Positions 1 to 64,000 of a DNA stretch of 64,000 bases are shown piece after piece. The position numbers were made by a program, and so were the translations under genes. Within the stretch, counting starts at the first letter, position 1. The number at the start of each line of letters is the position of its first letter. A model generated the notes under the pieces. It searched no databases and had not been told where the DNA came from. It saw only the letters and a list, made by a program, of their open reading frames with translations. Source of the DNA: Streptomyces fungicidicus (GTDB lineage Bacteria; Actinomycetota; Actinomycetes; Streptomycetales; Streptomycetaceae); contig NZ_CP023407.1 of assembly GCF_003665435.1 (NCBI RefSeq), positions 5,815,501-5,879,500 of the forward strand, read 5' to 3'.

Positions 1-49
1 GCACGGCTGAACTCCGCCGCAGCGTACGGCGGAACGCGTCGGCGCGCTG

Positions 50-445
50 TCAGCCGGTCGTCGGTGCGAAGAGGTCGACCCCGTTGCCGTCCGGGTCGAG
101 GAGGACGGCGTAGCGCTGTCCCCACACCGCGTCCCACGGCTCGAGCTCGAAACGGCTCCCGGCGGCGGTCATCTCGGCGAAGAGCTTGTCGACCTCGGCG
201 GGACTCTCGCACCGCAGTGCCAGTGAGGTCCTGCCCCCGCCCGACGGCGGTTCCCAGTGCGGGTGGAAGGACCGGACCACCTCCTCCGTGTCCAGCATCA
301 GCCGCAGTCCGCCCGGCAACCCAGCCTCCACGTGTCCCTGTTCCTCGGCCCCCTCCGGGAAGACCAGCCCGAGCCTCCGGTAGAAGGCGACGGAGGCGGC
401 CATGTCGGAGACGACCAGCCCGATGGCATCGAATCGTGCGCTCAT
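50..445 (-). CDS. VOC-family (glyoxalase/bleomycin-resistance fold) protein
   Basis: A 131-residue protein of the vicinal-oxygen-chelate fold. The N-terminal strand (FDAIGLVVSDMAASVAFY) followed by a YRRLG helix, and the C-terminal DPDGNGVDLF signature near the end, are the two paramodule landmarks of this family. Members bind a divalent metal and act as lyases, dioxygenases or antibiotic-binding proteins; nothing here fixes the substrate. I start at the ATG at 445; a GTG nine bases upstream (454) is also open. It is transcribed away from the ThuA-domain gene. The family is sure, the function is not. Confidence 0.88.
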   Translation of the reverse strand: MSARFDAIGLVVSDMAASVAFYRRLGLVFPEGAEEQGHVEAGLPGGLRLMLDTEEVVRSFHPHWEPPSGGGRTSLALRCESPAEVDKLFAEMTAAGSRFELEPWDAVWGQRYAVLLDPDGNGVDLFAPTTG

Positions 446-588
446 GCGGCCCACCGTAGGGCCGCGGCCCTACGACGGTCTTGAAGGAATCGGACACGCG
501 AGTTCGGACCGGACGAGTTCGAGGAGCCGGCCGGTCCGGCCCCGGCCGCGACCGCGGCCCGGCAACGGCTTTCCGGCGCCCTGCGCAT

Positions 589-594
589 AGGCTC
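589..594 (+). promoter_or_regulatory. -10 box TAGGCT, likely leaderless start of the ThuA gene
   Basis: TAGGCT fits the actinobacterial TAnnnT -10 consensus and ends six bases before the ATG at 601. Transcription would therefore begin at or next to the start codon. No Shine-Dalgarno-like sequence lies in the six intervening bases (CCCGCC). No convincing -35 box is visible. Confidence 0.55.
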
Positions 595-600
595 CCGCCC

Positions 601-1251
601 ATGCCCGCCCCCGCCCTCCTCGTGTACACCCGCACCGCCGACTACCGCCACGACTCCCTGCCCGCCGCCGTCACCGCCCTGCGCTCCCTCGGTGACTTCG
701 CCGTCGACGCCACCGAGGACCCGGCCGCCTTCGAGGAGCCGCTCGACCGGTACGCCGCCGTGGTCTTCCTCTCCACCAGCGGCGAGGTGCTCACCCCGGC
801 GGGCCGGGAGCGGCTCGCGGCGTACACCGGGGCGGGCGGCGGGTTCGTGGGCGTGCACGCCGCCGCCTGCACGGAGTACGACTGGCCGTACTACGGCGAA
901 CTTCTCGGCGCCCGCTTCGACCGGCACCCCGCCCTCCAGCCGGGCCGCGTCCTGACCGAGGACCGGGACCATCCGGCGACCCGGCACCTGCCCGCCGTCT
1001 GGGAGTTCACCGACGAGTGGTACGACTTCCGCACCAACCCGCGTGACTCGGTACGGGTCCTGCTCTCCGCCGACGAGTCGTCGTACGGGGGCGGCGGCAT
1101 GGGCGCCGACCATCCGCTCGCCTGGTGCCGCGACCAGGGCGCGGGCCGGGTCTTCTACACCGCCCTCGGCCACTCCGCCGAGGCCTACGCCGACCCCGGC
1201 TTCCGCGCCCATCTGCGCGGCGGCATCACCTGGGCCGCCGCCGCCCGTTGA
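601..1251 (+). CDS. ThuA-domain (trehalose-utilisation-like, type-1 amidotransferase fold) protein
   Basis: 216 residues. The start LLVYTRTADYRHDSLPAA, the GGFVGVHAAACTEYDWPYYGELLGARF block and the late HPLAWCRDQGAGRVFYTALGHS segment are characteristic of the ThuA domain, which has a class I glutamine-amidotransferase-like fold and occurs alone or fused to glycosidases and PQQ-type sugar dehydrogenases. It lacks a signal peptide, so it should be cytoplasmic. The enzymatic reaction is unknown for most members. The reading frame is open upstream, but homology begins at this ATG, which also sits right behind a -10 box. The neighbouring LacI regulator converges on it with a 12-base gap. Confidence 0.9.
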   Translation: MPAPALLVYTRTADYRHDSLPAAVTALRSLGDFAVDATEDPAAFEEPLDRYAAVVFLSTSGEVLTPAGRERLAAYTGAGGGFVGVHAAACTEYDWPYYGELLGARFDRHPALQPGRVLTEDRDHPATRHLPAVWEFTDEWYDFRTNPRDSVRVLLSADESSYGGGGMGADHPLAWCRDQGAGRVFYTALGHSAEAYADPGFRAHLRGGITWAAAAR

Positions 1252-1263
1252 CGAACCCGCCCG

Positions 1264-2346
1264 TCACGGCCCGGGCCGGGCGACGGCCTCCGTCCCGCGC
1301 GCCGGGTCCCCCGGCGGCGCGGTGCTGGCCCGTTCCACCAGCCGGGTCGACAGCTCCGTGCGGGTGCCCTCCGGGCGGTGGCCGTCCATCATGCGCAGCA
1401 GCAGCCGCAGGGCCGTCGCCGCCATCTCGGAGAGCGGCTGGCGGACCGTCGTCAGGGCCGGGGCGAGCCAGCGGGCCTCCGGCAGGTCGTCGAAGCCGAC
1501 GACGCTCATGTCGTCCGGTACCCGCAGCCCCCGCTCGGCCAGCACCTCGTACACGCCGAGCGCCATCCGGTCGGAGCAGACGAAGACGGCCGTGGGCGGC
1601 TCGGGCAGATCGAGGAGCTCGCGCATGCGGCGGCCGGCCGCGCCCTCCCCGGAGCCCGCGTGCCGCACGTACTCGGGGCGGTGCGGCACGCCCGCCGCGG
1701 CCAGCGCCGAGCGGTAGCCGGCGATCCGGGCGTCGGCGCACAGGGTGTGCCGCGGGCCGGCGAGGACGGCGACGCGCCGGTGGCCCAGGGACAGCAGGTG
1801 CTCGGTCGCCGTCACCCCGCCCCGCCAGTTCGCCGCGCCGACCGAGACGACGCCCGCCGGCGGTTCCCGCACGGGGTCGATCATCACGAACGGGATGCGG
1901 TGCTGCTTCAGCCACGCGTACTGCGGCTCGCTCAGCTCGGCCAGGTGGAACAGCGCCCCCGAGGACCCCCGCAGCACCAGCTTGTCCAGCCACGCCCGCT
2001 CCGGCCGCTCCGCGCGGCCGCGCGTCAGTGCCGCCGAGACGACGAGCTCCAGCCCTGCGTCGTCCGCGGCCTCCTCCGCGCCGTGCAGCACCGCGCCCGC
2101 GCCGGAGGTCTCCAGCGAGTGCACCACGAGGTCCACCAGACGTGGCGCCCTTCCGCCGTCGAACCGGGGCCGCCGGATGTAGCCGAGCCGGTCCAGTGCC
2201 TCGGTGACGCGGCGGCGGGTCTCGGGCGCGACGTCCTCGCGGCCGTTGACCACCTTGGACGCGGTCGGCACCGACACCCCCGCCTCGCGGGCCACCACCG
2301 CCAGCGTCGGCCCTGCCGTCACGTTGGCACTCCCCGCACGGACCAT
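1264..2346 (-). CDS. LacI-family transcriptional regulator
   Basis: 360 residues, the usual LacI length. An N-terminal helix-turn-helix (about residues 13-33, AREAGVSVPTASKVVNG) is followed by the hinge helix region and a periplasmic-binding-protein-like sensor domain ending in the conserved block SVVGFDDLPEARWLAPALTT. Such proteins repress sugar-utilisation genes and are released by a sugar ligand, here unknown. A GAGAGGTGGG ribosome site precedes the ATG. A palindrome around AAGCGCTT lies upstream of its start, just after a TACAGT -10 box, so autoregulation and control of the divergent esterase gene are plausible. Confidence 0.95.
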   Translation of the reverse strand: MVRAGSANVTAGPTLAVVAREAGVSVPTASKVVNGREDVAPETRRRVTEALDRLGYIRRPRFDGGRAPRLVDLVVHSLETSGAGAVLHGAEEAADDAGLELVVSAALTRGRAERPERAWLDKLVLRGSSGALFHLAELSEPQYAWLKQHRIPFVMIDPVREPPAGVVSVGAANWRGGVTATEHLLSLGHRRVAVLAGPRHTLCADARIAGYRSALAAAGVPHRPEYVRHAGSGEGAAGRRMRELLDLPEPPTAVFVCSDRMALGVYEVLAERGLRVPDDMSVVGFDDLPEARWLAPALTTVRQPLSEMAATALRLLLRMMDGHRPEGTRTELSTRLVERASTAPPGDPARGTEAVARPGP

Positions 2347-2368
2347 CGGGTACCCACCTCTCCGGATA

Positions 2369-2380
2369 GAAAGCGCTTCC
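2369..2380. promoter_or_regulatory. Probable LacI-family operator (core AAGCGCTT)
   Basis: GAAAGCGCTTCC is a near-perfect inverted repeat centred on CG, the layout typical of LacI/CcpA-family operators. On the minus strand it follows the TACAGT -10 hexamer (2383-2388) of the lacI-type gene, where a bound repressor would block initiation. It lies in the divergent gap shared with the carboxylesterase gene. Confidence 0.6.
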
Positions 2381-2516
2381 TACTGTAGATCCGGCGCCCC
2401 GGGGCGGGAAGAACTCTCACGAGGGACCAGGAATACCGGGGGGTCCCGTGGTGCTCTTGTGTTACCGGTGAGTTCGGCCGGTGCGTGACGCGGCGCGGTG
2501 AAGGGCTGGTGGGCAC

Positions 2517-4064
2517 ATGACGGCAGACCGAGAGAACCCCGTGATCAGAACTCCGTACGGAGCCGTGCGCGGACGCTGGGACCGGCAGGTGGCCGTCTTC
2601 CGGGGCATCCCCTACGCGGCGCCCCCGTTCGGCCCCCGCCGCTTCCGCCCCCCGGCCCCGCCCGACCCCTGGGACGGCGTCCGCGAGGCCGCCGCCTTCG
2701 GACCGACGGCGCCGAAGCCCCCGTACTCGGAGGCCTTCGCCCAGTACCTCTCCGACCCTGCCGTCCCCGGCGACGACTGCCTCAACCTCAACGTCTGGAC
2801 CCCCGACCCCGCCCCCGGCGCCCGCCTCCCGGTCCTCGTCTGGCTCCACGGCGGCGCCCTCACCAGGGGCTCCTCTGCGGTCCCCGTCTACGACGGCCAC
2901 ACCTTCGCCCGCGACGGCGTGGTGTTCGTGTCGGTCAACTACCGCCTCGGAGTGGAGGGTTACGGCCTCTTCCCGGACGCCCCCGCCAACCCCGGCCTGC
3001 GCGACCAGCTCGCCGCCCTGCGCTGGGTCCACGAAGCGGTCGAGGCCTTCGGCGGCGACCCCGGCCGCGTCACCCTCGGCGGCCAGTCCGCCGGTGCGAT
3101 CAGCACCGGCGCGCTCATCGCCGCCCCGCAGGCGCGCGGCCTGGTCCGCCGGGCCGTCCTGCAGAGCGGCCCGCCCGAGACCACGGACCGCGACAAGGTC
3201 CGCCGGATGGTCCGCCGCATGGCGAACCGCCTGAAGGTCCCCGCCACCGCCGAGGCCTTCGCCGCCGTCGACCGAGAACAGCTGCTCCGCGCCCAGGCCG
3301 ACGTGAGCCGCCTCAGCAGCCCGGTGCTCGGCGGCCCCGCCTTCGGCATCGTCGTCGACGGCGACCTGGTCCCGCGCGACCCGCTGGAGGCGCTCACCGA
3401 CGGCGCGGCCCCCGGCGTCGAGCTCCTCACCGGCTGGACCCGCGACGAGTACCGCCTCTGGCTAGTCCCCGGCGGCCTGGTGGAACGCGTCGACCGCCTG
3501 GGCGCGGTCGCCCTCGCCGGCGCGATGGCCCGCTGCCGCTGCGGCAGCGAGGTCCCGCGCGGCTACCGCGCCCTGCACCCGGACGCCGGCACCTCCACGC
3601 TCGTCGGCCAGCTGGTCACCGACCACCTGCTCCGCGTCCCGCTGCACCGCCTCGCCGACGGCCGCGGCGACCCCTCGTACGTCTACGAGTTCGCCTGGCC
3701 CTCCCGGCGCCCCGGCATGGGCGCCTGCCACGCCCTCGAACTGGGCTTCGTCTTCGACAGCGGCAACGAGCCGGACGCCCGCAAACTCGCCGGCGAGGGC
3801 GCCCCGCAGGACCTCGCCGACGCGATGCACGGGGCCTGGGTCCGCTTCGTCACCGACGGCTCACCCGGCTGGGAGCGCTGGAACTCCCGGCACCCGGTCC
3901 GGATCTACGGCGACGGCGCACCCCGTACGGCATACGGCCCCCGGGACCGCGAACTCGCCCTCTGGGCCGCGCCCGCCGCCGGGGAACCCGCCCCCGCCAC
4001 GGCCCCGGAACTCCGCTCGGTCATACGCCGCCTGCGCCGCAGCGGCGCCCTCCGCCGCCACTGA
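2517..4064 (+). CDS. Type-B carboxylesterase (alpha/beta hydrolase)
   Basis: 515 residues, normal for the COesterase family. The N-terminal TPYGAVRGRW and FRGIPYAAPPFGPRRF blocks, the oxyanion-hole motif LVWLHGGAL (about residue 107) and the nucleophile elbow GGQSAGA (serine near 191) are all present; GACHALELGFVF near residue 400 supplies the catalytic histidine. No signal peptide is visible, so an intracellular esterase is expected. Related proteins include para-nitrobenzyl esterases. It is divergent from the LacI regulator across a 170-base gap with an operator-like palindrome, suggesting control by that regulator. Confidence 0.92.
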   Translation: MTADRENPVIRTPYGAVRGRWDRQVAVFRGIPYAAPPFGPRRFRPPAPPDPWDGVREAAAFGPTAPKPPYSEAFAQYLSDPAVPGDDCLNLNVWTPDPAPGARLPVLVWLHGGALTRGSSAVPVYDGHTFARDGVVFVSVNYRLGVEGYGLFPDAPANPGLRDQLAALRWVHEAVEAFGGDPGRVTLGGQSAGAISTGALIAAPQARGLVRRAVLQSGPPETTDRDKVRRMVRRMANRLKVPATAEAFAAVDREQLLRAQADVSRLSSPVLGGPAFGIVVDGDLVPRDPLEALTDGAAPGVELLTGWTRDEYRLWLVPGGLVERVDRLGAVALAGAMARCRCGSEVPRGYRALHPDAGTSTLVGQLVTDHLLRVPLHRLADGRGDPSYVYEFAWPSRRPGMGACHALELGFVFDSGNEPDARKLAGEGAPQDLADAMHGAWVRFVTDGSPGWERWNSRHPVRIYGDGAPRTAYGPRDRELALWAAPAAGEPAPATAPELRSVIRRLRRSGALRRH

Positions 4065-4072
4065 ACGCCAGG

Positions 4073-4091
4073 GCCTGGGGTGACCCTAGGC
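4073..4091. terminator. Short inverted repeat between convergent genes
   Basis: GCCTGGG and CCTAGGC pair as a seven-base stem with one G-U wobble around the loop GTGAC. It lies between the stop of the esterase and the stop of the convergent repair gene, the place for a bidirectional terminator. It is short and has no T tract, so support is modest. Confidence 0.35.
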
Positions 4092-4760
4092 GCCGTCCCG
4101 CCGGCTCACCATCTCGTTGATCCAGACGGGGGCGTACGGGGAGGTGCAGCCCGGCGGCGTCGGGTAGTCCTTGAGCACCTCAAGCCGCTCACCGACGGCG
4201 AGCGCACGGGCACGGTGCCCGTCGTGCTCGATGCCGATCTGGGCCAGGCAGTGGTTCATCGCCCACTGAAGCCGGTCGGGGGCGTCCTTCATCTCCGCCT
4301 CGATGACGTCGAGCAGTCCGTCGAGGTCCAGCCCCGCGGGCTTCTTCGCCACCCGCTCGGTGGTCAGCGCCCAGCCGGCGCTCGCGACCACCGGATCCGG
4401 GTCGGCGGACCAGGCGACGCGCAGCTCCTCGGCGTGCGGGCTCTTCTTCACCACGTAGTTGACCAGCCAGTCGTGCACCTTGGGCGTGCGCGCCTCGCGC
4501 AGCATCACGTCCAGCTCGTCATGCCCGAACGCCTTCGGTCGGCAGACCAGCAGCGCCAGCAGTCGCGCCGCGCTGTCGCCCGTCGCCCAGAGCCCCCGCG
4601 CGAGTTCCTGCTGCGTCTTCAGCCGCTTGGCGAGCGCGCGCAGCTTGCCGAGGTTCACCCCGTGGTCGTCGCCGTGCTTCTCGTTCACCGCGCGGATCCT
4701 GGGATCGTCGAGCCCGGCCAGCTCGGCCATCACCTCGGGCAGGGCAGTCGTCTCGGCCAC
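4086..4760 (-). CDS. DNA alkylation repair-like HEAT-repeat protein
   Basis: 224 residues of helical repeats matching the DNA alkylation repair (AlkD/AlkC-like) family: the N-terminal GVNLGKLRALAKRLKTQQELARGLW, the middle HDWLVNYVVKKSP and the WAMNHCLAQIGIEH block are typical of the actinobacterial branch. AlkD-type enzymes excise N3- and N7-alkylpurines without base flipping; many paralogues lack proven activity. The GTG start has a strong GGAGAGGAG site. TAGGCT about 35 bases upstream could be its -10. Other alkylation-repair genes (AlkA fusion, ogt) lie far away near 39-40 kb, so no shared operon. Confidence 0.85.
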   Translation of the reverse strand: MAETTALPEVMAELAGLDDPRIRAVNEKHGDDHGVNLGKLRALAKRLKTQQELARGLWATGDSAARLLALLVCRPKAFGHDELDVMLREARTPKVHDWLVNYVVKKSPHAEELRVAWSADPDPVVASAGWALTTERVAKKPAGLDLDGLLDVIEAEMKDAPDRLQWAMNHCLAQIGIEHDGHRARALAVGERLEVLKDYPTPPGCTSPYAPVWINEMVSRRDGA

Positions 4761-4945
4761 CTCGGTCTCCTCTCCCTCGCGTACGCGGGTTCAGCCTATG
4801 TCGCAAACGTGCGATCCGGCCCCCGCGCCACAAGATGCCAAACACCGCCCCATCAGGGAGAATTCGGAGAAAGGGCAGACTCGTCCGGTCGGCAGGGCGG
4901 TCGCACCGGGGCGGGTCCTCGAACCGAACGACCGAGGAGCCCGGC

Positions 4946-5404
4946 ATGAGCTTCGACTTGATCAACGACGCGCGACAGCATCCGGAGAAGTACCCGCCGC
5001 ACGGGAACGCCGGCGGCGCGATCATGACCGCCTGCCCGGCCGGCTTCGCCCAGTCACCGCAGCTGACGGACGCGGCGAACGCCCACAACGCCTTCCTGGC
5101 CAACCATCCGAAGGACTGGGCCGTCAGCGGCGACAACATGCACCGCGGCCCCAGCGGCAAACTGGTCTGGGAGGCCGGGGAGCCCATGGACCGGGCCGGC
5201 TACCGCAGTTGGCGGGCGGAGAACGTGGCCGTGGGCTTCACCACGGCGGAACAGGCGCTGCGCTTCTGGATGCAGGACGACGAGCGCTTCGGCTGGGGAC
5301 ACCGCAACGCGATCCTCCGCTCCGGCACCCGGGAGGCCGGCTTCGGCCACCAGACGGGCGGCCCCTGGGGCCACTACTGGACGCTGGACATGGGCACGAG
5401 GTAG
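4946..5404 (+). CDS. CAP-superfamily (SCP/PR-1-like) protein without signal peptide
   Basis: 152 residues. The chain carries the CAP domain landmarks: AHNAFLANH early, AENVAVGF in the middle and GHRNAILRSGTREAGFG before a C-terminal WTLDMG strand. CAP proteins are usually exported and bind sterols, metals or cell-wall material. Here the ATG at 4946 follows GAGGAGCCCGGC and the encoded protein begins directly with a hydrophilic helix; the open frame upstream adds only basic, non-hydrophobic residues. Either the protein is cytoplasmic or it leaves by another route. No partner gene is obvious. Confidence 0.82.
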   Translation: MSFDLINDARQHPEKYPPHGNAGGAIMTACPAGFAQSPQLTDAANAHNAFLANHPKDWAVSGDNMHRGPSGKLVWEAGEPMDRAGYRSWRAENVAVGFTTAEQALRFWMQDDERFGWGHRNAILRSGTREAGFGHQTGGPWGHYWTLDMGTR

Positions 5405-5430
5405 CAGCCCGCCCCGCCGCTCCGCCCGGC

Positions 5431-6258
5431 CTACAGTTCGGACGCGCCCCACGCCGTCACAGTCACGGCGTCGCCGACGGACAGCGTGCCGGTGCGGAGC
5501 ACGGCGTACTTGGTCCCGTAGGCGACACCGCCCGCCCTCGCGCGGCGGTAGCCGGCGAGGGTGCGCAGCGGTTCCGGGCCCGCCTTCGCTCCCGTGCCCT
5601 GGTCGACCAGGGTGACGGCGCAGCGGACGGCGAGCTTGGCGTAGCCCAGCTCGGTGTCGCCGATGCGGATGCGGTGGGCGCGGTCCTCGGTGTGCGGTTC
5701 GTCCCAGCCGTCGACCACGATGTTGGGGCGGAAGCGGTTCATCGGCAGGGGCGGGACGCCGCGTTCGGTGAGCTTCGCGTTGAGGAGGTCCAGCGTGGCG
5801 CGTGAGACGACGTGCAGGGCGCAGCTGTCGGCGTAGGCGGAGGTGCCCGGAATCCTGCCGTCGGTCACCCGGTCGTGCTCCGGCGGCACACGCACGAGCC
5901 GGCTCGGCACGCCGAGCACCTCCGTGAACCAGCGGGCGGCCGTGTCGCCCTGGTCGATGCCCCGGTGGACCGCCCCGAAAAGCTCCACCTCCCGGCGGGC
6001 GGCGGCGGTGTCCACGAGAAGGTCCAGCGTTTGGAACCCCGGTGCGTGGAGCGTGAGTTGCCCGCCGTCGGGGCTGACCGTCGGCCGGACAAGGGTCAGC
6101 CTGGGATCCCTGCGCTGGGTCCGCCCCGCACCGTCCTCGCCGATGACCAGGAAAGTGCGGTCGTGCGCCAGCCCGGCGGGCGTCAGCAGCGCCTCACTCA
6201 CCGATGTCCCGGCACAGCCTTTGATCGGGTAGTACGTCAGCTCGACAAGGCGGGCCAT
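5431..6258 (-). CDS. MOSC-domain protein (MOSC N-terminal beta-barrel plus MOSC)
   Basis: 275 residues. MARLVELTYYPIKGC at the start is the MOSC_N beta-barrel signature, and the second half (MNRFRPNIVVDGW, VRCAVTLVDQGTG) is the MOSC domain of molybdenum-cofactor sulfurases and mARC/YcbX-type reductases. The cysteine in RCAVTLVDQ sits where Moco-ligating or sulfur-carrying cysteines occur. It probably handles Moco or catalyses reduction of N-hydroxylated compounds; it lacks a ferredoxin domain. I start at the ATG at 6258, where homology begins; 14 upstream codons are open but uncharacteristic. Xanthine dehydrogenase genes at 54-57 kb also need Moco. Confidence 0.88.
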   Translation of the reverse strand: MARLVELTYYPIKGCAGTSVSEALLTPAGLAHDRTFLVIGEDGAGRTQRRDPRLTLVRPTVSPDGGQLTLHAPGFQTLDLLVDTAAARREVELFGAVHRGIDQGDTAARWFTEVLGVPSRLVRVPPEHDRVTDGRIPGTSAYADSCALHVVSRATLDLLNAKLTERGVPPLPMNRFRPNIVVDGWDEPHTEDRAHRIRIGDTELGYAKLAVRCAVTLVDQGTGAKAGPEPLRTLAGYRRARAGGVAYGTKYAVLRTGTLSVGDAVTVTAWGASEL

Positions 6259-6271
6259 GGCGGTGTTTCCG

Positions 6272-6523
6272 TCAGACCTCCACCATCGGACATACGGCAA
6301 GGAAGGCGGTCCAGGTCGTCGGAGCCACGGTGAGGTAGGGGGCGTTCGGGGTCTTGGAGTCGCGGATGTGGATGGCGGTGGGGTGGGGGGATACCTCCAC
6401 GCAGTTGCCGCCCTCGTCGCCGCTGTAGGTCGACTTGCGCCAGGTAAGGGCGACTTCGAGGCAGGCGCCGCCTTCGCTGCCGCTGTAGCTGGACTTGAAC
6501 CACTGAAGTGCGGTGCCAGTCAT
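6272..6523 (-). CDS. DUF397 protein with a duplicated N-terminal motif
   Basis: 83 residues. The DUF397 opening motif occurs twice: FKSSYSGSEGGACLEVA (about 9-25) and WRKSTYSGDEGGNCVEVSP (about 28-46), followed once by the usual tail IRDSK and WTAFLAV. So the first copy is a truncated repeat joined to a full copy. DUF397 proteins are small Streptomyces proteins encoded next to WhiJ-like HTH proteins and thought to modulate them. The ATG overlaps the stop of the HTH gene (ATGA), so the two are translationally coupled. Confidence 0.88.
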   Translation of the reverse strand: MTGTALQWFKSSYSGSEGGACLEVALTWRKSTYSGDEGGNCVEVSPHPTAIHIRDSKTPNAPYLTVAPTTWTAFLAVCPMVEV

Positions 6524-7338
6524 TGCTCTCCCAGGAGAAGATCCAAGATGGCCCTTGAGTCCTCGGTGTTCAGGGCCTGCGTCCGCAGCATCGCATACTT
6601 CTGGGTCAGGATCCCGACCTCCCCCGGATCGGCGATCAGCTGGCTGCCACGTTGCGTCTCCATGTACGCGAGCCGCTGATGCTCGGGGGTTTCCAACAGG
6701 ATGAACGGACCGTCGAGACCTGCGTGCGAGGTGCGGCCGAGTGGCAGAACCTGGAGTGCGACTCCCGGTACGCCAGACCAGTCCAGCAGCTTTCGCAGCT
6801 GCTCGGCGCGCACCGCCTTGCCGCCCAACTGGTCACGCAACGCGGCTTCCCAGATGATGAAACTCGTGGTCGGCGGCATCTTGCGGTGCAGGATCTCCTG
6901 ACGCTCCATGCGCGCTGTCACCATCTGCTCGATGTGGTCCTCGTCGTACACCGGAACGCGGCTCTGGAAGACCGCCCGTGCGTATTCTTCGGTCTGTAGC
7001 AGGCCAGGCACTGCTGAAGCCTCGTACCACGAGATCGCGATCGCCTCGCGCTCCCGATCCAGGTACTCCTCCGCCCACAACGGAATCAGATCCACCTCCG
7101 GCATCCGGCTGAGCGCGACCGACAACGCGCCCTTGGTGCAGAGGAGTTCGTCGAGTTGCTCGGCGAGGTCCGGCTTCAGTGGGCGTCTGCCCTGTTCGAT
7201 CGACGCGATCTGCTGCTCGCCGATGACGAACTGTTCGCCCAGCGAGCGCTGGGTGTGGCCGGCGGCCTGGCGGTAGAGGGCGAGCAGGGCGCCCACCATC
7301 TTCATCGCCGAGGCGTTCCTCCGTGTCGTGGTGCTCAT
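6520..7338 (-). CDS. WhiJ-like XRE-family regulator (HTH plus DUF5753)
   Basis: 272 residues. An XRE helix-turn-helix occupies about residues 10-65 (RQAAGHTQRSLGEQFVIGEQQIASIEQGRRP), followed by the DUF5753 sensor region with the family marker WYEASAVPGLLQTEEYARAV and the C-terminal block typical of WhiJ paralogues. In S. coelicolor such proteins work with adjacent DUF397 and AbaA-type ATPase genes to influence sporulation and antibiotic production. I start at the ATG at 7338, preceded by GAGGAG; an upstream in-frame start at 7431 would overlap the divergent gene. It is coupled to the DUF397 gene downstream. Confidence 0.93.
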   Translation of the reverse strand: MSTTTRRNASAMKMVGALLALYRQAAGHTQRSLGEQFVIGEQQIASIEQGRRPLKPDLAEQLDELLCTKGALSVALSRMPEVDLIPLWAEEYLDREREAIAISWYEASAVPGLLQTEEYARAVFQSRVPVYDEDHIEQMVTARMERQEILHRKMPPTTSFIIWEAALRDQLGGKAVRAEQLRKLLDWSGVPGVALQVLPLGRTSHAGLDGPFILLETPEHQRLAYMETQRGSQLIADPGEVGILTQKYAMLRTQALNTEDSRAILDLLLGEQ

Positions 7339-7420
7339 GAGGTCGAACTCCTCAGCCGTGCCCGTACGTTCGCTGTCGCGCGTGCGTACAGGCGGGCCGT
7401 ACGGGTGCGCGGACTGTTCC

Positions 7421-7972
7421 ATGGTGGCCACGGAGCGTCACTCTCGTCCCGTGAATCAGGAAACTTCACCCCCGACCCCGACCCCGGCCCCCTCTCCGCG
7501 TGAGCGCTTCTTCGGTCGTGAGCGTCGCTCCGTGCCCGGTGCGCGGGCGTTCGCGCGCCGGGTGCTGGAGGACTGGGATGTGCGCGGGCGTACGGACGAT
7601 GTGCTGCTCTGCGTCAGCGAGTTGGCGACCAATGCCCTGCTGCACGGGGTGCCGCCGGGGCGCGGGTTCCTGCTGCGGCTTCTGCCGTATGCCGACAGCC
7701 TCCGCGTCGAGGTGCACGACAGTGGGGGCGGTGTGCCGCACGTACCGCGGGAAGCGCCCGACGAGGGCGGGCGGGGGCTGCTGCTCGTGGCCGGGCTGGC
7801 GGACAGGTGGGGGGTGGGGGAGCGGGACCCCGGGAAGGTCGTGTGGTGCGAGTTCGCTACGGCGCCCGCAGCACCGCCGCCACCGACGCGATCGTCTCCG
7901 GTCCCACCCGGCAGCACCCCCCGATCAGCCGTGCCCCCGACTCACGCCAGCCCTTCACCTGCCCGGCACTGA
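7421..7972 (+). CDS. RsbW/AbaA-type GHKL ATPase-domain protein
   Basis: About 183 residues from the ATG at 7421; ATG-equivalent GTG at 7451 is the other credible start. The N box LCVSELATNALLHG, the G1 box EVHDSGGG and the G2 region DEGGRGLLLVAGLADRWGV identify a HATPase_c domain of the anti-sigma-factor kinase type (SpoIIAB/RsbW). With the divergent WhiJ-like and DUF397 genes it forms a locus of the abaA/whiJ type. After the final strand (VVWCEF) the frame stays open for about 38 Pro/Ser-rich residues that run 116 bases into the 3' end of the convergent mmuM gene. That tail is outside the fold. Confidence 0.87.
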   Translation: MVATERHSRPVNQETSPPTPTPAPSPRERFFGRERRSVPGARAFARRVLEDWDVRGRTDDVLLCVSELATNALLHGVPPGRGFLLRLLPYADSLRVEVHDSGGGVPHVPREAPDEGGRGLLLVAGLADRWGVGERDPGKVVWCEFATAPAAPPPPTRSSPVPPGSTPRSAVPPTHASPSPARH

Positions 7973-8795
7973 ACGTCGACCGCCCCGTCCACGCCCGCGC
8001 CCCGGCGTCCCACGTCTCCCCGCTGTTGGGGTAGACCACGACCGGCTTGCCGGTGACGCGGGCGGCGAGGGCGACGGCGTGGTCCGCGTCCTCCGGGGTG
8101 CAGCAGTTCACGCCGACCGCGATCACCTCGTCCGCCCGTGCCGCGAGCGCGAGGGCCTCCTCCAGGGGCTGGCCGGCGCGGGTGCGGTCGCCGGACACCG
8201 AGTACGAGAGCCAGGCCGGGACGCCCAGACCGCGCAGGGCACGGAGCAGGGCCTCCGCCTCGTCCGCGTCGGGGATCGTCTCCAGGGCGAGTACGTCGGG
8301 CCCGGCGGCCGCCAGGACCTCCATGCGCGGGCGGTGGAAGCGCTCCAGCTCCGCCACGCCCAGCCCGTAGCGTCCCCGGTACTCCGAGCCGTCCGCGAGC
8401 ATCGCGCCGTACGGGCCGACCGAGGCCGCCACCCACAGGGGGCGGGACACCCGGGCCCGCCGGGCCGCCGTACGCGCGCACTCCACGCTCAGGGCCAGCA
8501 GGCGGCCCGCCTCCTCCCGGTCGATCCCACGGCGCGCGAACCCCTCGAAGGTGGCCTGGTAGCTCGCCGTGATCGCCACGTCCGCGCCCGCCTCGAAGTA
8601 CGCGAGGTGGGCCGCCGTCACCGCCTCGGGATCCTCGGCGAGCAGCCGGGCCGACCACAGCTCGTCGCTCAGGTCGTGCCCGGCCGCCGCGAGCTGGTTG
8701 GACATACCGCCGTCGAGTACGAGGACCCTGCCGTCCGCGAGGGCGTCCGCGAGGGCGTCCGCGAGGGCGTCGGCGAGTGCGGGAGTGGTGCGCAT
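7857..8795 (-). CDS. mmuM: Homocysteine S-methyltransferase
   Basis: 312 residues. It makes methionine by moving a methyl group from S-methylmethionine or S-adenosylmethionine to homocysteine. The zinc-thiolate cysteines are seen in VGVNCCTPED (about 220) and the near-C-terminal IGGCCRVGP; VLDGGMSNQL is the conserved N-terminal loop. The N-terminus contains a four-residue repeat (ALAD four times) from a 12-base tandem repeat. I choose the ATG at 8795: a TAGCGT box ends seven bases upstream and no ribosome site is visible, so the message may be leaderless. Its 3' end overlaps the ATPase gene on the other strand. Confidence 0.92.
   Translation of the reverse strand: MRTTPALADALADALADALADGRVLVLDGGMSNQLAAAGHDLSDELWSARLLAEDPEAVTAAHLAYFEAGADVAITASYQATFEGFARRGIDREEAGRLLALSVECARTAARRARVSRPLWVAASVGPYGAMLADGSEYRGRYGLGVAELERFHRPRMEVLAAAGPDVLALETIPDADEAEALLRALRGLGVPAWLSYSVSGDRTRAGQPLEEALALAARADEVIAVGVNCCTPEDADHAVALAARVTGKPVVVYPNSGETWDAGARAWTGRSTFSAGQVKGWRESGARLIGGCCRVGPETIASVAAVLRAP
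8733..8780. repeat. 12-base tandem repeat inside mmuM
   Basis: Three exact copies of GTCCGCGAGGGC (8733-8744, 8745-8756, 8757-8768) are followed by a fourth, diverged copy (8769-8780). The unit is a multiple of three, so copy-number change would add or remove four residues (ALAD) without a frameshift. Confidence 0.9.
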
Positions 8796-8802
8796 ACCGG
8801 TG

Positions 8803-8808
8803 ACGCTA
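8803..8808 (-). promoter_or_regulatory. -10 box TAGCGT before mmuM, likely leaderless
   Basis: On the minus strand TAGCGT is followed by seven bases and then the ATG of mmuM. This geometry, with no ribosome-binding site, matches leaderless actinobacterial transcripts. Confidence 0.5.
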
Positions 8809-8893
8809 GCCGAGGTCACCGCCTCGCAGCGCGCGCCGGCCGCACTGCTGGGATGCTGAGAGGGAGCACGGCCGAACTGGGGCGGTGAGTGCC

Positions 8894-11560
8894 ATGACGG
8901 GACCTGAAGAGGAGAGTCCGGCCACGCCGGACGACCACGCCGACCCGCACGGGTACCCGTTCCTGCGGACCCGGTTCGCCGTGCCCTCGCTCCCGGCGAC
9001 GTTCCTGCGGCGGGAGCGGCTGACCAGGCATCTCGACCGGGGACTGCGCACGCCGCTGACCATGGTCAACGGCTCGGCGGGGGCGGGGAAGACCCTGCTG
9101 GTCGCGGACTGGGTGGCGCGGCGGGACGGGCTGCCGGTCGCCTGGCTCACCACCGACGCGGCGGGGGACGGGGCCGGGATGTTCTGGGCGTACCTGCTGC
9201 GGGCCCTGCGCTCCGCCGGCGTCCCGCTGCCGGCGGACATCGGGTTCCCGGCGGACGCGAACCGGGTGAGTCCCGCCCTGCCGGCCCGGCTCGCCGCCGA
9301 GCTCAGCGTCCGGGAGCGGCCCGTGGTCGTCGTGCTCGACGAGTTCGACCGGGTCACCTCCCCGGAGATCGCCGAGCAGCTGGGGTTCGTCCTGCACCAC
9401 GCCGGGCGGGGACTGCGGCTGGTCCTCGTCACCCGCACCGAGCCGCTGCTGCCCCTGCACCGCCACCGGGCCGCGGGCGAGCTGACCGAGATCAGGGGCG
9501 CGGAGCTGGCCTTCACCCCGCACGAGGCGGCCGAGCTGATGGAGCTGCACGGGCTGTCGCTGCCGCCGGCCGCCGTGCGCACCCTCGTGGAACGCACCCG
9601 GGGGTGGGCCGCCGGGCTGCGGCTCTCGGCGCTGGCGGCGGGGCAGAGCCCGGACCCCGAGGCGTATCTGAAGGAGTTCGAGGCCGACCGGAGCACGATC
9701 GCCGACTTCCTGCTGGCGGAGGTGCTCAAGCGGCAGGACGCCGCGACACAGGAGCTGCTGCTGCGGGTCAGCGTGCTCGACCGGTTCTCCGCCGGCCTGG
9801 CGGACGCGCTGACGGGGCGCGACGACGCCGGGGCCATCCTCGACCGGCTCAGCCGCGGGAACGCCTTCGTCGAACACCTCGGGCACGGTCTGTACCGTCT
9901 GCACCCCCTGTTCGGGGAGATCCTCCGCGCCCATCTGCGGATGCGCCGGCCCGGCCGGGAGACCGAGCTGCACCGGCGGGCCGCCGAATGGCTGCGGCGG
10001 TCCGGGTCCCTGTCGGAGGCCCTCGGACACGGGGCCGCCGCCGACGACTGGGAGTTCACCGCGGGGACCCTGATCGACGACCTCGCCATCGGCCAGTTCT
10101 TCACCGGGCCGCGCTCCGACGCGGTGGCCGGGCTGTTCTCCCGGATGGGGCGGGACACCAAGGGCCCGGCCCCGGAGCTGGTGCGGGCGGCCGAGCGGCT
10201 GGCCCGCCGCGAGGTCGACGGCGGGCTGGCCCATCTGCGCCGCGCCCGGCACGAGCTGGCGGAGTACGACGGCACGGCGGACGCGGCGGCGGCCCGGCTG
10301 AGCTGCGCCCTCCTCGAAGCCCTCGCCGCCCGGCTGGCCGGCGCGCCCGACCGGGCGGAGGACGCGGCGCGGACCGCCGAGCGGCTCCGGGACGCGGTCC
10401 CCGCCGAACTGCTGGAGCGGCATCCGGAACTCACCGCGCTGCTGCTGGACCACCTCGGCTCCGCGCGGCTGTGGGCCGGGCGCTTCGAGGAGGCGCGGGA
10501 CGCCCTGACCGCCGTGGCGGAGTCCGCCCCCGGCGCGGCCACGGCGCTTCCCCGTGAGGACTCCCTGGGCCGCCTCGCCCTGATCGACCACCTGACCGGC
10601 TGGCCCGGCAGGGCCGAACGCAGGGCGCACGAGGCCCTCGTGGAGACGGAGCGGTTCGGGCTGTCCCGGCCGTCCGGCTCCGGCGTGGAACGGCTCGTCC
10701 TGGCCGCCGTCGCCGTGGAGCGCGACGAGCTGGGGCAGGCCCAGGCCCTGCTCGACACGGCCGCCGAGTCGCACCCCGCGATGCGGGACCCCGTACGGGA
10801 GGCCGGACACGCCCTGACGACCGCGCGGCTGCATCTGGCGCGCGGCGATCCGGGCGCGGCGCTCAAGGCGGTGCGGCCGGAGGTGACCGCCGACGCCGAC
10901 TCCCCGTGGGTGCGGGGGCAGACCGCTCTCGTCGCGGCCGCCGCCCATCTCGCCGAGGGACACCCGGAGGCGGCCGCCGGGCTGCTGGGGGAGGTGCCCG
11001 ACGAGGAGCCGGCCTGCGCGGTCGGGGCCGCGCGGGTCGAGCTCGCCGCCGGCCGGGCCGAGGCGGCCGTACGGCTGCTCGACCGGGTGCGCCCGGAAGG
11101 GCGTGCCGGTCCCGCCGTGACCGTTCGGGCCGCGCTGGTGCGGGCACAGGCCGCGGACGCGGCGGGGGACGGTGCGGCCGCGCGCGGATTCGTGGCGCGG
11201 GCGCTGGCCGAGGCGCGCCGGGAGCGGCTGCGCCGGCCCTTCCTCGAGGCGGGGCCGTGGATCCGGCCGTACCTGTGCGCGACGTCGCTGCACCGGCTGA
11301 CGACCGGCTGGCTCGCCCCCGGCTCCGGGCCGCCCCGGAGACGGCCCGAGCCGCCGCCCCCGGTCGTCGAGGAGCTGAGCGGGCGCGAACGCGACGTGCT
11401 GCGGCGGCTGGCCCGGGCCATGTCCACCGAGGAGATCGCAGCCGACCTGTACGTGTCGGTGAACACGGTGAAGACCCACCTCAAGAGCGTCTACCGGAAA
11501 CTGTCCGTCAACCGCCGCAACGAGGCGGTACGCCGCGCCCGCGAGCTGGACCTGCTGTGA
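8894..11560 (+). CDS. LAL-type LuxR-family regulator (MalT-like ATPase)
   Basis: 888 residues from the ATG at 8894 (a GTG three codons upstream is also possible). The Walker A motif GSAGAGKT lies near residue 60 and a Walker B-like VVVVLDEFD near 150, followed by a long TPR-like helical region and a C-terminal LuxR helix-turn-helix (LSGRERDVLRRLARAMSTEEIA, then VSVNTVKTHLKSVYRKL). Such large ATP-binding regulators activate metabolic or secondary-metabolite genes in response to an unknown ligand, with ATP-driven oligomerisation known from MalT. The exporter gene follows after 13 bases, so it is the likely target and probably shares the transcript. Confidence 0.94.
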   Translation: MTGPEEESPATPDDHADPHGYPFLRTRFAVPSLPATFLRRERLTRHLDRGLRTPLTMVNGSAGAGKTLLVADWVARRDGLPVAWLTTDAAGDGAGMFWAYLLRALRSAGVPLPADIGFPADANRVSPALPARLAAELSVRERPVVVVLDEFDRVTSPEIAEQLGFVLHHAGRGLRLVLVTRTEPLLPLHRHRAAGELTEIRGAELAFTPHEAAELMELHGLSLPPAAVRTLVERTRGWAAGLRLSALAAGQSPDPEAYLKEFEADRSTIADFLLAEVLKRQDAATQELLLRVSVLDRFSAGLADALTGRDDAGAILDRLSRGNAFVEHLGHGLYRLHPLFGEILRAHLRMRRPGRETELHRRAAEWLRRSGSLSEALGHGAAADDWEFTAGTLIDDLAIGQFFTGPRSDAVAGLFSRMGRDTKGPAPELVRAAERLARREVDGGLAHLRRARHELAEYDGTADAAAARLSCALLEALAARLAGAPDRAEDAARTAERLRDAVPAELLERHPELTALLLDHLGSARLWAGRFEEARDALTAVAESAPGAATALPREDSLGRLALIDHLTGWPGRAERRAHEALVETERFGLSRPSGSGVERLVLAAVAVERDELGQAQALLDTAAESHPAMRDPVREAGHALTTARLHLARGDPGAALKAVRPEVTADADSPWVRGQTALVAAAAHLAEGHPEAAAGLLGEVPDEEPACAVGAARVELAAGRAEAAVRLLDRVRPEGRAGPAVTVRAALVRAQAADAAGDGAAARGFVARALAEARRERLRRPFLEAGPWIRPYLCATSLHRLTTGWLAPGSGPPRRRPEPPPPVVEELSGRERDVLRRLARAMSTEEIAADLYVSVNTVKTHLKSVYRKLSVNRRNEAVRRARELDLL

Positions 11561-11573
11561 CGGGGGGAACGCG

Positions 11574-13181
11574 GTGAAACACTGGAGGGCGCTGGCCGTC
11601 CTGGGGGCCGCGCAGTTCCTGATGGTCCTCGACACGTCGGTCATGAACGTCTCCGTCAGCCGGCTGGTCGACGACTTCGACACCGAGGTCACCGCCATCC
11701 AGGCCGTCATCACGCTGTACGCGCTGGTCATGGCGGCCTTCATGATCATCGGCGGGCGGCTCGGGGACATCCTCGGACGGCGGCGCGTCTTCCTCGGCGG
11801 TCTCGCCGTGTACGCCACCGGCTCGGCGATCACCGCCGTCGCGCCCACCCTGTGGGTGCTGGTGCTCGGCTGGTCGGTCATCGAGGGACTCGGCGCCGCG
11901 CTGGTGCTGCCCGCGATGGCGGCCCTCGTCGCCGAGTCCTACCGGGGCCGGGACCGGGCCGTCGCGTACGGCGTCGTCGGCGGACTGGCCGGGGCCGGGA
12001 TCGCCGTCGGCCCGCTGCTGGGCGGCTGGGTGACGACGTACCTCACCTGGCGGCTGGTCTTCGCGGGAGAGGTCGTCGTCGTCCTGGCCGTCCTCCTCCT
12101 GCGCGGAGCGATCACCGAGTCACCGAGGGCCCGGACGCGCCCCCGGCTGGACGTGGTCGGCGCCGTGCTCTCCGCGGCGGGCCTGGCGCTGGGGGTGCTC
12201 GGCGTGCTGCAGAGCGGCACCTGGGGCTGGGTGCAGCCGCGCAATCCGCCCTTCACCGTCCTCGGCTTCGCGCCGACCCTGTTCGTGATCGGCGCAGGCG
12301 TGGCCGTGCTCGCGGCCTTCCGCCGGTGGGAGCGGCGCCGCGACGAGCGGGGCGACGACCCGCTGGTGCACCTCTCCCTGCTGCGCCGGCCCGCGCTGCG
12401 CTCCGGCCTGATGTCGCTGGTGAGCCAGAACCTGATCCTGCTGGGACTCTTCTTCACGATCCCGCTGTACCTCCAGGTCGTCCAGGGGTTCGACGCCTTC
12501 GAGACGGGACTCAGACTGCTGCCGGTGTCCGCCACGATGCTGGTGACCTCGCTGGGCGCCGCCCGGCTCGGACGTCTGGCCGGGCCGCGCCGGGTCGTCC
12601 GGCTGGCGCTGCTCACCGTCACGGCGTCCGTCGTGTGGCTGCTGGCCACCATCGACCCGGTCATCGACGACGCCCAGTTCGCCGGGGCGATGGCCCTGCT
12701 CGGCGTGGGCATGGGCCTGTTCGCCTCACAGCTCGGAAACGTCGTGCAGTCCAGCGCGGAGGAGAACGAACGCAGCGAGGCCGGCGGACTCCAGTACACG
12801 GCGCAGAACCTGGGCTCCGCCCTCGGCACCGCGCTGATCGGCTCGCTGCTCATCGGCTCCCTCGCCCAGGCATTCACCTCCCACGTGGAGGACGACGCAC
12901 GGCTGTCGCAGGAGGCGCGGCAGCAGGTCGGCGTCGCCCTGGAGGCCGGAGTCACCTTCGTCCCCACCGACCAGGTGCGTGCGGCGGCCACCCGCGCCGG
13001 ACTGCCACCGGAGGAGGTGGACGCCGTGACGGACTCCTACGCGTCGGCGCAGCTCGACGGGCTCAAGGCGGCGATCCTCGCCACCGGCGGGATCACCCTG
13101 GCGAGCTTCCTGGTCACACCCCACCTGCCCGGACGCCCCCGGCCCGACGGGCAGGACGCGGCAGGGCGGCGGAGGCCGTGA
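11574..13181 (+). CDS. MFS drug exporter, DHA2 (EmrB/QacA) family
   Basis: 535 residues with about 14 hydrophobic segments. Motif A is GGRLGDILGRRRVFLGG after the second segment; the DTSVMNV motif in the first segment and GVLQSGTWGW are typical of the 14-TM H+-coupled DHA2 exporters. The GTG start is 13 bases after the LAL regulator, with GGGGGAA in front. Its TGA overlaps the ATG of the next gene by one base. The arrangement suggests a regulator-exporter operon for an unidentified toxic compound or product. Confidence 0.93.
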   Translation: MKHWRALAVLGAAQFLMVLDTSVMNVSVSRLVDDFDTEVTAIQAVITLYALVMAAFMIIGGRLGDILGRRRVFLGGLAVYATGSAITAVAPTLWVLVLGWSVIEGLGAALVLPAMAALVAESYRGRDRAVAYGVVGGLAGAGIAVGPLLGGWVTTYLTWRLVFAGEVVVVLAVLLLRGAITESPRARTRPRLDVVGAVLSAAGLALGVLGVLQSGTWGWVQPRNPPFTVLGFAPTLFVIGAGVAVLAAFRRWERRRDERGDDPLVHLSLLRRPALRSGLMSLVSQNLILLGLFFTIPLYLQVVQGFDAFETGLRLLPVSATMLVTSLGAARLGRLAGPRRVVRLALLTVTASVVWLLATIDPVIDDAQFAGAMALLGVGMGLFASQLGNVVQSSAEENERSEAGGLQYTAQNLGSALGTALIGSLLIGSLAQAFTSHVEDDARLSQEARQQVGVALEAGVTFVPTDQVRAAATRAGLPPEEVDAVTDSYASAQLDGLKAAILATGGITLASFLVTPHLPGRPRPDGQDAAGRRRP

Positions 13182-13684
13182 TGCCCGGCACCGAGCCCCC
13201 TACCGCGGAGCGCCGCGCCCACGCCGACTACACCGGCGGCGTCTACGGGTCCATGCTCGCCGCGTCGGTCGTCGTCGGGGCCGGCACGCTCGGCTCGTTC
13301 CCGCGGCTGGAGCTGGTGCTGCTGCTGTTGCTCACCGGGCTGGTCTTCTGGATCGCCCATGTGCACGCGCTGCTGTTCGGGGAGCGGCTGGCCAGGCGGC
13401 GCCCGGACCGGCAGGCCGTGCTGCACGTGTGCCGGGAGGAATGGCCGATCGTGAAGGCCGCCGTGCCGCCCGCGGCCGCCGTGGCGGTCAGCCCGCTGCT
13501 GGGGCTCGGCCTCCAGGGCGCCGTGTGGTTCGCGCTGGCCGTCGCCGTGGCCGGGCAGGTGGGCTGGTCGGCGGCGGCGGCCCGGCGGGCGGGCGCCACC
13601 TGGCGTCTGATGGCCGTGTCGGCGTCGGTGAACCTGGTGCTCGGCCTGGTGATCGTCTCGTGCAAGCTCTGGCTGAAGCGCTGA
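13181..13684 (+). CDS. Small multi-pass membrane protein coupled to the MFS exporter
   Basis: 167 residues, starting at the ATG that shares one base with the exporter's stop (TGATG). Four hydrophobic segments are visible: GSMLAASVVVGAGTLGS, LELVLLLLLTGLVFWIAHVHALLF, AAAVAVSPLLGLGLQGAVWFALAVAVAGQVG and a C-terminal LMAVSASVNLVLGLVIVSCK. It resembles unannotated actinobacterial membrane proteins; I recognise no catalytic motif. Translational coupling suggests it acts with the exporter, for example as an accessory subunit, but this is inference. Confidence 0.85.
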   Translation: MPGTEPPTAERRAHADYTGGVYGSMLAASVVVGAGTLGSFPRLELVLLLLLTGLVFWIAHVHALLFGERLARRRPDRQAVLHVCREEWPIVKAAVPPAAAVAVSPLLGLGLQGAVWFALAVAVAGQVGWSAAAARRAGATWRLMAVSASVNLVLGLVIVSCKLWLKR

Positions 13685-13690
13685 ACCGGG

Positions 13691-13740
13691 CGGCCCGGCA
13701 GGCGGTCCCGCCTCTCACCTGTACGGGGTGAGCCGGGCCG
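13691..13740. terminator. Structured region with nested inverted repeats after the exporter operon
   Basis: A nine-base outer stem (CGGCCCGGC at 13691-13699 with GCCGGGCCG at 13732-13740) encloses smaller pairs AGGCGG/CCGCCT and CTCACC/GGTGAG. It starts seven bases past the operon's last stop codon. The form fits an intrinsic terminator of the GC-rich type with no T tract. Confidence 0.5.
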
Positions 13741-13810
13741 GCGGGCGGAGGCGGGACGATCGGAGTCACAGGCGCGGCCCGCCCGTCCCAGGCCACCCGG
13801 GGAGCAGCTC

Positions 13811-14008
13811 ATGCGCTACGAGATCCGCGTCGACGGGCATCTCTCGGAACCGCTGATCAAGGTATTTCCCGAACTCGACCATGTGACGATGTCGGGTCAG
13901 ACGCTGCTGTTCGGACACGTCGTCGACGAGGCGCACCTGTACGGGCTGCTGGCCCGCTGCCAGTCCCTGGGGCTGCGGGTGGTGGAGATGCGCCAGGTGC
14001 CGGAGTGA
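13811..14008 (+). CDS. Small hypothetical protein (65 aa)
   Basis: A 65-residue protein starting at an ATG preceded by GGGGAGCAGCTC. The sequence RYEIRVDGHLSEPL, VTMSGQTLLFGHVVDEAHLYGLLARCQSLGL reads as strand-strand-strand-helix, a ferredoxin-like alpha/beta unit common in small actinobacterial proteins of unknown role. The internal pattern (GHVVDEAHLYGLLARC, often followed by a glutamic-acid-rich strand) recurs in Streptomyces proteins, but I know no function for it. It converges on the DUF2252 gene with 16 bases between. Confidence 0.72.
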   Translation: MRYEIRVDGHLSEPLIKVFPELDHVTMSGQTLLFGHVVDEAHLYGLLARCQSLGLRVVEMRQVPE

Positions 14009-14024
14009 GCGCCCGGGCGGCGCG

Positions 14025-15428
14025 TCACGGGCTCTCGGCGCGCACCCTGCCGGAGCGGACGGCGTCGCCCAGCGCCGCGAAGTCCCGCTCGTTGCGGTCC
14101 GCGTAGTCCTGCGCGAACCCGGTGAGCGCACGGTCGAAGCGGTCGCCGCCGCCCAGGTAGGCGGCGATGGCGACCGGATCGCCGGACCGGGCGTGGGCCC
14201 GCGCCAGACTCGCCCCGCACACCTGTGCGAACAGTCGCAGCAGTGCCGGATCCATGGTCTCCGGCCGGGCGATGCCCTTCCAGTCGCGCAGCTGCCGCAC
14301 GTAGAAGTCCCGGGGGCGGCCGTCGAGGCCCACGGCGTGCGTCCAGCCGAGCAGGATGTCGCTGGTGGTCTGGATCAGCCGCTGCCCGTCCACCACCCGG
14401 CGGCCCTGGTTGTCGAAGCGCTCCCCGTCCGTGTGCGGGGCGAGCACCGACTCCTGGGCCTCCTTGGCCTGCAGCAGCAGGGGATCGTCGTCGTCCCGGC
14501 CGAGCAGCAGCACGATCCAGCACCGGGTGCCGACGCTGCCGACGCCCACCACCTTGCGGGCCACGTCGACCAGGCGGTAGCGCCCCAGCAGATGGCGGCG
14601 CTCCGACGACAGCGAGCGCGCGTACCCGTCGAGGACCGTGCGCAGGGTCTTCTCCTCGGCCGAGGGGTCGTCCAGCAGGTCGTCCAGGGGCGTGATCAGC
14701 GGCGGGTCCGGTGCGATGCGCCGCCCGCCGTCCGTGACGCGGGTCAGCTTCCCGAAGGCCTGCAGATACGTGCGGGACCGGGCACGCCGGGTCGCCTCCT
14801 CGGTACGGCGGCGCTCCCCCCGGTTCATCGACGACGCCATCAGCTCGCGCAGCCGGTCGGCGTCGTCCTGGGCGTACCAGATGTCGAGGGTGCGCATCCC
14901 CGCGAACTCCCGCATCCGCCGGCGGTACGCCTCCACGCAGGCGCGCACCGCGCCGTCCTGCTCCTTCACCGGGAAGCCGTTCGCCCGGCCGGCGATAGCG
15001 AAGCTCGCCGCGAGCCGCTTGACGTCCCACTCGAAGGGGCCGGTGTACGTCTCGTCGAAGTCGTTGATGTCGAACACCAGGTGGCGCTCCGGGGAGGCCA
15101 GCAGACGGAAGTTGAGCAGATGGGCGTCACCGCACAGCTGCACGGTCAGACCGGTGTCCGGGAGCGGCCCGAGATCGGCCGCCATGATCGCCGCCGCTCC
15201 CCGGTAGAAGCGGAAGGGCGCCTCGAGCATCCGGCCGTAGCGGATCGGCACCAGCTCGGGCAGCCGGGTCGCGGACTGCCGTTCGAGCACGTCGACGGGG
15301 TCGGGCCGCCCCGGTGCCGGCTCGAACCGGCCGTGGGAGGACCGCGGCGCACGGCTGCGCGCGTTCCTGCCCCCGGCGGCCCGCTCCGCCGGGGTGGGGG
15401 AGGCGTCGAAGGGGTTCCGTACTGCCAT
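14025..15428 (-). CDS. DUF2252 protein (kinase-fold-like)
   Basis: 467 residues, usual for DUF2252. Diagnostic blocks are MLEAPFRFYRGAAAIMAADL, the LCGDAHLLNFRLLASPERHLVFDINDFDET segment and DPLLLQAKEAQESVL further on. The GDAHLLNF and DINDFDE motifs resemble the catalytic and metal-binding loops of aminoglycoside-phosphotransferase-like kinases (HGDLHxxN and DFD), so a phosphotransfer activity is plausible though unproven. I start at the ATG at 15428, where homology begins; the frame is open much further upstream. It is divergent from the HdeD-like gene. Confidence 0.9.
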   Translation of the reverse strand: MAVRNPFDASPTPAERAAGGRNARSRAPRSSHGRFEPAPGRPDPVDVLERQSATRLPELVPIRYGRMLEAPFRFYRGAAAIMAADLGPLPDTGLTVQLCGDAHLLNFRLLASPERHLVFDINDFDETYTGPFEWDVKRLAASFAIAGRANGFPVKEQDGAVRACVEAYRRRMREFAGMRTLDIWYAQDDADRLRELMASSMNRGERRRTEEATRRARSRTYLQAFGKLTRVTDGGRRIAPDPPLITPLDDLLDDPSAEEKTLRTVLDGYARSLSSERRHLLGRYRLVDVARKVVGVGSVGTRCWIVLLLGRDDDDPLLLQAKEAQESVLAPHTDGERFDNQGRRVVDGQRLIQTTSDILLGWTHAVGLDGRPRDFYVRQLRDWKGIARPETMDPALLRLFAQVCGASLARAHARSGDPVAIAAYLGGGDRFDRALTGFAQDYADRNERDFAALGDAVRSGRVRAESP

Positions 15429-15564
15429 CGCTGACTCCCGCCTGCGCCGTCGGACGACGACGTGCTCGCCGTCCATCCCACCGCGCCCGCGCGGCCGGGG
15501 GATCACCCCTCGGGGGTGAGCCGGTGGCGGGCGGCCGGCGGGACGCTGTCCGGAAGGAGGAGCC

Positions 15565-16230
15565 ATGGCTGTGACACGTGGACCGGCACACGGTGCCGGA
15601 GGGGAGCACACGCCCGGCGGCGCCGCGCCCGGCCGGCCGGGCGTGCCCGTCGAGGCACTCGCGGCACTCGGGCGTTCGTGGCAGTGGATGCTCGGCTCCG
15701 CCGTCGTCACCTTCGTGCCGGGCATCATCGTGCTGGTCTGGCCGGAGGCCACGCTGCACGTCCTCGCGGTCCTCATCGGCCTGTACCTGCTGGCGACCGG
15801 GGCGTTCCGGTTCGTCGGCGTGTTCGGGCGGGAGGACCAGGGCGAGCGGCTGCCCGGGCTGCTGCTGGCGGTGCTGTTCGTCCTGGCCGGGGTGCTGTGT
15901 CTGCGCAACCCGCTGCAGACCGTCGCCGCCCTGTCCCTCATCGTCGGGGTCGTCTGGCTGGTGTCCGGGATGCTCACCCTCTTCACGGCCGTCGCCGCGC
16001 GGGACCTGCCGCACCGCGGCGTCGTCCTGGGCGCGGCGGTGCTCGCCGTGGTCGCGGGCATCGTCGTCCTGGCCATGCCCGCGGAGTCGGCCCGGGCGCT
16101 GACCCGGCTGCTCGGCCTCTGGCTGGTCCTCCTCGGACTGGTCGAGGCAGCGGTCGCCCTGGGCTGGCGAGCCGCCCTCCTGAAGTCGGGCCTTACGGGC
16201 CGGGCCCACGACCCGACAGCGCCGGTCTGA
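15565..16230 (+). CDS. HdeD/DUF308 family membrane protein
   Basis: 221 residues with a soluble 35-residue N-terminus and six hydrophobic segments in three pairs, for example VTFVPGIIVLVWPEATLHVLAVLIGLYLLATG and LLLAVLFVLAGVLCL. This is the DUF308 repeat seen in HdeD, an acid-resistance membrane protein of E. coli; the Streptomyces homologues have unknown roles. AAGGAGGAGCC immediately before the ATG is a strong ribosome site. A hairpin follows about 50 bases after the stop. Confidence 0.85.
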   Translation: MAVTRGPAHGAGGEHTPGGAAPGRPGVPVEALAALGRSWQWMLGSAVVTFVPGIIVLVWPEATLHVLAVLIGLYLLATGAFRFVGVFGREDQGERLPGLLLAVLFVLAGVLCLRNPLQTVAALSLIVGVVWLVSGMLTLFTAVAARDLPHRGVVLGAAVLAVVAGIVVLAMPAESARALTRLLGLWLVLLGLVEAAVALGWRAALLKSGLTGRAHDPTAPV

Positions 16231-16280
16231 GCCGCCCGGCCGGGACCGCTTGAGCCTCGCGGCGGGGCCGGCCGGCCTCA

Positions 16281-16299
16281 GTCGGCTGAGAAAGCCGAC
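16281..16299. terminator. Hairpin after the HdeD-like gene
   Basis: GTCGGCT and AGCCGAC pair perfectly (seven bases) around the loop GAGAA. It lies 51 bases downstream of the HdeD-like stop codon, a reasonable place for termination. No T tract follows. Confidence 0.45.
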
Positions 16300-16328
16300 G
16301 GGCCGGGAGTGTCCGGCCAGGACGGGCG

Positions 16329-16413
16329 GGCCGAGACACCCGGTCGCAGGCGGGCTGAGCCGCGCGGCCAGGTCTGGCCGAGACACCCGGCTGAGTTCGG
16401 TCGGGACACCCGG
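16329..16413. repeat. Three dispersed copies of a 15-base motif
   Basis: GGCCGAGACACCCGG occurs exactly at 16329-16343 and 16376-16390, and with two changes (GGTCGGGACACCCGG) at 16399-16413. Spacings are 47 and 23 bases. The copies are in the same orientation, upstream of the SHOCT gene, and could be protein-binding sites or the remains of a local duplication. Confidence 0.6.
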
Positions 16414-16638
16414 ACAGGTCCCGGGAGACCGGCGAGCGCCGGCCCGACGCCTCAGCCCGGCGGGCCTGGCCGACGCACCCCCGGCGGGGCTTGGCCGAGC
16501 CCTCCGGAATGCCCCCAGGCAGCCGACGGGGGCGGGGGAGTTCACCCGTGTGGGGTGAGGTGGTGGGGGCGCGTCGCGGAGACGCTGAAGCGGAGCACAA
16601 CGGAGCGTCGGGCACGACGGCCCGGGACGGAGGAAGAG

Positions 16639-17109
16639 ATGAGTGGGAAGACCTACCTCGCGTACGACTATCCGCTGCTGGGCGCCTTCCTGAGCATGCT
16701 GGTGTTCTTCCTGTGGATCATGTGGATCATCCTGCTCTTCCGGGTCGTCGTGGACATCTTCCGCGACGACGGGCTGAGCGGCTGGGCCAAGACCGGCTGG
16801 CTGGTGTTCACCATCGTCCTGCCCTTCCTGGGCGTGTTCGTCTACGTGATCGCCCGGGGCAAGAACATGGGCCGTCGCGAGATCACCCAGGCCCGGCAGC
16901 AGCAGGAGGCGTTCGACAGCTACATCCGCGAGACCGCCAAGGGCGCCGGGGGCGGCACCAGCAGCGTCGACGAACTCGCCCGGCTGTCCGAGATCAAGGC
17001 ACGCGGCGACATCTCCGACGACGAGTTCCGCAGGGCGAAGGAACTGGTCCTGACCGGCCACGGTCCGAAGGAGCACCACGGCCCGTACGCGTCGTCCGCA
17101 GGACGCTGA
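16639..17109 (+). CDS. PLDc_N/SHOCT-domain membrane protein
   Basis: 156 residues. Two transmembrane segments (LLGAFLSMLVFFLWIMWIIL and TGWLVFTIVLPFLGVFVYVI) form a PLDc_N-like unit, linked by the acidic loop VVDIFRDDGLSGWAK; the C-terminus carries a SHOCT motif (DELARLSEIKARGDISDDEF). SHOCT motifs are oligomerisation modules. GGAGGAAGAG lies just before the ATG. Together with the flanking HdeD and DUF7144-type genes it forms a run of small envelope proteins that may respond to membrane stress; this is inference. Confidence 0.88.
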   Translation: MSGKTYLAYDYPLLGAFLSMLVFFLWIMWIILLFRVVVDIFRDDGLSGWAKTGWLVFTIVLPFLGVFVYVIARGKNMGRREITQARQQQEAFDSYIRETAKGAGGGTSSVDELARLSEIKARGDISDDEFRRAKELVLTGHGPKEHHGPYASSAGR

Positions 17110-17162
17110 CCGGCTGACCGACTGACCGGCCGACCCCCACGACACGGAATCGAGGCATCGGA

Positions 17163-17615
17163 ATGACCGCCACTCACCCGGGACACGGCGCGGCGCGCGG
17201 CGCGAGCGGCGCACACGCGCCGGCGGCCAGGCTGCACTGGGCCGAAGGCCTCACGGTCTTCGCCGCCGTCACGCTCATGATCGTGTCCGTGCTCGACATC
17301 TTCCGGGGCGTCATGGGCATCGCCCAGGACGACGTCTTCGTCACGACGCCCGACTACGTCTTCCGGTTCGACCTCACCGCGTGGGGCTGGACCCACCTGG
17401 TGCTCGGCGCCGTCGGGGTGCTGGTCAGCCTCGGGCTGGTCCGGGACTCCCTGTGGGCCCGCGTGGCGGGCGTGACGATCGCCGGGTTCATCATCATCGC
17501 CAACTTCCTCTCCCTGCCGTACTACCCGGTCTGGTCCGTCGTGATGATCGCCTTCTCCGGGTTCGTCATCTGGGCGCTGTGCGTGGCGCGTTCGCCCGGC
17601 CGCGCCGAGCGCTGA
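17163..17615 (+). CDS. DUF7144-type four-helix membrane protein
   Basis: 150 residues with a 25-residue Gly/Ala/His-rich cytoplasmic start and four hydrophobic segments. WAEGLTVFAAVTLMIVSVLDIFRGVMGIAQDDVF, then YVFRFDLTAWGWTHLVLGAV, is the signature of a small membrane family common in Streptomyces (DUF7144). No function is established. It follows the SHOCT gene by 53 bases in the same direction; no strong ribosome site is visible, so the exact start is the least certain part. Confidence 0.83.
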   Translation: MTATHPGHGAARGASGAHAPAARLHWAEGLTVFAAVTLMIVSVLDIFRGVMGIAQDDVFVTTPDYVFRFDLTAWGWTHLVLGAVGVLVSLGLVRDSLWARVAGVTIAGFIIIANFLSLPYYPVWSVVMIAFSGFVIWALCVARSPGRAER

Positions 17616-17887
17616 GCCCTGTTCCGTGACGACCGCCGGCCGTGGAGGCGCGGGGTGGGCCCGACCGGCCCTCCTCGCCCTCGCGGCCGGCGTCCTCGTG
17701 CCGCTCCCGGCGCCTCCGTGCTCTGCGGGATCCGGGGCGCTGCGGGTACGCGTCCCGCGCGCCGTGCGGGGTACGCGGTGGGGGACCGGCGCCCCCGACC
17801 GGCTGCGGGTGACCAGGCTCGCTCGGGGACGGCAGGACGACGGTCCGTGACCCGCGCGTCGCGGCCGTGACCGGGAAGGCGGTGGAC

Positions 17888-18718
17888 ATGTGCCGGTGGC
17901 TCGCCTATTCGGGCACTCCGATCCTCCTCGACAACATCCTCTACAAGCCCGCCCACTCACTCATCGACCAGAGCCTGCACGCCAAGATGGGCGTCGAGAC
18001 CACCAACGGTGACGGGTTCGGCGTGGGCTGGTACGTGGGGGACAAGGACAGTCCCGCCGTCGTCCGGGACATCGGGCCGGCCTGGAGCGACCGCAACCTG
18101 CGGGAGATCGCCGGGCACGTCGTCTCCCCGCTCTTCTTCGGCCACATCCGGGCATCCACCGGCACGGCGGTGCAGCAGACCAACTGCCATCCGTTCCGGC
18201 ACGGCCACTGGATGTGGATGCACAACGGGGCGATCGAGGACTTCCACCTGCTCCGGCGCGATCTCGCGCTGGCCGTCGAACCGTCCCTGTTCCCGTACGT
18301 CGAGGGGTCCACGGACTCCGAGATGATGTTCTACCTGTCGCTCACCCTCGGCCTGGAGAAGGACCCGCCCGGCGCCGTCGCCCGGATGGCCGGACTGGTG
18401 GAGCGCGTCGGCCACGAGCACGGCGTGGAGTTCCCGCTCCAGATGACGGTCGCGGTGACCGACGGCGTGAGCCTGTGGGCGTTCCGCTACTCCAGCCGCA
18501 AGGAGTCGCGTTCGCTCTTCTACAGCACCCGGGTGGAGACGCTCCGCTCCCTCCACCCGGACGTGGCATTCCTCCAGGAGATCACCGGCGACGCCCGCCT
18601 CATCGTCTCCGAACCCCTGGGCGACCTCCCCGGCGCCTGGAACGCGGTCCCGGAGGGCACGTACGGCGTGGTGCGGCCCGAGGGCGACGAGATGCACACC
18701 TTCACGCCGGTGACGTGA
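17888..18718 (+). CDS. Class II glutamine amidotransferase (EgtC/YafJ-like)
   Basis: 276 residues. The N-terminal nucleophile is Cys2 of MCRWLAYSG, exposed when the initiator Met is removed. GFGVGWY, the GHIRASTGTAVQQTNCHPF glutaminase block and MHNGAI complete the Ntn-hydrolase glutaminase site. It has no synthetase domain, so it either passes ammonia to a separate partner or hydrolyses another gamma-glutamyl amide, as EgtC does in ergothioneine synthesis. No egt genes are nearby, so the substrate is unknown. The start is fixed by the Cys2 requirement and preceded by GGTGG. Confidence 0.93.
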   Translation: MCRWLAYSGTPILLDNILYKPAHSLIDQSLHAKMGVETTNGDGFGVGWYVGDKDSPAVVRDIGPAWSDRNLREIAGHVVSPLFFGHIRASTGTAVQQTNCHPFRHGHWMWMHNGAIEDFHLLRRDLALAVEPSLFPYVEGSTDSEMMFYLSLTLGLEKDPPGAVARMAGLVERVGHEHGVEFPLQMTVAVTDGVSLWAFRYSSRKESRSLFYSTRVETLRSLHPDVAFLQEITGDARLIVSEPLGDLPGAWNAVPEGTYGVVRPEGDEMHTFTPVT

Positions 18719-18782
18719 GCATCGGCAACCGTCCGTCGCGCCGTACCCGTTGACCTCTCCGCGGCTCACCCTTACGTTTTCG

Positions 18783-18821
18783 GCGTTCGTCATGCCAGAT
18801 GGCGTGCGAAATGTCGAACGC
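18783..18821. promoter_or_regulatory. Inverted repeat upstream of the GH43/CE12 genes
   Basis: GCGTTCG at 18783-18789 and CGAACGC at 18815-18821 are perfect inverted arms, 25 bases apart; within them lies CGAAATGTCGAAC, itself close to a palindrome. It is about 165 bases before the GH43 start and is a candidate operator for a sugar-responsive repressor. Confidence 0.4.
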
Positions 18822-18858
18822 ATCGCCTGTCCTATCTCCCCCACGAGAGGCAGACCGC

Positions 18859-18984
18859 ATGAGCCGCGCCGCCGACCCGCCCGCCCCGTACGTGCACCCG
18901 CCCGTCGCAACAGCGCCGACCCGCACATCACCCGGCGCACACCGACGGCTTCCCGTGGCCGACACGGCGGGGCGGGGGGCGTGA
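18859..18984 (+). CDS. Possible 41-aa leader ORF before the GH43 gene
   Basis: An ATG preceded by GAGAGG (eight bases) opens a 41-codon frame rich in Pro, Ala, Thr and Arg, ending one base before the ATG of the glycosidase gene. The stop-to-start distance is right for translational coupling. The peptide has no recognisable domain or signal sequence. It could be a real leader or a chance frame in GC-rich DNA. Confidence 0.28.
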   Translation: MSRAADPPAPYVHPPVATAPTRTSPGAHRRLPVADTAGRGA

Positions 18985-18985
18985 C

Positions 18986-20398
18986 ATGAGACGTGCGTAC
19001 GCATTGCTGATCGCCCTCTGTCTCGCGCTCGCCGGCGCGGTCGTGACCGCGGGACCCGCACAGGCCGCCCCGCAGACCATCCCCAACGGCGTCCAGTTCA
19101 CCGACCCTTCGGGAAACCCCGTGCACGCCCACGGCGGCGGCGTCCTCAAGGTCGGCGCCGCCTACTACTGGTTCGGCGAGCACCGCAACGCCGACAACAC
19201 CTTCCGCTCCGTGGACGCCTACCGCTCCACCGACCTGAAGAACTGGGAGTTCCGCAACCACGTCCTCACCGAGGACAGCCACCCGGAACTCGCCACCGCC
19301 AACATCGAGCGGCCCAAGGTCATGTACAACGCCTCCACCGGCCGGTTCGTGATGTGGATGCACAAGGAGAACGGCAGCGACTACGCCGAGGCCCGCGCCG
19401 CCGTCGCCGTCTCCGCCACCGTGGACGGCGACTACACCTGGCGCGGCAGCTTCCGGCCGCTGGGGCAGCACATGTCCCGCGACATCACCGTCTTCACGGA
19501 CACCGACGGCGCCGGCTACATGGTCTCCGCCGCCCGCGAGAACTACGACCTGCACATCTACCGGCTCACCGCCGACTACACCGGCGTCGCGAGCCTGGTC
19601 GCCAACCCCTGGCCCGGCGGACACCGGGAGGCCCCGGCCCTGTTCAAGCGCGACGGCGTCTACTTCATGCTGACCTCGGGCGCCACCGGCTGGAGCCCCA
19701 ACCAGCAGCGGTACGCCACCGCCACCAGCCTCTCCGGCCCCTGGTCGGCGATGCGCGACGTCGGCGACTCCACCGCCTACGGCTCCCAGACCGCGTACGT
19801 CCTGCCGGTGCAGGGCACTTCCGGCACCGCGTACCTGTACCTGGGCGACCGCTGGGGCAACTCCTTCGGCGGAACCGTCAACGACTCCCGGTACGTGTGG
19901 CTGCCGCTCACCTTCCCCACGAACACGTCGATGTCCCTGTCCTGGACGCCCGAGCTCACCGTCGACACGGCCGCCGGGACGGTCGCCGGCACCGGTGCCG
20001 CGTACGAGACCCTGACCGCCCGGCACAGCGGCAGGTGCGCCGACGTGACCGGCCAGTCGCTCTGGCAGGGCGCCCAGGTCAAGCAGTACGACTGCAACGG
20101 CGGCACCAACCAGAGGTACTGGTTCAAGCCCGTCGGCGGCGGCCACCACCAACTGGTGGTCCGCAACAGCAGCCTGTGCCTGCGGGAGAACGCGAGCACG
20201 GTCACCCAGGAGGACTGCGACGCCTCCGCGACCGCCCAGCAGTGGTCGGTCACCGCCACGGGCTCCTACCTGAACGTGAGGTCCCGCGCCACCGGCGAGT
20301 GTCTGGACGTGAACGGCGGCTCCACCGCCAACTCGGCGGCGATCATCACGTACACCTGCAACGAAGGAACCAACCAGCAGTGGACACGCGGGACATGA
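18986..20398 (+). CDS. Secreted GH43 exo-beta-1,3-galactanase-like protein with CBM13 (ricin) domain
   Basis: 470 residues: signal peptide about 1-27 (ends QAAP), a GH43 five-blade domain to about 340, and a C-terminal ricin-type CBM13 with QxW-type repeats (TNQRYWF, AQQWSV, TNQQWTR). The opening NPVHAHGGGVLKVGAAYYWFGE and RSVDAYRSTDLKNWEF closely resemble subfamily 24 exo-beta-1,3-galactanases acting on arabinogalactan side chains. HREAPALF (near 214) is the place of the general acid glutamate. The next gene overlaps by four bases, so a pectin/arabinogalactan-degrading pair is secreted together. Subfamily is assigned by eye. Confidence 0.9.
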   Translation: MRRAYALLIALCLALAGAVVTAGPAQAAPQTIPNGVQFTDPSGNPVHAHGGGVLKVGAAYYWFGEHRNADNTFRSVDAYRSTDLKNWEFRNHVLTEDSHPELATANIERPKVMYNASTGRFVMWMHKENGSDYAEARAAVAVSATVDGDYTWRGSFRPLGQHMSRDITVFTDTDGAGYMVSAARENYDLHIYRLTADYTGVASLVANPWPGGHREAPALFKRDGVYFMLTSGATGWSPNQQRYATATSLSGPWSAMRDVGDSTAYGSQTAYVLPVQGTSGTAYLYLGDRWGNSFGGTVNDSRYVWLPLTFPTNTSMSLSWTPELTVDTAAGTVAGTGAAYETLTARHSGRCADVTGQSLWQGAQVKQYDCNGGTNQRYWFKPVGGGHHQLVVRNSSLCLRENASTVTQEDCDASATAQQWSVTATGSYLNVRSRATGECLDVNGGSTANSAAIITYTCNEGTNQQWTRGT

Positions 20399-21456
20399 GA
20401 CAGCGCCGCACGCACCTCCGGACCGCCGTGACGGCGGCCGTGGCGCTGGGCATCGGCCTGTCGGCCGCACCGGCCCAGGCGCGCACCCCCACGCGCCCGC
20501 CCGCCCCCGGCATCGAGAACTGCACGGCCACCGCCTGCCACTTCGACCTGCCGCCCGGCACGTACGACGTACGGGTCACCCTCGGCGGCGACCTGGCGTC
20601 CAGCACCGCCATCGGCGGCGAGACCCGGCGCGCCCTTCTCCCCGAGACCGCCGCACCGGCCGGCGGGCGGACCGTCCGCGGCTTCACCGTAAACGTCCGC
20701 ACACCCGAGGGCGAACCCCTCGGCGCGCAGGGCACACCGGGACTCGACCTCACCCTCGGCGGAACCGCGCCCGCGCTCGCCGGCATCCGGGTCACCCCGG
20801 CCCGGCACGCCCGGCAGATCCTCCTGGTCGGCGACTCCACCGTCTGCGACCAGCCGGGCGACCCGTACTCCGGCTGGGGCCAGCGACTGCCCCAGTACCT
20901 GCGCGAGGGGCTGTCCGTGGCCAACTACGCCGATTCCGGGGAGAGTACGGTCAGCTATCTCGGGAACCCGCTCCTCTGGGACGCCGTCCGGCCACTGATC
21001 CGGCGCGGTGACCTCGTCCTGATCCAACTCGCCCACAACGACAAGACCACGGACGGGCCGGCCTACCGGGCCAACCTCGAGGCCCTGGTGGCGGGCGTGC
21101 GGGAGCGGGGCGGCGAACCGGTCCTGGTGACCCCGGTCGTGAGGCGCTGGTTCAACACCGACGGCACCCTGGACAACGACACCGCCCTGCTGGTCAACGG
21201 ACTCGGCGTCGACCACCCGGCCGTCATCCGCTCCGTCGCGGCCGACCGGGACGTCCCGCTGATCGACCTCACGGCGCGGACGAAGGAACTCGTCGAATCC
21301 CTGGGCGTGGAGGGCTCCAAGGCCCTCTACCTCCACAACGAGAAACGGGACAACACGCACACCTCCGTGCACGGCGCCACCGTGTACGCGGACCTGGTCC
21401 GTGAGGAACTGCTGAACCTGCGTCTGGTGCCGAAGGGCTCAGTCAGGGTGGAATGA
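20395..21456 (+). CDS. Secreted rhamnogalacturonan acetylesterase-like SGNH hydrolase (CE12)
   Basis: 353 residues. A signal peptide (about 1-29, ending AQA) precedes a beta-rich N-terminal domain and an SGNH/GDSL hydrolase core: VGDSTVCDQ (nucleophile serine, block I), NYADSGEST (block II), QLAHNDKTT (block III Asn) and DNTHTSVHGA (catalytic Asp-His, block V). These match rhamnogalacturonan acetylesterase, which removes acetyl groups from pectin backbones. The ATG overlaps the GH43 stop (ATGA), so both are made together. The N-terminal domain is typical of bacterial CE12 enzymes. Confidence 0.92.
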   Translation: MRQRRTHLRTAVTAAVALGIGLSAAPAQARTPTRPPAPGIENCTATACHFDLPPGTYDVRVTLGGDLASSTAIGGETRRALLPETAAPAGGRTVRGFTVNVRTPEGEPLGAQGTPGLDLTLGGTAPALAGIRVTPARHARQILLVGDSTVCDQPGDPYSGWGQRLPQYLREGLSVANYADSGESTVSYLGNPLLWDAVRPLIRRGDLVLIQLAHNDKTTDGPAYRANLEALVAGVRERGGEPVLVTPVVRRWFNTDGTLDNDTALLVNGLGVDHPAVIRSVAADRDVPLIDLTARTKELVESLGVEGSKALYLHNEKRDNTHTSVHGATVYADLVREELLNLRLVPKGSVRVE

Positions 21457-21549
21457 ACCCCTGGGGCGCTCCGTCCGGAACCGGGGCGCCCCAGGCCCGC
21501 CCGGCCCCGGTGCCCGGACGGTTCGGCCGGCGCCGAAGCGTCCGGCTCC

Positions 21550-21555
21550 TAGCGT
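21550..21555 (+). promoter_or_regulatory. -10 box TAGCGT, likely leaderless start
   Basis: TAGCGT ends six bases before the ATG at 21562 with no ribosome site between. The geometry equals that before the ThuA gene. Confidence 0.55.
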
Positions 21556-21561
21556 TGTCGC

Positions 21562-22029
21562 ATGACCGAGAGCACCCCGAACCCCGCCCCCGCCCCCTCC
21601 GCCGCCGTCACCGGCATGGTCGACCACGTCCTCGCGCTGGCCGCCACCTGGACCCGCTGGGACGGGGAACCGGCGCACGCCGACGAGCGCGTGTACACCC
21701 CGCACAAGGCGGTCCGCCGGGTCGCCGACCACATGGTCGACCACCTCGCGGAGATGGAGGCCCGCCTCGCCGGTGAGCAGCCGCAGCCCGACCACTGGCA
21801 CGCGTCCCTCGTCACCACCGACGCCGACCTCGCCCCGTTCACCGAGCAGGACCTCGACGAGGCCCGCAGCCGCCTCACCCGGCTCGCCCGCATCTGGGCC
21901 AACCGCCTCGACGCGCTCACCGCAGAGCAGCTCGACCACTCACCCGGCGCCGGCTGGAGCTTCCGCGAACTCGCCCACCACCTGCAGGAGTCCGTCTACT
22001 ACGCCGACGCCGTAGGAGACCTGTCGTGA
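21562..22029 (+). CDS. DinB-like four-helix protein
   Basis: 155 residues, all helical. The pattern KAVRRVADHMVDHLAEMEARLAG and the C-terminal WSFRELAHHLQESVYYADAVG, with spaced histidines, resembles the DinB/YfiT metal-binding helical bundle, members of which act as thiol S-transferases or metal-dependent hydrolases. The second histidine cluster (AHHLQES) is where DinB proteins bind metal. Its last bases overlap the GTG of the next gene (GTGA), so the two are coupled. Family placement is moderate. Confidence 0.75.
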   Translation: MTESTPNPAPAPSAAVTGMVDHVLALAATWTRWDGEPAHADERVYTPHKAVRRVADHMVDHLAEMEARLAGEQPQPDHWHASLVTTDADLAPFTEQDLDEARSRLTRLARIWANRLDALTAEQLDHSPGAGWSFRELAHHLQESVYYADAVGDLS

Positions 22030-22805
22030 GCGACTTCGCCGGCCTGCACCACGCGGACGGCCCGCTGCTGCTGCCCAACGCCTGGGACCACGCCTCCGCG
22101 CTCGCCCTCGCCGCCCACGGCTTCCCGGCGGTCGGCACCACCAGCCTGGCCGTCGCGGCGGCGGCCGGGCTGCCCGACGGGGAGGGCGCCACCCGCCGGG
22201 AGACGCTGCGGCTCGCCCGCACCCTCGGCCCGGAGCCGTTCCTGCTCTCCGTGGACGCGGAGGGCGGCTTCGCCGACGACCCCGACGAGGTGGCCGAACT
22301 GGCCCGGGAGCTGTACGCGCTGGGCGCCGCGGGCATCAACCTGGAGGACGGACTGGGGCCCGTCGACCGGCACACGGCGAAGATCGCCGCCGTGCGGGCG
22401 GCGGCCCCCGGCCTCTTCGTGAACGCCCGCACCGACACGTACTGGCTCGGCGACGGCGAGGGCACCACGGAGCGCGCCCTGGCCTACCGGGACGCGGGCG
22501 CGCACGGCGTGTTCGTCCCCGGCCTCACCGAGCCCCGCCGGACCGCCGCACTGGTGTCCGCCCTGGACGGCGTCCCCCTCAACGTCCTCTACTCCCCGGC
22601 CGGTCCCTCCGTCCCCCGCCTCGCCGACCTCGGCGTCCGCCGGATCAGCCTCGGCTCGCTGCTGTACCGGCGGGCCCTGGGCGCGGCGGTGGAGACCGCG
22701 GCCGCGATCCGGGCGGGCCGGAAACCGGAGGGAACGGCACCGTCGTACGAGGAGATCCAGAGGCTCGGCGGACGCACCGGGGAGGGACGATCCTGGTACG
22801 GTTGA
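22026..22805 (+). CDS. Isocitrate lyase/PEP mutase-family protein
   Basis: 259 residues. LLPNAWDHASALALAAHGFPAVGTTS is the typical start of the small PEP-mutase-like branch; LLSVDAEGGF, AAGINLEDG and FVNARTDTYW are the Mg-binding and active-site loops of the superfamily. The branch contains C-C and P-C lyases such as oxaloacetate decarboxylase and 2-methylisocitrate lyase-like proteins; the lid cysteine (KKCGH) of true isocitrate lyase is absent. Substrate unknown. GTG start overlapping the DinB-like gene, with GGAGA in front. Confidence 0.9.
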   Translation: MSDFAGLHHADGPLLLPNAWDHASALALAAHGFPAVGTTSLAVAAAAGLPDGEGATRRETLRLARTLGPEPFLLSVDAEGGFADDPDEVAELARELYALGAAGINLEDGLGPVDRHTAKIAAVRAAAPGLFVNARTDTYWLGDGEGTTERALAYRDAGAHGVFVPGLTEPRRTAALVSALDGVPLNVLYSPAGPSVPRLADLGVRRISLGSLLYRRALGAAVETAAAIRAGRKPEGTAPSYEEIQRLGGRTGEGRSWYG

Positions 22806-22866
22806 CGCTTTCGCGGGTATCAGACCCTTTGGACTCATCTCCGGCGAGGCGAGGGACCGAGGAACC

Positions 22867-23292
22867 ATGGACATGGACATCCCCGGCGAGAAACGGCTGG
22901 CGGCCGCGGTCGTGAGGGACGACGAGGGGCGGGTGCTCCTGGTGCGCCGCAGCGCGACGGAGAGATTCCTGCCCCGGGTGTGGGGGGTCCCCTGCGGCAA
23001 GCTGGAACCCGGCGAGGACGCCCGCGACGGCGCCCTGCGCGAGCTGAAGGAGGAGACCGGCCTGCTCGGCGAGATCGTGCGCAAGGCCGGCGAGTCGTCC
23101 TTCCTCAGCGAGTACCGGGGGCAGGAGACCAAGAACTGGCAGGAGAACTTCCTGGTCCGCCCGCTGACCGACCGGGTCACGCTGCCCTGTCCCGACCAGG
23201 TCCACGCCTGGCTGCACCCGTCCGAGCTGACCGGCGTCGACATCGACGACTACAACCTCGACGTCGTACGCCAGGCCCTCACGGACTGCTGA
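22867..23292 (+). CDS. Nudix hydrolase
   Basis: 141 residues. The Nudix box is complete at about residues 43-65: GKLEPGEDARDGALRELKEE followed by TG, matching GX5EX7REUXEEXGU. Nudix enzymes hydrolyse nucleoside diphosphates linked to another moiety; the MutT-like size and the preceding AAAVVRDDEGRVLLVRR strand fit a housekeeping or sanitising pyrophosphatase. The ATG follows GAGGAACC. The last 14 bases overlap the stop of the convergent cupin-like gene. Confidence 0.92.
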   Translation: MDMDIPGEKRLAAAVVRDDEGRVLLVRRSATERFLPRVWGVPCGKLEPGEDARDGALRELKEETGLLGEIVRKAGESSFLSEYRGQETKNWQENFLVRPLTDRVTLPCPDQVHAWLHPSELTGVDIDDYNLDVVRQALTDC

Positions 23293-24022
23293 GCAGCTCC
23301 GCCAGCCCGCGCAGCGCTGCCAGGTAACCCGGCACGTCGAGCGGCTGCTTGGGCACCGCGCCCGCGTGCGGTCCCGCCGCCGTGAACACATCGGTGTGCC
23401 GCCGCCGTTCGGCACCCGTCTCCAGGAACAGCGTCACCGTGGGCTCCCGCGTGTCGCACCAGGCACGGTGCAGCGTGTGGGCGGGCAGGGCGTAGGTGCT
23501 GCCCGCCGCGTACCGGCCGGTGTGGGACAGCCGCAGCCGGGCCGGACCCGCCGGGGTCAGCAGCCAGTCGGCCGAGCCCTCCGCCAGGGACTCCTCGTAC
23601 CGGGTCGCCCCGAAGGACCTCCCCGCCCCGGCGTCGCCGTCGCCGGCCGCCTCGTACAGCTCCATGCACAGCCGCCCCCGCACGATGTGCGAGGCCAGCG
23701 CCGAACGGTGGTTGTGGATGTCCTCCCTGCCGGTGCCGCCCGCGCCCGCGTGCCACAGATGGACGCGCAGCATGTGACGCCCACCGGCGTCGACCAGCAA
23801 CAGCTTGTCGAAGCCCAGCACATGCCGGTACGACAGCCGGGCGAGGCGCTCCGTGTCGCCCTCGCCGCCCGCCAGTTCGTCGACCAGCTCGCGCAGCCTC
23901 CCGGGCGCCCCCAACTCCGCGACCACCCCGCCCGCCGCCGCCACCAGGTCCCGCTCGGACGGCCCGCCGTCCAGCGCCCCCGTCAGCAAGCGCTCCGCCG
24001 CCGACACCCGCCGACCGCCCAT
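23279..24022 (-). CDS. Cupin-like protein, unknown function
   Basis: 247 residues. A helical N-terminal third (AERLLTGALDGGPSERDL) leads to a beta-barrel with cupin-like metal ligands: DIHNHRSALASHIVRG gives HxH and a second His, and YALPAHTLHRAWC a later His. The pattern recalls thiol dioxygenases and other double-stranded beta-helix enzymes but matches none I can name. It lies 13 bases downstream of the membrane toroid gene on the same strand, so they form a probable two-gene operon. Start at ATG 24022. Confidence 0.78.
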   Translation of the reverse strand: MGGRRVSAAERLLTGALDGGPSERDLVAAAGGVVAELGAPGRLRELVDELAGGEGDTERLARLSYRHVLGFDKLLLVDAGGRHMLRVHLWHAGAGGTGREDIHNHRSALASHIVRGRLCMELYEAAGDGDAGAGRSFGATRYEESLAEGSADWLLTPAGPARLRLSHTGRYAAGSTYALPAHTLHRAWCDTREPTVTLFLETGAERRRHTDVFTAAGPHAGAVPKQPLDVPGYLAALRGLAELLSSP

Positions 24023-24035
24023 GCGTCCCGTCCCC

Positions 24036-25466
24036 TCATCGCCGGTCGTCCGGCCGGTACGTCCACCGGGCGTGCGCCCGCAACGCCGACAGACCCTGAT
24101 ACGTCATCCACATCGGGTGCCGCAGCCCGGTGCCGTCGCCCCGGTTCCAGGACCAGATCCCGTCCTGCTGCCCCGCCCACACCGCGGCGGCCGCCCCGTC
24201 CACCAGCTCCCGCCACGTCTCCTCCAGGCCGTCCTGCCGGGCGACCTCCAGCGCGCCCCGGGAGAGCAGGGCACGCACGACCCAGGTGGCCGTGAAGTGC
24301 CGTACGTGCAGCACCTCGTGGCGCGCCGGGTCGTCCGGGCGGGGCCGGCGCACCTCCTCGCGCAGGTTCTCCAGGTCCGCGCAGGAGTGGTGCGGGGCGT
24401 CGGGGCAGGACAGCAGCCAGCGCACGCCGTCCTCACGGGCGGCGCGCACGCCCGCGCTCTCGCCCAGGACCCGTGCGGCCCGCTCCAGGGCCACCACCGC
24501 CTGCGCCGTGTGCAGCGGGCACGGCGGCCCGTGCGGCGGGTCCAGCCGGTAGCCCCAGCAGCGCAGATGGTCCCGGCCGGGGTCGCTGACCGCGCCGTCC
24601 ACCAGGGCCTCGCGCAGCCGCGGCAGCGCGTCGCCGCCGGGCGCGGCGCGCAGCAGTCCGCGCAGCACCGTTGTCACCACGTGCGTCGACTCCCGCCCGG
24701 CCCGGTCGAGTTCACGGGTGAACGCCCGCGCGCAGCGGTCCGCCTCCTCGGTGAGTCGCTCCGGCGGGACGCCCGCCCGGGCCAGCGCGCCCAGCACCAG
24801 CGCGGTCACCTCCGGCCGGGGCCGGGCCCCCTGGGACCGTGCCGACCAGCCGCCGCCCGGGAGCCGCAGCCGCCACAGGGTGTCGACCAGTTCGCCGGGC
24901 GCCAGCCGGCCGTCGGTCATCCCCAGGTCGAGCATGGTCTGCAGCCCGTACGCCGTGCCGACGGACGTGGGCCGTGCGGGACTGCTCTCGCCCAGCGAGT
25001 GCGACCAGCCGGTGAGCCGTCCCCGGTCCGGGTCGTCGACCACCGACACCTGCGCGACCAGGGTGCCGTACGCCGACGCGAAGACCTCCGGGAGCGGGCC
25101 GGGCGCGCCGCCCGCTCCGTCCCCCGGCGCGACGGCCGTCCGGGCGGACCCGGCGGCCCTGGCCCGCACCAGCGCCGCCGCCAGCCACGCGGCGAGCGCC
25201 GTGCCGGCCCCGCTGACCGAGGAGACCAGGTACTTCGCCGCCTCCCCGCTCAGCGAGGCGGGCAGCAACTGGAACAGGAACTGGAACACCCCGTACCCGG
25301 CCGCCAGGCACCCGAGCCCGCCGAGCCACCCCACGAACCGCACGGGCCGGGACGCCCCGCCGTCCGGGCCGCCGGCGGGCGGCGGACCGGGGCGCACGGG
25401 TCTCAGCGGATCGCGCCCCAGGCGTTGGTGCGACAAGGAGCGCTCCCTCCCCGGGCGACGGCACAC
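24036..25466 (-). CDS. Membrane-anchored alpha/alpha-toroid (prenyltransferase/squalene-cyclase-like) protein
   Basis: 476 residues. A basic, Pro-rich start precedes two hydrophobic segments (about 42-66, FVGWLGGLGCLAAGYGVFQFLF, and about 80-100, SSVSGAGTALAAWLAAALV). The rest is helix-pair repeats with cyclase/prenyltransferase-like features: TSVGTAYGLQTMLDLG, LRLPGGGWSARSQG, TATWVVRALL and QDGIWSWNRGDG. No DXDD cyclase motif is visible, so it may be a ligand-binding or scaffold toroid. ATG 25466 is used, though a start a few codons downstream is possible. It is followed by the cupin-like gene. Function unknown. Confidence 0.75.
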   Translation of the reverse strand: MCRRPGRERSLSHQRLGRDPLRPVRPGPPPAGGPDGGASRPVRFVGWLGGLGCLAAGYGVFQFLFQLLPASLSGEAAKYLVSSVSGAGTALAAWLAAALVRARAAGSARTAVAPGDGAGGAPGPLPEVFASAYGTLVAQVSVVDDPDRGRLTGWSHSLGESSPARPTSVGTAYGLQTMLDLGMTDGRLAPGELVDTLWRLRLPGGGWSARSQGARPRPEVTALVLGALARAGVPPERLTEEADRCARAFTRELDRAGRESTHVVTTVLRGLLRAAPGGDALPRLREALVDGAVSDPGRDHLRCWGYRLDPPHGPPCPLHTAQAVVALERAARVLGESAGVRAAREDGVRWLLSCPDAPHHSCADLENLREEVRRPRPDDPARHEVLHVRHFTATWVVRALLSRGALEVARQDGLEETWRELVDGAAAAVWAGQQDGIWSWNRGDGTGLRHPMWMTYQGLSALRAHARWTYRPDDRR

Positions 25467-25495
25467 GGATTCCCCGAAGACACCATCCTAGGTGG

Positions 25496-26074
25496 TCAAC
25501 GCAGCTGTTCCCGGGGCCAGTTCACCAGGGCGACATGCAGGGCCTCGACGGCCCTGTCCCAGGAGGCCCCGAGATCGCGGGGATCGCCGAAGGCGCCGGC
25601 GGACTCCAGCGCGCAGTACCCGTGCAAGGTGCTGCGCAGCAGGCGCACCGCGTCGGTGAGATCGGGCTCCTCGAGACCGTAGGAGCGGAGCATGCCGTAG
25701 GTGATCTCGGCGGTGCGGCGCAGCGCGGGGGAGTCGGTGACCAGCGCCTGGTCCAGGGGGAGCTGGGTGGCCGCGTAGCGGCCCGGACGGGTGAGGGCGT
25801 ACTCCCGGTAGGCACCCGCGAAGGCGGCCAGCGCGTCCCTGCCGCTCCGCCCGTCGACCGCGGCCGCGATCCGGTCGATCATCTCGCCGCCCGCCAGCAG
25901 CGCCATCCGGGTACGCAGGTCGCGCAGACCGCGCACATGCGCGTACAGGCTCGCGTCCTTCACACCGAAACGCCGGGCCAGCGCCGACAGGGTGACGTTC
26001 TCGTAGCCCGCCTCGTCGGCCATGTCGGCGGCCGCCGCGACGAGACGGTCGGTGGTGAGGCCGGCGCGCGGGAT
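25496..26074 (-). CDS. TetR-family regulator (TetR_C_33/WHG type) with probable ATC start
   Basis: 192 residues if translation begins at the ATC codon at 26074. The peptide then reads (M)PRAGLTTDRLVAAAAD and supplies the first helix of the DNA-binding domain, whose turn ALARRFGVKDASLYAHV is plain. GGAGG (26080-26084) sits five bases before that ATC. The first canonical start, ATG 26023, would cut away helix one and has no ribosome site. The C-terminal domain (ALAAFAGAYREYALTRPGRYAATQ) is the WHG-type ligand domain. It is divergent from the PHP-domain gene, a likely target. Confidence 0.85.
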   Translation of the reverse strand: MPRAGLTTDRLVAAAADMADEAGYENVTLSALARRFGVKDASLYAHVRGLRDLRTRMALLAGGEMIDRIAAAVDGRSGRDALAAFAGAYREYALTRPGRYAATQLPLDQALVTDSPALRRTAEITYGMLRSYGLEEPDLTDAVRLLRSTLHGYCALESAGAFGDPRDLGASWDRAVEALHVALVNWPREQLR

Positions 26075-26079
26075 GAAGA

Positions 26080-26084
26080 CCTCC
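26080..26084 (-). promoter_or_regulatory. GGAGG ribosome site that points to the ATC start of the TetR gene
   Basis: On the minus strand GGAGG is followed by TCTTC and then ATC, a spacing of five bases. No ATG, GTG or TTG occurs in frame at this position. It is the only strong ribosome-binding sequence near the 5' end of the gene. Confidence 0.6.
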
Positions 26085-26250
26085 GAATATCCGGGGGAGG
26101 GGCGAGCGGCCAGCTTACCGAGGGGGTGTGAGCGAGCCGCCGTGTCGGGGGCATGTGCCGCTCATCCGTGGGTCGTCCCGCGTTCACACGCCGCCCCGAG
26201 CATCCACAGGCGGGCGGCGTGACAGCGCCGCGGCGACGAGGAGGCACTTC

Positions 26251-27969
26251 ATGGGGCACGGGCACGCACACGGACACCCTCACCACCACGACCACGGGCA
26301 CGACCACGGGACGACGGCCCCGCTGCCCGCCGCGTTCGACACCTCCGTGCCCGACGAGGCGCTGAACCCCGCGCAGCGGTCCCGCCGTACGCTGCTGCGC
26401 CGGGCCGGGCTGCTCGGCGCGGGCCTGGCGGCCGGCACCGTGCTCTCCACGGACGCCGCCGCCCAGCCCGCGCCCGCGCCCGCGACGGGCGGCAGCCGCG
26501 GCAAGGGCGGCGGCAAGGGCTTCCTGTGGCTCGCCGGCGACCACCACATCCACACCCAGTACAGCAGCGACGGCAAGTACCGGGTCGTCGACCAGGTACG
26601 CCAGGGTGCCCGGCACGGCATGGACTGGCTGGTCATCACCGACCACGGCAGCGCCAACCACGCCAGGATCGGGGTGGAGAAGGTCAACCCGGACATCAGG
26701 GCGGCCCGCGCCGCCCACGAGGACACCCTCGTCTTCCAGGGCCTGGAGTGGAACATCCCGGCCGCCGAGCACGGCACCGTCTTCGTGCACCCCGGCCGCA
26801 ATGAGGTCTCCGTCCTCAAGCAGTTCGAGACCGACTACGACGGCGGCGTCAAGGGCGCCACCGACTCCACCCCGGCCAACGAGGCCCTCGCCGTGGCCGG
26901 CCTCGGCTTCCTCGCCGAACAGGTCAGACGGCGCAAGGTCGAGGACGCCCTGATGCTCGCCAACCACCCCGCGCGCAAGGGCATCGACTCCCCGCACGAG
27001 ATCCGCGCCTGGCGCGACGCCACCGACGGGGACCGGCGGATCGCCGTCGGCTTCGAGGGCGCCCCGGGCCACCAGGCGGGCGGCCTGCCCAAGCCCCTCG
27101 GCCCGGGCGGGGCCCGCGGCATCTACGACGCCGGCCCGGGCGCCAACTCCTTCGCCGGCTACCCGCTGGAGAGCTACCGCACCTGGGGCGGCTTCGACTG
27201 GATGACCGCCACCGTCGGCGGCCTCTGGGACAGCCTCCTCGCCGAGGGCCGGCCCTGGTGGATCACCGCCAACTCCGACTCCCACCAGGTGTACGGCGAC
27301 ACCGGCGCCCGGGGCGGCGGCGACTTCGCCGCCGACGGCCGCTACGACGACCCCGTCTACGCCGGACAGATCGACATCACCCAGAACGACTACTGGCCCG
27401 GCCAGTACAGCCGCACCCACGTCGGCGCCGACGGCTTCTCCTACGCCGCCGTCATGGACGGCATCCGCGCCGGACGCATCTGGGTCGACCACGGACAGCT
27501 CATCAGCGGCCTCGACGTCCGGGTCTCCGGCGGCAGCCGCTGGGCCACCCTCGGCGGCGCCCTGCACGTGCGCAAGGGCACCAAGGTCACGCTGACCGCC
27601 GACATCGCGCTCGCCGGCGGCCCCAACTGGGCCGGGTTCACCCCGAAGCTCGACCGCGTGGACGTCATCCAGGGCGACGTCACCGGGCCGGTCGCCGACA
27701 AGGACACCTTCACCGCCCCCACGGCCAGGGTCGCCCGGTCGTACGACATCGCCAAGTCGGCCGGCACCGTCCGCGTCACCTTCGAACTCGGCCGCGTCGA
27801 CCGCCCGCTGTACGTCCGGCTGCGCGGCACCGACGGCAACCGGACCGCCGTCGGCGCGATGGGCGCGAAGGCCGACCCGGCGGGCCCCGCCCTCGACGTC
27901 GTCGGCGACGCCGACCCGTGGCGCGACCTGTGGTTCTACTCGAACCCGGTGTGGGTCCTGCCGTCGTGA
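26251..27969 (+). CDS. Tat-exported PHP-domain metal-dependent hydrolase with His-rich N-terminus
   Basis: 572 residues. The first 20 residues are mostly His and Gly (GHGHAHGHPHHH and on), before a twin-arginine signal SRRTLLRRAGLLGAGLAAG (about 45-65). The mature protein has a PHP domain: DHHIHTQYS and VITDHGS supply metal-binding His and Asp, NHPARKG and NSDSHQ further ligands. PHP proteins are phosphoesterases using two or three metals; an exported member probably cleaves extracellular phosphoesters. A beta-rich C-terminal domain (from about 400) may bind substrate. GAGGAGGC precedes the ATG. The next gene overlaps its stop by four bases. Confidence 0.88.
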   Translation: MGHGHAHGHPHHHDHGHDHGTTAPLPAAFDTSVPDEALNPAQRSRRTLLRRAGLLGAGLAAGTVLSTDAAAQPAPAPATGGSRGKGGGKGFLWLAGDHHIHTQYSSDGKYRVVDQVRQGARHGMDWLVITDHGSANHARIGVEKVNPDIRAARAAHEDTLVFQGLEWNIPAAEHGTVFVHPGRNEVSVLKQFETDYDGGVKGATDSTPANEALAVAGLGFLAEQVRRRKVEDALMLANHPARKGIDSPHEIRAWRDATDGDRRIAVGFEGAPGHQAGGLPKPLGPGGARGIYDAGPGANSFAGYPLESYRTWGGFDWMTATVGGLWDSLLAEGRPWWITANSDSHQVYGDTGARGGGDFAADGRYDDPVYAGQIDITQNDYWPGQYSRTHVGADGFSYAAVMDGIRAGRIWVDHGQLISGLDVRVSGGSRWATLGGALHVRKGTKVTLTADIALAGGPNWAGFTPKLDRVDVIQGDVTGPVADKDTFTAPTARVARSYDIAKSAGTVRVTFELGRVDRPLYVRLRGTDGNRTAVGAMGAKADPAGPALDVVGDADPWRDLWFYSNPVWVLPS

Positions 27970-28475
27970 CGCCCTACGCCCTCACCGTGGACGCCGGCGT
28001 CAGGGACGTGCTCGACGCCGACCGCCTGCTGCACCGGATGGCCGCCCGACTCGCGCTCCCCGAGGACGTGTTCGGCTGCACCCATCTGGTGCGCGGCGAC
28101 CGGCCGCGCGTCGCGGTGTCGCTGGCCCTGCCCTCGCGGCCGCTCCCGGACACCCTGCGGGAGCGGCTCGCGGAGTACGGAACCGTCACCCCGGGGCTGC
28201 CCGACGCGGTGGGGCGCGCGGTGCTCTACCCGGGCGTCCCGTCGCTCACCGGCACGATGACGGTCGCGGAGCTTCTGGCCGGCTCCGCGATCGCCCGTGT
28301 GACGGTCCTGGGCGCACCCGGGCCGCCCGGCCCGGACACCCGGATGGTGACCCGTGACCATGTGCGGCCGCAGTGGCAGCGGGACGAACTCGTCCTCGCC
28401 GCCACCCCGGCCCCGGGCGGCGCCCTCGTGCCGTTCGAGGCCCCGGACCCCACCCCCTGCTGCGCGGACCACTGA
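27966..28475 (+). CDS. Hypothetical protein with C-terminal CCADH motif
   Basis: 169 residues, starting at the GTG that overlaps the PHP gene's stop (GTGA). I do not recognise the family. The sequence is mixed alpha/beta with no membrane segment or signal; it ends in DPTPCCADH, a cysteine-cysteine-x-x-histidine tail that could bind a metal. Translational coupling with a metal-dependent phosphoesterase that has a His-rich segment suggests a role in metal delivery or regulation, which is inference. Only four bases separate its stop from that of lacZ. Confidence 0.75.
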   Translation: MTPYALTVDAGVRDVLDADRLLHRMAARLALPEDVFGCTHLVRGDRPRVAVSLALPSRPLPDTLRERLAEYGTVTPGLPDAVGRAVLYPGVPSLTGTMTVAELLAGSAIARVTVLGAPGPPGPDTRMVTRDHVRPQWQRDELVLAATPAPGGALVPFEAPDPTPCCADH

Positions 28476-28479
28476 ACGG

Positions 28480-32650
<4,171 letters not shown>

Positions 32651-32771
32651 CGAAGCCGCCCCCGTCCCTGCCGGGCCGCCCGGGCACCGGCGCGGCCAGG
32701 CTACGCAGCGGGCGGACCTTTCGACAAGGGGTTCGGAAAGGGGGGCGACGAAGTCCGGCCGGTGGCCGGGG

Positions 32772-34073
<1,302 letters not shown>

Positions 34074-34181
34074 CTATCCCGGGAGTGACCCACGCCATGT
34101 GGGGGGACCCGGCACCCCGGATGCCCCGGCGGGGGCATACCGTGAGGAGTCGTACGTCAGCACCGGGAGGAGAACAACGGG

Positions 34182-35504
34182 ATGGGCAGCCGTACCGCGC
34201 TGGTCGAGGATCTGATGGAGCGGTTCCCGCACGTGCCGCGCGAGGCCGTGTTCAAGGAGGACCTGCTGCGCGGCGGTGTGGCCTTCGATCCGTCCGCGCT
34301 CAGTGACAACGAGGGCGGTGACGTCAAGCCGAAGTCGTACTTCATCTTCTCCTTCGACCACGGCACCCTGCCCGAGCTGGGCGAGGCCGCGCTGCGGCGC
34401 CCGCCGGAGGAGATCATCCTCACGGGCGGCCCCTACGACCTGCGCCGTACGGTCGTGTCGGTGCGCGTGAACCCGGCCTCCCCCTACCGGGTGGCCGCCG
34501 ACGAGCACGGCATGCTCGGCCTGTACCTCGACGGCAAGCGGATCTCGGACGTCGGCGTGCCGCCCATGCCCGAGTACTACCGGCACACCCTGTCCAACGG
34601 GAAGTCGGTGATGGAGGTCGCCCCCACCATCCAGTGGGGATACCTGATCTATCTGACCGTCTTCCGGGTCTGCCAGTACTTCGGCGCCAAGGAGGAGTGC
34701 CAGTACTGCGACATCAACCACAACTGGCGCCAGCACAAGGCGGCCGGCCGGCCCTACACCGGGGTGAAGGACGTCGAGGAGGTCCTGGAGGCCCTGGAGA
34801 TCATCGACCGGTACGACACGGCGAAGGCCTCCACCGCCTACACCCTGACCGGCGGCGCCATCACCAGGACCGTCTCCGGACGCGACGAGGCCGACTTCTA
34901 CGGCCACTACGCCAAGGCCATCGAGGAGCGCTTCCCCGGCCGCTGGATCGGCAAGGTCGTCGCCCAGGCGCTGCCCAAGGACGACGTGCAGCGCTTCAAG
35001 GACTACGGCGTGCAGATCTACCACCCCAACTTCGAGGTGTGGGACGAGTACCTCTTCAAGATGTACTGCCCCGGCAAGGAGCGTTACGTCGGCCGTGACG
35101 AGTGGCACCGGCGCATCCTCGACTCCGCCGACGTGTTCGGCGCGCGCAACGTGATCCCCAACTTCGTCGCGGGCGTGGAGATGGCCGAGCCCTTCGGCTT
35201 CAAGACCGTCGACGAGGCGATCGCGTCCACCACCGAGGGCCTGCGCTTCTTCATGTCGCAGGGCATCACGCCCCGCTTCACCACCTGGTGCCCCGAGCCG
35301 ACCACCCCGCTCGGCAAGGCCAACCCGCAGGGCGCGCCGCTGGAGTACCACATCCGGCTGCTCCAGGCGTACCGGCAGACCATGGAGGACTTCGGCCTCT
35401 CCTCGCCCCCCGGATACGGTCCGCCCGGACCCGGCCGCGCGGTGTTCTCCGTCAGCTCCTTCATGGACAGCCTCCCGGCGCAGGAGCCCGCCGAGGCGGT
35501 CTGA
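34182..35504 (+). CDS. Radical SAM-like protein with CX8CX2C motif
   Basis: 440 residues. A cysteine triad CQYFGAKEECQYC (about 164-176) sits where radical SAM enzymes bind their 4Fe-4S cluster, but with spacing CX8CX2C instead of CX3CX2C. Later blocks fit the TIM-barrel fold: YTLTGGAIT resembles the GGE motif that holds SAM, and QIYHPNFEVWDEYLF and VIPNFVAGVEM follow as barrel strands. The actinobacterial homologues I know of lack an assigned function. The ATG is preceded by GGAGGAGAAC. No peptide substrate or partner is adjacent; a strong terminator follows. Confidence 0.85.
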   Translation: MGSRTALVEDLMERFPHVPREAVFKEDLLRGGVAFDPSALSDNEGGDVKPKSYFIFSFDHGTLPELGEAALRRPPEEIILTGGPYDLRRTVVSVRVNPASPYRVAADEHGMLGLYLDGKRISDVGVPPMPEYYRHTLSNGKSVMEVAPTIQWGYLIYLTVFRVCQYFGAKEECQYCDINHNWRQHKAAGRPYTGVKDVEEVLEALEIIDRYDTAKASTAYTLTGGAITRTVSGRDEADFYGHYAKAIEERFPGRWIGKVVAQALPKDDVQRFKDYGVQIYHPNFEVWDEYLFKMYCPGKERYVGRDEWHRRILDSADVFGARNVIPNFVAGVEMAEPFGFKTVDEAIASTTEGLRFFMSQGITPRFTTWCPEPTTPLGKANPQGAPLEYHIRLLQAYRQTMEDFGLSSPPGYGPPGPGRAVFSVSSFMDSLPAQEPAEAV

Positions 35505-35535
35505 GCCACCGGGGCGCACGCCCCCGCACAGGATT

Positions 35536-35569
35536 CGGAAGGCCGGAACCGAGACGTTCCGGCCTTCCG
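35536..35569. terminator. Strong hairpin after the radical SAM gene
   Basis: A perfect 14-base stem (CGGAAGGCCGGAAC at 35536-35549 with its complement at 35556-35569) closes a six-base loop, CGAGAC. It begins 31 bases after the stop codon and is followed by a mildly T-rich stretch. Confidence 0.85.
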
Positions 35570-35618
35570 TGCGTATTGTCCCTTCGGGGTGTCGCGACGC
35601 CGCCACGGAAAGTGAGGG

Positions 35619-35626
35619 AAGCGCTT
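35619..35626. promoter_or_regulatory. AAGCGCTT palindrome upstream of the CBM2 fusion gene
   Basis: The same eight-base palindrome found in the lacI-esterase gap recurs here, in the context GGGAAGCGCTTGTC, about 105 bases before the next gene. LacI-family regulators bind such centres. A short match can be chance, so confidence is limited. Confidence 0.35.
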
Positions 35627-35730
35627 GTCAGTTGTGTCGGGGACGTGAAAGGCTCGGCCACTGCCGCGAGGTTTTCCCCAACTCCACAGCCAGTATGGCG
35701 AGTTGACCTCGTTCGTGATGCGGGAGACTC

Positions 35731-37215
35731 ATGCCCGACCTGCCGAGCCCCCAGGACGCCACCGAGGCGGCGCTGTTCACCGAGTGCTGGGACGCGGCGC
35801 TGTCCTACGCCGACCTGTGCACGGCCGGCTCCGCCGCCGCCGCGGAACTCGCCCGTGAGGCCTTCGAACAGGGCATACGGGAGCTGCGCGCCGCGGAGTC
35901 GGCCACCGTCCGCGGCCACGGCCGCCGTTCCGCCCGGCTGCCCCGGATACCCCTGCTGCTGACGGCCGTTCGCAGCACCGCGGCCGCCTGGGAGGAGGCC
36001 GGAAAGGGCCACAAGCTCGACCCCGACCTGCGCCTGTGGCTCCACTCCGACCAGGCCGCCCGCTACACCGGCCCGCCACTGGAACGCCCGGTCGCCCTGC
36101 GCGGACTGCGCGATCTGCAGCACGCGGACGCCGAACTGCTGTGGCTCGCCGAGGCGGAGGCCCTGCCGCTGCCCCTGGTGGCCCGCCGGCTCGGCCTCGA
36201 CCCCGCCACCGCGGCCGACGAACTCGCCCAGGTCGGCCGCATGTTCCGGGACCGCTGCCACCGCAACCACCTCGACTCGCCCCTGGACGCCGAGTGCCGC
36301 AGCTACGCACGGCTGCTCGACGCCGTCACCCGCTCGCCCGCCGCGGACACCCCCGACGACCTGTCCCGGCACCTCGCCACCTGCCACCCGTGCGCCGAGG
36401 CCGCCGCCTGCCTGCGGCTGCACGGCGGGGGACTGCCCGGAGCGCTGGCCGGCGGGGTGATCGGCTGGGGCGGCCTCGCCTACCTGGAACGCCGCCGCCG
36501 CGCCGCCGAGGTACGCCTCGGGGCCGGACGCCCCGACCGTGCCGACCCGGACACCGGTGACCCGGCGCACCCCGCCGGCCGGACCCGGATCGCCCGGCAC
36601 GGCCCGCTGGTCGCCGCCGTCCTGGTGTCCCTGCTCGCGCTCGCCGTCTCACTGATGCCGTTCGGCGGCGACACGGCCGACGACGGCGCCGGACGCGCCG
36701 ACGCCGACCGGCAGCCGGTGGCCGACCCCGGACCCTCGCTCCCCGCCGCGCCCACCGCCGGCCCCTCCGACACCCCGTCCCCCGAGCCGTCCCGCACGCC
36801 CACCCCGGACAGCCCCGCGGACCGGCAGATCCCCGACCCCGAACCGCAGGGCACCTCCTCCGCCACCCCCGCGCCCGAGACCACCGGCCGCGGCGCCCCG
36901 GCCGCCTGCCGGGTCGACTACGCCCTGGTCAACCAGTGGCCCGACGGATTCCAGGCCGCCGTCACCGTCACCACCCGGGACCCCCTCGCGTCCTGGCGCG
37001 TCGGCTTCACCTTCCCGGACGGCCAGCGGGTCACCCAGACGTGGGACGGCTCGGCGCACCAGGACGGGGCCGCCGTCACCGTCACCGCCGCCGACTACAA
37101 CAAGTCGGTCGCCGCGGGCGGCAAGCTCGCCTTCGGCTTCCTCGCGTCCTGGAGCGGAGCCAACCGCCCGCCGTCCGGCTTCACCCTCAACGGACGGACG
37201 TGCGCGGCCGTGTGA
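35731..37215 (+). CDS. Sigma-like / zinc-finger / TM / CBM2 fusion protein
   Basis: 494 residues. The first 190 residues look like a diverged ECF sigma factor: an acidic helical segment, then LPLVARRLGLDPATAADELAQVGRMF, a region-4-like helix-turn-helix. HLATCHPC (near 213) is an HxxxCxxC anti-sigma zinc finger. One clear transmembrane helix (about 290-312, LVAAVLVSLLALAVSLMPFG) and a Pro/Ser/Thr-rich linker lead to a C-terminal cellulose-binding CBM2 domain (about 391-491, bounded by two cysteines; ASWRVGFTFPDGQRV, ASWSGANRPPSG). It should expose CBM2 outside and the DNA-binding part inside. Start has GGGAG. Confidence 0.85.
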   Translation: MPDLPSPQDATEAALFTECWDAALSYADLCTAGSAAAAELAREAFEQGIRELRAAESATVRGHGRRSARLPRIPLLLTAVRSTAAAWEEAGKGHKLDPDLRLWLHSDQAARYTGPPLERPVALRGLRDLQHADAELLWLAEAEALPLPLVARRLGLDPATAADELAQVGRMFRDRCHRNHLDSPLDAECRSYARLLDAVTRSPAADTPDDLSRHLATCHPCAEAAACLRLHGGGLPGALAGGVIGWGGLAYLERRRRAAEVRLGAGRPDRADPDTGDPAHPAGRTRIARHGPLVAAVLVSLLALAVSLMPFGGDTADDGAGRADADRQPVADPGPSLPAAPTAGPSDTPSPEPSRTPTPDSPADRQIPDPEPQGTSSATPAPETTGRGAPAACRVDYALVNQWPDGFQAAVTVTTRDPLASWRVGFTFPDGQRVTQTWDGSAHQDGAAVTVTAADYNKSVAAGGKLAFGFLASWSGANRPPSGFTLNGRTCAAV

Positions 37216-37236
37216 CCCCCGGGCCCGGAAAACAAG

Positions 37237-37267
37237 TTGACGGGCCGGTGCTGCCGCGGGCTACTGT
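37237..37267 (+). promoter_or_regulatory. Sigma-70-type promoter before the rsgA leader
   Basis: TTGACG (37237-37242) and TACTGT (37262-37267) are near-consensus -35 and -10 hexamers for the principal actinobacterial sigma factor. The spacer is 19 bases, slightly long. Transcription would start about 60 bases before the small leader ORF. Confidence 0.5.
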
Positions 37268-37336
37268 GACGGCAGATCACGCGGTGGCCGCGCGCCACCG
37301 CACCGGAACGATCGTGGAGTGAGGAGGTGCCGACCG

Positions 37337-37408
37337 ATGGCTGTCACCGCGCCGGGCGCTGCCCGCATCAGGGAAACCGTCACGTCCACCTCCGTGGCCA
37401 CCGGCTGA
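37337..37408 (+). CDS. 23-aa leader ORF upstream of rsgA
   Basis: ATG at 37337 is preceded, nine bases away, by an excellent GAGGAGGTG ribosome site. The frame has 23 codons (begins MAVTAPGAARIRETV) and stops at 37408, 62 bases before rsgA. The initiation signal is stronger than that of rsgA itself, so the ORF is probably translated. No transmembrane or known peptide motif is visible. A role as a leader peptide in the control of rsgA is possible. Confidence 0.5.
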   Translation: MAVTAPGAARIRETVTSTSVATG

Positions 37409-37470
37409 CCTCACCCTTTCCCGCGCCCACGCGCGGCCGCCGGGGCCACCCCACCTGAAGGGTCACCCCC

Positions 37471-38562
37471 TTGAGTTCCACCTCCGTCTCCTCCGCGCTC
37501 GCCCCCTACGGCTGGGACGACGCCTGGGCCGGCGAGTTCGCCCCCTACGACGCCGAAGGGCTGCTGCCCGGGCGCGTGATCCGGGTCGACCGCGGCCAGT
37601 GCGATGTCGTCACCGCGGGCGGCACCCTGCGGGCCGACACCGCCTTCGTCACCCCGCACGACCCCCTGCGGGTCGTCTGCACGGGCGACTGGGTCGCCGT
37701 CGAACCCGGCGGCAACCCGCGCTACGTACGCGCGTATCTGCCACGCCGTACCGCCTTCGTGCGCTCCACCTCCTCCAAGCGGTCCGAGGGGCAGATCCTC
37801 GCCGCCAACGTCGACCACGCCGTCGTCGCCGTCTCCCTCGCCGTCGAACTCGACCTGGGCCGTATCGAACGCTTCCTGGCACTGGCCTGGGAGTCCGGGG
37901 CGCAGCCGGTGGTCGTCCTCACCAAGGCCGACCTCGTGCCGGACGCGGTGACCCGGGCGCACCTTGTCCAGGACGTGGAGACCAGCGCCCCGGGCGTGCC
38001 CGTGATCACCGTCAGCGCGCGCGACGGGGACGGCCTCGACGTCCTCGCCGCGATCACCGCCGGCGGTACGTCGGTGCTGCTCGGCCAGTCCGGGGCGGGC
38101 AAGTCCACCCTGGCCAACGCGCTCCTCGGCGAGGACGTGATGGACGTACGGGCCACCCGGGACGTCGACGGCAAGGGCCGGCACACCACCACCACCCGCA
38201 ACCTGCTGGCACTGCCCGGCGGGGGAGTCCTCATCGACACACCGGGACTGCGGGGCGTCGGCCTCTGGGACGCCGGAACCGGCGTCGGCCAGGTGTTCGC
38301 CGAGATCGAGGAGCTCGCCGAGGGCTGCCGCTTCCACGACTGCGCCCACGAGAACGAGCCGGGCTGCGCGGTCCTCGACGCCGTGGAGGGCGGCGCGCTG
38401 CCGCAGCGCCGCCTGGACAGCTACCGCAAGCTGCTCCGGGAGAACCAGTACATCGTCGCCAAGACCGACGCCAGGCTCCGCGCGGAGATCCGCAAGGACT
38501 GGAAGCGCAAGGGCGCAATCGGCAGGGCGGCGATGGAGGCCAAGCGGGGCCGCCTGCGGTAG
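37471..38562 (+). CDS. rsgA: Ribosome small-subunit-dependent GTPase A
   Basis: 363 residues. RsgA is a circularly permuted GTPase that helps the last steps of 30S assembly. The order of motifs is permuted: TKADL (G4) near 150 comes before GQSGAGKST (G1, near 208) and DTPG (G3). An N-terminal OB fold (VIRVDRGQCDVVTAGG) and a C-terminal zinc-binding segment (CRFHDCAHENEPGC) complete the family architecture. The start is TTG at 37471 with GAAGGG in front; homology supports it. A small leader ORF and promoter precede it. Confidence 0.94.
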   Translation: MSSTSVSSALAPYGWDDAWAGEFAPYDAEGLLPGRVIRVDRGQCDVVTAGGTLRADTAFVTPHDPLRVVCTGDWVAVEPGGNPRYVRAYLPRRTAFVRSTSSKRSEGQILAANVDHAVVAVSLAVELDLGRIERFLALAWESGAQPVVVLTKADLVPDAVTRAHLVQDVETSAPGVPVITVSARDGDGLDVLAAITAGGTSVLLGQSGAGKSTLANALLGEDVMDVRATRDVDGKGRHTTTTRNLLALPGGGVLIDTPGLRGVGLWDAGTGVGQVFAEIEELAEGCRFHDCAHENEPGCAVLDAVEGGALPQRRLDSYRKLLRENQYIVAKTDARLRAEIRKDWKRKGAIGRAAMEAKRGRLR

Positions 38563-38622
38563 CGCACCTCCCCGTCCGATTTCCGCCAGCCGGGACGCCC
38601 CGGCCGGCGGAGACTGGACGGT

Positions 38623-40014
38623 GTGAAGGACGAGGACAGCAGGTACCAGGCGGTGCGCAGCCGGGACGGCCGGTTCGACGGGGTGTTCTTCTTCGCCGTC
38701 GAGACGACCGGGATCTACTGCCGGCCCAGCTGCCCCGCCGTCACCCCCAAACGGCACAACGTGCGGTTCTTCCCGACCGCCGCCGCCGCGCAGGGCTCCG
38801 GGTTCCGGGCCTGCCGGCGGTGCCGCCCGGACGCCGTGCCCGGCTCCGCCGAATGGAACGTACGGGCCGACGTCGTCGGCCGGGCCGTGCGGCTGATCGC
38901 CGACGGCGTCGTCGACCGCGAGGGCGTCGCCGGACTCGCCGCACGGCTCGGCTACAGCGCCCGCCAGGTGCAGCGGCAGCTCACCGGCGAGCTCGGCGCC
39001 GGGCCGGTCGCGCTCGCCCGGGCCCAGCGCGCGCACGCCGCCCGGGTGCTGCTGCAGACCACCGGCCTGCCGGTCACCGAGATCGCCTTCGCCGCCGGAT
39101 TCGCCAGCGTGCGGCAGTTCAACGACACCGTACGGGCCGTGTACGCCACCACCCCCAGCGGGCTGCGCGCCGCCGCGCCCCGCCGCGGACGGACCGCGGC
39201 GCGCACCGCCACACCCTCCGCCGGGATCCCCCTGCGGCTCGCCCACCGCGGCCCCTACCAGGCGGGACACGTCTTCGACCTGCTGGAACGCGAGGCCGTC
39301 CCCGGCGTCGAGGAGGTGAGCGGCACGCCGGGCGCCCGCACCTACCGGCGCACCCTGCGGCTGCCCTACGGCACCGGCATCGCCGCCGTCGGCGAACGCC
39401 CGCACACCGGTCCCGGCGCCCACCCCGGCGGCTGGCTCGACGCCCGCGTCCACCTCACCGACCCCCGCGACCTGACCACCGCCGTACAACGGCTGCGGCG
39501 GCTGTTCGACCTGGACGCCGACCCGTACGCCGTCGACGAACGGCTCGGCGCGGACGCCCGGCTCGCCCCGCTGGTCGCCGCCCGCCCCGGGCTGCGCTCC
39601 CCGGGCGCCGCCGACCCGGAGGAGTTCGCGGTGCGCGCGCTGACCGGCCGCGACGAGGCCGCACGGCTGGTCCGGTGCCACGGCAAGCGGCTCGACGCCC
39701 CCTGCGGCCCCCTCACCCACCTGTTCCCCGAACCCGCCGCCCTCGCCGGGGCTGAGCCCGGCGGCACCCTGGGCGCGCTCGCCGCCGCCCTCGCCGACGG
39801 CACCGTCCTCCTCGGCCCCGGCGCGGACCGGGACGCCGCCCGCCTGGCCCTGGCCGCCGTCCCCGGCCTCGGCCCGCGTACCATCGCCGCGATCCGCACC
39901 CGCGCGCTCGGCGAGCCGGACGTGGCCCCGCCCGGCCCGGACCTTCCCGACAGCTGGCGCCCCTGGCGCTCGTACGCCCTGAACCACCTGCGCGCAGCAG
40001 GGGAGTTGGAGTGA
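38623..40014 (+). CDS. alkA: AdaA-AlkA fusion: methyl-phosphotriester sensor and 3-methyladenine glycosylase
   Basis: 463 residues. The Ada zinc domain is at the start (FFFAVETTGIYCRPSCPA and FRACRRCRPD, four cysteines; the first one accepts a methyl group from DNA phosphotriesters and turns the protein into an activator). An AraC-type helix-turn-helix follows (about 95-170; VTEIAFAAGFASVRQFNDTV), then AlkA_N and the HhH-GPD glycosylase (VPGLGPRTIAAIRTRAL, with the catalytic aspartate in PDSWRPWRSYA). It removes alkylated bases and controls the response. GTG start. The ogt gene follows directly, as in Mycobacterium. Confidence 0.95.
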   Translation: MKDEDSRYQAVRSRDGRFDGVFFFAVETTGIYCRPSCPAVTPKRHNVRFFPTAAAAQGSGFRACRRCRPDAVPGSAEWNVRADVVGRAVRLIADGVVDREGVAGLAARLGYSARQVQRQLTGELGAGPVALARAQRAHAARVLLQTTGLPVTEIAFAAGFASVRQFNDTVRAVYATTPSGLRAAAPRRGRTAARTATPSAGIPLRLAHRGPYQAGHVFDLLEREAVPGVEEVSGTPGARTYRRTLRLPYGTGIAAVGERPHTGPGAHPGGWLDARVHLTDPRDLTTAVQRLRRLFDLDADPYAVDERLGADARLAPLVAARPGLRSPGAADPEEFAVRALTGRDEAARLVRCHGKRLDAPCGPLTHLFPEPAALAGAEPGGTLGALAAALADGTVLLGPGADRDAARLALAAVPGLGPRTIAAIRTRALGEPDVAPPGPDLPDSWRPWRSYALNHLRAAGELE

Positions 40015-40016
40015 TC

Positions 40017-40517
40017 ATGACCGCCACCACGTACTGGACGAGCGTGGACAGCCCCGTCGGGCCGCTGCTGCTCACCGCCGCCCCGACCGGCGAGCTGACC
40101 TCGCTGTCCGTGCCCGGGCAGAAGGGCGGGCGCACCGTGCGCGACGACTGGCGGCCCGACCCCGGCCCGTTCCGCGAGGCCGCGCGGCAGCTCGCCGCGT
40201 ACTTCGCGGGAGACCTCGAGGAGTTCCGGCTGGCCGTGCGCACCGCCGGCACCCCCTTCCGGGAGAAGGTGTGGGACGCCCTCGACGCCGTCCCCTACGG
40301 CGCCACCGTGTCCTACGGCGAGATCGCCGCGCGGATCGGCGCGCCCCGGGCCGCCGTGCGCGCCGTCGGCGGCGCGATCGGCGCGAACCCCCTGCTCATC
40401 GTCCGCCCCTGCCACCGGGTGATCGGCGCGGACGGCTCGCTCACCGGGTACGCCGGGGGCCTGGAGCGGAAGGTGCGGCTGCTCACCCACGAGGGAGTAC
40501 TGCCCACGCCGCCGTGA
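40017..40517 (+). CDS. ogt: Methylated-DNA-[protein]-cysteine S-methyltransferase
   Basis: 166 residues from the ATG at 40017 (GTG 40011, overlapping the alkA stop, adds two). It repairs O6-methylguanine by moving the methyl group to the cysteine of IVRPCHRVIG (near 130). VPYGATVSYGEIAARIGAPRAAVRAVGGAI is the DNA-binding helix-turn-helix with arginine finger. It is translated with alkA and completes the adaptive alkylation response. The 3' end is seven bases from that of the DUF456 gene on the other strand. Confidence 0.96.
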   Translation: MTATTYWTSVDSPVGPLLLTAAPTGELTSLSVPGQKGGRTVRDDWRPDPGPFREAARQLAAYFAGDLEEFRLAVRTAGTPFREKVWDALDAVPYGATVSYGEIAARIGAPRAAVRAVGGAIGANPLLIVRPCHRVIGADGSLTGYAGGLERKVRLLTHEGVLPTPP

Positions 40518-40524
40518 GCGCGGG

Positions 40525-41007
40525 TCAGCCCCAGAACACCGCGCCCAGCCATGCCGCCGTGATCAGCTGGCAGGCGAACAGCTCCGTCAGCACGCTCCAG
40601 CCGCCCGAGCGCATCACCGTACGGGTCGCCGCGGCCGCCTCGCCGCGCCGGCCCAGCCGGAGCCGCTCGCGGACGTAGACCCCGGCGAGGAACCCGGGGA
40701 CCGCGCCGGCCACCGGCAGCAGCACGAAGCCGAGGAACGAGCCGCAGCCCGCGTAGGCGAGCGTCCGGCCGTCGTAGCCCGCCGCGCGCAGCCGGCGGGA
40801 CGGCAGCGCCCAGCGCACCGCCCGGGACAGCAACAGCAGGACGGTCGCCCCCACCAGCACCCACCAGGCGACGGGCCGCGGATCCTTCAGCGCCCACCAC
40901 AGCACCCCGGCCCACACCAGCCATGATCCGGGCACCCCTGGCAGCAGCACTCCGCACAGTCCGAGCAGGAGCACCAGTCCGGCGAGCAGGAGGTCCCACG
41001 CTCCCAT
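40525..41007 (-). CDS. DUF456 membrane protein
   Basis: 160 residues. The opening LLLAGLVLLLGLCGVLLPGVPGSWLVWAG is the DUF456 signature; four or five hydrophobic segments with glycine-rich turns follow (FLGFVLLPVAGAVPGFLAGVYVRERLR). Function unknown for the family. The ATG at 41007 is the start of homology, though the frame is open upstream. Transcribed convergently with ogt. Confidence 0.88.
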   Translation of the reverse strand: MGAWDLLLAGLVLLLGLCGVLLPGVPGSWLVWAGVLWWALKDPRPVAWWVLVGATVLLLLSRAVRWALPSRRLRAAGYDGRTLAYAGCGSFLGFVLLPVAGAVPGFLAGVYVRERLRLGRRGEAAAATRTVMRSGGWSVLTELFACQLITAAWLGAVFWG

Positions 41008-41183
41008 TCGTCCAGGGTGCCGGAGGCGGGGAGGCGGCGCAGAACGGGACGGCCCGCCCCCGCCGGCGCCCGTCGCACAGCCGTCCCGCCGTTCACCCGA
41101 CGGGCCGCCCCGGACGCGACGCCGGGCGGGGATTTTCCCGATGCCCCGTTTGCATCCGGCCCTCGCGGTGGACAATTGGGGGC

Positions 41184-42638
41184 ATGAGCCAGCAGGGGGG
41201 AAGGCCCACCGGTCCCGAGGACGACTGGTGGGGGCAGCTGTACGACGACGGCACCGGTGACACGGGCCCCGCACCGGCGCCCGACTCCCTGGACGACCGC
41301 TTCGCCTCGGCGTCCGGCACCCTGGACGCGGGCGGCCCCGCCCCGGCCGGCGCACCCCCGGCCCCTGCGGTCCCCGCCCCCCGGCCGGCCCCCGCCGGTC
41401 CGCCGGACCTGCCGCCGCGCGCCCCCTGGGAGCCCCCGGGCTCCTCGTCCCCGGGCCCGGTGACGTTCCCCGCCAGGCCCTCCCGGCCGCCCGAGCCCCC
41501 ACCACGGCCGGCGTCCGACCCGCCACCGCCTCCCGCCGCCCCCACCACCGGCCGGGCCCTCGGCGCCTGGACCCCGGCCACGGCGCCGCCGCCACCGCCC
41601 GCGGCCCCGCCGGCGGGCGACGCCCCCGCGGGCCCCCGCGCCTCCCGTCTCGAACCGCTCCCGGACCCGCCCCCGTCCCGCGGCTACGTGGGTTCCCGGC
41701 CGCCCACCTACGACGCCGAGCCCACCGCCCTCCCCGAGACCGACCCCGACGACCCCGGCGATCCGGTCCCGGACACCGTGCTCGACGGCGCCCGCTACGG
41801 GGCCTGCACCCTGCGCGCCGCCTCCGTGCGCGGCGACTCCGCCCGCTACCGGGGCGAGCCGCGCCGCGACGCGCTGCTGACCGCGCGGTTCGGCACCGGC
41901 GAGCAGGCCCTCGTCCTGGTGGCCCTGGCGACCGGCGCCCGCACCGCGCCCGGCGCGCACCGGGCCGCCGCCGACGCCTGCCGGTGGATCGGCGCGGCGG
42001 TGGGCCGCAGCCACGCCCGCCTCGTCGACGACCTCAGGGCGGCCCGGCGCGGCGACCTCAAGTCCGGCCTGCACCGTCTCACCGACCGCAGCCTCGGCAG
42101 GCTCCGCGCCGACGCGGCCGAGCAGGGCCTCGACCCCGGCCTCCACACGGCCACCCTGCGCTGCCTGCTGCTGCCCGCCGACCCCGAGTGCCGCACCCGG
42201 GTCTTCTTCGGCGTGGGCCCCGGCGGGCTGTTCCGGCTGCGGGAGGGGGAGTGGCAGGACATCGAACCGGAGGCCGCCGACGTGCGGGGCGCACCCGTGG
42301 CCGGTTTCGGCTCGCCGCCCTCCGAGACCCCCGGGGGCGACCGCCTCACCATGGACCTGGGCATCCCCACACCGCCCAGCCCGTACGAGCCGGCCCCCGA
42401 ACCGCCCCGCGAACCGTTCCGCTTCCGGACCTCCGTAGCCCGGCCGGGTGACACCCTGCTGATGTGCGGCACCGGTCTCGCCGACCCCCTGCGCGGCGAG
42501 CGGGACCTGCGCGCGCACCTCGCCGACCGGTGGTCGGGGCCCGAACCGCCCGGCCTCGCCGCGTTCCTCGCCGACACCCAGGTACGGGTCAAGGGATACG
42601 CCGACGACCGTACGGCCGTCGCCGTTTGGGAGGCGTGA
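41184..42638 (+). CDS. PP2C-like protein, probably catalytically degenerate
   Basis: 484 residues. The first 200 are Pro/Ala-rich and disordered. The C-terminal part follows the PP2C fold: ASVRGDSARYRGEPRRDAL, VFFGVGPGGLFRLREG, and DDRTAVAVW at the end. Yet two key metal-binding aspartates are replaced: the DG of motif 2 (usually VADGMGG) reads VALATGART, and the SDG motif reads MCGTGLAD. It is therefore likely a pseudophosphatase with a regulatory role. GACAAT seven bases before the ATG could be a -10 box. No kinase gene is adjacent. Confidence 0.82.
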   Translation: MSQQGGRPTGPEDDWWGQLYDDGTGDTGPAPAPDSLDDRFASASGTLDAGGPAPAGAPPAPAVPAPRPAPAGPPDLPPRAPWEPPGSSSPGPVTFPARPSRPPEPPPRPASDPPPPPAAPTTGRALGAWTPATAPPPPPAAPPAGDAPAGPRASRLEPLPDPPPSRGYVGSRPPTYDAEPTALPETDPDDPGDPVPDTVLDGARYGACTLRAASVRGDSARYRGEPRRDALLTARFGTGEQALVLVALATGARTAPGAHRAAADACRWIGAAVGRSHARLVDDLRAARRGDLKSGLHRLTDRSLGRLRADAAEQGLDPGLHTATLRCLLLPADPECRTRVFFGVGPGGLFRLREGEWQDIEPEAADVRGAPVAGFGSPPSETPGGDRLTMDLGIPTPPSPYEPAPEPPREPFRFRTSVARPGDTLLMCGTGLADPLRGERDLRAHLADRWSGPEPPGLAAFLADTQVRVKGYADDRTAVAVWEA

Positions 42639-42704
42639 GCGCGCCCGGTGTGACTACATGGAACCCTCCAGGCATGTTCCACACCCGAGGGGCAGACGGA
42701 ACCC

Positions 42705-44447
42705 ATGGTCAAACAGAACGTCGCGGAACAGTTCGTCGACATCCTCACCCGCGCGGGAGTCAAACGCCTCTACGGCGTCGTCGGCGACAGCCTCAACCCC
42801 GTCGTCGACGCCGTGCGCCGTAACTCCGCCATCGACTGGGTCCACGTCCGGCACGAGGAGACCGCCGCCTTCGCCGCCGGAGCCGAGGCCCAGATCACCG
42901 GCAGGCTGGGCGCCTGCGCCGGCTCCTGCGGGCCCGGAAACCTGCACCTCATCAACGGCCTCTACGACGCCCACCGTTCCATGGCCCCCGTCCTCGCCCT
43001 CGCCTCGCACATCCCGTCCAGCGAGATCGGCCTGGGCTACTTCCAGGAGACCCACCCCGACCAGCTGTTCCGCGAGTGCAGCCACTACAGCGAGATGATC
43101 TCCAGCCCGCAGCAGATGCCCCGGCTGCTGCAGACGGCCATCCAGCACGCCGTCGGCCGTTCCGGCGTCAGCGTCGTCACCCTCCCGGGCGACATCGCCG
43201 ACCATGCCGCCCCCGAGAAGCCCGCCGAGACCGCCCTCGTCACCTCCCGGCCCACGGTCCGCCCCGGCGACGCCGAGATCGACCGGCTGGTCGACATGAT
43301 CGACGAGGCCGAGAAGGTCACGCTGTTCTGCGGCGCCGGCACGAAGGGCGCGCACGCCGAGGTCATGGAGTTCGCGCAGAAGATCAAGTCCCCGGTGGGG
43401 CACGCCCTGCGCGGCAAGGAGTGGATCCAGTACGACAACCCGTACGACGTCGGCATGAGCGGACTGCTCGGCTACGGCGCCGCCTACGAGGCCACCCACG
43501 AGTGCGACCTGCTGATCCTGCTCGGCACCGACTTCCCGTACAACGCCTTCCTCCCCGACGACGTGAGGATCGTCCAGGTCGACGTGCGGCCCGAGAACCT
43601 CGGCCGGCGCTCCAAGCTGGACCTCGCGGTGTGGGGCGACGTGAAGGAGACGCTGAACTGCCTGACGCCCAGGATCCGCACCAAGGACAACCGCAGGTTC
43701 CTCGACCGGATGCTGAAGAAGCACGCGGACGCGCTGGAGGGGGTGGTGAAGGCGTACACGCGGAAGGTGGAGAAGCATGTGCCGATCCACCCCGAGTACG
43801 TGGCGTCCGTACTGGACGAGATGGCCGACGACGACGCCGTGTTCACCGTCGACACCGGTATGTGCAACGTCTGGGCGGCCCGCTACATCTCGCCCAACGG
43901 CCGCCGCAGGGTGATCGGTTCCTTCTCGCACGGCTCGATGGCGAACGCCCTGCCCATGGCGATCGGGGCGCAGTTCACCGACCGGGGCCGGCAGGTCGTG
44001 TCGATGTCCGGCGACGGCGGATTCACCATGATGATGGGGGACTTCCTCACCCTGGTGCAGTACGACCTGCCGGTGAAGGTGATCCTGTTCAACAACTCCT
44101 CGCTCAGCATGGTGGAGTTGGAGATGCTGGTCGCCGGACTGCCCTCGTACGGGACCGCCATGAAGAACCCCGACTTCGCCGCCGTCGCCCGCGCGTGCGG
44201 AGCGCACGGGGTGCGGGTGGAGAAGCCGAAGGAACTCGCCGGGGCCCTGAAGTCCGCGTTCAAGCACAAGGGCCCGGCCCTGGTCGACATCGTCACCGAT
44301 CCCAACGCGCTGTCCATCCCGCCGAAGATCAGCAAGGAGATGGTGACCGGATTCGCGCTGTCCGCCTCCAAGATGGTGCTGGACGGCGGGGTCGGCCGGA
44401 TGGTGCAGATGGCCCGGTCCAACCTGCGCAACGTGCCCCGTCCGTAG
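42705..44447 (+). CDS. poxB: Pyruvate dehydrogenase (quinone)/ThDP-dependent oxidase
   Basis: 580 residues with three domains: ThDP Pyr domain (catalytic Glu in VRHEETAAFAAGAEA), central FAD/Rossmann-like domain (VTLFCGAGTKG, DLLILLGTDFP) and ThDP PP domain with GDGGFTMMMG to FNNSS as the Mg-ThDP motif. The sequence matches PoxB-like enzymes that convert pyruvate to acetate and CO2 and pass electrons to quinone at the membrane; the C-terminus (MVLDGGVGRMVQMARSNL) is the segment that would bind lipid. Acetolactate synthase is excluded by the sequence context. Convergent with the next gene, six bases apart. Confidence 0.93.
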   Translation: MVKQNVAEQFVDILTRAGVKRLYGVVGDSLNPVVDAVRRNSAIDWVHVRHEETAAFAAGAEAQITGRLGACAGSCGPGNLHLINGLYDAHRSMAPVLALASHIPSSEIGLGYFQETHPDQLFRECSHYSEMISSPQQMPRLLQTAIQHAVGRSGVSVVTLPGDIADHAAPEKPAETALVTSRPTVRPGDAEIDRLVDMIDEAEKVTLFCGAGTKGAHAEVMEFAQKIKSPVGHALRGKEWIQYDNPYDVGMSGLLGYGAAYEATHECDLLILLGTDFPYNAFLPDDVRIVQVDVRPENLGRRSKLDLAVWGDVKETLNCLTPRIRTKDNRRFLDRMLKKHADALEGVVKAYTRKVEKHVPIHPEYVASVLDEMADDDAVFTVDTGMCNVWAARYISPNGRRRVIGSFSHGSMANALPMAIGAQFTDRGRQVVSMSGDGGFTMMMGDFLTLVQYDLPVKVILFNNSSLSMVELEMLVAGLPSYGTAMKNPDFAAVARACGAHGVRVEKPKELAGALKSAFKHKGPALVDIVTDPNALSIPPKISKEMVTGFALSASKMVLDGGVGRMVQMARSNLRNVPRP

Positions 44448-44453
44448 GCCGGT

Positions 44454-46040
44454 TCACCCGGTGCGGGGCCGCCACTCGCGTGCCGAGGTGTCGTACTCGT
44501 AGCGGGGCAGGCCCGCCAGGCCGCTGGTGCGGAACGGACGGCCGTCGTCGTCGATCCGGACCGTGCCGGTGCGGCCCTGCGAGGACCAGTCCAGCTCCAG
44601 GTACCAGCGGCAGTCGCAGTGCGCGGTCCGGGCGGTGACGAGCAGCACCTCCGGGTCGGTGGCGGACACCCGGTAGGGCATCCGCACGGCCGGGATCGGC
44701 GTACCGGCGTCGTTGCCCGGGACCGCGCGGGCGAGGGGCCGGTCCTTGTCCAGGTCCACGTCGAAGTAGCGCGGGGTGAGCGCGCCGCCGCAGCCCTGGT
44801 CCATGGCGTACGCGTTGCCCGGCGCGGGGTCCGCGCGGCCGGCCACGCGGACGCGCAGCGCGGTGAGGACGACGGCCGTCTCGGAGGTCCCCTGCACCGA
44901 CAGCTGCACCGTCGTCCCGCCGCCGTGCACGGCCGACTGGGTCTCCGCCCAGGTCCGGGCGTCCTGCGGGGCCGGGGGCGGCGGGACCTGCTCCGGGGGC
45001 CTGGCGACGACGTAGTCGTGCCCGCACCCGTACGCCCAGACGTGGGAGTCGGCTGACCAGGCGAGGACCGGCGGCGCGGCGGTGGCGGAGTCCTCCGCGG
45101 GGGCGGTCGTGGCCGGGCCCCGCCGCGGACCGGCGGTGGTCGCGCCGCCCTTCGGAGCCGCGGAGCCGGACGGCGAGGGTGAGGGGGAGGGCGAGGCGGA
45201 GCGGCTCCGGGACGCCTCGGGGGAACCGCTCGCCGCGGGCGCGCCGGGTGACACGTCCGGGGGACCGCTCCCGGCGGACGCCCCCCGGTCGTCCGGCAGC
45301 GCGGACAGACTCCCCACGGTGGCCAGCAGCGCACAGGCGGCGGCCAGCGCGACCGCCACCCGCTTCCGCCGCCGGTACCAGGGCCGCCGCCCGCCCACCG
45401 AACCGCCCACGCGGGCGACTTGCCCGGTGGCCGGGGCGGTGGAGGGCTCGGCGCGGGGAACGCTCGGGTGCGCCGCCTCCCCGGTGTCCGGGCCCGGGCT
45501 GGCCCCGAGGTCGGGGGCGGATCCAGCGGCCGGGGTGGAGCGGGACTCGGCGTGCGGACTGCTCGGAGGCGCGGCCTTCTCGGCGTCCTGGCCCGAGTCG
45601 GCATCCGGGCTGGGGCCGGGGCGCGGGACGGAGCGGGAAGCCGGGCGGGGGGCAGGGGCCGGGGCGGAGCGGGGCTCGGGGTGGGGAACGCTCGGGTGCG
45701 CCGCATCCCCGGTGTCCGGGGCCGGGCCGGATTCGGGGTTCGTGCCGGAGCGGTGCTCCGCGGGAGGCGGGGTGTGCGGGCGTTGGCGGGTTTCCATCGC
45801 GCGGAGCCAGCGGTGGTGGAGGTCCAGCCGCTCCGCCCGCGACGCACCGCACAGGACGGCGAACCGCTCCACCGGCGCGAACTCGACGGGCACCGTGTCG
45901 CCCGCGCAGTAGCGGTGCAGCGTCGAGGTGTTCATGTTCAGGCGCCGGGCCAGCGAGCCGTAACTGCGGTCCGTGCGTTCCTTCAGTTCCCGCAGCAGCC
46001 TCGCGAACTCAGCCACGTCGTCCTGTGCCGACACCGTCAC
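44454..46040 (-). CDS. Membrane-anchored XRE/HTH protein with Pro-rich repeats
   Basis: 528 residues from GTG 46040 (GTG 46034 is the alternative). The N-terminal helix-turn-helix (about 10-70) has YGSLARRLNMNTSTLHRYC. A low-complexity segment with three imperfect copies of the pattern D-T-G-x-A-A-H-P-S-V-P follows (about 100-210), then one transmembrane helix (VAVALAAACALLATVGSLSAL) and a Ser/Pro/Thr linker. The outer C-terminal domain contains cysteines in WAYGCGHDYV, MDQGCGGAL and HCDCRWYLEL. It is a one-protein transmembrane regulator, with an external domain that may sense a ligand. Confidence 0.85.
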   Translation of the reverse strand: MTVSAQDDVAEFARLLRELKERTDRSYGSLARRLNMNTSTLHRYCAGDTVPVEFAPVERFAVLCGASRAERLDLHHRWLRAMETRQRPHTPPPAEHRSGTNPESGPAPDTGDAAHPSVPHPEPRSAPAPAPRPASRSVPRPGPSPDADSGQDAEKAAPPSSPHAESRSTPAAGSAPDLGASPGPDTGEAAHPSVPRAEPSTAPATGQVARVGGSVGGRRPWYRRRKRVAVALAAACALLATVGSLSALPDDRGASAGSGPPDVSPGAPAASGSPEASRSRSASPSPSPSPSGSAAPKGGATTAGPRRGPATTAPAEDSATAAPPVLAWSADSHVWAYGCGHDYVVARPPEQVPPPPAPQDARTWAETQSAVHGGGTTVQLSVQGTSETAVVLTALRVRVAGRADPAPGNAYAMDQGCGGALTPRYFDVDLDKDRPLARAVPGNDAGTPIPAVRMPYRVSATDPEVLLVTARTAHCDCRWYLELDWSSQGRTGTVRIDDDGRPFRTSGLAGLPRYEYDTSAREWRPRTG

Positions 46041-46285
46041 CCCGCACTCGAAATGGACCGGCCCGGGCCCCGGGACGGCATCCCAGGCACCCCATGTATC
46101 TGCACGTCGGAGGGGCTGGGATGGTTCCATGCCGGCGGATCCGGCGACGAGGCTTGCGTCCCCCTCCCGACGCGGCCGATGCTCTTGGCACCGCGAACCG
46201 CCCCGACGGCCACCCGAAGCACCGGCCGGTCCGTCACGGCGCACCGCACCGCCATTCCACCACGCACATCCCACGGGGGACACCC

Positions 46286-46918
46286 ATGCCCAGGCCCGCC
46301 CGCGCCGCCACCCTCGCGACGCTCACCGTCGCCGTACTCGCCGCCGGCACGGCACTCACCGCGCCCGCCGGCGCCGCCCCGGAGAAGACCGCCCCGCGGT
46401 CCGCCGCACCCAGGTTCCTCGCGGCCTCCGAACTGCCCCCGCACCCGTGGTCCGCCTGGACCGCGAGCCCGGTCGCCGACGGCTTCCCGGTGGAGCTCGC
46501 CTTCTGCCTGGGCGAGGGCGTACCGGCGTACGACTACCGGCACCGCGTCTTCCACACCGAGCTGGACACCGGCGCCGTACAGGTCACCGTCGTCACCGGC
46601 TCCGCCGCCAAGGGCAAGGCGCTGGCCGCCCTGCTGGACGAGGAGATCCGCGGCTGCGCCGCCCGGATCGAGCGGACCGACCGCGACACCGAGGCCGAGG
46701 GCCGGTACTACGGCTCGCTGCCGGTCGAGGAGGGCGCCGAGGTGCACGGACTGCACACCGAGACCTCCTGGGGCGCCACGGACGTCCATCTGCTCTCCGT
46801 GGGACGGGACGGGAGGACCGTGACCGTCGTCGGCTGGGGACAGATGGGCGACTTCGGCGACGCCCCGGTGAGCGCGTTCAAGAAGACGACCAGGAAGGCC
46901 GTCGAGAAGCTGTACTGA
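46286..46918 (+). CDS. Secreted hypothetical protein
   Basis: 210 residues with a signal peptide (about 1-30, LATLTVAVLAAGTALTAPAGAA). The mature part has no domain I can name; it is about 180 residues with cysteines in LAFCLGEGV and EIRGCAARI that could form a disulfide, and ends in a basic helix. Divergent from the membrane-anchored HTH gene with a 245-base gap, so the latter may control it. The ATG is placed at the start of the signal peptide; upstream frame is open but shows other composition. Confidence 0.82.
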   Translation: MPRPARAATLATLTVAVLAAGTALTAPAGAAPEKTAPRSAAPRFLAASELPPHPWSAWTASPVADGFPVELAFCLGEGVPAYDYRHRVFHTELDTGAVQVTVVTGSAAKGKALAALLDEEIRGCAARIERTDRDTEAEGRYYGSLPVEEGAEVHGLHTETSWGATDVHLLSVGRDGRTVTVVGWGQMGDFGDAPVSAFKKTTRKAVEKLY

Positions 46919-47134
46919 GGCCGCACGGCCCGCCACGACCACCATGAGCAGCCGGGGTCGTCCTCTCGCCACGGGGGTCGGGAGGACGGCCCCGCGCGTA
47001 TGCGTGGCCATCGCATGTCGGCCAACTACCGGTTGTGACCGTCCGGTATGACTGCCGGGTGGGCGACCGGGCAAGGATTCCCGTGAAGGTGTTCGACCAC
47101 AGGGGGAATCGACATCGGCACGCGGGCGGGGGCC

Positions 47135-47536
47135 ATGAAGAGTCAGGCTTCGGCGGATCGGCTGAGGCGCACACTGGGGCGGGCGGATCTGCGGGCGGTG
47201 CCGGAGTCCCGCAGGGCGCTGCGGGAACTGCTCAGGCACTGGGGGACACCGGAGCGGTCCGCGGTGGCGGAACTGCTCACCAGCGAGCTGGTCACCAACG
47301 CGCTCGTGCACACCGACTACGAGGCGGTGCTGACCGCCACCGTGGGACCCCGCGGACTGCGGGTGGAGGTACGGGACTTCGTGGCCCACGAGCCCCGGCC
47401 GCGCCCCCGGAGCACCGAAGAAGGCACAAACGGAAGGGGCCTGGTGCTGGTCGAGTCCCTCGCCGACGAGTGGGGGGTCCGCAGGCACCGGGTGGGCAAG
47501 TCCGTCTGGTTCGAACTGGACGCGAAAGCGGCCTGA
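47135..47536 (+). CDS. RsbW-type GHKL ATPase-domain protein
   Basis: 133 residues. N box VAELLTSELVTNALVHTDY, G1-like VEVRDF and G2 region TNGRGLVLVESLADEWGV identify a HATPase_c anti-sigma-type kinase, the second in the window. In the G1 box the usual DxG(x)G is replaced by DFVAHEP, a change common in Streptomyces paralogues. The ATG is preceded by GCGGGGGCC. No sigma or antagonist gene is adjacent. A bidirectional terminator covers its stop codon. Confidence 0.9.
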   Translation: MKSQASADRLRRTLGRADLRAVPESRRALRELLRHWGTPERSAVAELLTSELVTNALVHTDYEAVLTATVGPRGLRVEVRDFVAHEPRPRPRSTEEGTNGRGLVLVESLADEWGVRRHRVGKSVWFELDAKAA

Positions 47537-47566
47537 GGGGTGCGCGGTCCGCACCCCTCAGGCCGC
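47528..47566. terminator. 16-base-stem bidirectional terminator
   Basis: GCGGCCTGAGGGGTGC (47528-47543) pairs perfectly with 47551-47566 around a seven-base loop. The left arm contains the ATPase gene's TGA, and the convergent DUF2637 gene ends 11 bases beyond the right arm, so one hairpin serves both genes. Confidence 0.88.
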
Positions 47567-47576
47567 CCTCGGAACG

Positions 47577-48617
47577 TCAGCCGAACTGCTGCTCCAGATC
47601 CTTGAGCTTGCGCTCCAGGGAGTCCAGGCGCGGCAGGGCCTGGGTGTCGTCCTCGGCGGTGAGGTCCACGGTCAGCGGGTCACCGGTACGGACGGGCTGC
47701 AGGGAAGGACGCGCGCGGACGGGCAGGGCCTCCGGCGCCGCTATGGCAGGCTCCGCGGAGACCATGTCGGAGTCGCGCTCCACCGTGGGCGCCTCCAGTT
47801 CGCGTCCGCCGCCCCGGCCCGCGAAACCCCGGTGGCCGCGGCTGATCGCCTTCAGCCGGGCCCGCTCCATGCGCTGCTGGTCCCGCCGGCGCTGCTTCTC
47901 GGCGTCCTTGCGCAGCTTGTCCTCGCGCACCTCCTCGACGGCCTCGTCGAGGCTGCGCACGTTCTCCAGCAGCATCAGCGACCAGGCCCCGTAGGTCTCC
48001 CGGGGCGCGCGCAGCCAGCGGACGATGCGGATCTGCGGCAACGGACGGGGAACCAGGCCCTGTTCGCGCAGGGCGGCCCGGCGGGTCTGCTTCAGCGCGC
48101 GGTCGAACAGGACCGCCGCGGAGAGGGACATGCCCGCGAAGAAGTGCGGGGCGCCCGCGTGGCCCAGGCCCCGGGGGGCGTGCACCCAGTTGAACCAGGC
48201 CGCGGCGAAGGCGAACGTCCACACGAGTATGCGCGAGCCGAGCGCGGCGTCACCGTGGCTGGCCTCGCGCACGGCGAGCACCGAGCAGAACATGGCCGCG
48301 CCGTCCAGTCCGAAGGGGACGAGGTACTGCCAGCCGCCGGACAGGCCGAGGTTCTGTTCGCCGAAGCCGACCAGGCCGTGGAAGGAGAGTGCGGCGGCCA
48401 CCGCCGCACAGCAGAACAGCAGGACGTAGGAGACGGTGCCGTAGAGGGCCTCCTTGCGCCTGCGGCGTTCCTCGCTGCGCTCCCACGAGTCGTCCGCGCT
48501 CGTGCTCTTGACCGAGGAGCGCTTGCCGCGCGCCAGCACCGCCACCGCCGCCAGCATGCCCAGGAGCAGCACGCCGCCGGGAAGCAGCCAGTTCAGCGAT
48601 ATGTCGGTCAGTCTCAT
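47577..48617 (-). CDS. DUF2637 (SpdB-like) membrane protein with coiled coil
   Basis: 346 residues. One N-terminal transmembrane segment, then the DUF2637 unit with four more (YGTVSYVLLFCCAAVAAALSF, YLVPFGLDGAAMFCSVLAVREAS, ILVWTFAFAAAWFNW, FFAGMSLSAAVLFDRAL). DUF2637 occurs in SpdB proteins linked to plasmid transfer and in many chromosomal proteins. A highly charged helix (about 225-255) and a C-terminal coiled coil (LERKLKDLEQQF) follow. No transfer genes are near, so a plasmid origin is not indicated. Confidence 0.88.
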   Translation of the reverse strand: MRLTDISLNWLLPGGVLLLGMLAAVAVLARGKRSSVKSTSADDSWERSEERRRRKEALYGTVSYVLLFCCAAVAAALSFHGLVGFGEQNLGLSGGWQYLVPFGLDGAAMFCSVLAVREASHGDAALGSRILVWTFAFAAAWFNWVHAPRGLGHAGAPHFFAGMSLSAAVLFDRALKQTRRAALREQGLVPRPLPQIRIVRWLRAPRETYGAWSLMLLENVRSLDEAVEEVREDKLRKDAEKQRRRDQQRMERARLKAISRGHRGFAGRGGGRELEAPTVERDSDMVSAEPAIAAPEALPVRARPSLQPVRTGDPLTVDLTAEDDTQALPRLDSLERKLKDLEQQFG

Positions 48618-48935
48618 CTAGGGGTCCCTTGCATTGGGATAGGGCGTAACGCCCGACATAGTGGCCCAGACTCAGCGGCCCTCAGGGGGTTTCGGGGCAA
48701 GAGGCCGCCAAGGAGGTGCGAGGGGGAGCCCAGGGCAGCGTTCTGCTCGAACCGCCGCACGGAGGGCGGGAGTTGAGTTCGAATGAGCCTACCCGTACGG
48801 GTGGTTCCTCGGATAGTTCCCGTGAAGGGTGAGGGAATTGTGAAGCGCCTGTGACCTCTGCCGCGGTCGCCCCCTGCGGAGCGCCGACCGGATGATCTTA
48901 CCCGGCGGACAGGGGTGCCCCGTCCCGACGGGGCG
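48618..48935. other. 318-base gap with the DUF2637 promoter region
   Basis: No gene is supported. It contains the imperfect hairpin GGGCGTAACGCCC (48642-48654) just upstream of the DUF2637 start, and a perfect 12-base palindrome ACCCGTACGGGT (48791-48802) about 175 bases upstream, a candidate binding site. Confidence 0.5.
48791..48802. promoter_or_regulatory. Perfect palindrome ACCCGTACGGGT
   Basis: A 12-base perfect palindrome in the non-coding region upstream of the DUF2637 gene. Dimeric regulators bind such sites; no specific regulator is suggested by the sequence. Confidence 0.35.
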
Positions 48936-49802
48936 TCAGCCGGCCTGGCCGACCAGCTCGTTGACGCGGCCGGCGCTCCCGGCCCGCTCGGTGGCGCAGG
49001 TGCGCGGGCAGGTGGCGCACATGTCCGCGGGGCGCAGGGTGTAGAACATGCAGCAGCTGACCCGGTCCCGGGTGGCGCGCTCGGCCGCCGCGCCGGGGCC
49101 CTCCGGGCGGCGGAAGGTCGCCGCGCCCACGTACGGCCTGGTCGCGCCGGGCAGCAGCAGCTCCAGTTCGCGCAGCGCGCGCTCCTCCTCGCCGAGCAGC
49201 CCGCCGACGTACCGCAGGCTCTCGACGATCTCGTCGGTGGCCATGGCCCACAGGGCCCGGCCACGGCGGCGCATCCGGGGGCCGAAACCGGTCAGGACGG
49301 GTTCGAGGTGCTGGGCGACCGCCGCGCGCACCTCCGCCCGCAGCGCCTCCTCGTCGGGCACCACCCGGGCGCCGGGCAGTGCGGCGGCGGGGTCTCCGGG
49401 GAGGCAGGCGAAGCCGTCCGGGCGCACGGCCATGCGGCCCACGGCGAGACCGGCGGCGGTGCGGTCGAAGGAGACGTGCGTCGCGGGGTAGTACGGCACC
49501 CTGCGGTGCAGGAACCACGGCACGGTGATCAGTAGGCAGGCGGGCCAGGCGTAGCGGTGCAGTCCGAAGCTGGCGATCACGTCGGGGCGGCCCTGCTGCC
49601 CGTAGTCCCGCCGCACCTGGGTGTCGTCCCAGGTCAGGAAGTGCTCCAGTGCGGCGCCGCCCTCGGCGAGCCCGGCGGCGGTGATCCAGCCGCCGCCCGT
49701 GGGCGCCGCCTCGCCGGTGCCGAGTTCGGTGACGGCCAGGGCGGGAAAGGCCTCCGTCAGGCGGGCGTACGCGTCCGCGACGGCCGAACCGGGCATGGGC
49801 AT
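48936..49802 (-). CDS. FhuF-like ferric-siderophore reductase (2Fe-2S)
   Basis: 288 residues from ATG 49802 (AAGGG eight bases before; GTG 49817 is an alternative). The C-terminal cysteines CCMFYTLRPADMCATCPRTC match the CCx10Cx2C pattern of FhuF-type proteins, which hold a 2Fe-2S cluster and release iron from ferric siderophores by reduction in the cytoplasm. WPACLLITVPWFLHRRVPYYP is a conserved middle block. A typical iron-repressor box lies 36 bases upstream, so expression should rise under iron limitation. Confidence 0.9.
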   Translation of the reverse strand: MPMPGSAVADAYARLTEAFPALAVTELGTGEAAPTGGGWITAAGLAEGGAALEHFLTWDDTQVRRDYGQQGRPDVIASFGLHRYAWPACLLITVPWFLHRRVPYYPATHVSFDRTAAGLAVGRMAVRPDGFACLPGDPAAALPGARVVPDEEALRAEVRAAVAQHLEPVLTGFGPRMRRRGRALWAMATDEIVESLRYVGGLLGEEERALRELELLLPGATRPYVGAATFRRPEGPGAAAERATRDRVSCCMFYTLRPADMCATCPRTCATERAGSAGRVNELVGQAG

Positions 49803-49837
49803 GCTGCCACCCTTCACGTCTCGTGGAGCCGGGCAAT

Positions 49838-49856
49838 AAAGGTAAGGCTCACCTTA
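49838..49856. promoter_or_regulatory. DmdR/IdeR-type iron box
   Basis: AAAGGTAAGGCTCACCTTA matches the 19-base DtxR/IdeR/DmdR consensus TWAGGTWAGSCTWACCTWA at 17 positions. It lies directly before the FhuF-like gene and 114 bases before the divergent GntR gene. Confidence 0.85.
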
Positions 49857-49969
49857 CCGAAGATCGGCCGGATGTGAACCGGCGGCCCCCGTGCGCTTAG
49901 GGTGCTTGACGGACCGGTGACAACCCGCCGTAATGACCCCAAGTACCGACACGTCCGCAGGAGGACCTT

Positions 49970-50770
49970 GTGAAGCAGGGCACGCGGGGCTCCGCCGCGA
50001 CGGGCGAGGCGGTGACCGGCCGGGCCGCCACGGGCCGCCTCCGGGTGCCGGAGCAGCCGGCGGCCGGTGAGGCCGCGCGCGGTGAGCACACGCACGGCGA
50101 GCACGCCGGGCGCGGTGAGCACGCCCTGCCCCGGCCCCGGGCCGTCGTGCGGCGGTCCTCGGTGCGCGGGCAGATCCTCGACGCGCTGCGCACCGCGCTG
50201 GTCACGGGTGACCTGCGGCCCGGCGAGGTGTACTCGGCGCCGGTGCTCGGCGAGCGGTTCGGCGTCTCCGCGACGCCCGTCCGGGAGGCGATGCAGCAGC
50301 TCACGCTGGAGGGCGCCGTCGAGGTCGTGCCCAACCGGGGGTTCCGGGTCGTGGAGCGGGGCGCGCGGGAACTGGCAGAGCTCACGGAGATACGGGCGCT
50401 GATCGAGGTCCCGGTGATGATGCGGCTGGCGCGGACCGTGGCGCCCGAGCGGTGGGCCGAGCTGCGCCCGCTCGCGGAGGGGACGGTGCGCGCGGCCTCC
50501 TCCGGATGCCGGGCCACGTACGCCGAGTCCGACCGTGCCTTCCACCGCGCGGTCCTCGCCCTGGCCGACAACGAGCAGCTGGTCCGGATCGCCGAGGACC
50601 TGCACCGGCGCACCCAGTGGCCCCTGGTCGGGCCCGCCCCGGGGGCCCGCGGGCGGGCGGAGCTGGTGGCCGACGCCCACGAGCACACGGCCCTGCTGGA
50701 CGCGCTGATCGCGGGCGACGTCGACGTGGTCCACGCCCTGGTGACCGACCACTTCCACGGCGCCCCCTGA
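49970..50770 (+). CDS. GntR-family (FCD) transcriptional regulator
   Basis: 266 residues with an unusual 60-residue N-terminal extension rich in Gly, Ala, His and Arg. Winged helix at about 65-130 (LRPGEVYSAPVLGERFGVSATPVREAMQQL), then an FCD ligand domain with metal ligands (ESDRAFHRAV, AHEHTALLDALIAGD). FCD regulators sense small acids and repress catabolic genes. GCAGGAGGACCT precedes the GTG. It is divergent from the FhuF-like gene, but there is no target gene in the same direction. A terminator follows directly. Confidence 0.92.
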   Translation: MKQGTRGSAATGEAVTGRAATGRLRVPEQPAAGEAARGEHTHGEHAGRGEHALPRPRAVVRRSSVRGQILDALRTALVTGDLRPGEVYSAPVLGERFGVSATPVREAMQQLTLEGAVEVVPNRGFRVVERGARELAELTEIRALIEVPVMMRLARTVAPERWAELRPLAEGTVRAASSGCRATYAESDRAFHRAVLALADNEQLVRIAEDLHRRTQWPLVGPAPGARGRAELVADAHEHTALLDALIAGDVDVVHALVTDHFHGAP

Positions 50771-50780
50771 CCGGGGGGCG
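50761..50780. terminator. GC-rich hairpin at the end of the GntR gene
   Basis: CGCCCCC (50761-50767) and GGGGGCG (50774-50780) form a seven-base stem; the loop TGACCG contains the stop codon. It lies between convergent genes. Confidence 0.65.
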
Positions 50781-50792
50781 GGTCCGGTTGTG

Positions 50793-51575
50793 TTACGCCG
50801 TCGCCGTGCCCGGGGCGGGTGGGGCAAGCTGGGCGGCGAGCCAGGTGGGGACGCCGCCCAGGAGACGGAAGAGGCGGCGGGCCTCCTCGCGGAGGCGGGA
50901 GGCCTCCGGCTCCGTCTCCGTGTCGGCGAGGGAGACCAGGGCCGGGGCCGTGCCGACGAGGTAGCCCAGCTCCTCGCGGATCCGCAGGGATTCCGCGAAG
51001 CCGTGCCGGGCCTCCGCCAACTCCCCCTCGCGCAGGGAGAGTCCGGCCAGATGGCGCCAGGTGCCGGAGAGCAGCAGCGGGTCGGCGTGCGCGGTGGCGC
51101 CCGCGTGGGCGCGCCGGTACGCGGCACGCGCGGCCTGCGGGGAGCGCGTGAGGTTCTCGGCGATCAGCCCGCGCCGGAAGTCCAGCAGCGCCCGCCCCGC
51201 AGCCCCGGGGGCGATCAGCGCCGCCGCCCGGCCGAGCGCGGCCCGCGCCTCGTCCGCCCGGTCCCGCACGGCGAACAGGGTGGCGGCGTAGGCCAGGTAC
51301 CCGCGTTCACAAGCGGCGGCCCCCCGCTCGTCGTCGCTGTGCGCCAGCGCCTCGGCCGTCCGCAGCGCGTCCTCGGCGTCCTCCCACCCCGCAGCGGTGT
51401 ACACGCACCGTTCCACCAGCAGCGACGCCCGCTGCAGCGCCGTCTCCGGGCCGGCCGGTTCGAGCAGGGCGGCGGCGTCGGCCCAGCAGGCACGGGAGCG
51501 CAGCCGCCACACCGCCGTCCGGAGGGGATCGTCATCGGCGGTCGTTCCGTCACCGGACATGGCGGTATGCGCCAC
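50793..51575 (-). CDS. TPR-like helical repeat protein
   Basis: 260 residues from GTG 51575, chosen because GGGGAGGG lies six bases upstream; GTG 51593 and ATG 51560 are also in frame. The chain is a series of helix pairs: WEDAEDALRTAEALAHSDDERGAAACERGYLAYAA, DEARAALGRAAALI, LSLREGELAEARHGFAESLRI. These are TPR-like, without a second domain. Proteins like this are common in Streptomyces as partners of regulators. It stands just downstream of pucR on the same strand, 143 bases apart. Confidence 0.78.
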   Translation of the reverse strand: MAHTAMSGDGTTADDDPLRTAVWRLRSRACWADAAALLEPAGPETALQRASLLVERCVYTAAGWEDAEDALRTAEALAHSDDERGAAACERGYLAYAATLFAVRDRADEARAALGRAAALIAPGAAGRALLDFRRGLIAENLTRSPQAARAAYRRAHAGATAHADPLLLSGTWRHLAGLSLREGELAEARHGFAESLRIREELGYLVGTAPALVSLADTETEPEASRLREEARRLFRLLGGVPTWLAAQLAPPAPGTATA

Positions 51576-51718
51576 GTTGCCCTCCCCGAGCACGCCATCG
51601 AGCTGTTGAGTGGTGGCCGCATCTCAGCACGAACAGCGGGGCCCGGCCAAGAGGGTGGGTGAAGGATTTCACAAAGTCGTCCGCCAGGGGCCCGAACCGC
51701 CGGAAGGGACGCGCCGGA

Positions 51719-53410
51719 TCAGCTCATCCGCAGCGCCAGGAAGAAGTCCAGCTTGTCCTCCAGCCGCGACAGGTCACGGCTCGTCAACTGCTCGATGCGG
51801 CCGACGCGGTAGCGCAGCGTGTTGACGTGCAGGTGGAGCCGGGACGCGCAGCGCGTCCAGGAGCCGTCGCAGTCGAGGAACGCCTCCAGGGTGGGGATCA
51901 GCTCGGCGCGGTGACGGCGGTCGTAGTCCCGCAGGGGGTCGAGGAGCCGGGCGGTGAAGGCACGCCGTACGTCGTCGGGGACGAAGGGCAGCAGCAGGAC
52001 GTGCGAGGCCAGTTCCTGGTGGCCGGCCGCGCAGACCCGGCCCTGCCGGGCCGCGGCCACGCGCCGGGCGTGCCGTGCCTCCTCCAGCGCCCCGCGCAGC
52101 CCCTCCGCCGAGTGCACCGCGGCGGAGACGCCCAGGGTGAGCCGCCCGTCGTCGTCCAGACCGGCGGTGAGCGGACCGCGTACGGACTCCAGGAGCGTGT
52201 CCGCGAGGACGCCCGTGCCGGAGCCGTCGTGCTCCTCACCGCCCACCGCGGGCAGCGGGACGAGGGCGACCGCCTCGTCGCCGGTGTGGGCCACCGCGAT
52301 GCGGTCGGACTGCTCGGGCCCCGTCGACGCCGGGTCGACCAGGATCTCCTCCAGCAGCGCCTGGGCCGCCGCCCCGTCCTCGGCCTCACCGCCGTCCCAT
52401 TCGACGCGGGCCACCACGACCTGCCAGTGCGGCGCGCTCCCGAGGCCGGGCAGCAGCACCGGCGCGGCCACCCGCAGCCGCGCCGCGATCTCGGCGGGCG
52501 CGGCGCCCGTCTGCACCAGCTCCAGCACCTCCTGCGCGAGCCGCCTCCGCACGGAGCGCGCCGCGTCCCGCCGGTCCCGCTCCACGGCGATCAGCTGGGT
52601 GACCCCGTGCAGCAGGTCCAGCCGCTCGCCGGCCCAGTCCCCGGCGTCCGCCTCGACCGCCAGCACCCAGTCCGACAGCACCGTCCCGCGCGCGTCCCCG
52701 GCCGCCGGCGCGGTGCGCCCGCCGCCGGACACCGGGAAGAGGCTGTACGTCGTCTGGCCCACGGTCACCCGGTGCGGTACGCGCCGGCCGCCGCGGGCGG
52801 CGGCCAGCTGCTCCGCGGCGAGCGTCGCGCACACCTCGGCGGGCAGCGCCGGAGCCGTCTCCCGCTGTCCGGCCGTCTTCGGCCCCGCGATCAGCCGTCC
52901 GGTCGGCGACAGCACCCAGGCGCGCAGGTCCAGGTCGGTGCCGAGCAGGTCCAGCACCACGTCGGGGCCGCCGCCCGCCGGGCCCGAGGTCATCATCCGG
53001 CGGTGCCGGTCCACCACCGCCGCCAGGTCCCCGGCACGCTCGCCGGACACCTGCCGGACGACGTGCTCGGTGACGGTCGCGAAGGCCACCGACTCGTGCA
53101 CCGCGAACAGCGGCAGCCGGTGCCGCGCACAGGCCGCCACCAGGTCGTCCGGCACGTCGCCCAGCTCCGCCGTACCGGCCGCCAGCGCGGCCACCCCGGC
53201 CTGCACCAGGCGCCGTACGAAGGGCTCGGAGTCGGCGGCGTCCCGGCGCCAGGCCAGACCCGTGAGCACCAGCTCCCCGCCGGAGAGGTACCGGCTGGGG
53301 TCCCTGAGGTCGGTGGTCATCACGCCGCGCACACCGCGTTCCAGCTCGTCCGCGCCACCGAGCAGCTTCAGGCCCAGCGCGTCGGTGTCCAGCAGTGCGC
53401 GCAGCCGCAT
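51719..53410 (-). CDS. PucR-family transcriptional regulator
   Basis: 563 residues. An N-terminal purine-catabolism (PucR) domain (about 1-120; LGLKLLGGADELERGVRGVMTTDLRDPSRYLSGGELVLT) is followed by a GGDEF-like central domain and a C-terminal helix-turn-helix of the PucR/CdaR type (AFLDCDGSWTRCASRLHLHVNTLRYRVGRIEQL). PucR regulates purine degradation in Bacillus. It is divergent from the xanthine dehydrogenase operon across 344 bases, so control of that operon is the obvious role. Confidence 0.95.
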   Translation of the reverse strand: MRLRALLDTDALGLKLLGGADELERGVRGVMTTDLRDPSRYLSGGELVLTGLAWRRDAADSEPFVRRLVQAGVAALAAGTAELGDVPDDLVAACARHRLPLFAVHESVAFATVTEHVVRQVSGERAGDLAAVVDRHRRMMTSGPAGGGPDVVLDLLGTDLDLRAWVLSPTGRLIAGPKTAGQRETAPALPAEVCATLAAEQLAAARGGRRVPHRVTVGQTTYSLFPVSGGGRTAPAAGDARGTVLSDWVLAVEADAGDWAGERLDLLHGVTQLIAVERDRRDAARSVRRRLAQEVLELVQTGAAPAEIAARLRVAAPVLLPGLGSAPHWQVVVARVEWDGGEAEDGAAAQALLEEILVDPASTGPEQSDRIAVAHTGDEAVALVPLPAVGGEEHDGSGTGVLADTLLESVRGPLTAGLDDDGRLTLGVSAAVHSAEGLRGALEEARHARRVAAARQGRVCAAGHQELASHVLLLPFVPDDVRRAFTARLLDPLRDYDRRHRAELIPTLEAFLDCDGSWTRCASRLHLHVNTLRYRVGRIEQLTSRDLSRLEDKLDFFLALRMS

Positions 53411-53754
53411 TGTCGTCTCCGTCGTTTCATGTCTCGATACCTGCGATGGACCGGGGGAGGGTCTTCCGGTGAGGGCCCGTCGGGTGGCTGATCAGCGATG
53501 TCGGCCGTGTCCTGGACCGTGGCCCCTGCTTTCCGGAGGAAGGTGAAGAGGCCGCGTGGGGCCTCTGTTCATACGAATCTACAAGATGCCCGCGTTGGCC
53601 AGCCAACTCCTTCATGGTTTCCGTGACTGACCAAGCGGGGCACACGGCGGTGTACTGGCCCCACCCCGAGTGAACCGCGCACCGACGAGCCGGGCCCGCC
53701 GCACACGGATTGGCTCAGTCCGAACGCCCATCGAGAGGAAGAAAAGAGCCGATC
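53411..53754. other. 344-base divergent control region of pucR and xanthine dehydrogenase
   Basis: No gene is supported. It has two inverted repeats: AGAGGCC/GGCCTCT with a six-base loop (53547-53566) and GTTGGC-CA-GCCAAC (53594-53607). The ribosome site GAGAGGAAG of the dehydrogenase operon is at its right end. Both repeats are candidate operator sites for PucR or another regulator. Confidence 0.55.
53594..53607. promoter_or_regulatory. Inverted repeat GTTGGC-N2-GCCAAC
   Basis: Perfect six-base arms separated by CA, in the middle of the pucR/xdh control region. The location makes it a candidate operator, but the PucR binding site in Streptomyces is not known to me. Confidence 0.35.
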
Positions 53755-54645
53755 ATGGAATTCCTACGCCCCGCCAGCTGGGAGGAGGCGCTCGCCGCGA
53801 AGGCCGAGCACCCCGCCGCTGTGCCGATCGCGGGTGGCACCGACGTGATGGTCGAGATCAACTTCGACCACCGCAGGCCCGAGTACCTCATGGACCTCAA
53901 CCGCATCGGCGACCTGTACGCGTGGGAGGTGGCCGGGGACACCGTACGGCTCGGCGCCTCCGTCCCGTACACGAGGATCATGGAGGAGCTGCGCGCCGAA
54001 CTGCCGGGCCTCGCCCTCGCCTCCCACACGGTCGCCTCCCCGCAGATCCGCCACCGCGGCGGAGTCGGCGGCAACCTCGGCACCGCCTCCCCGGCCGGCG
54101 ACGCCCACCCGGCGCTGCTCGCCGCCGGGGCCGAGGTCGAGGTGGAGTCGGTGCGCGGAGCGCGCCGCATCCCCATCGACGACTTCTACACCGGCGTGAA
54201 GCGCAACGCGCTGGAGCCCGACGAGCTGATCCGCGCGGTCCACGTCAAGAAGGCCGGAGGACCCCAGCAGTACTCCAAGGTCGGCACCCGCAACGCCATG
54301 GTCATCGCCGTGTGCGCCTTCGGCATCGCCCTGCACCCCGGCACACGGACGGTGCGCACCGGAATCGGCTCGGCGGCCCCCACCCCCGTGCGGGCACGGG
54401 CCGCGGAGGAGTTCCTGAACGCGGCGCTGGAGGAGGGCGGCTTCTGGGACAACGGGAAGATCATCACCCCGTCCGTCGCCAAGCGGTTCGCCGACCTGTG
54501 CGCCGGCGCCTGCAACCCCATCGACGACGTCCGCGGCACCGCGGGCTACCGCCGCCACGCGGTCGGCGTCATGGCCCGCCGCACGCTGACCTGGACCTGG
54601 GAGTCCTACCGCGGCGCCGGCCGCACCACGGAGGGAGCCGCGTAA
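53755..54645 (+). CDS. Xanthine dehydrogenase family, FAD-binding subunit
   Basis: 296 residues. The FAD_binding_5 domain is marked by PIAGGTDVMVEINF (about 22-35), and SPQIRHRGGVGGNLGTASPAGDAHPALLA is the flavin-binding loop; CO dehydrogenase-type C-terminal domain follows. It transfers electrons from the iron-sulfur subunit to NAD+ or another acceptor. ATG with GAGAGGAAG in front; homology starts here. It overlaps the next gene (TAATG), the first of a four-gene operon for purine oxidation. Confidence 0.95.
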   Translation: MEFLRPASWEEALAAKAEHPAAVPIAGGTDVMVEINFDHRRPEYLMDLNRIGDLYAWEVAGDTVRLGASVPYTRIMEELRAELPGLALASHTVASPQIRHRGGVGGNLGTASPAGDAHPALLAAGAEVEVESVRGARRIPIDDFYTGVKRNALEPDELIRAVHVKKAGGPQQYSKVGTRNAMVIAVCAFGIALHPGTRTVRTGIGSAAPTPVRARAAEEFLNAALEEGGFWDNGKIITPSVAKRFADLCAGACNPIDDVRGTAGYRRHAVGVMARRTLTWTWESYRGAGRTTEGAA

Positions 54646-55217
54646 TGCGCGTCGAGTTCACCGTCAACGGACAACTCCAGCAGGCCGACGACGTCTGGGA
54701 GGGCGAGTCCCTGCTCTACGTGCTGCGCGAGCGGCTCGGCCTGCCCGGCTCCAAGAACGCCTGCGAGCAGGGCGAGTGCGGCTCGTGCACGGTCCGCCTC
54801 GACGGCGTGCCGGTGTGTTCCTGTCTCGTCGCCGCCGGCCAGGTGGAGGGCCGGGAGGTCGTCACCGTGGAGGGCCTGGCGGACCACGCCGCGCAGCGCT
54901 CCCGCGGCGCCCGCGCGTGCGGCACCCCGCTGGACGAGGCCAGGGCCTGGCAGGCCAGGGGCACCGACCCGGGGGCCGGCGAGGACACCCCGCTCTCCCC
55001 GGTCCAGCAGGCGTTCATCGACGCCGGCGCCGTCCAGTGCGGCTTCTGCACCCCCGGTCTGCTGGTCGCGGCCGACGAGATGCTGGAGCGCAACCCCGAC
55101 CCGTCCGACGCCGACATCCGCGAGGCCCTCTCCGGCAACCTCTGCCGCTGCACGGGCTACGAGAAGATCATGGACGCGGTCCGCCTGGCCGCCGCCCGCC
55201 AGTCCGAGGGGGTCTGA
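54645..55217 (+). CDS. Xanthine dehydrogenase family, 2Fe-2S subunit
   Basis: 190 residues. The plant-type 2Fe-2S cluster is bound by CEQGECGSCTVRLDGVPVCSC; the second cluster, typical of the xanthine oxidase family, by QCGFCTPG and NLCRCTGY. An insertion of about 30 residues (SRGARACGTPLDEARAWQARG) between the two domains is longer than in short subunits such as CoxS. It links the Moco centre to FAD. Its ATG shares one base with the stop of the previous gene. Confidence 0.95.
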   Translation: MRVEFTVNGQLQQADDVWEGESLLYVLRERLGLPGSKNACEQGECGSCTVRLDGVPVCSCLVAAGQVEGREVVTVEGLADHAAQRSRGARACGTPLDEARAWQARGTDPGAGEDTPLSPVQQAFIDAGAVQCGFCTPGLLVAADEMLERNPDPSDADIREALSGNLCRCTGYEKIMDAVRLAAARQSEGV

Positions 55218-55219
55218 AC

Positions 55220-57604
55220 ATGCCCACCAACGGTGTTCCCACCAGGATCACGCAGGGCTCCGGGACCAGGGGCGGCATCGGCGAGTCCACCCTCCGCCCG
55301 GACGGCACCCTCAAGGTCACCGGCGAGTTCGCGTACTCCTCCGACATGTGGCACGAGGACATGCTCTGGGGCCAGATCCTGCGCTCCACCGTCGCCCACG
55401 CCGAGATCGTGTCCATCGACACCGGCGAGGCGCTCGCCGTGCCCGGCGTGTACGCCGTGATGACGTACGACGACCTCCCCACCGAGGTGCGGAACTACGG
55501 CCTGGAGATCCAGGACACCCCGGTCCTCGCGCACGGCAAGGTCCGCCACCACGGCGAGCCGGTCGCGATCGTCGCAGCCGACCACCCGGAGACGGCCCGC
55601 CGGGCCGCCGCCCGGATCAAGGTCGAGTACCGGGAACTCCCCGTCGTCACCGACGAGGCCTCCGCCACCGCCCCCGGCGCGGTCCTCGTCCACGAGAACC
55701 GCGACGACCACCACATCGGCCACGTGCCGCACCCCAACATCGTGCACCGCCAGCCCATCGTGCGCGGCGACGTGGCGTCGGCGCGGGAGCGCGCGGACGT
55801 GATCGTCGAGGGCGAGTACACCTTCGGCATGCAGGACCAGGCCTTCCTCGGCCCCGAGTCCGGGCTCGCGGTCCCCGAGGAGGACGGCGGGGTCCACCTC
55901 TACATCGCCACCCAGTGGCTCCACTCCGACCGTCGCCAGATCGCGCCCGTCCTCGGTCTGCCCGAGGACAAGGTACGCATGACCCTGGCCGGCGTCGGCG
56001 GCGCGTTCGGCGGGCGCGAGGACCTGTCCATGCAGATCCACGCCTGTCTGCTGGCGCTGCGCACCGGCAAGCCCGTCAAGATCGTCTATAACCGCTTCGA
56101 GTCCTTCTTCGGGCATGTCCACCGCCACCCGGCCAAGCTGTACTACGAGCACGGGGCGACGGCGGACGGCAGGCTCACCCACGTCAAGTGCCGCATCGTC
56201 CTGGACGGCGGCGCGTACGCCTCCGCCTCCCCGGCCGTGGTCGGCAACGCCTCCTCCCTCGGCATCGGCCCGTACGTGGTGGACGACGTCGACGTCGAGG
56301 CCGTCGCGCTCTACACCAACAACCCGCCCTGCGGCGCCATGCGCGGCTTCGGCGCGGTCCAGGCGTGCTTCGCCTACGAGGCGCAGATGGACAGGCTGGC
56401 GGCACGGCTCGGCATGGACCCGGTGGAGCTGCGGCAGCTCAACGCGATGGAGCAGGGCACGATCATGCCCACCGGGCAGCCGGTCGACTCCCCGGCGCCG
56501 GTCGCCGAACTCCTGCGCCGGGTCAAGGCCATGCCCATGCCCCCGGAGCGCCAGTGGGAGAGCAGCGAGGGCGCCGACGTGCGCCAGCTGCCGGGCGGAC
56601 TGTCCAACACCACCCACGGCGAGGGCGTCGTACGCGGGGTCGGCTACGCGGTCGGCATCAAGAACGTCGGGTTCTCCGAGGGCTTCGACGACTACTCCAC
56701 CGCGCGGGTGCGGATGGAGGTGCTCGGCGGTGAGCCGGTCGCCACCGTGCACACCGCGATGGCGGAGGTCGGCCAGGGCGGCGTCACCGTCCACGCGCAG
56801 ATCGCCCGCACCGAGCTCGGCGTCGTCCAGGTGACCATCCACCCCGCCGACACCCGGGTGGGATCGGCCGGCTCGACGTCCGCCTCCCGGCAGACGTACG
56901 TCACCGGCGGCGCGGTCAAGAACGCCTGCGAGCTGGTCCGGGAGAAGGTGCTGGAGCTGGGCCGGCGGCGGTTCGGGTCGTACCACCCGGCCTGGGCGAC
57001 CGCCGAACTGCTGCTGGAGGGCGGCAAGGTCGTCACCGACGGCGGCGAGGTGCTCGCCGACCTGGTGGACGTCCTCGGCGACGAGGCGGTCGAGGTCGAG
57101 GAGGAGTGGCGGCACCGGCCGACCGAGCCCTTCGACCTGCGCACCGGCCAGGGCAACGGCCACGTCCAGTACTCCTTCGCCGCCCACCGGGCCGTCGTCG
57201 AGGTCGACACCGAACTCGGCCTGGTGAAGGTGATCGAGCTGGCCTGCGCGCAGGACGTCGGCAAGGCGCTCAACCCGCTGTCCGTGGTCGGCCAGATCCA
57301 GGGCGGCACCACGCAGGGCCTGGGCGTGGCGGTGATGGAGGAGATCGTCGTCGACCCGAAGACGGCGAAGGTGCGCAACCCGTCCTTCACGGACTACCTC
57401 ATCCCCACCATCCTCGACACGCCGTCCATCCCGGTCGACGTGCTCGAACTCGCCGACCACCACGCCCCGTACGGCCTGCGGGGCGTCGGGGAGGCACCCA
57501 CCCTGTCCTCGACCCCGGCGGTGCTCGCGGCCATCCGCGACGCCACGGGCCTGGAGCTGAACAGGACGCCGGTCCGCCCGGAACACCTCACGGGCACGGT
57601 GTAG
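55220..57604 (+). CDS. Xanthine dehydrogenase family, molybdenum-binding subunit
   Basis: 794 residues, the Ald_Xan_dh_C plus MoCoBD arrangement. GVGGAFGGREDLSMQ is the Moco-proximal loop, PPCGAMRGFGAVQACFAYE the arginine-bearing substrate loop of xanthine-type enzymes (not the cysteine loop of CO dehydrogenase), and LRGVGEAPTLS near the end bears the catalytic glutamate. Substrate is probably hypoxanthine or xanthine, given the PucR neighbour. The ATG follows the previous gene's stop by two bases. Confidence 0.95.
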   Translation: MPTNGVPTRITQGSGTRGGIGESTLRPDGTLKVTGEFAYSSDMWHEDMLWGQILRSTVAHAEIVSIDTGEALAVPGVYAVMTYDDLPTEVRNYGLEIQDTPVLAHGKVRHHGEPVAIVAADHPETARRAAARIKVEYRELPVVTDEASATAPGAVLVHENRDDHHIGHVPHPNIVHRQPIVRGDVASARERADVIVEGEYTFGMQDQAFLGPESGLAVPEEDGGVHLYIATQWLHSDRRQIAPVLGLPEDKVRMTLAGVGGAFGGREDLSMQIHACLLALRTGKPVKIVYNRFESFFGHVHRHPAKLYYEHGATADGRLTHVKCRIVLDGGAYASASPAVVGNASSLGIGPYVVDDVDVEAVALYTNNPPCGAMRGFGAVQACFAYEAQMDRLAARLGMDPVELRQLNAMEQGTIMPTGQPVDSPAPVAELLRRVKAMPMPPERQWESSEGADVRQLPGGLSNTTHGEGVVRGVGYAVGIKNVGFSEGFDDYSTARVRMEVLGGEPVATVHTAMAEVGQGGVTVHAQIARTELGVVQVTIHPADTRVGSAGSTSASRQTYVTGGAVKNACELVREKVLELGRRRFGSYHPAWATAELLLEGGKVVTDGGEVLADLVDVLGDEAVEVEEEWRHRPTEPFDLRTGQGNGHVQYSFAAHRAVVEVDTELGLVKVIELACAQDVGKALNPLSVVGQIQGGTTQGLGVAVMEEIVVDPKTAKVRNPSFTDYLIPTILDTPSIPVDVLELADHHAPYGLRGVGEAPTLSSTPAVLAAIRDATGLELNRTPVRPEHLTGTV

Positions 57605-57662
57605 CCTCCGGCCTCCGGCTCACCCGCACCCTGCCCGCACCCGCCGCCGAGGAGACCGAGAC

Positions 57663-58850
57663 ATGCTGGACATCGCCGAGGAGCTGAACCGGTGGGTCGG
57701 GCAGGGCCGCGACTTCGCGGTCGCCACGGTGGTGGAGGTCGGCGGCAGCGCTCCGCGCCGGCCCGGCGCCGCGCTCGCGGTGGACGCCGACGGCACGGCG
57801 CTCGGCTCCGTCTCCGGCGGCTGCGTGGAGGGCGCGGTGTACGAGCTGTGCGCGCAGGCGCTGCGGGACGGCGAAACCGTCCTGGAGCGCTTCGGCTACA
57901 GCGACGAGGACGCCTTCGCGGTGGGCCTCACCTGCGGCGGGGTCGTCGACATCATGGTCACCCCGGTACGGGCGGCGGACCCCGTCCGCCCGGTGCTCGC
58001 CGCGGCGCTCGCCGCCGCGGCGAGCGGGGAGGCGGCGGCGGTGGCGCGGATCACCGGCGGTCCGCGGGAGCTGAGGGGCCGCGCGCTCGTGGTCCGCCCG
58101 GACGGCTCGTACGAGGGCGGCTTCGGCGCCCACCCGGAACTGGACCGTACGGTCGCCGCCGAGGCGGGCGCCCTCCTGGACGCCGGCCGCACCGGCACCC
58201 TGGAGATCGGTGAGCGGGGCTCGCGCTGCGGCGCACCGCTCACCCTCCTGGTGGAGTCCTCCGTTCCGCCGCCCCGGATGATCGTCTTCGGCGCGGTCGA
58301 CTTCGCGTCGGCGCTGGTCCGGGTCGGCAAGTTCCTCGGCCACCACGTCACGGTGTGCGACGCCCGGCCCGTCTTCGCCACCCGGGCCCGCTTCCCGGAG
58401 GCCGACGAGATCGTCGTCGAGTGGCCGCACACCTACCTGGAGCGCACCTCCGTGGACGCCCGCACGGTCCTCTGCGTCCTGACCCACGACGCCAAGTTCG
58501 ACGTGCCCCTGCTGAAGCTCGCGCTGCGGCTGCCGGTGGCGTACGTCGGCGCCATGGGTTCCCGCCGCACCCACCTGGACCGCGAGGCGCGGCTGCGCGA
58601 GGTCGGCGTGACCGACCCGGAACTGGCCCGCCTCAGGTCGCCGATCGGCCTCGACCTGGGCGCCCGCACCCCGGAGGAGACGGCCCTGTCCATCGCCGCC
58701 GAGATCGTCGCGAACCGCCGCGGCGGCAGCGGAGCCTCCCTGACCGGCGCCCACACCCCGATCCACCACGACGGGCCGGGCGCGCCCGCGGGCACGCCCG
58801 GCCCGTCGTGGTGCGACGAGATCAGCGCGGAACGCCCTACTTCAGGGTGA
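57663..58850 (+). CDS. xdhC: XdhC-family Moco maturation protein
   Basis: 395 residues. The N-terminal XdhC_CoxI domain (FAVATVVEVGGSAPRRPGAALAV; GSVSGGCVEG) and C-terminal Rossmann domain (VPVAYVGAMGSRRTH, SPIGLDLGARTPEETALSIAAEIVANR) are complete. XdhC brings sulfurated molybdenum cofactor to the dehydrogenase. The fold ends near residue 350; the last 30-40 residues are Gly/Pro-rich and encoded across a 19-base terminator stem, and the stop lies within the convergent gene's 3' end. The GAGGAGACC ribosome site precedes the ATG. Confidence 0.92.
   Translation: MLDIAEELNRWVGQGRDFAVATVVEVGGSAPRRPGAALAVDADGTALGSVSGGCVEGAVYELCAQALRDGETVLERFGYSDEDAFAVGLTCGGVVDIMVTPVRAADPVRPVLAAALAAAASGEAAAVARITGGPRELRGRALVVRPDGSYEGGFGAHPELDRTVAAEAGALLDAGRTGTLEIGERGSRCGAPLTLLVESSVPPPRMIVFGAVDFASALVRVGKFLGHHVTVCDARPVFATRARFPEADEIVVEWPHTYLERTSVDARTVLCVLTHDAKFDVPLLKLALRLPVAYVGAMGSRRTHLDREARLREVGVTDPELARLRSPIGLDLGARTPEETALSIAAEIVANRRGGSGASLTGAHTPIHHDGPGAPAGTPGPSWCDEISAERPTSG
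58764..58813. terminator. 19-base-stem hairpin inside the 3' end of xdhC
   Basis: CACCACGACGGGCCGGGCG (58764-58782) and its exact complement (58795-58813) surround a 12-base loop. It lies before the xdhC stop at 58850 and beyond the end of the convergent EEP gene (58837), so it ends transcription from the left inside the coding frame of xdhC. Confidence 0.85.
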
Positions 58851-59790
58851 CGGTGCCCGTGAGGATGCGGTGGTCGGAGCACAGGCCGACGGTGCAGTTC
58901 TCGGAGGTGACGAGGGAGTCGGCGCTGTAGCTGCCCGGGGACGCGAGCGCGGACTCGCGGACCAGGATGAGGTCGAGCTTCTGCGCGCCTCCGCACGGGG
59001 AGTTGGTGGCGCCGGCGTTCGTGGTCGGCTCGCCGTAACCCCAGCAGTTTCCGGGGTCGTTGTCGTCGAGCTCGCGGTAGGCGCCGACGTTGTTGTCGTT
59101 GTACTGCGTGTCCACCGAGGCCGAGTAGACCGGGTTCATGGACGGATAGTGGGGCTGGACGTTGAAGTCGCCCGCGATCAGGACCTTCTCGCCGGCTCCG
59201 TGCCAGCCTTCCAGCCGGTTCTTGATCTCATTGATCTGCGTGTACTTGACCGAGTCGACGGTGGTCAGGTGAGTTGCGCAGAAGCGCACCCCCGAGCCGT
59301 CGGCGAGCGGCGCGCACAGCAGGTTGCGGCGTTCGTACAGGCTTCCGTCGTCGGCGAGGTCTATCCGCGCCGCGGTGCCCAGCGGCCGCTTGCTGAAGAT
59401 GGCGTTGCCGAACTCGTCCTCGTCCTCGCCGCAGACGCCGGTGTTGGCGGCGCGGCTCGGCTCGAAGCGGGCGAAGTTGGTCTCGTCCACAGGCCAGTTC
59501 TTCGCCCTGAGCTGCTCGACGAGGGCGTCGTACTGGCCCCTGCACAGTTCGTTGAACGCGGCGAAGTCCGCATCGCGGTTCACCATCGACGTGGCGGCCA
59601 GCGACACCATGTTGGTGTCGCTGCTGCCGCGGTGGAAGGTATTGCCCGCGACGTTCCACTGCCAGACGTTGTAGGTCCCCGCGCTCGAGGCCTGGGACTG
59701 CGCCGTGTCGGCCTGCGCCGTGGCCGTCGGCAGCAGCACGGCGAGGAGCGCGCCCGCCGTTGCCAGCCACGCCCTGCGGAACTGTCGCAT
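58837..59790 (-). CDS. Secreted endonuclease/exonuclease/phosphatase (EEP) family enzyme
   Basis: 317 residues. Signal peptide about 1-26 (LATAGALLAVLLPTATAQA). EEP fold residues: WNVAGNTF, FNELCRGQ (metal Glu), CATHLTT, AGDFNVQPH (catalytic Asp, Asn) and CSDHRILTG (Asp-His). Cysteine pairs fit an extracellular enzyme. The substrate could be DNA, phosphoinositide or sphingomyelin. GGGAGGAC precedes the ATG at 59790; an upstream in-frame ATG at 59874 would give a poor signal peptide. It overlaps xdhC by 14 bases at the 3' end. Confidence 0.9.
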   Translation of the reverse strand: MRQFRRAWLATAGALLAVLLPTATAQADTAQSQASSAGTYNVWQWNVAGNTFHRGSSDTNMVSLAATSMVNRDADFAAFNELCRGQYDALVEQLRAKNWPVDETNFARFEPSRAANTGVCGEDEDEFGNAIFSKRPLGTAARIDLADDGSLYERRNLLCAPLADGSGVRFCATHLTTVDSVKYTQINEIKNRLEGWHGAGEKVLIAGDFNVQPHYPSMNPVYSASVDTQYNDNNVGAYRELDDNDPGNCWGYGEPTTNAGATNSPCGGAQKLDLILVRESALASPGSYSADSLVTSENCTVGLCSDHRILTGTVTLK

Positions 59791-59955
59791 GAGAAGAGTC
59801 CTCCCGTTGCACGGCCGTCCCCAAGTCCGGGACTTTGCCATGTGTTTGTCTTCTTGGCTGCGTCTGTATATCACGCGTTGATCACGCTGGCCCGGTAGTT
59901 TTCCGGTGCGGCGATTGCCGTAAGACGTACGGGAGTTGCCTTCGCCGTCGCGGGG

Positions 59956-60396
59956 TCACGCCTGCCGGAGCAGGCGGTTCACCGCGCGTCCGAAGACGAG
60001 GCGGCCCGCCCGGGAGAGTGCGGCGTCGCCGAAGGGGGGCAGGAAGCGGACCCGGATGTCCTCCCGCCACACCACGTGCGTCCGGCCGCCCGGACCCGGG
60101 CGCACCTCGATCTCGGCCCAGCCGGTGACGAACCGGCCGCGCTTCTCCAGGCGGCAGAAGCCCGGCGAGCCGTCCGCCGGGGGCCGCCAGACCGTCACTT
60201 CCATCGGGTCGTCGAAGGCGAGCGGGCCCAGGCCCGTCCGGGCGACGAAGACGGTGCCCTCGCCCGTGGGCGGGGGAGTGGTCACCCTGACCCGGGTCAT
60301 CGGCACCACGGCGCCGTGGCGCGGCCACGTGGTGAGCCTGCGCCACGCCTCGTCGAGGGGGAGGGGCGCCGTGCGCCGGAGCTGGAAGAGGGCCAC
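59956..60396 (-). CDS. SRPBCC (START-like) family protein
   Basis: 146 residues. The LRRTAPLPLDEAWRRLTTWPRHGAVVPMTRVRV start and GTVFVARTGLGPLAFDDPMEVTVWRPP middle are the beta-strand/helix pattern of polyketide-cyclase/START-like SRPBCC proteins, which bind hydrophobic ligands. No catalytic residue can be assigned. The GTG start lies six bases after TAGGAT, so the message is likely leaderless. Confidence 0.85.
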   Translation of the reverse strand: MALFQLRRTAPLPLDEAWRRLTTWPRHGAVVPMTRVRVTTPPPTGEGTVFVARTGLGPLAFDDPMEVTVWRPPADGSPGFCRLEKRGRFVTGWAEIEVRPGPGGRTHVVWREDIRVRFLPPFGDAALSRAGRLVFGRAVNRLLRQA

Positions 60397-60810
60397 GGGA
60401 GGATCCTAGGCAATCCGGCACGTCCGGGTGCGGGCCACCCGCCCGGCACCACGGGTACGGCGCTCCCGGCTCCGCCTTGCCCGCGGCCGGCAGCCGGGGG
60501 ACCGCGGTGTCCTCGGTACGGTCCCGTGGCGGGCGCACCAGGGGGCCGGTGCGGCGCTGTGGCTGCGCGTGGGAGCGCCCGAGCTCCTGGCGGGTACCGT
60601 CCGGCACCAGCTCCGTCGGGCGGCCGTGGAGCCCAGGTGGGGAGGGGGCCGGCCGTGTGAGGGCCGTCACCCGGTCGGACGCCCGGGTGTTTGGGACGAC
60701 CGCGAACGCGGCACCCGCGTTCCGGTGGACCCCACACTCCCGCAGGGACGGAGCACAGCCGCGATGCGCATCCTTCGTACCGAGGCCCCCCTCCCCAGGA
60801 GGACGTCCGG
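60397..60810. other. 414-base gap before the glycan cluster
   Basis: No gene is supported; frames through it are Arg/Gly/Pro-rich with no homology I can see. It carries the -10 box of the SRPBCC gene at the left and an AGGAGGACGT ribosome site of the GT2 gene at the right end. The promoter of the cluster must be here but I cannot identify it. Confidence 0.5.
60403..60408 (-). promoter_or_regulatory. -10 box TAGGAT, likely leaderless start of the SRPBCC gene
   Basis: On the minus strand TAGGAT is followed by CCTCCC and the GTG start codon. This is the fourth gene in the window with this geometry, and no ribosome site is visible. Confidence 0.55.
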
Positions 60811-61818
60811 ATGACGTCGTACGCCGTCGTGATCCCCACCCTGCTGCGGGACTCCCTCGCCGACTGCCTCGCCGCGCTGGCCGCCGCGCACGGGCCGCGA
60901 CCCGACGAGATCGTCCTCGTCGACGACCGGTCCGACCCCGATCCCGCACCGGACGCCGCCGCCCACGCCCTGACCGTCCTCGGCGACCTGCGTGACCGCA
61001 CCACCACCGTCGTGACCGGCGGAGGCCGCGGGCCCGCCGCCGCGCGCAACACCGGGCTGCGCGCCGTCACCGCGCCCTGGGCCGTCTTCCTCGTCGACGA
61101 CGTGCAGGTGGGGCCGTACTGGTGCGCCCAGCTCGTCCGGGACCTCGAGGAGGCGCCCCCCGACACCGCCGGCGTCCAGGGCGTCATCAGCGTGCCGCTG
61201 CCCGGCGGACGCCGCCCCACCGACTGGGAACGCGGCACCGCGGGCCTCGCGCGCGCCCGCTGGACCACCGCCGACATGGCCTACCGCACCGAGGCCCTCG
61301 AGCAGGTCGGCGGCTTCGACGAACGCTTCCCCCGCGCCTTCCGCGAGGACGCCGACCTCGCGCTGCGCCTCCTCGACGCCGGCTGGCGCATCCGCAGGGG
61401 CCACCGCCTCACCCGGCACCCCGTGCGCCCCGCCTCCCGCTGGGCGTCGGTGCGGCAGCAGCGCGGCAACGCCGACGACGCCCTGATGCGGCGCCTGCAC
61501 GGCCCCGACTGGTGGGACAAGGCGGTCGCGCCGCGCGGCCGGATCCGCCGGCACGCGGTGATCACCGCGGCCGGCGCCGCCGCCTGCGTCCTGGCCGCGG
61601 CCGGACACCGCAGGGCGGCCACCGCCTGCGCGGCCGGCTGGGCCGCCGGCACCGCCGAACTCGCCCGCGCCCGCATCGTGCCCGGCCCGCGCACCCGCGA
61701 CGAGGTGACCACCGTGGTGGCCACCAGCGTGGTCATCCCGCCCGCCGCGACCTGGTACCGGCTGGCGGGCGCCTGGCGCCACCGGAACGCCCCCGCCTGG
61801 CGCGAGGTGGCCCGGTGA
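60811..61818 (+). CDS. Family 2 glycosyltransferase
   Basis: 335 residues. GT-A fold: YAVVIPTLLRDSLADCLAAL, DEIVLVDDRSD, GGGRGPAAARNTGLRAVTAPWAVFLVDDV (DxD-like VDD) and GGFDERFPRAFREDADLALRLLDAG (ED motif with catalytic base). After residue 240 there are two hydrophobic helices (ITAAGAAACVLAAAGH; VTTVVATSVVIPPAATW) that may bind the membrane. AGGAGGACGTCC precedes the ATG. GTGA overlap with the next gene shows coupling in the cluster. Confidence 0.93.
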   Translation: MTSYAVVIPTLLRDSLADCLAALAAAHGPRPDEIVLVDDRSDPDPAPDAAAHALTVLGDLRDRTTTVVTGGGRGPAAARNTGLRAVTAPWAVFLVDDVQVGPYWCAQLVRDLEEAPPDTAGVQGVISVPLPGGRRPTDWERGTAGLARARWTTADMAYRTEALEQVGGFDERFPRAFREDADLALRLLDAGWRIRRGHRLTRHPVRPASRWASVRQQRGNADDALMRRLHGPDWWDKAVAPRGRIRRHAVITAAGAAACVLAAAGHRRAATACAAGWAAGTAELARARIVPGPRTRDEVTTVVATSVVIPPAATWYRLAGAWRHRNAPAWREVAR

Positions 61819-62399
61819 GCCCGGTGAAGGCGGTGCTGTTCGACCGCGACGGCACGCTGGTGCACGACGTCCCCTACAACGCCGACCCCGCCCTGGTGCG
61901 GCCCGTCGACGGCGCCCGCGAGGCGCTCGACGCGCTCCGCGCGCGGGGCGTGCGCACCGGCGTCGTCACCAACCAGTCCGGCATCGGGCGCGGACTGCTC
62001 ACCGACGCCGACGCCCGCCGCGTCAACCGGCGCGTCGAGGAACTCCTCGGCCCGTTCGACGTCTGGGCCATGTGCCCGCACGCCCCCGACGACGGCTGCC
62101 ACTGCCGCAAACCCCGCCCGGGCATGATCCTCTGGGCCGCCGGCCGTGTCTGCGCGAGCCCCGCCGACTGCGTCGTCGTCGGCGACATCGGCGCCGACGT
62201 GGAGGCCGCCCGCCGGGCCGGCGCGCACGCCGTCCTCGTGCCCACACCGGAAACCCGCGCCCAGGAGGTGAGCGCCGCGCCCCACGTCGCCCCGGACCTG
62301 CGGACGGCCGTCCGCATGCTCCTGACCGCCCCGCCCTGGGACCGGCCCGGCGCGGCCGGCCCCGGGACCGGGCGACGGCCCGAGCGGAGGCCGATGTGA
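61815..62399 (+). CDS. HAD-IIIA phosphatase, GmhB-like (heptose bisphosphatase)
   Basis: 194 residues. DRDGTLV is HAD motif I, VVTNQSGIGRG motif II, RKPRPGMI with VVGDIGADVEAA motifs III and IV. CPHAPDDGCHC is the zinc-binding loop of GmhB/histidinol-phosphatase-type members. In the context of a heptosyltransferase-like gene the likely role is dephosphorylation of D-glycero-manno-heptose 1,7-bisphosphate. GTG start overlapping the GT2 gene and stop overlapping the GT9 gene. Confidence 0.92.
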   Translation: MSPVKAVLFDRDGTLVHDVPYNADPALVRPVDGAREALDALRARGVRTGVVTNQSGIGRGLLTDADARRVNRRVEELLGPFDVWAMCPHAPDDGCHCRKPRPGMILWAAGRVCASPADCVVVGDIGADVEAARRAGAHAVLVPTPETRAQEVSAAPHVAPDLRTAVRMLLTAPPWDRPGAAGPGTGRRPERRPM

Positions 62400-63385
62400 A
62401 GGCGCTCGTGACCCGGCTCGACAGCTTCGGCGACGTGCTGCTCGCCGGGCCCGCCGTGCGGGCGGTCGCCGCTCGCGCCGACACCGTCACCCTGCTGTGC
62501 GGGCCGCACGGGGCGCCCGCCGCGCGGCTGCTGCCCGGAGTGGACGAGATCCTCGTCTGGGACTCGCCGTGGACCGGCTTCCAGCCGCCCCGCGTCGACC
62601 GGGCCGACATCGACGGCCTCGTCGCCGCCGTCGACGCCGACAGCGCGCTGATCCTGACCTCCTTCCACCAGTCCCCGCTGCCCACCGCCCTGCTGCTGCG
62701 CCTCGCCGGCGTCGGCTTCATCGCCGCCGACAGCGAGGATTACCCCGGCTCCCTCCTCGACGTGCGCCACCACCGCGCCCCCCACGCCCACGAGGCCGAG
62801 GCGGCGCTGGACCTGGCCGAGGCCGCCGGCTTCCCCCGCGTCGACGACGGACGGCTGCGCGTGCTCCCGCCGCCCGCGGCCGGCCCGCTGACCGGCCCCG
62901 GGGAGTACGTCGTGGTCCACCCCGGCGCCAGCGTCCCGGCCCGCGCCTGGAGCCCCGGACGGTGCGCGCAGGCGGTACGCGAACTCACCGCCGCCGGACG
63001 CCGGGTGGTGGTCACCGGCGGGGCGGGCGAGCGGGACCTGACCGCGTACGTCGCCGGCGACGCGGCCGTCGACCTCGGCGGCCGCACCGGCGCCGCCGAA
63101 CTCGCGGGGGTGCTCGCCGGGGCCGCATGCGTGGTCACCGGCAACACCGGCCCCGCCCATCTCGCCGCCGCCGTCGACACCCCCGTGGTGTCCCTGTTCG
63201 CGCCGGTCGTCCCCGCCGAACGCTGGCGGCCGTACGGGGTGCCGTACGTGCTGCTCGGCGACCAGGACGCGCCCTGCGCGGGGACCCGCGCCCGGCGCTG
63301 CCCCGTACCGGGCCACCCCTGCCTGGACACCGTGACCGCGCTCGACGTCGTCGCGGCGGTCGACAAGCTCGTGGAGGCGCCATGA
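62396..63385 (+). CDS. Family 9 glycosyltransferase (heptosyltransferase-like)
   Basis: 329 residues of the GT9 GT-B fold. RLDSFGDVLLAGPAVRAVA is the usual start (RxxxxGDxxxxxP); VVHPGASVPARAWS and CVVTGNTGPAHLAAAVDTPVVSLFAP are the C-terminal nucleotide-sugar-binding blocks. In Gram-negatives this family adds heptose to LPS. Here it probably transfers heptose to an unknown surface glycan or lipid. GTG start (GTGA overlap). Confidence 0.93.
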   Translation: MKALVTRLDSFGDVLLAGPAVRAVAARADTVTLLCGPHGAPAARLLPGVDEILVWDSPWTGFQPPRVDRADIDGLVAAVDADSALILTSFHQSPLPTALLLRLAGVGFIAADSEDYPGSLLDVRHHRAPHAHEAEAALDLAEAAGFPRVDDGRLRVLPPPAAGPLTGPGEYVVVHPGASVPARAWSPGRCAQAVRELTAAGRRVVVTGGAGERDLTAYVAGDAAVDLGGRTGAAELAGVLAGAACVVTGNTGPAHLAAAVDTPVVSLFAPVVPAERWRPYGVPYVLLGDQDAPCAGTRARRCPVPGHPCLDTVTALDVVAAVDKLVEAP

Positions 63386-64000
63386 GGATCCTGCTGTGGC
63401 ATGTACACGGTTCGTGGACCACGGCCTTCGTCCAGGGCCCGCACACCTACGTCGTCCCCGTCACCCCGGACCGCGGACCCGACGGACTGGGCCGCGCCCG
63501 CACCTTCGACTGGCCCGACTCCGTCGTCGAGGTGCCCCCGGAGCGTCTCCGCGAGGAGGACGTCGACGCCGTCGTCCTGCAGCGGCCGCACGAACTCGCC
63601 CTCGTCGACCGCTGGCTGGGCCGCCGCCCGCCCCTGGTCTACCTCGAGCACAACGCCCCGCACGGTGACGTCCCCGACACCCGCCACCCCGCGGCGGACA
63701 TCCCCGGCGTCACCCTCGTCCACGTCACCCACTTCAACCATCTGATGTGGGACGGCCGCGGCACCCCCGCCACCGTCATCGAGCACGGCATCGTCGACCC
63801 CGGCCCCCTGTGGACCGGCGAGCTGCCGCACGCCGCCGTCGTCGTCAACGAGCCGGTGCGGCGCGGCCGGACCACCGGCACCGACCTGCTCCCGGCCTTC
63901 GCCCGCGCCGCGCCGCTCGACGTCTTCGGCATGGGCACCGACGGCCTCGCCGGCCACCTCGGCCTGCCCGCCGGCCGCTGCCGCACGCACGAACTCACCC
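63382..64000 (+). CDS. Glycosyltransferase, N-terminal part (cut by the window end)
   Basis: The first 206 residues of a protein that runs off the right edge. ILLWHVHGSWTTAFVQGPHTYVVPV, PPLVYLEHNAPHG, LVHVTHFNHLMWDG and TTGTDLLPAF fit the N-terminal half of GT-B glycosyltransferases (group 1-like). The ATG overlaps the GT9 stop (ATGA). It is the fourth coupled gene of the glycan cluster. Confidence 0.85.
   Translation, partial: MRILLWHVHGSWTTAFVQGPHTYVVPVTPDRGPDGLGRARTFDWPDSVVEVPPERLREEDVDAVVLQRPHELALVDRWLGRRPPLVYLEHNAPHGDVPDTRHPAADIPGVTLVHVTHFNHLMWDGRGTPATVIEHGIVDPGPLWTGELPHAAVVVNEPVRRGRTTGTDLLPAFARAAPLDVFGMGTDGLAGHLGLPAGRCRTHELT

Follow-up and report, generated by a model that had tools for sequence, protein, structure and literature searches.

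The window analysed here, a stretch of 64,000 nt from the 7.67-Mb genome of Streptomyces fungicidicus, contains a gene for a single protein in which a sigma-like part, a zinc anti-sigma (ZAS) domain, a transmembrane (TM) helix and an outside carbohydrate-binding module (CBM2) follow one another. The protein is a member of the fused sigma/anti-sigma/lectin class, which is known but has hardly been studied, and falls into a separate clade within it. The best explanation of its features, in which our confidence is about even, is a one-component sigma receptor that would be released by proteolysis and would regulate its own gene through its own promoter. The gene and its product are laid out as follows.

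35731..37215, + strand: coding sequence of the fused sigma-like / ZAS / TM / CBM2 putative receptor, 494 aa (ORF call, 45 orthologs)
35764..36060, + strand: sigma2-like region, about residues 12-110 (ECF52 profile match by hhalign)
36082..36276, + strand: sigma4-like region containing the helix-turn-helix, about residues 118-182 (ECF52 profile match by hhalign)
36286..36435, + strand: ZAS domain, ligands C189, H214, C218 and C221 (45/45 orthologs)
36601..36663, + strand: single TM helix, about residues 291-311 (hydropathy)
36667..36894, + strand: Pro/Ser/Thr-rich outside linker, about residues 313-388 (sequence)
36907..37203, + strand: CBM2, residues 393-491, with W403/W438/Y456 and the cysteine pair C393/C491 (Pfam)

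An ORF check bore out the reading frame at 35731-37215 (+), 494 aa, and the one-protein architecture proposed for it in the earlier note is supported, matching a published class (SCO4117/ECF52, ECF48/52/53) as the available text of two sources describes it (PMC5826349, PMC8999054). The HxxxCxxC finger named in that note is present and belongs to a complete ZAS motif, C189-x24-H214-x3-C218-x2-C221, which is kept in 45/45 orthologs and whose four ligands are invariant in a 25-member superfamily alignment; the Pfam zf-HC2 model (pfam13490) gave no match to the ZAS of the window protein. The single TM helix also holds, since hydropathy exceeds 1.6 solely in windows starting at residues 287-297, with a peak of 2.54 for the 19-residue window that starts at residue 293, an Arg-rich stretch before it and an acidic one after it. 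Beyond sigma4, the C-terminal extension of about 309 residues contains this one TM helix, the Pro/Ser/Thr linker, evident in the sequence, and the C-terminal CBM2 (Pfam E 3.2e-27, residues 393-491), the latter two just as previously described.

The nearest CBM2 structures in the PDB are those of exoglucanase/xylanase CBM2 (6qfs, E 1.3e-23; 1exg, E 5.2e-23), with which W403, W438 and Y456 align at the W of NQW, the W of TQAW and the W of APW, respectively. These three residues, along with C393 and C491, are kept in 45/45 orthologs, and their counterparts are what we take to be the cellulose-binding face of CBM2a. The ligand of the outside domain would most likely be cellulose, and possibly chitin. 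With its aromatic residues intact, the protein could be imagined as mainly a cellulose surface adhesin with a vestigial cytoplasmic part, but we regard this as very improbable given that the cytoplasmic part is both better conserved and more constrained than CBM2. In an alignment of 45 distinct orthologs, mean identity to the window protein is 0.88 for ZAS, 0.81 for both TM and sigma4, 0.79 for sigma2, 0.73 for the stretch preceding the TM helix, 0.65 for CBM2 and 0.44, the lowest value, for the linker. Median pairwise dN/dS (12 orthologs, 66 pairs) is 0.21 for sigma2, 0.23 for sigma4, 0.15 for ZAS and 0.29 for TM, compared with 0.71 for the linker and 0.64 for CBM2. The sigma-like part and ZAS are under stronger purifying selection than CBM2, and values of 0.15-0.23 against 0.64 indicate that the cytoplasmic part is not decaying. 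The earlier description of a degenerate ECF-like N-terminus is therefore half right: the ECF-like character stands, by profile match, while "degenerate" is misleading for a part more constrained than CBM2.

Among 246 genomes of the genus Streptomyces, 193 hold some match to residues 1-250, 96 hold a match of at least 60% identity (the window's own genome counted) and six more hold one at 52-56%. A class-wide draw gave matches in 41 of 246 genomes, those better than E 1e-8 all being of the same genus, and the eight named relatives found were likewise all Streptomyces. The window genome itself (G000) carries a second family member (L109, G000:C1:654649-655500), in which a ricin-type lectin replaces CBM2.

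Recognition of the sigma-like part depends on distant homology. At E<=1, the window protein is matched by none of the sigma models of Pfam and NCBIfam, and CBM2 is its sole Pfam match. When the window clade was aligned to ECF52 sigma domains with hhalign, the match reached 97.3% (E 2.5e-11) over 164 columns, end to end, and covered residues 10-185; the reversed control and 20 column-shuffled controls gave at most 0.6%. By profile alone, the case is strong that residues 10-185 are a distant homologue of sigma2 plus sigma4. An ECF52 profile searched against the PDB finds solved ECF sigmas (SigE and 6dxo), and the window-clade profile searched against PDB sequences found no sigma match and one match at chance level. 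The structural comparison of residues 1-190 with sigma factors suggested in the earlier note did not end in the outcome that would have refuted its reading, a lack of any structural match, but it was a weak test: an AlphaFold model built with nine close orthologs is of low confidence (pLDDT 47.1), and Foldseek with this model put ECF sigmas at the top of the list (SigL 6dv9, E 0.033), a weak result with none below 1e-3. One segment of the low-confidence model matches region 4 of SigR (5fgm) with a TM-score of 0.82 by target at E 0.89. In hand-picked stretches, the net charge of region 2.3/2.4 is 0 in the window protein versus +2/+3 in two sigma-positive relatives, and that of the helix-turn-helix is +2 versus +1/+2.

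The missing model matches and the lower positive charge in region 2.3/2.4 could mean that the sigma-like part is no longer a sigma and has become a membrane-tethered DNA- or protein-binding domain, serving as a decoy or a one-component regulator. We consider this unlikely, as sigma2 and sigma4 are constrained alike (0.21 and 0.23) and ZAS is fully kept. Sigma70_r2 is recognised in 7 and Sigma70_r4_2 in 8 of the 25 members of the superfamily alignment, whose outside domains are CBM2 (8), ricin-type (10), NPCBM (6) and LamG-like (1). Single scans found a ricin-type lectin in 14/14 proteins of the CBM13 clade, three of which (L102, E 1.6e-4; L097, E 0.023; L098, E 0.04) also have sub-threshold Sigma70_r4_2 matches at the expected position. 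NPCBM together with Sigma70_r2 was found in all 15 ECF52-like proteins scanned, of 16 in the set; judging from the published domain list, this set would be SCO4117's group. Domain scans further identified L080 as a CBM2 protein and L066 as a short frame that has sigma domains but lacks an outside one. In the tree, a 100/100 clade of eight ECF52-like rows excludes the window protein, and CBM2 proteins form one clade of 17 rows. Among the best 150 of 461 candidates in the window genome, an ECF52-type protein matches only the CBM13 paralog.

The following features lie upstream of the gene.

34182-35504, + strand: radical-SAM gene (NCBIfam NF045502 variant_rSAM)
35619..35626, + strand: AAGCGCTT palindrome, overlapping the start of the promoter-like element; incidental
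35624..35655, + strand: promoter-like element CTTGTC-N15-GTGAAA-GGCTC (upstream alignment, pattern counts)
35667..35711, + strand: leader hairpin CGAGGT..CAACTC..GCC/GGC..GAGTTG..ACCTCG (covariation)
35722..35726, + strand: ribosome-binding site GGGAG (sequence)

The palindrome noted earlier upstream of the gene does exist, but it does not stand as a conserved regulatory site, since only 4/45 orthologs carry it within 150 nt upstream; AAGCGCTT was accordingly dropped as a conserved operator. The hint that a LacI-type operator at this palindrome (35619-35626) controls the gene draws on a second AAGCGCTT palindrome at 2369-2380, which lies between a LacI-like regulator (1264-2346, -) and a carboxylesterase-like gene (2517-4064, +), both named by eye. 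Given the count of 4/45, we find this the hardest of all readings to credit.

The promoter-like element is a different matter. Its bipartite form, CTTGTC-N15-GTGAAA, ends 80 nt before the ATG, and the sequence GCTTGTCAGTTGTG-N7-CGTGAAA(A/G)G..CTC is almost unchanged in most of 45 aligned upstream regions. At loci chosen by protein similarity alone, the strict pattern CTTGTY-N16-TG[AC][AG]A was found in 47 of 50 window-clade loci, and a loosened pattern, written after strict forms had missed some rows (L015, L106, L107), in all 50. The element was also present at L013, outside these 50, in 7/7 further held-out orthologs and in 6/6 members at 52-60% identity (0.04 expected). As the variant CTTGTT-N14-TGTGCRA, it is shared by 11/14 paralogs of the CBM13 clade (0.15 expected for these plus L080), and the second family member of the window genome likewise has a CTTGTT-type element upstream. 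It was found at none of 16 ECF52-like loci, searched up to 1400 nt upstream, nor at four other CBM13 loci, L066 or L067. It was also not found at the diverged CBM2 members L080, L095 and L096, whose place in the tree is on the element-bearing side. In the unrooted tree, a 95/91 branch sets every element-bearing row apart from the ECF52-like and remaining rows. By eye, a CBM13 subclade (L081, L082, L087) seemingly has its own shared upstream element (CCGCGGAAACnC...CCACyATG).

Across 16 genomes, the pattern CTTGTYN16TGMRARRG gave 50 exact matches versus 20 for a reversed-pattern control, and 44 of these exact matches are followed by a family gene on the same strand, with 123-395 nt from the start of the element to the first profile-aligned codon. 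Classed by the form of the element, 43 of these 44 are CTTGTT; a single match comes from the window's clade because most sites of that clade end in GC, not RG. Of the six matches lacking a family gene, L146 appears by eye to lie inside the reading frame of a GTPase-like gene. In the window genome, a pattern that fixes two further bases and allows one mismatch gave 3 matches versus 4 for the control, so that its specificity there rests on position and not on count: the three are the window gene, the CBM13 paralog and one other place. The long form at up to three mismatches found the window gene alone, with 0 for the control. The window and CBM13 clades differ at positions 6 (C/T), 21 (C/T), 32 (C/G) and, largely, 25 (A/C), all of which the search patterns left free; the letters fixed by the patterns, like position 30 in the majority of CBM13-clade sites, carry no evidence because the sites were chosen with the pattern.

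The element is probably a dedicated, autoregulatory promoter. It can also be read as a TTG -35 followed by an extended TGn -10, which would suit a housekeeping sigma. It is possible, if less probable than the preferred reading, that the receptor is as described and that transcription of its gene depends on a housekeeping sigma (TTGTCA plus extended -10) or on another dedicated regulator, in which case the promoter would be uninformative about the specificity of the sigma part. TTG, TGn and A/T at hexamer positions 2/6 do resemble an extended -10, with the A fixed by the pattern, but position -12 is not T in any of the 45 aligned orthologs or the 11 CBM13-clade sites, 44 of the 50 pattern matches belong to one protein family, and the variants of the element track the protein clades. 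Core sequences with correct spacing and up to two mismatches were not found beside three other CBM2-protein matches, out of 12 counted in the genome, and the one further core site in the 64-kb window (61495, -), with two mismatches, does not stand out from mis-spaced controls; no target genes were found beside those three matches or in the window.

Between the promoter-like element and the ribosome-binding site, 10 nt before GGGAG, the leader contains a hairpin that is conserved by compensatory change. In 44 distinct rows, 96.2% of the hairpin cells pair, and two-sided changes occur at 6/15 pairs (12 cells), a level of covariation reached in 0 of 500 shuffles, which ignore relatedness; slid controls gave 0-4 pairs. 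A covariance model searched against 12 genomes, with the best 150 candidates considered per genome, placed the hairpin at the ortholog start in 10, with E below 1e-3 at ortholog starts only and the next best at 0.0017. The two misses are genomes with the 52-56% type, and four of the ten positives (G007, G009, G116, G213) had contributed no row to the model. The core pattern also appears in 5/7 held-out orthologs. Fold z-scores of four single sequences are modest (-0.5 to -2.5), and an Rfam search of the leader returned two matches, both far below the cut-off. The repeat as a DNA operator is less likely than an RNA hairpin because G-U cells keep RNA pairing and break DNA symmetry. A role in translation control may be suggested.

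The gene was said to stand alone, and indeed there is no separate sigma or anti-sigma gene adjacent to it, its neighbours being the radical-SAM gene upstream and rsgA downstream. The radical-SAM gene is present at 44/46 loci of orthologs with at least 60% identity, the window's own included, and is itself at least 90% identical in 43 of those 44; in the DNA around each of five loci of 52-56% orthologs it was not found. It has no known link to the receptor. Directly before rsgA there is a 23-aa reading frame at 37338-37409 (+) (MAVTAPGAARIRETVTSTSVATG), which has a strong AGGAGG site; 7 of 12 other loci examined have a counterpart of 22-23 aa. The frame ends in a sequence similar to the beginning of RsgA and is a possible leader peptide.

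In the mechanism that we favour, the cytoplasmic sigma2-sigma4-like part would be clamped by the adjoining zinc anti-sigma domain, with the TM helix as anchor and a long Pro/Thr linker that puts CBM2 in contact with wall material or with insoluble polysaccharide. By analogy with SCO4117 and IutY, engagement on the outside would lead to membrane proteolysis and free the sigma part, which may then recruit RNA polymerase at CTTGTC-N15-GTGAAA sites, above all that of its own gene (positive autoregulation) and perhaps those of other targets. This explanation is favoured by the ZAS motif and CBM2 residues kept in all 45 orthologs, the ECF52 profile match with its controls, the constraint on sigma and ZAS, the element at family genes with its clade variants and 95/91 branch, and the Sigma70_r4_2 matches in the CBM13 clade. 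It is also favoured by the truncation data for SCO4117 and the published release model, as given in the available text (PMC5826349, PMC8999054). Counting against it are the lack of a sigma model match, the charge of 0 in region 2.3/2.4, the low-confidence structure model, the lack of the element at L080, L095 and L096, and the lack of a target. A broader and more tentative proposal, which we would at present rather doubt than believe, is that Streptomyces has a clade of sigma receptors tethered to the membrane, most of which sigma-factor models do not see, each with a co-diverged private promoter almost only at its own gene; these would be self-amplifying surface-contact switches whose translation is gated by the leader hairpin. 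If the favoured explanation is true, the little-studied fused ECF receptors would extend to members that sigma models miss. The candidate promoter makes the questions of ligand, release and regulon testable with a reporter, and the clade-specific variants of the element would represent a natural experiment on a sigma factor and promoter diverging together.

Several known systems resemble this protein in part. RsgI works with separate sigma-I proteins, unlike the window protein, whose sigma-like part is in the same chain, whose cytoplasmic inhibitor would be a ZAS and which has no adjacent sigma gene. In Clostridium thermocellum, RsgI is described in the available text as a membrane anti-sigma that senses polysaccharides on the outside and signals through proteolysis (PMC12203970). 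Closer in architecture is SCO4117 (ECF52) of Streptomyces coelicolor, which according to the available text combines an ECF sigma, a zinc finger, a TM helix, a proline-rich stretch and a carbohydrate-binding module in one chain, and for which proteolytic release of the sigma part has been proposed and truncation data exist (PMC5826349). The zinc finger motif, TM helix and proline-rich stretch are shared by the window protein. Unlike ECF52, it has no recognised sigma domain (TIGR02937 / Sigma70_r2), carries CBM2 and not NPCBM (smart00776) and falls outside the ECF52 clade of the tree; its gene adjoins radical-SAM and RsgA genes, unlike SCO4117 beside atrA, and has the promoter-like element, unlike the 16 ECF52-like loci. 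Binding-triggered release of sigma has been proposed for the fused class, in the text available (PMC5826349, PMC8999054), and glycosyl hydrolase and carbohydrate-binding domains are predicted in some of the ECF52/53 proteins, a prediction that the available text describes as lacking experimental validation (PMC10766802). The available text of PMC5826349, PMC8999054 and PMC10766802 gives no description of the CBM2 clade, the element or the leader. ECF53 and ECF48 are reported, in the part available, to have a C-terminal fusion with a zinc finger, one to two TM helices and extensions of up to 400 residues, and no promoter or leader is given for them there (PMC8999054). The window protein is like ECF53 in its C-terminal ZAS, one TM helix and extension of about 309 residues, a comparison made by description. 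Finally, IutY of Pseudomonas putida, which responds to the siderophore aerobactin and for which the available text mentions no carbohydrate-binding domain, unlike the window protein, is a sigma fused to a membrane anti-sigma and freed by regulated proteolysis, as established experimentally (PMC8999054). Like IutY, the window protein joins a sigma-like part to a membrane anti-sigma domain.
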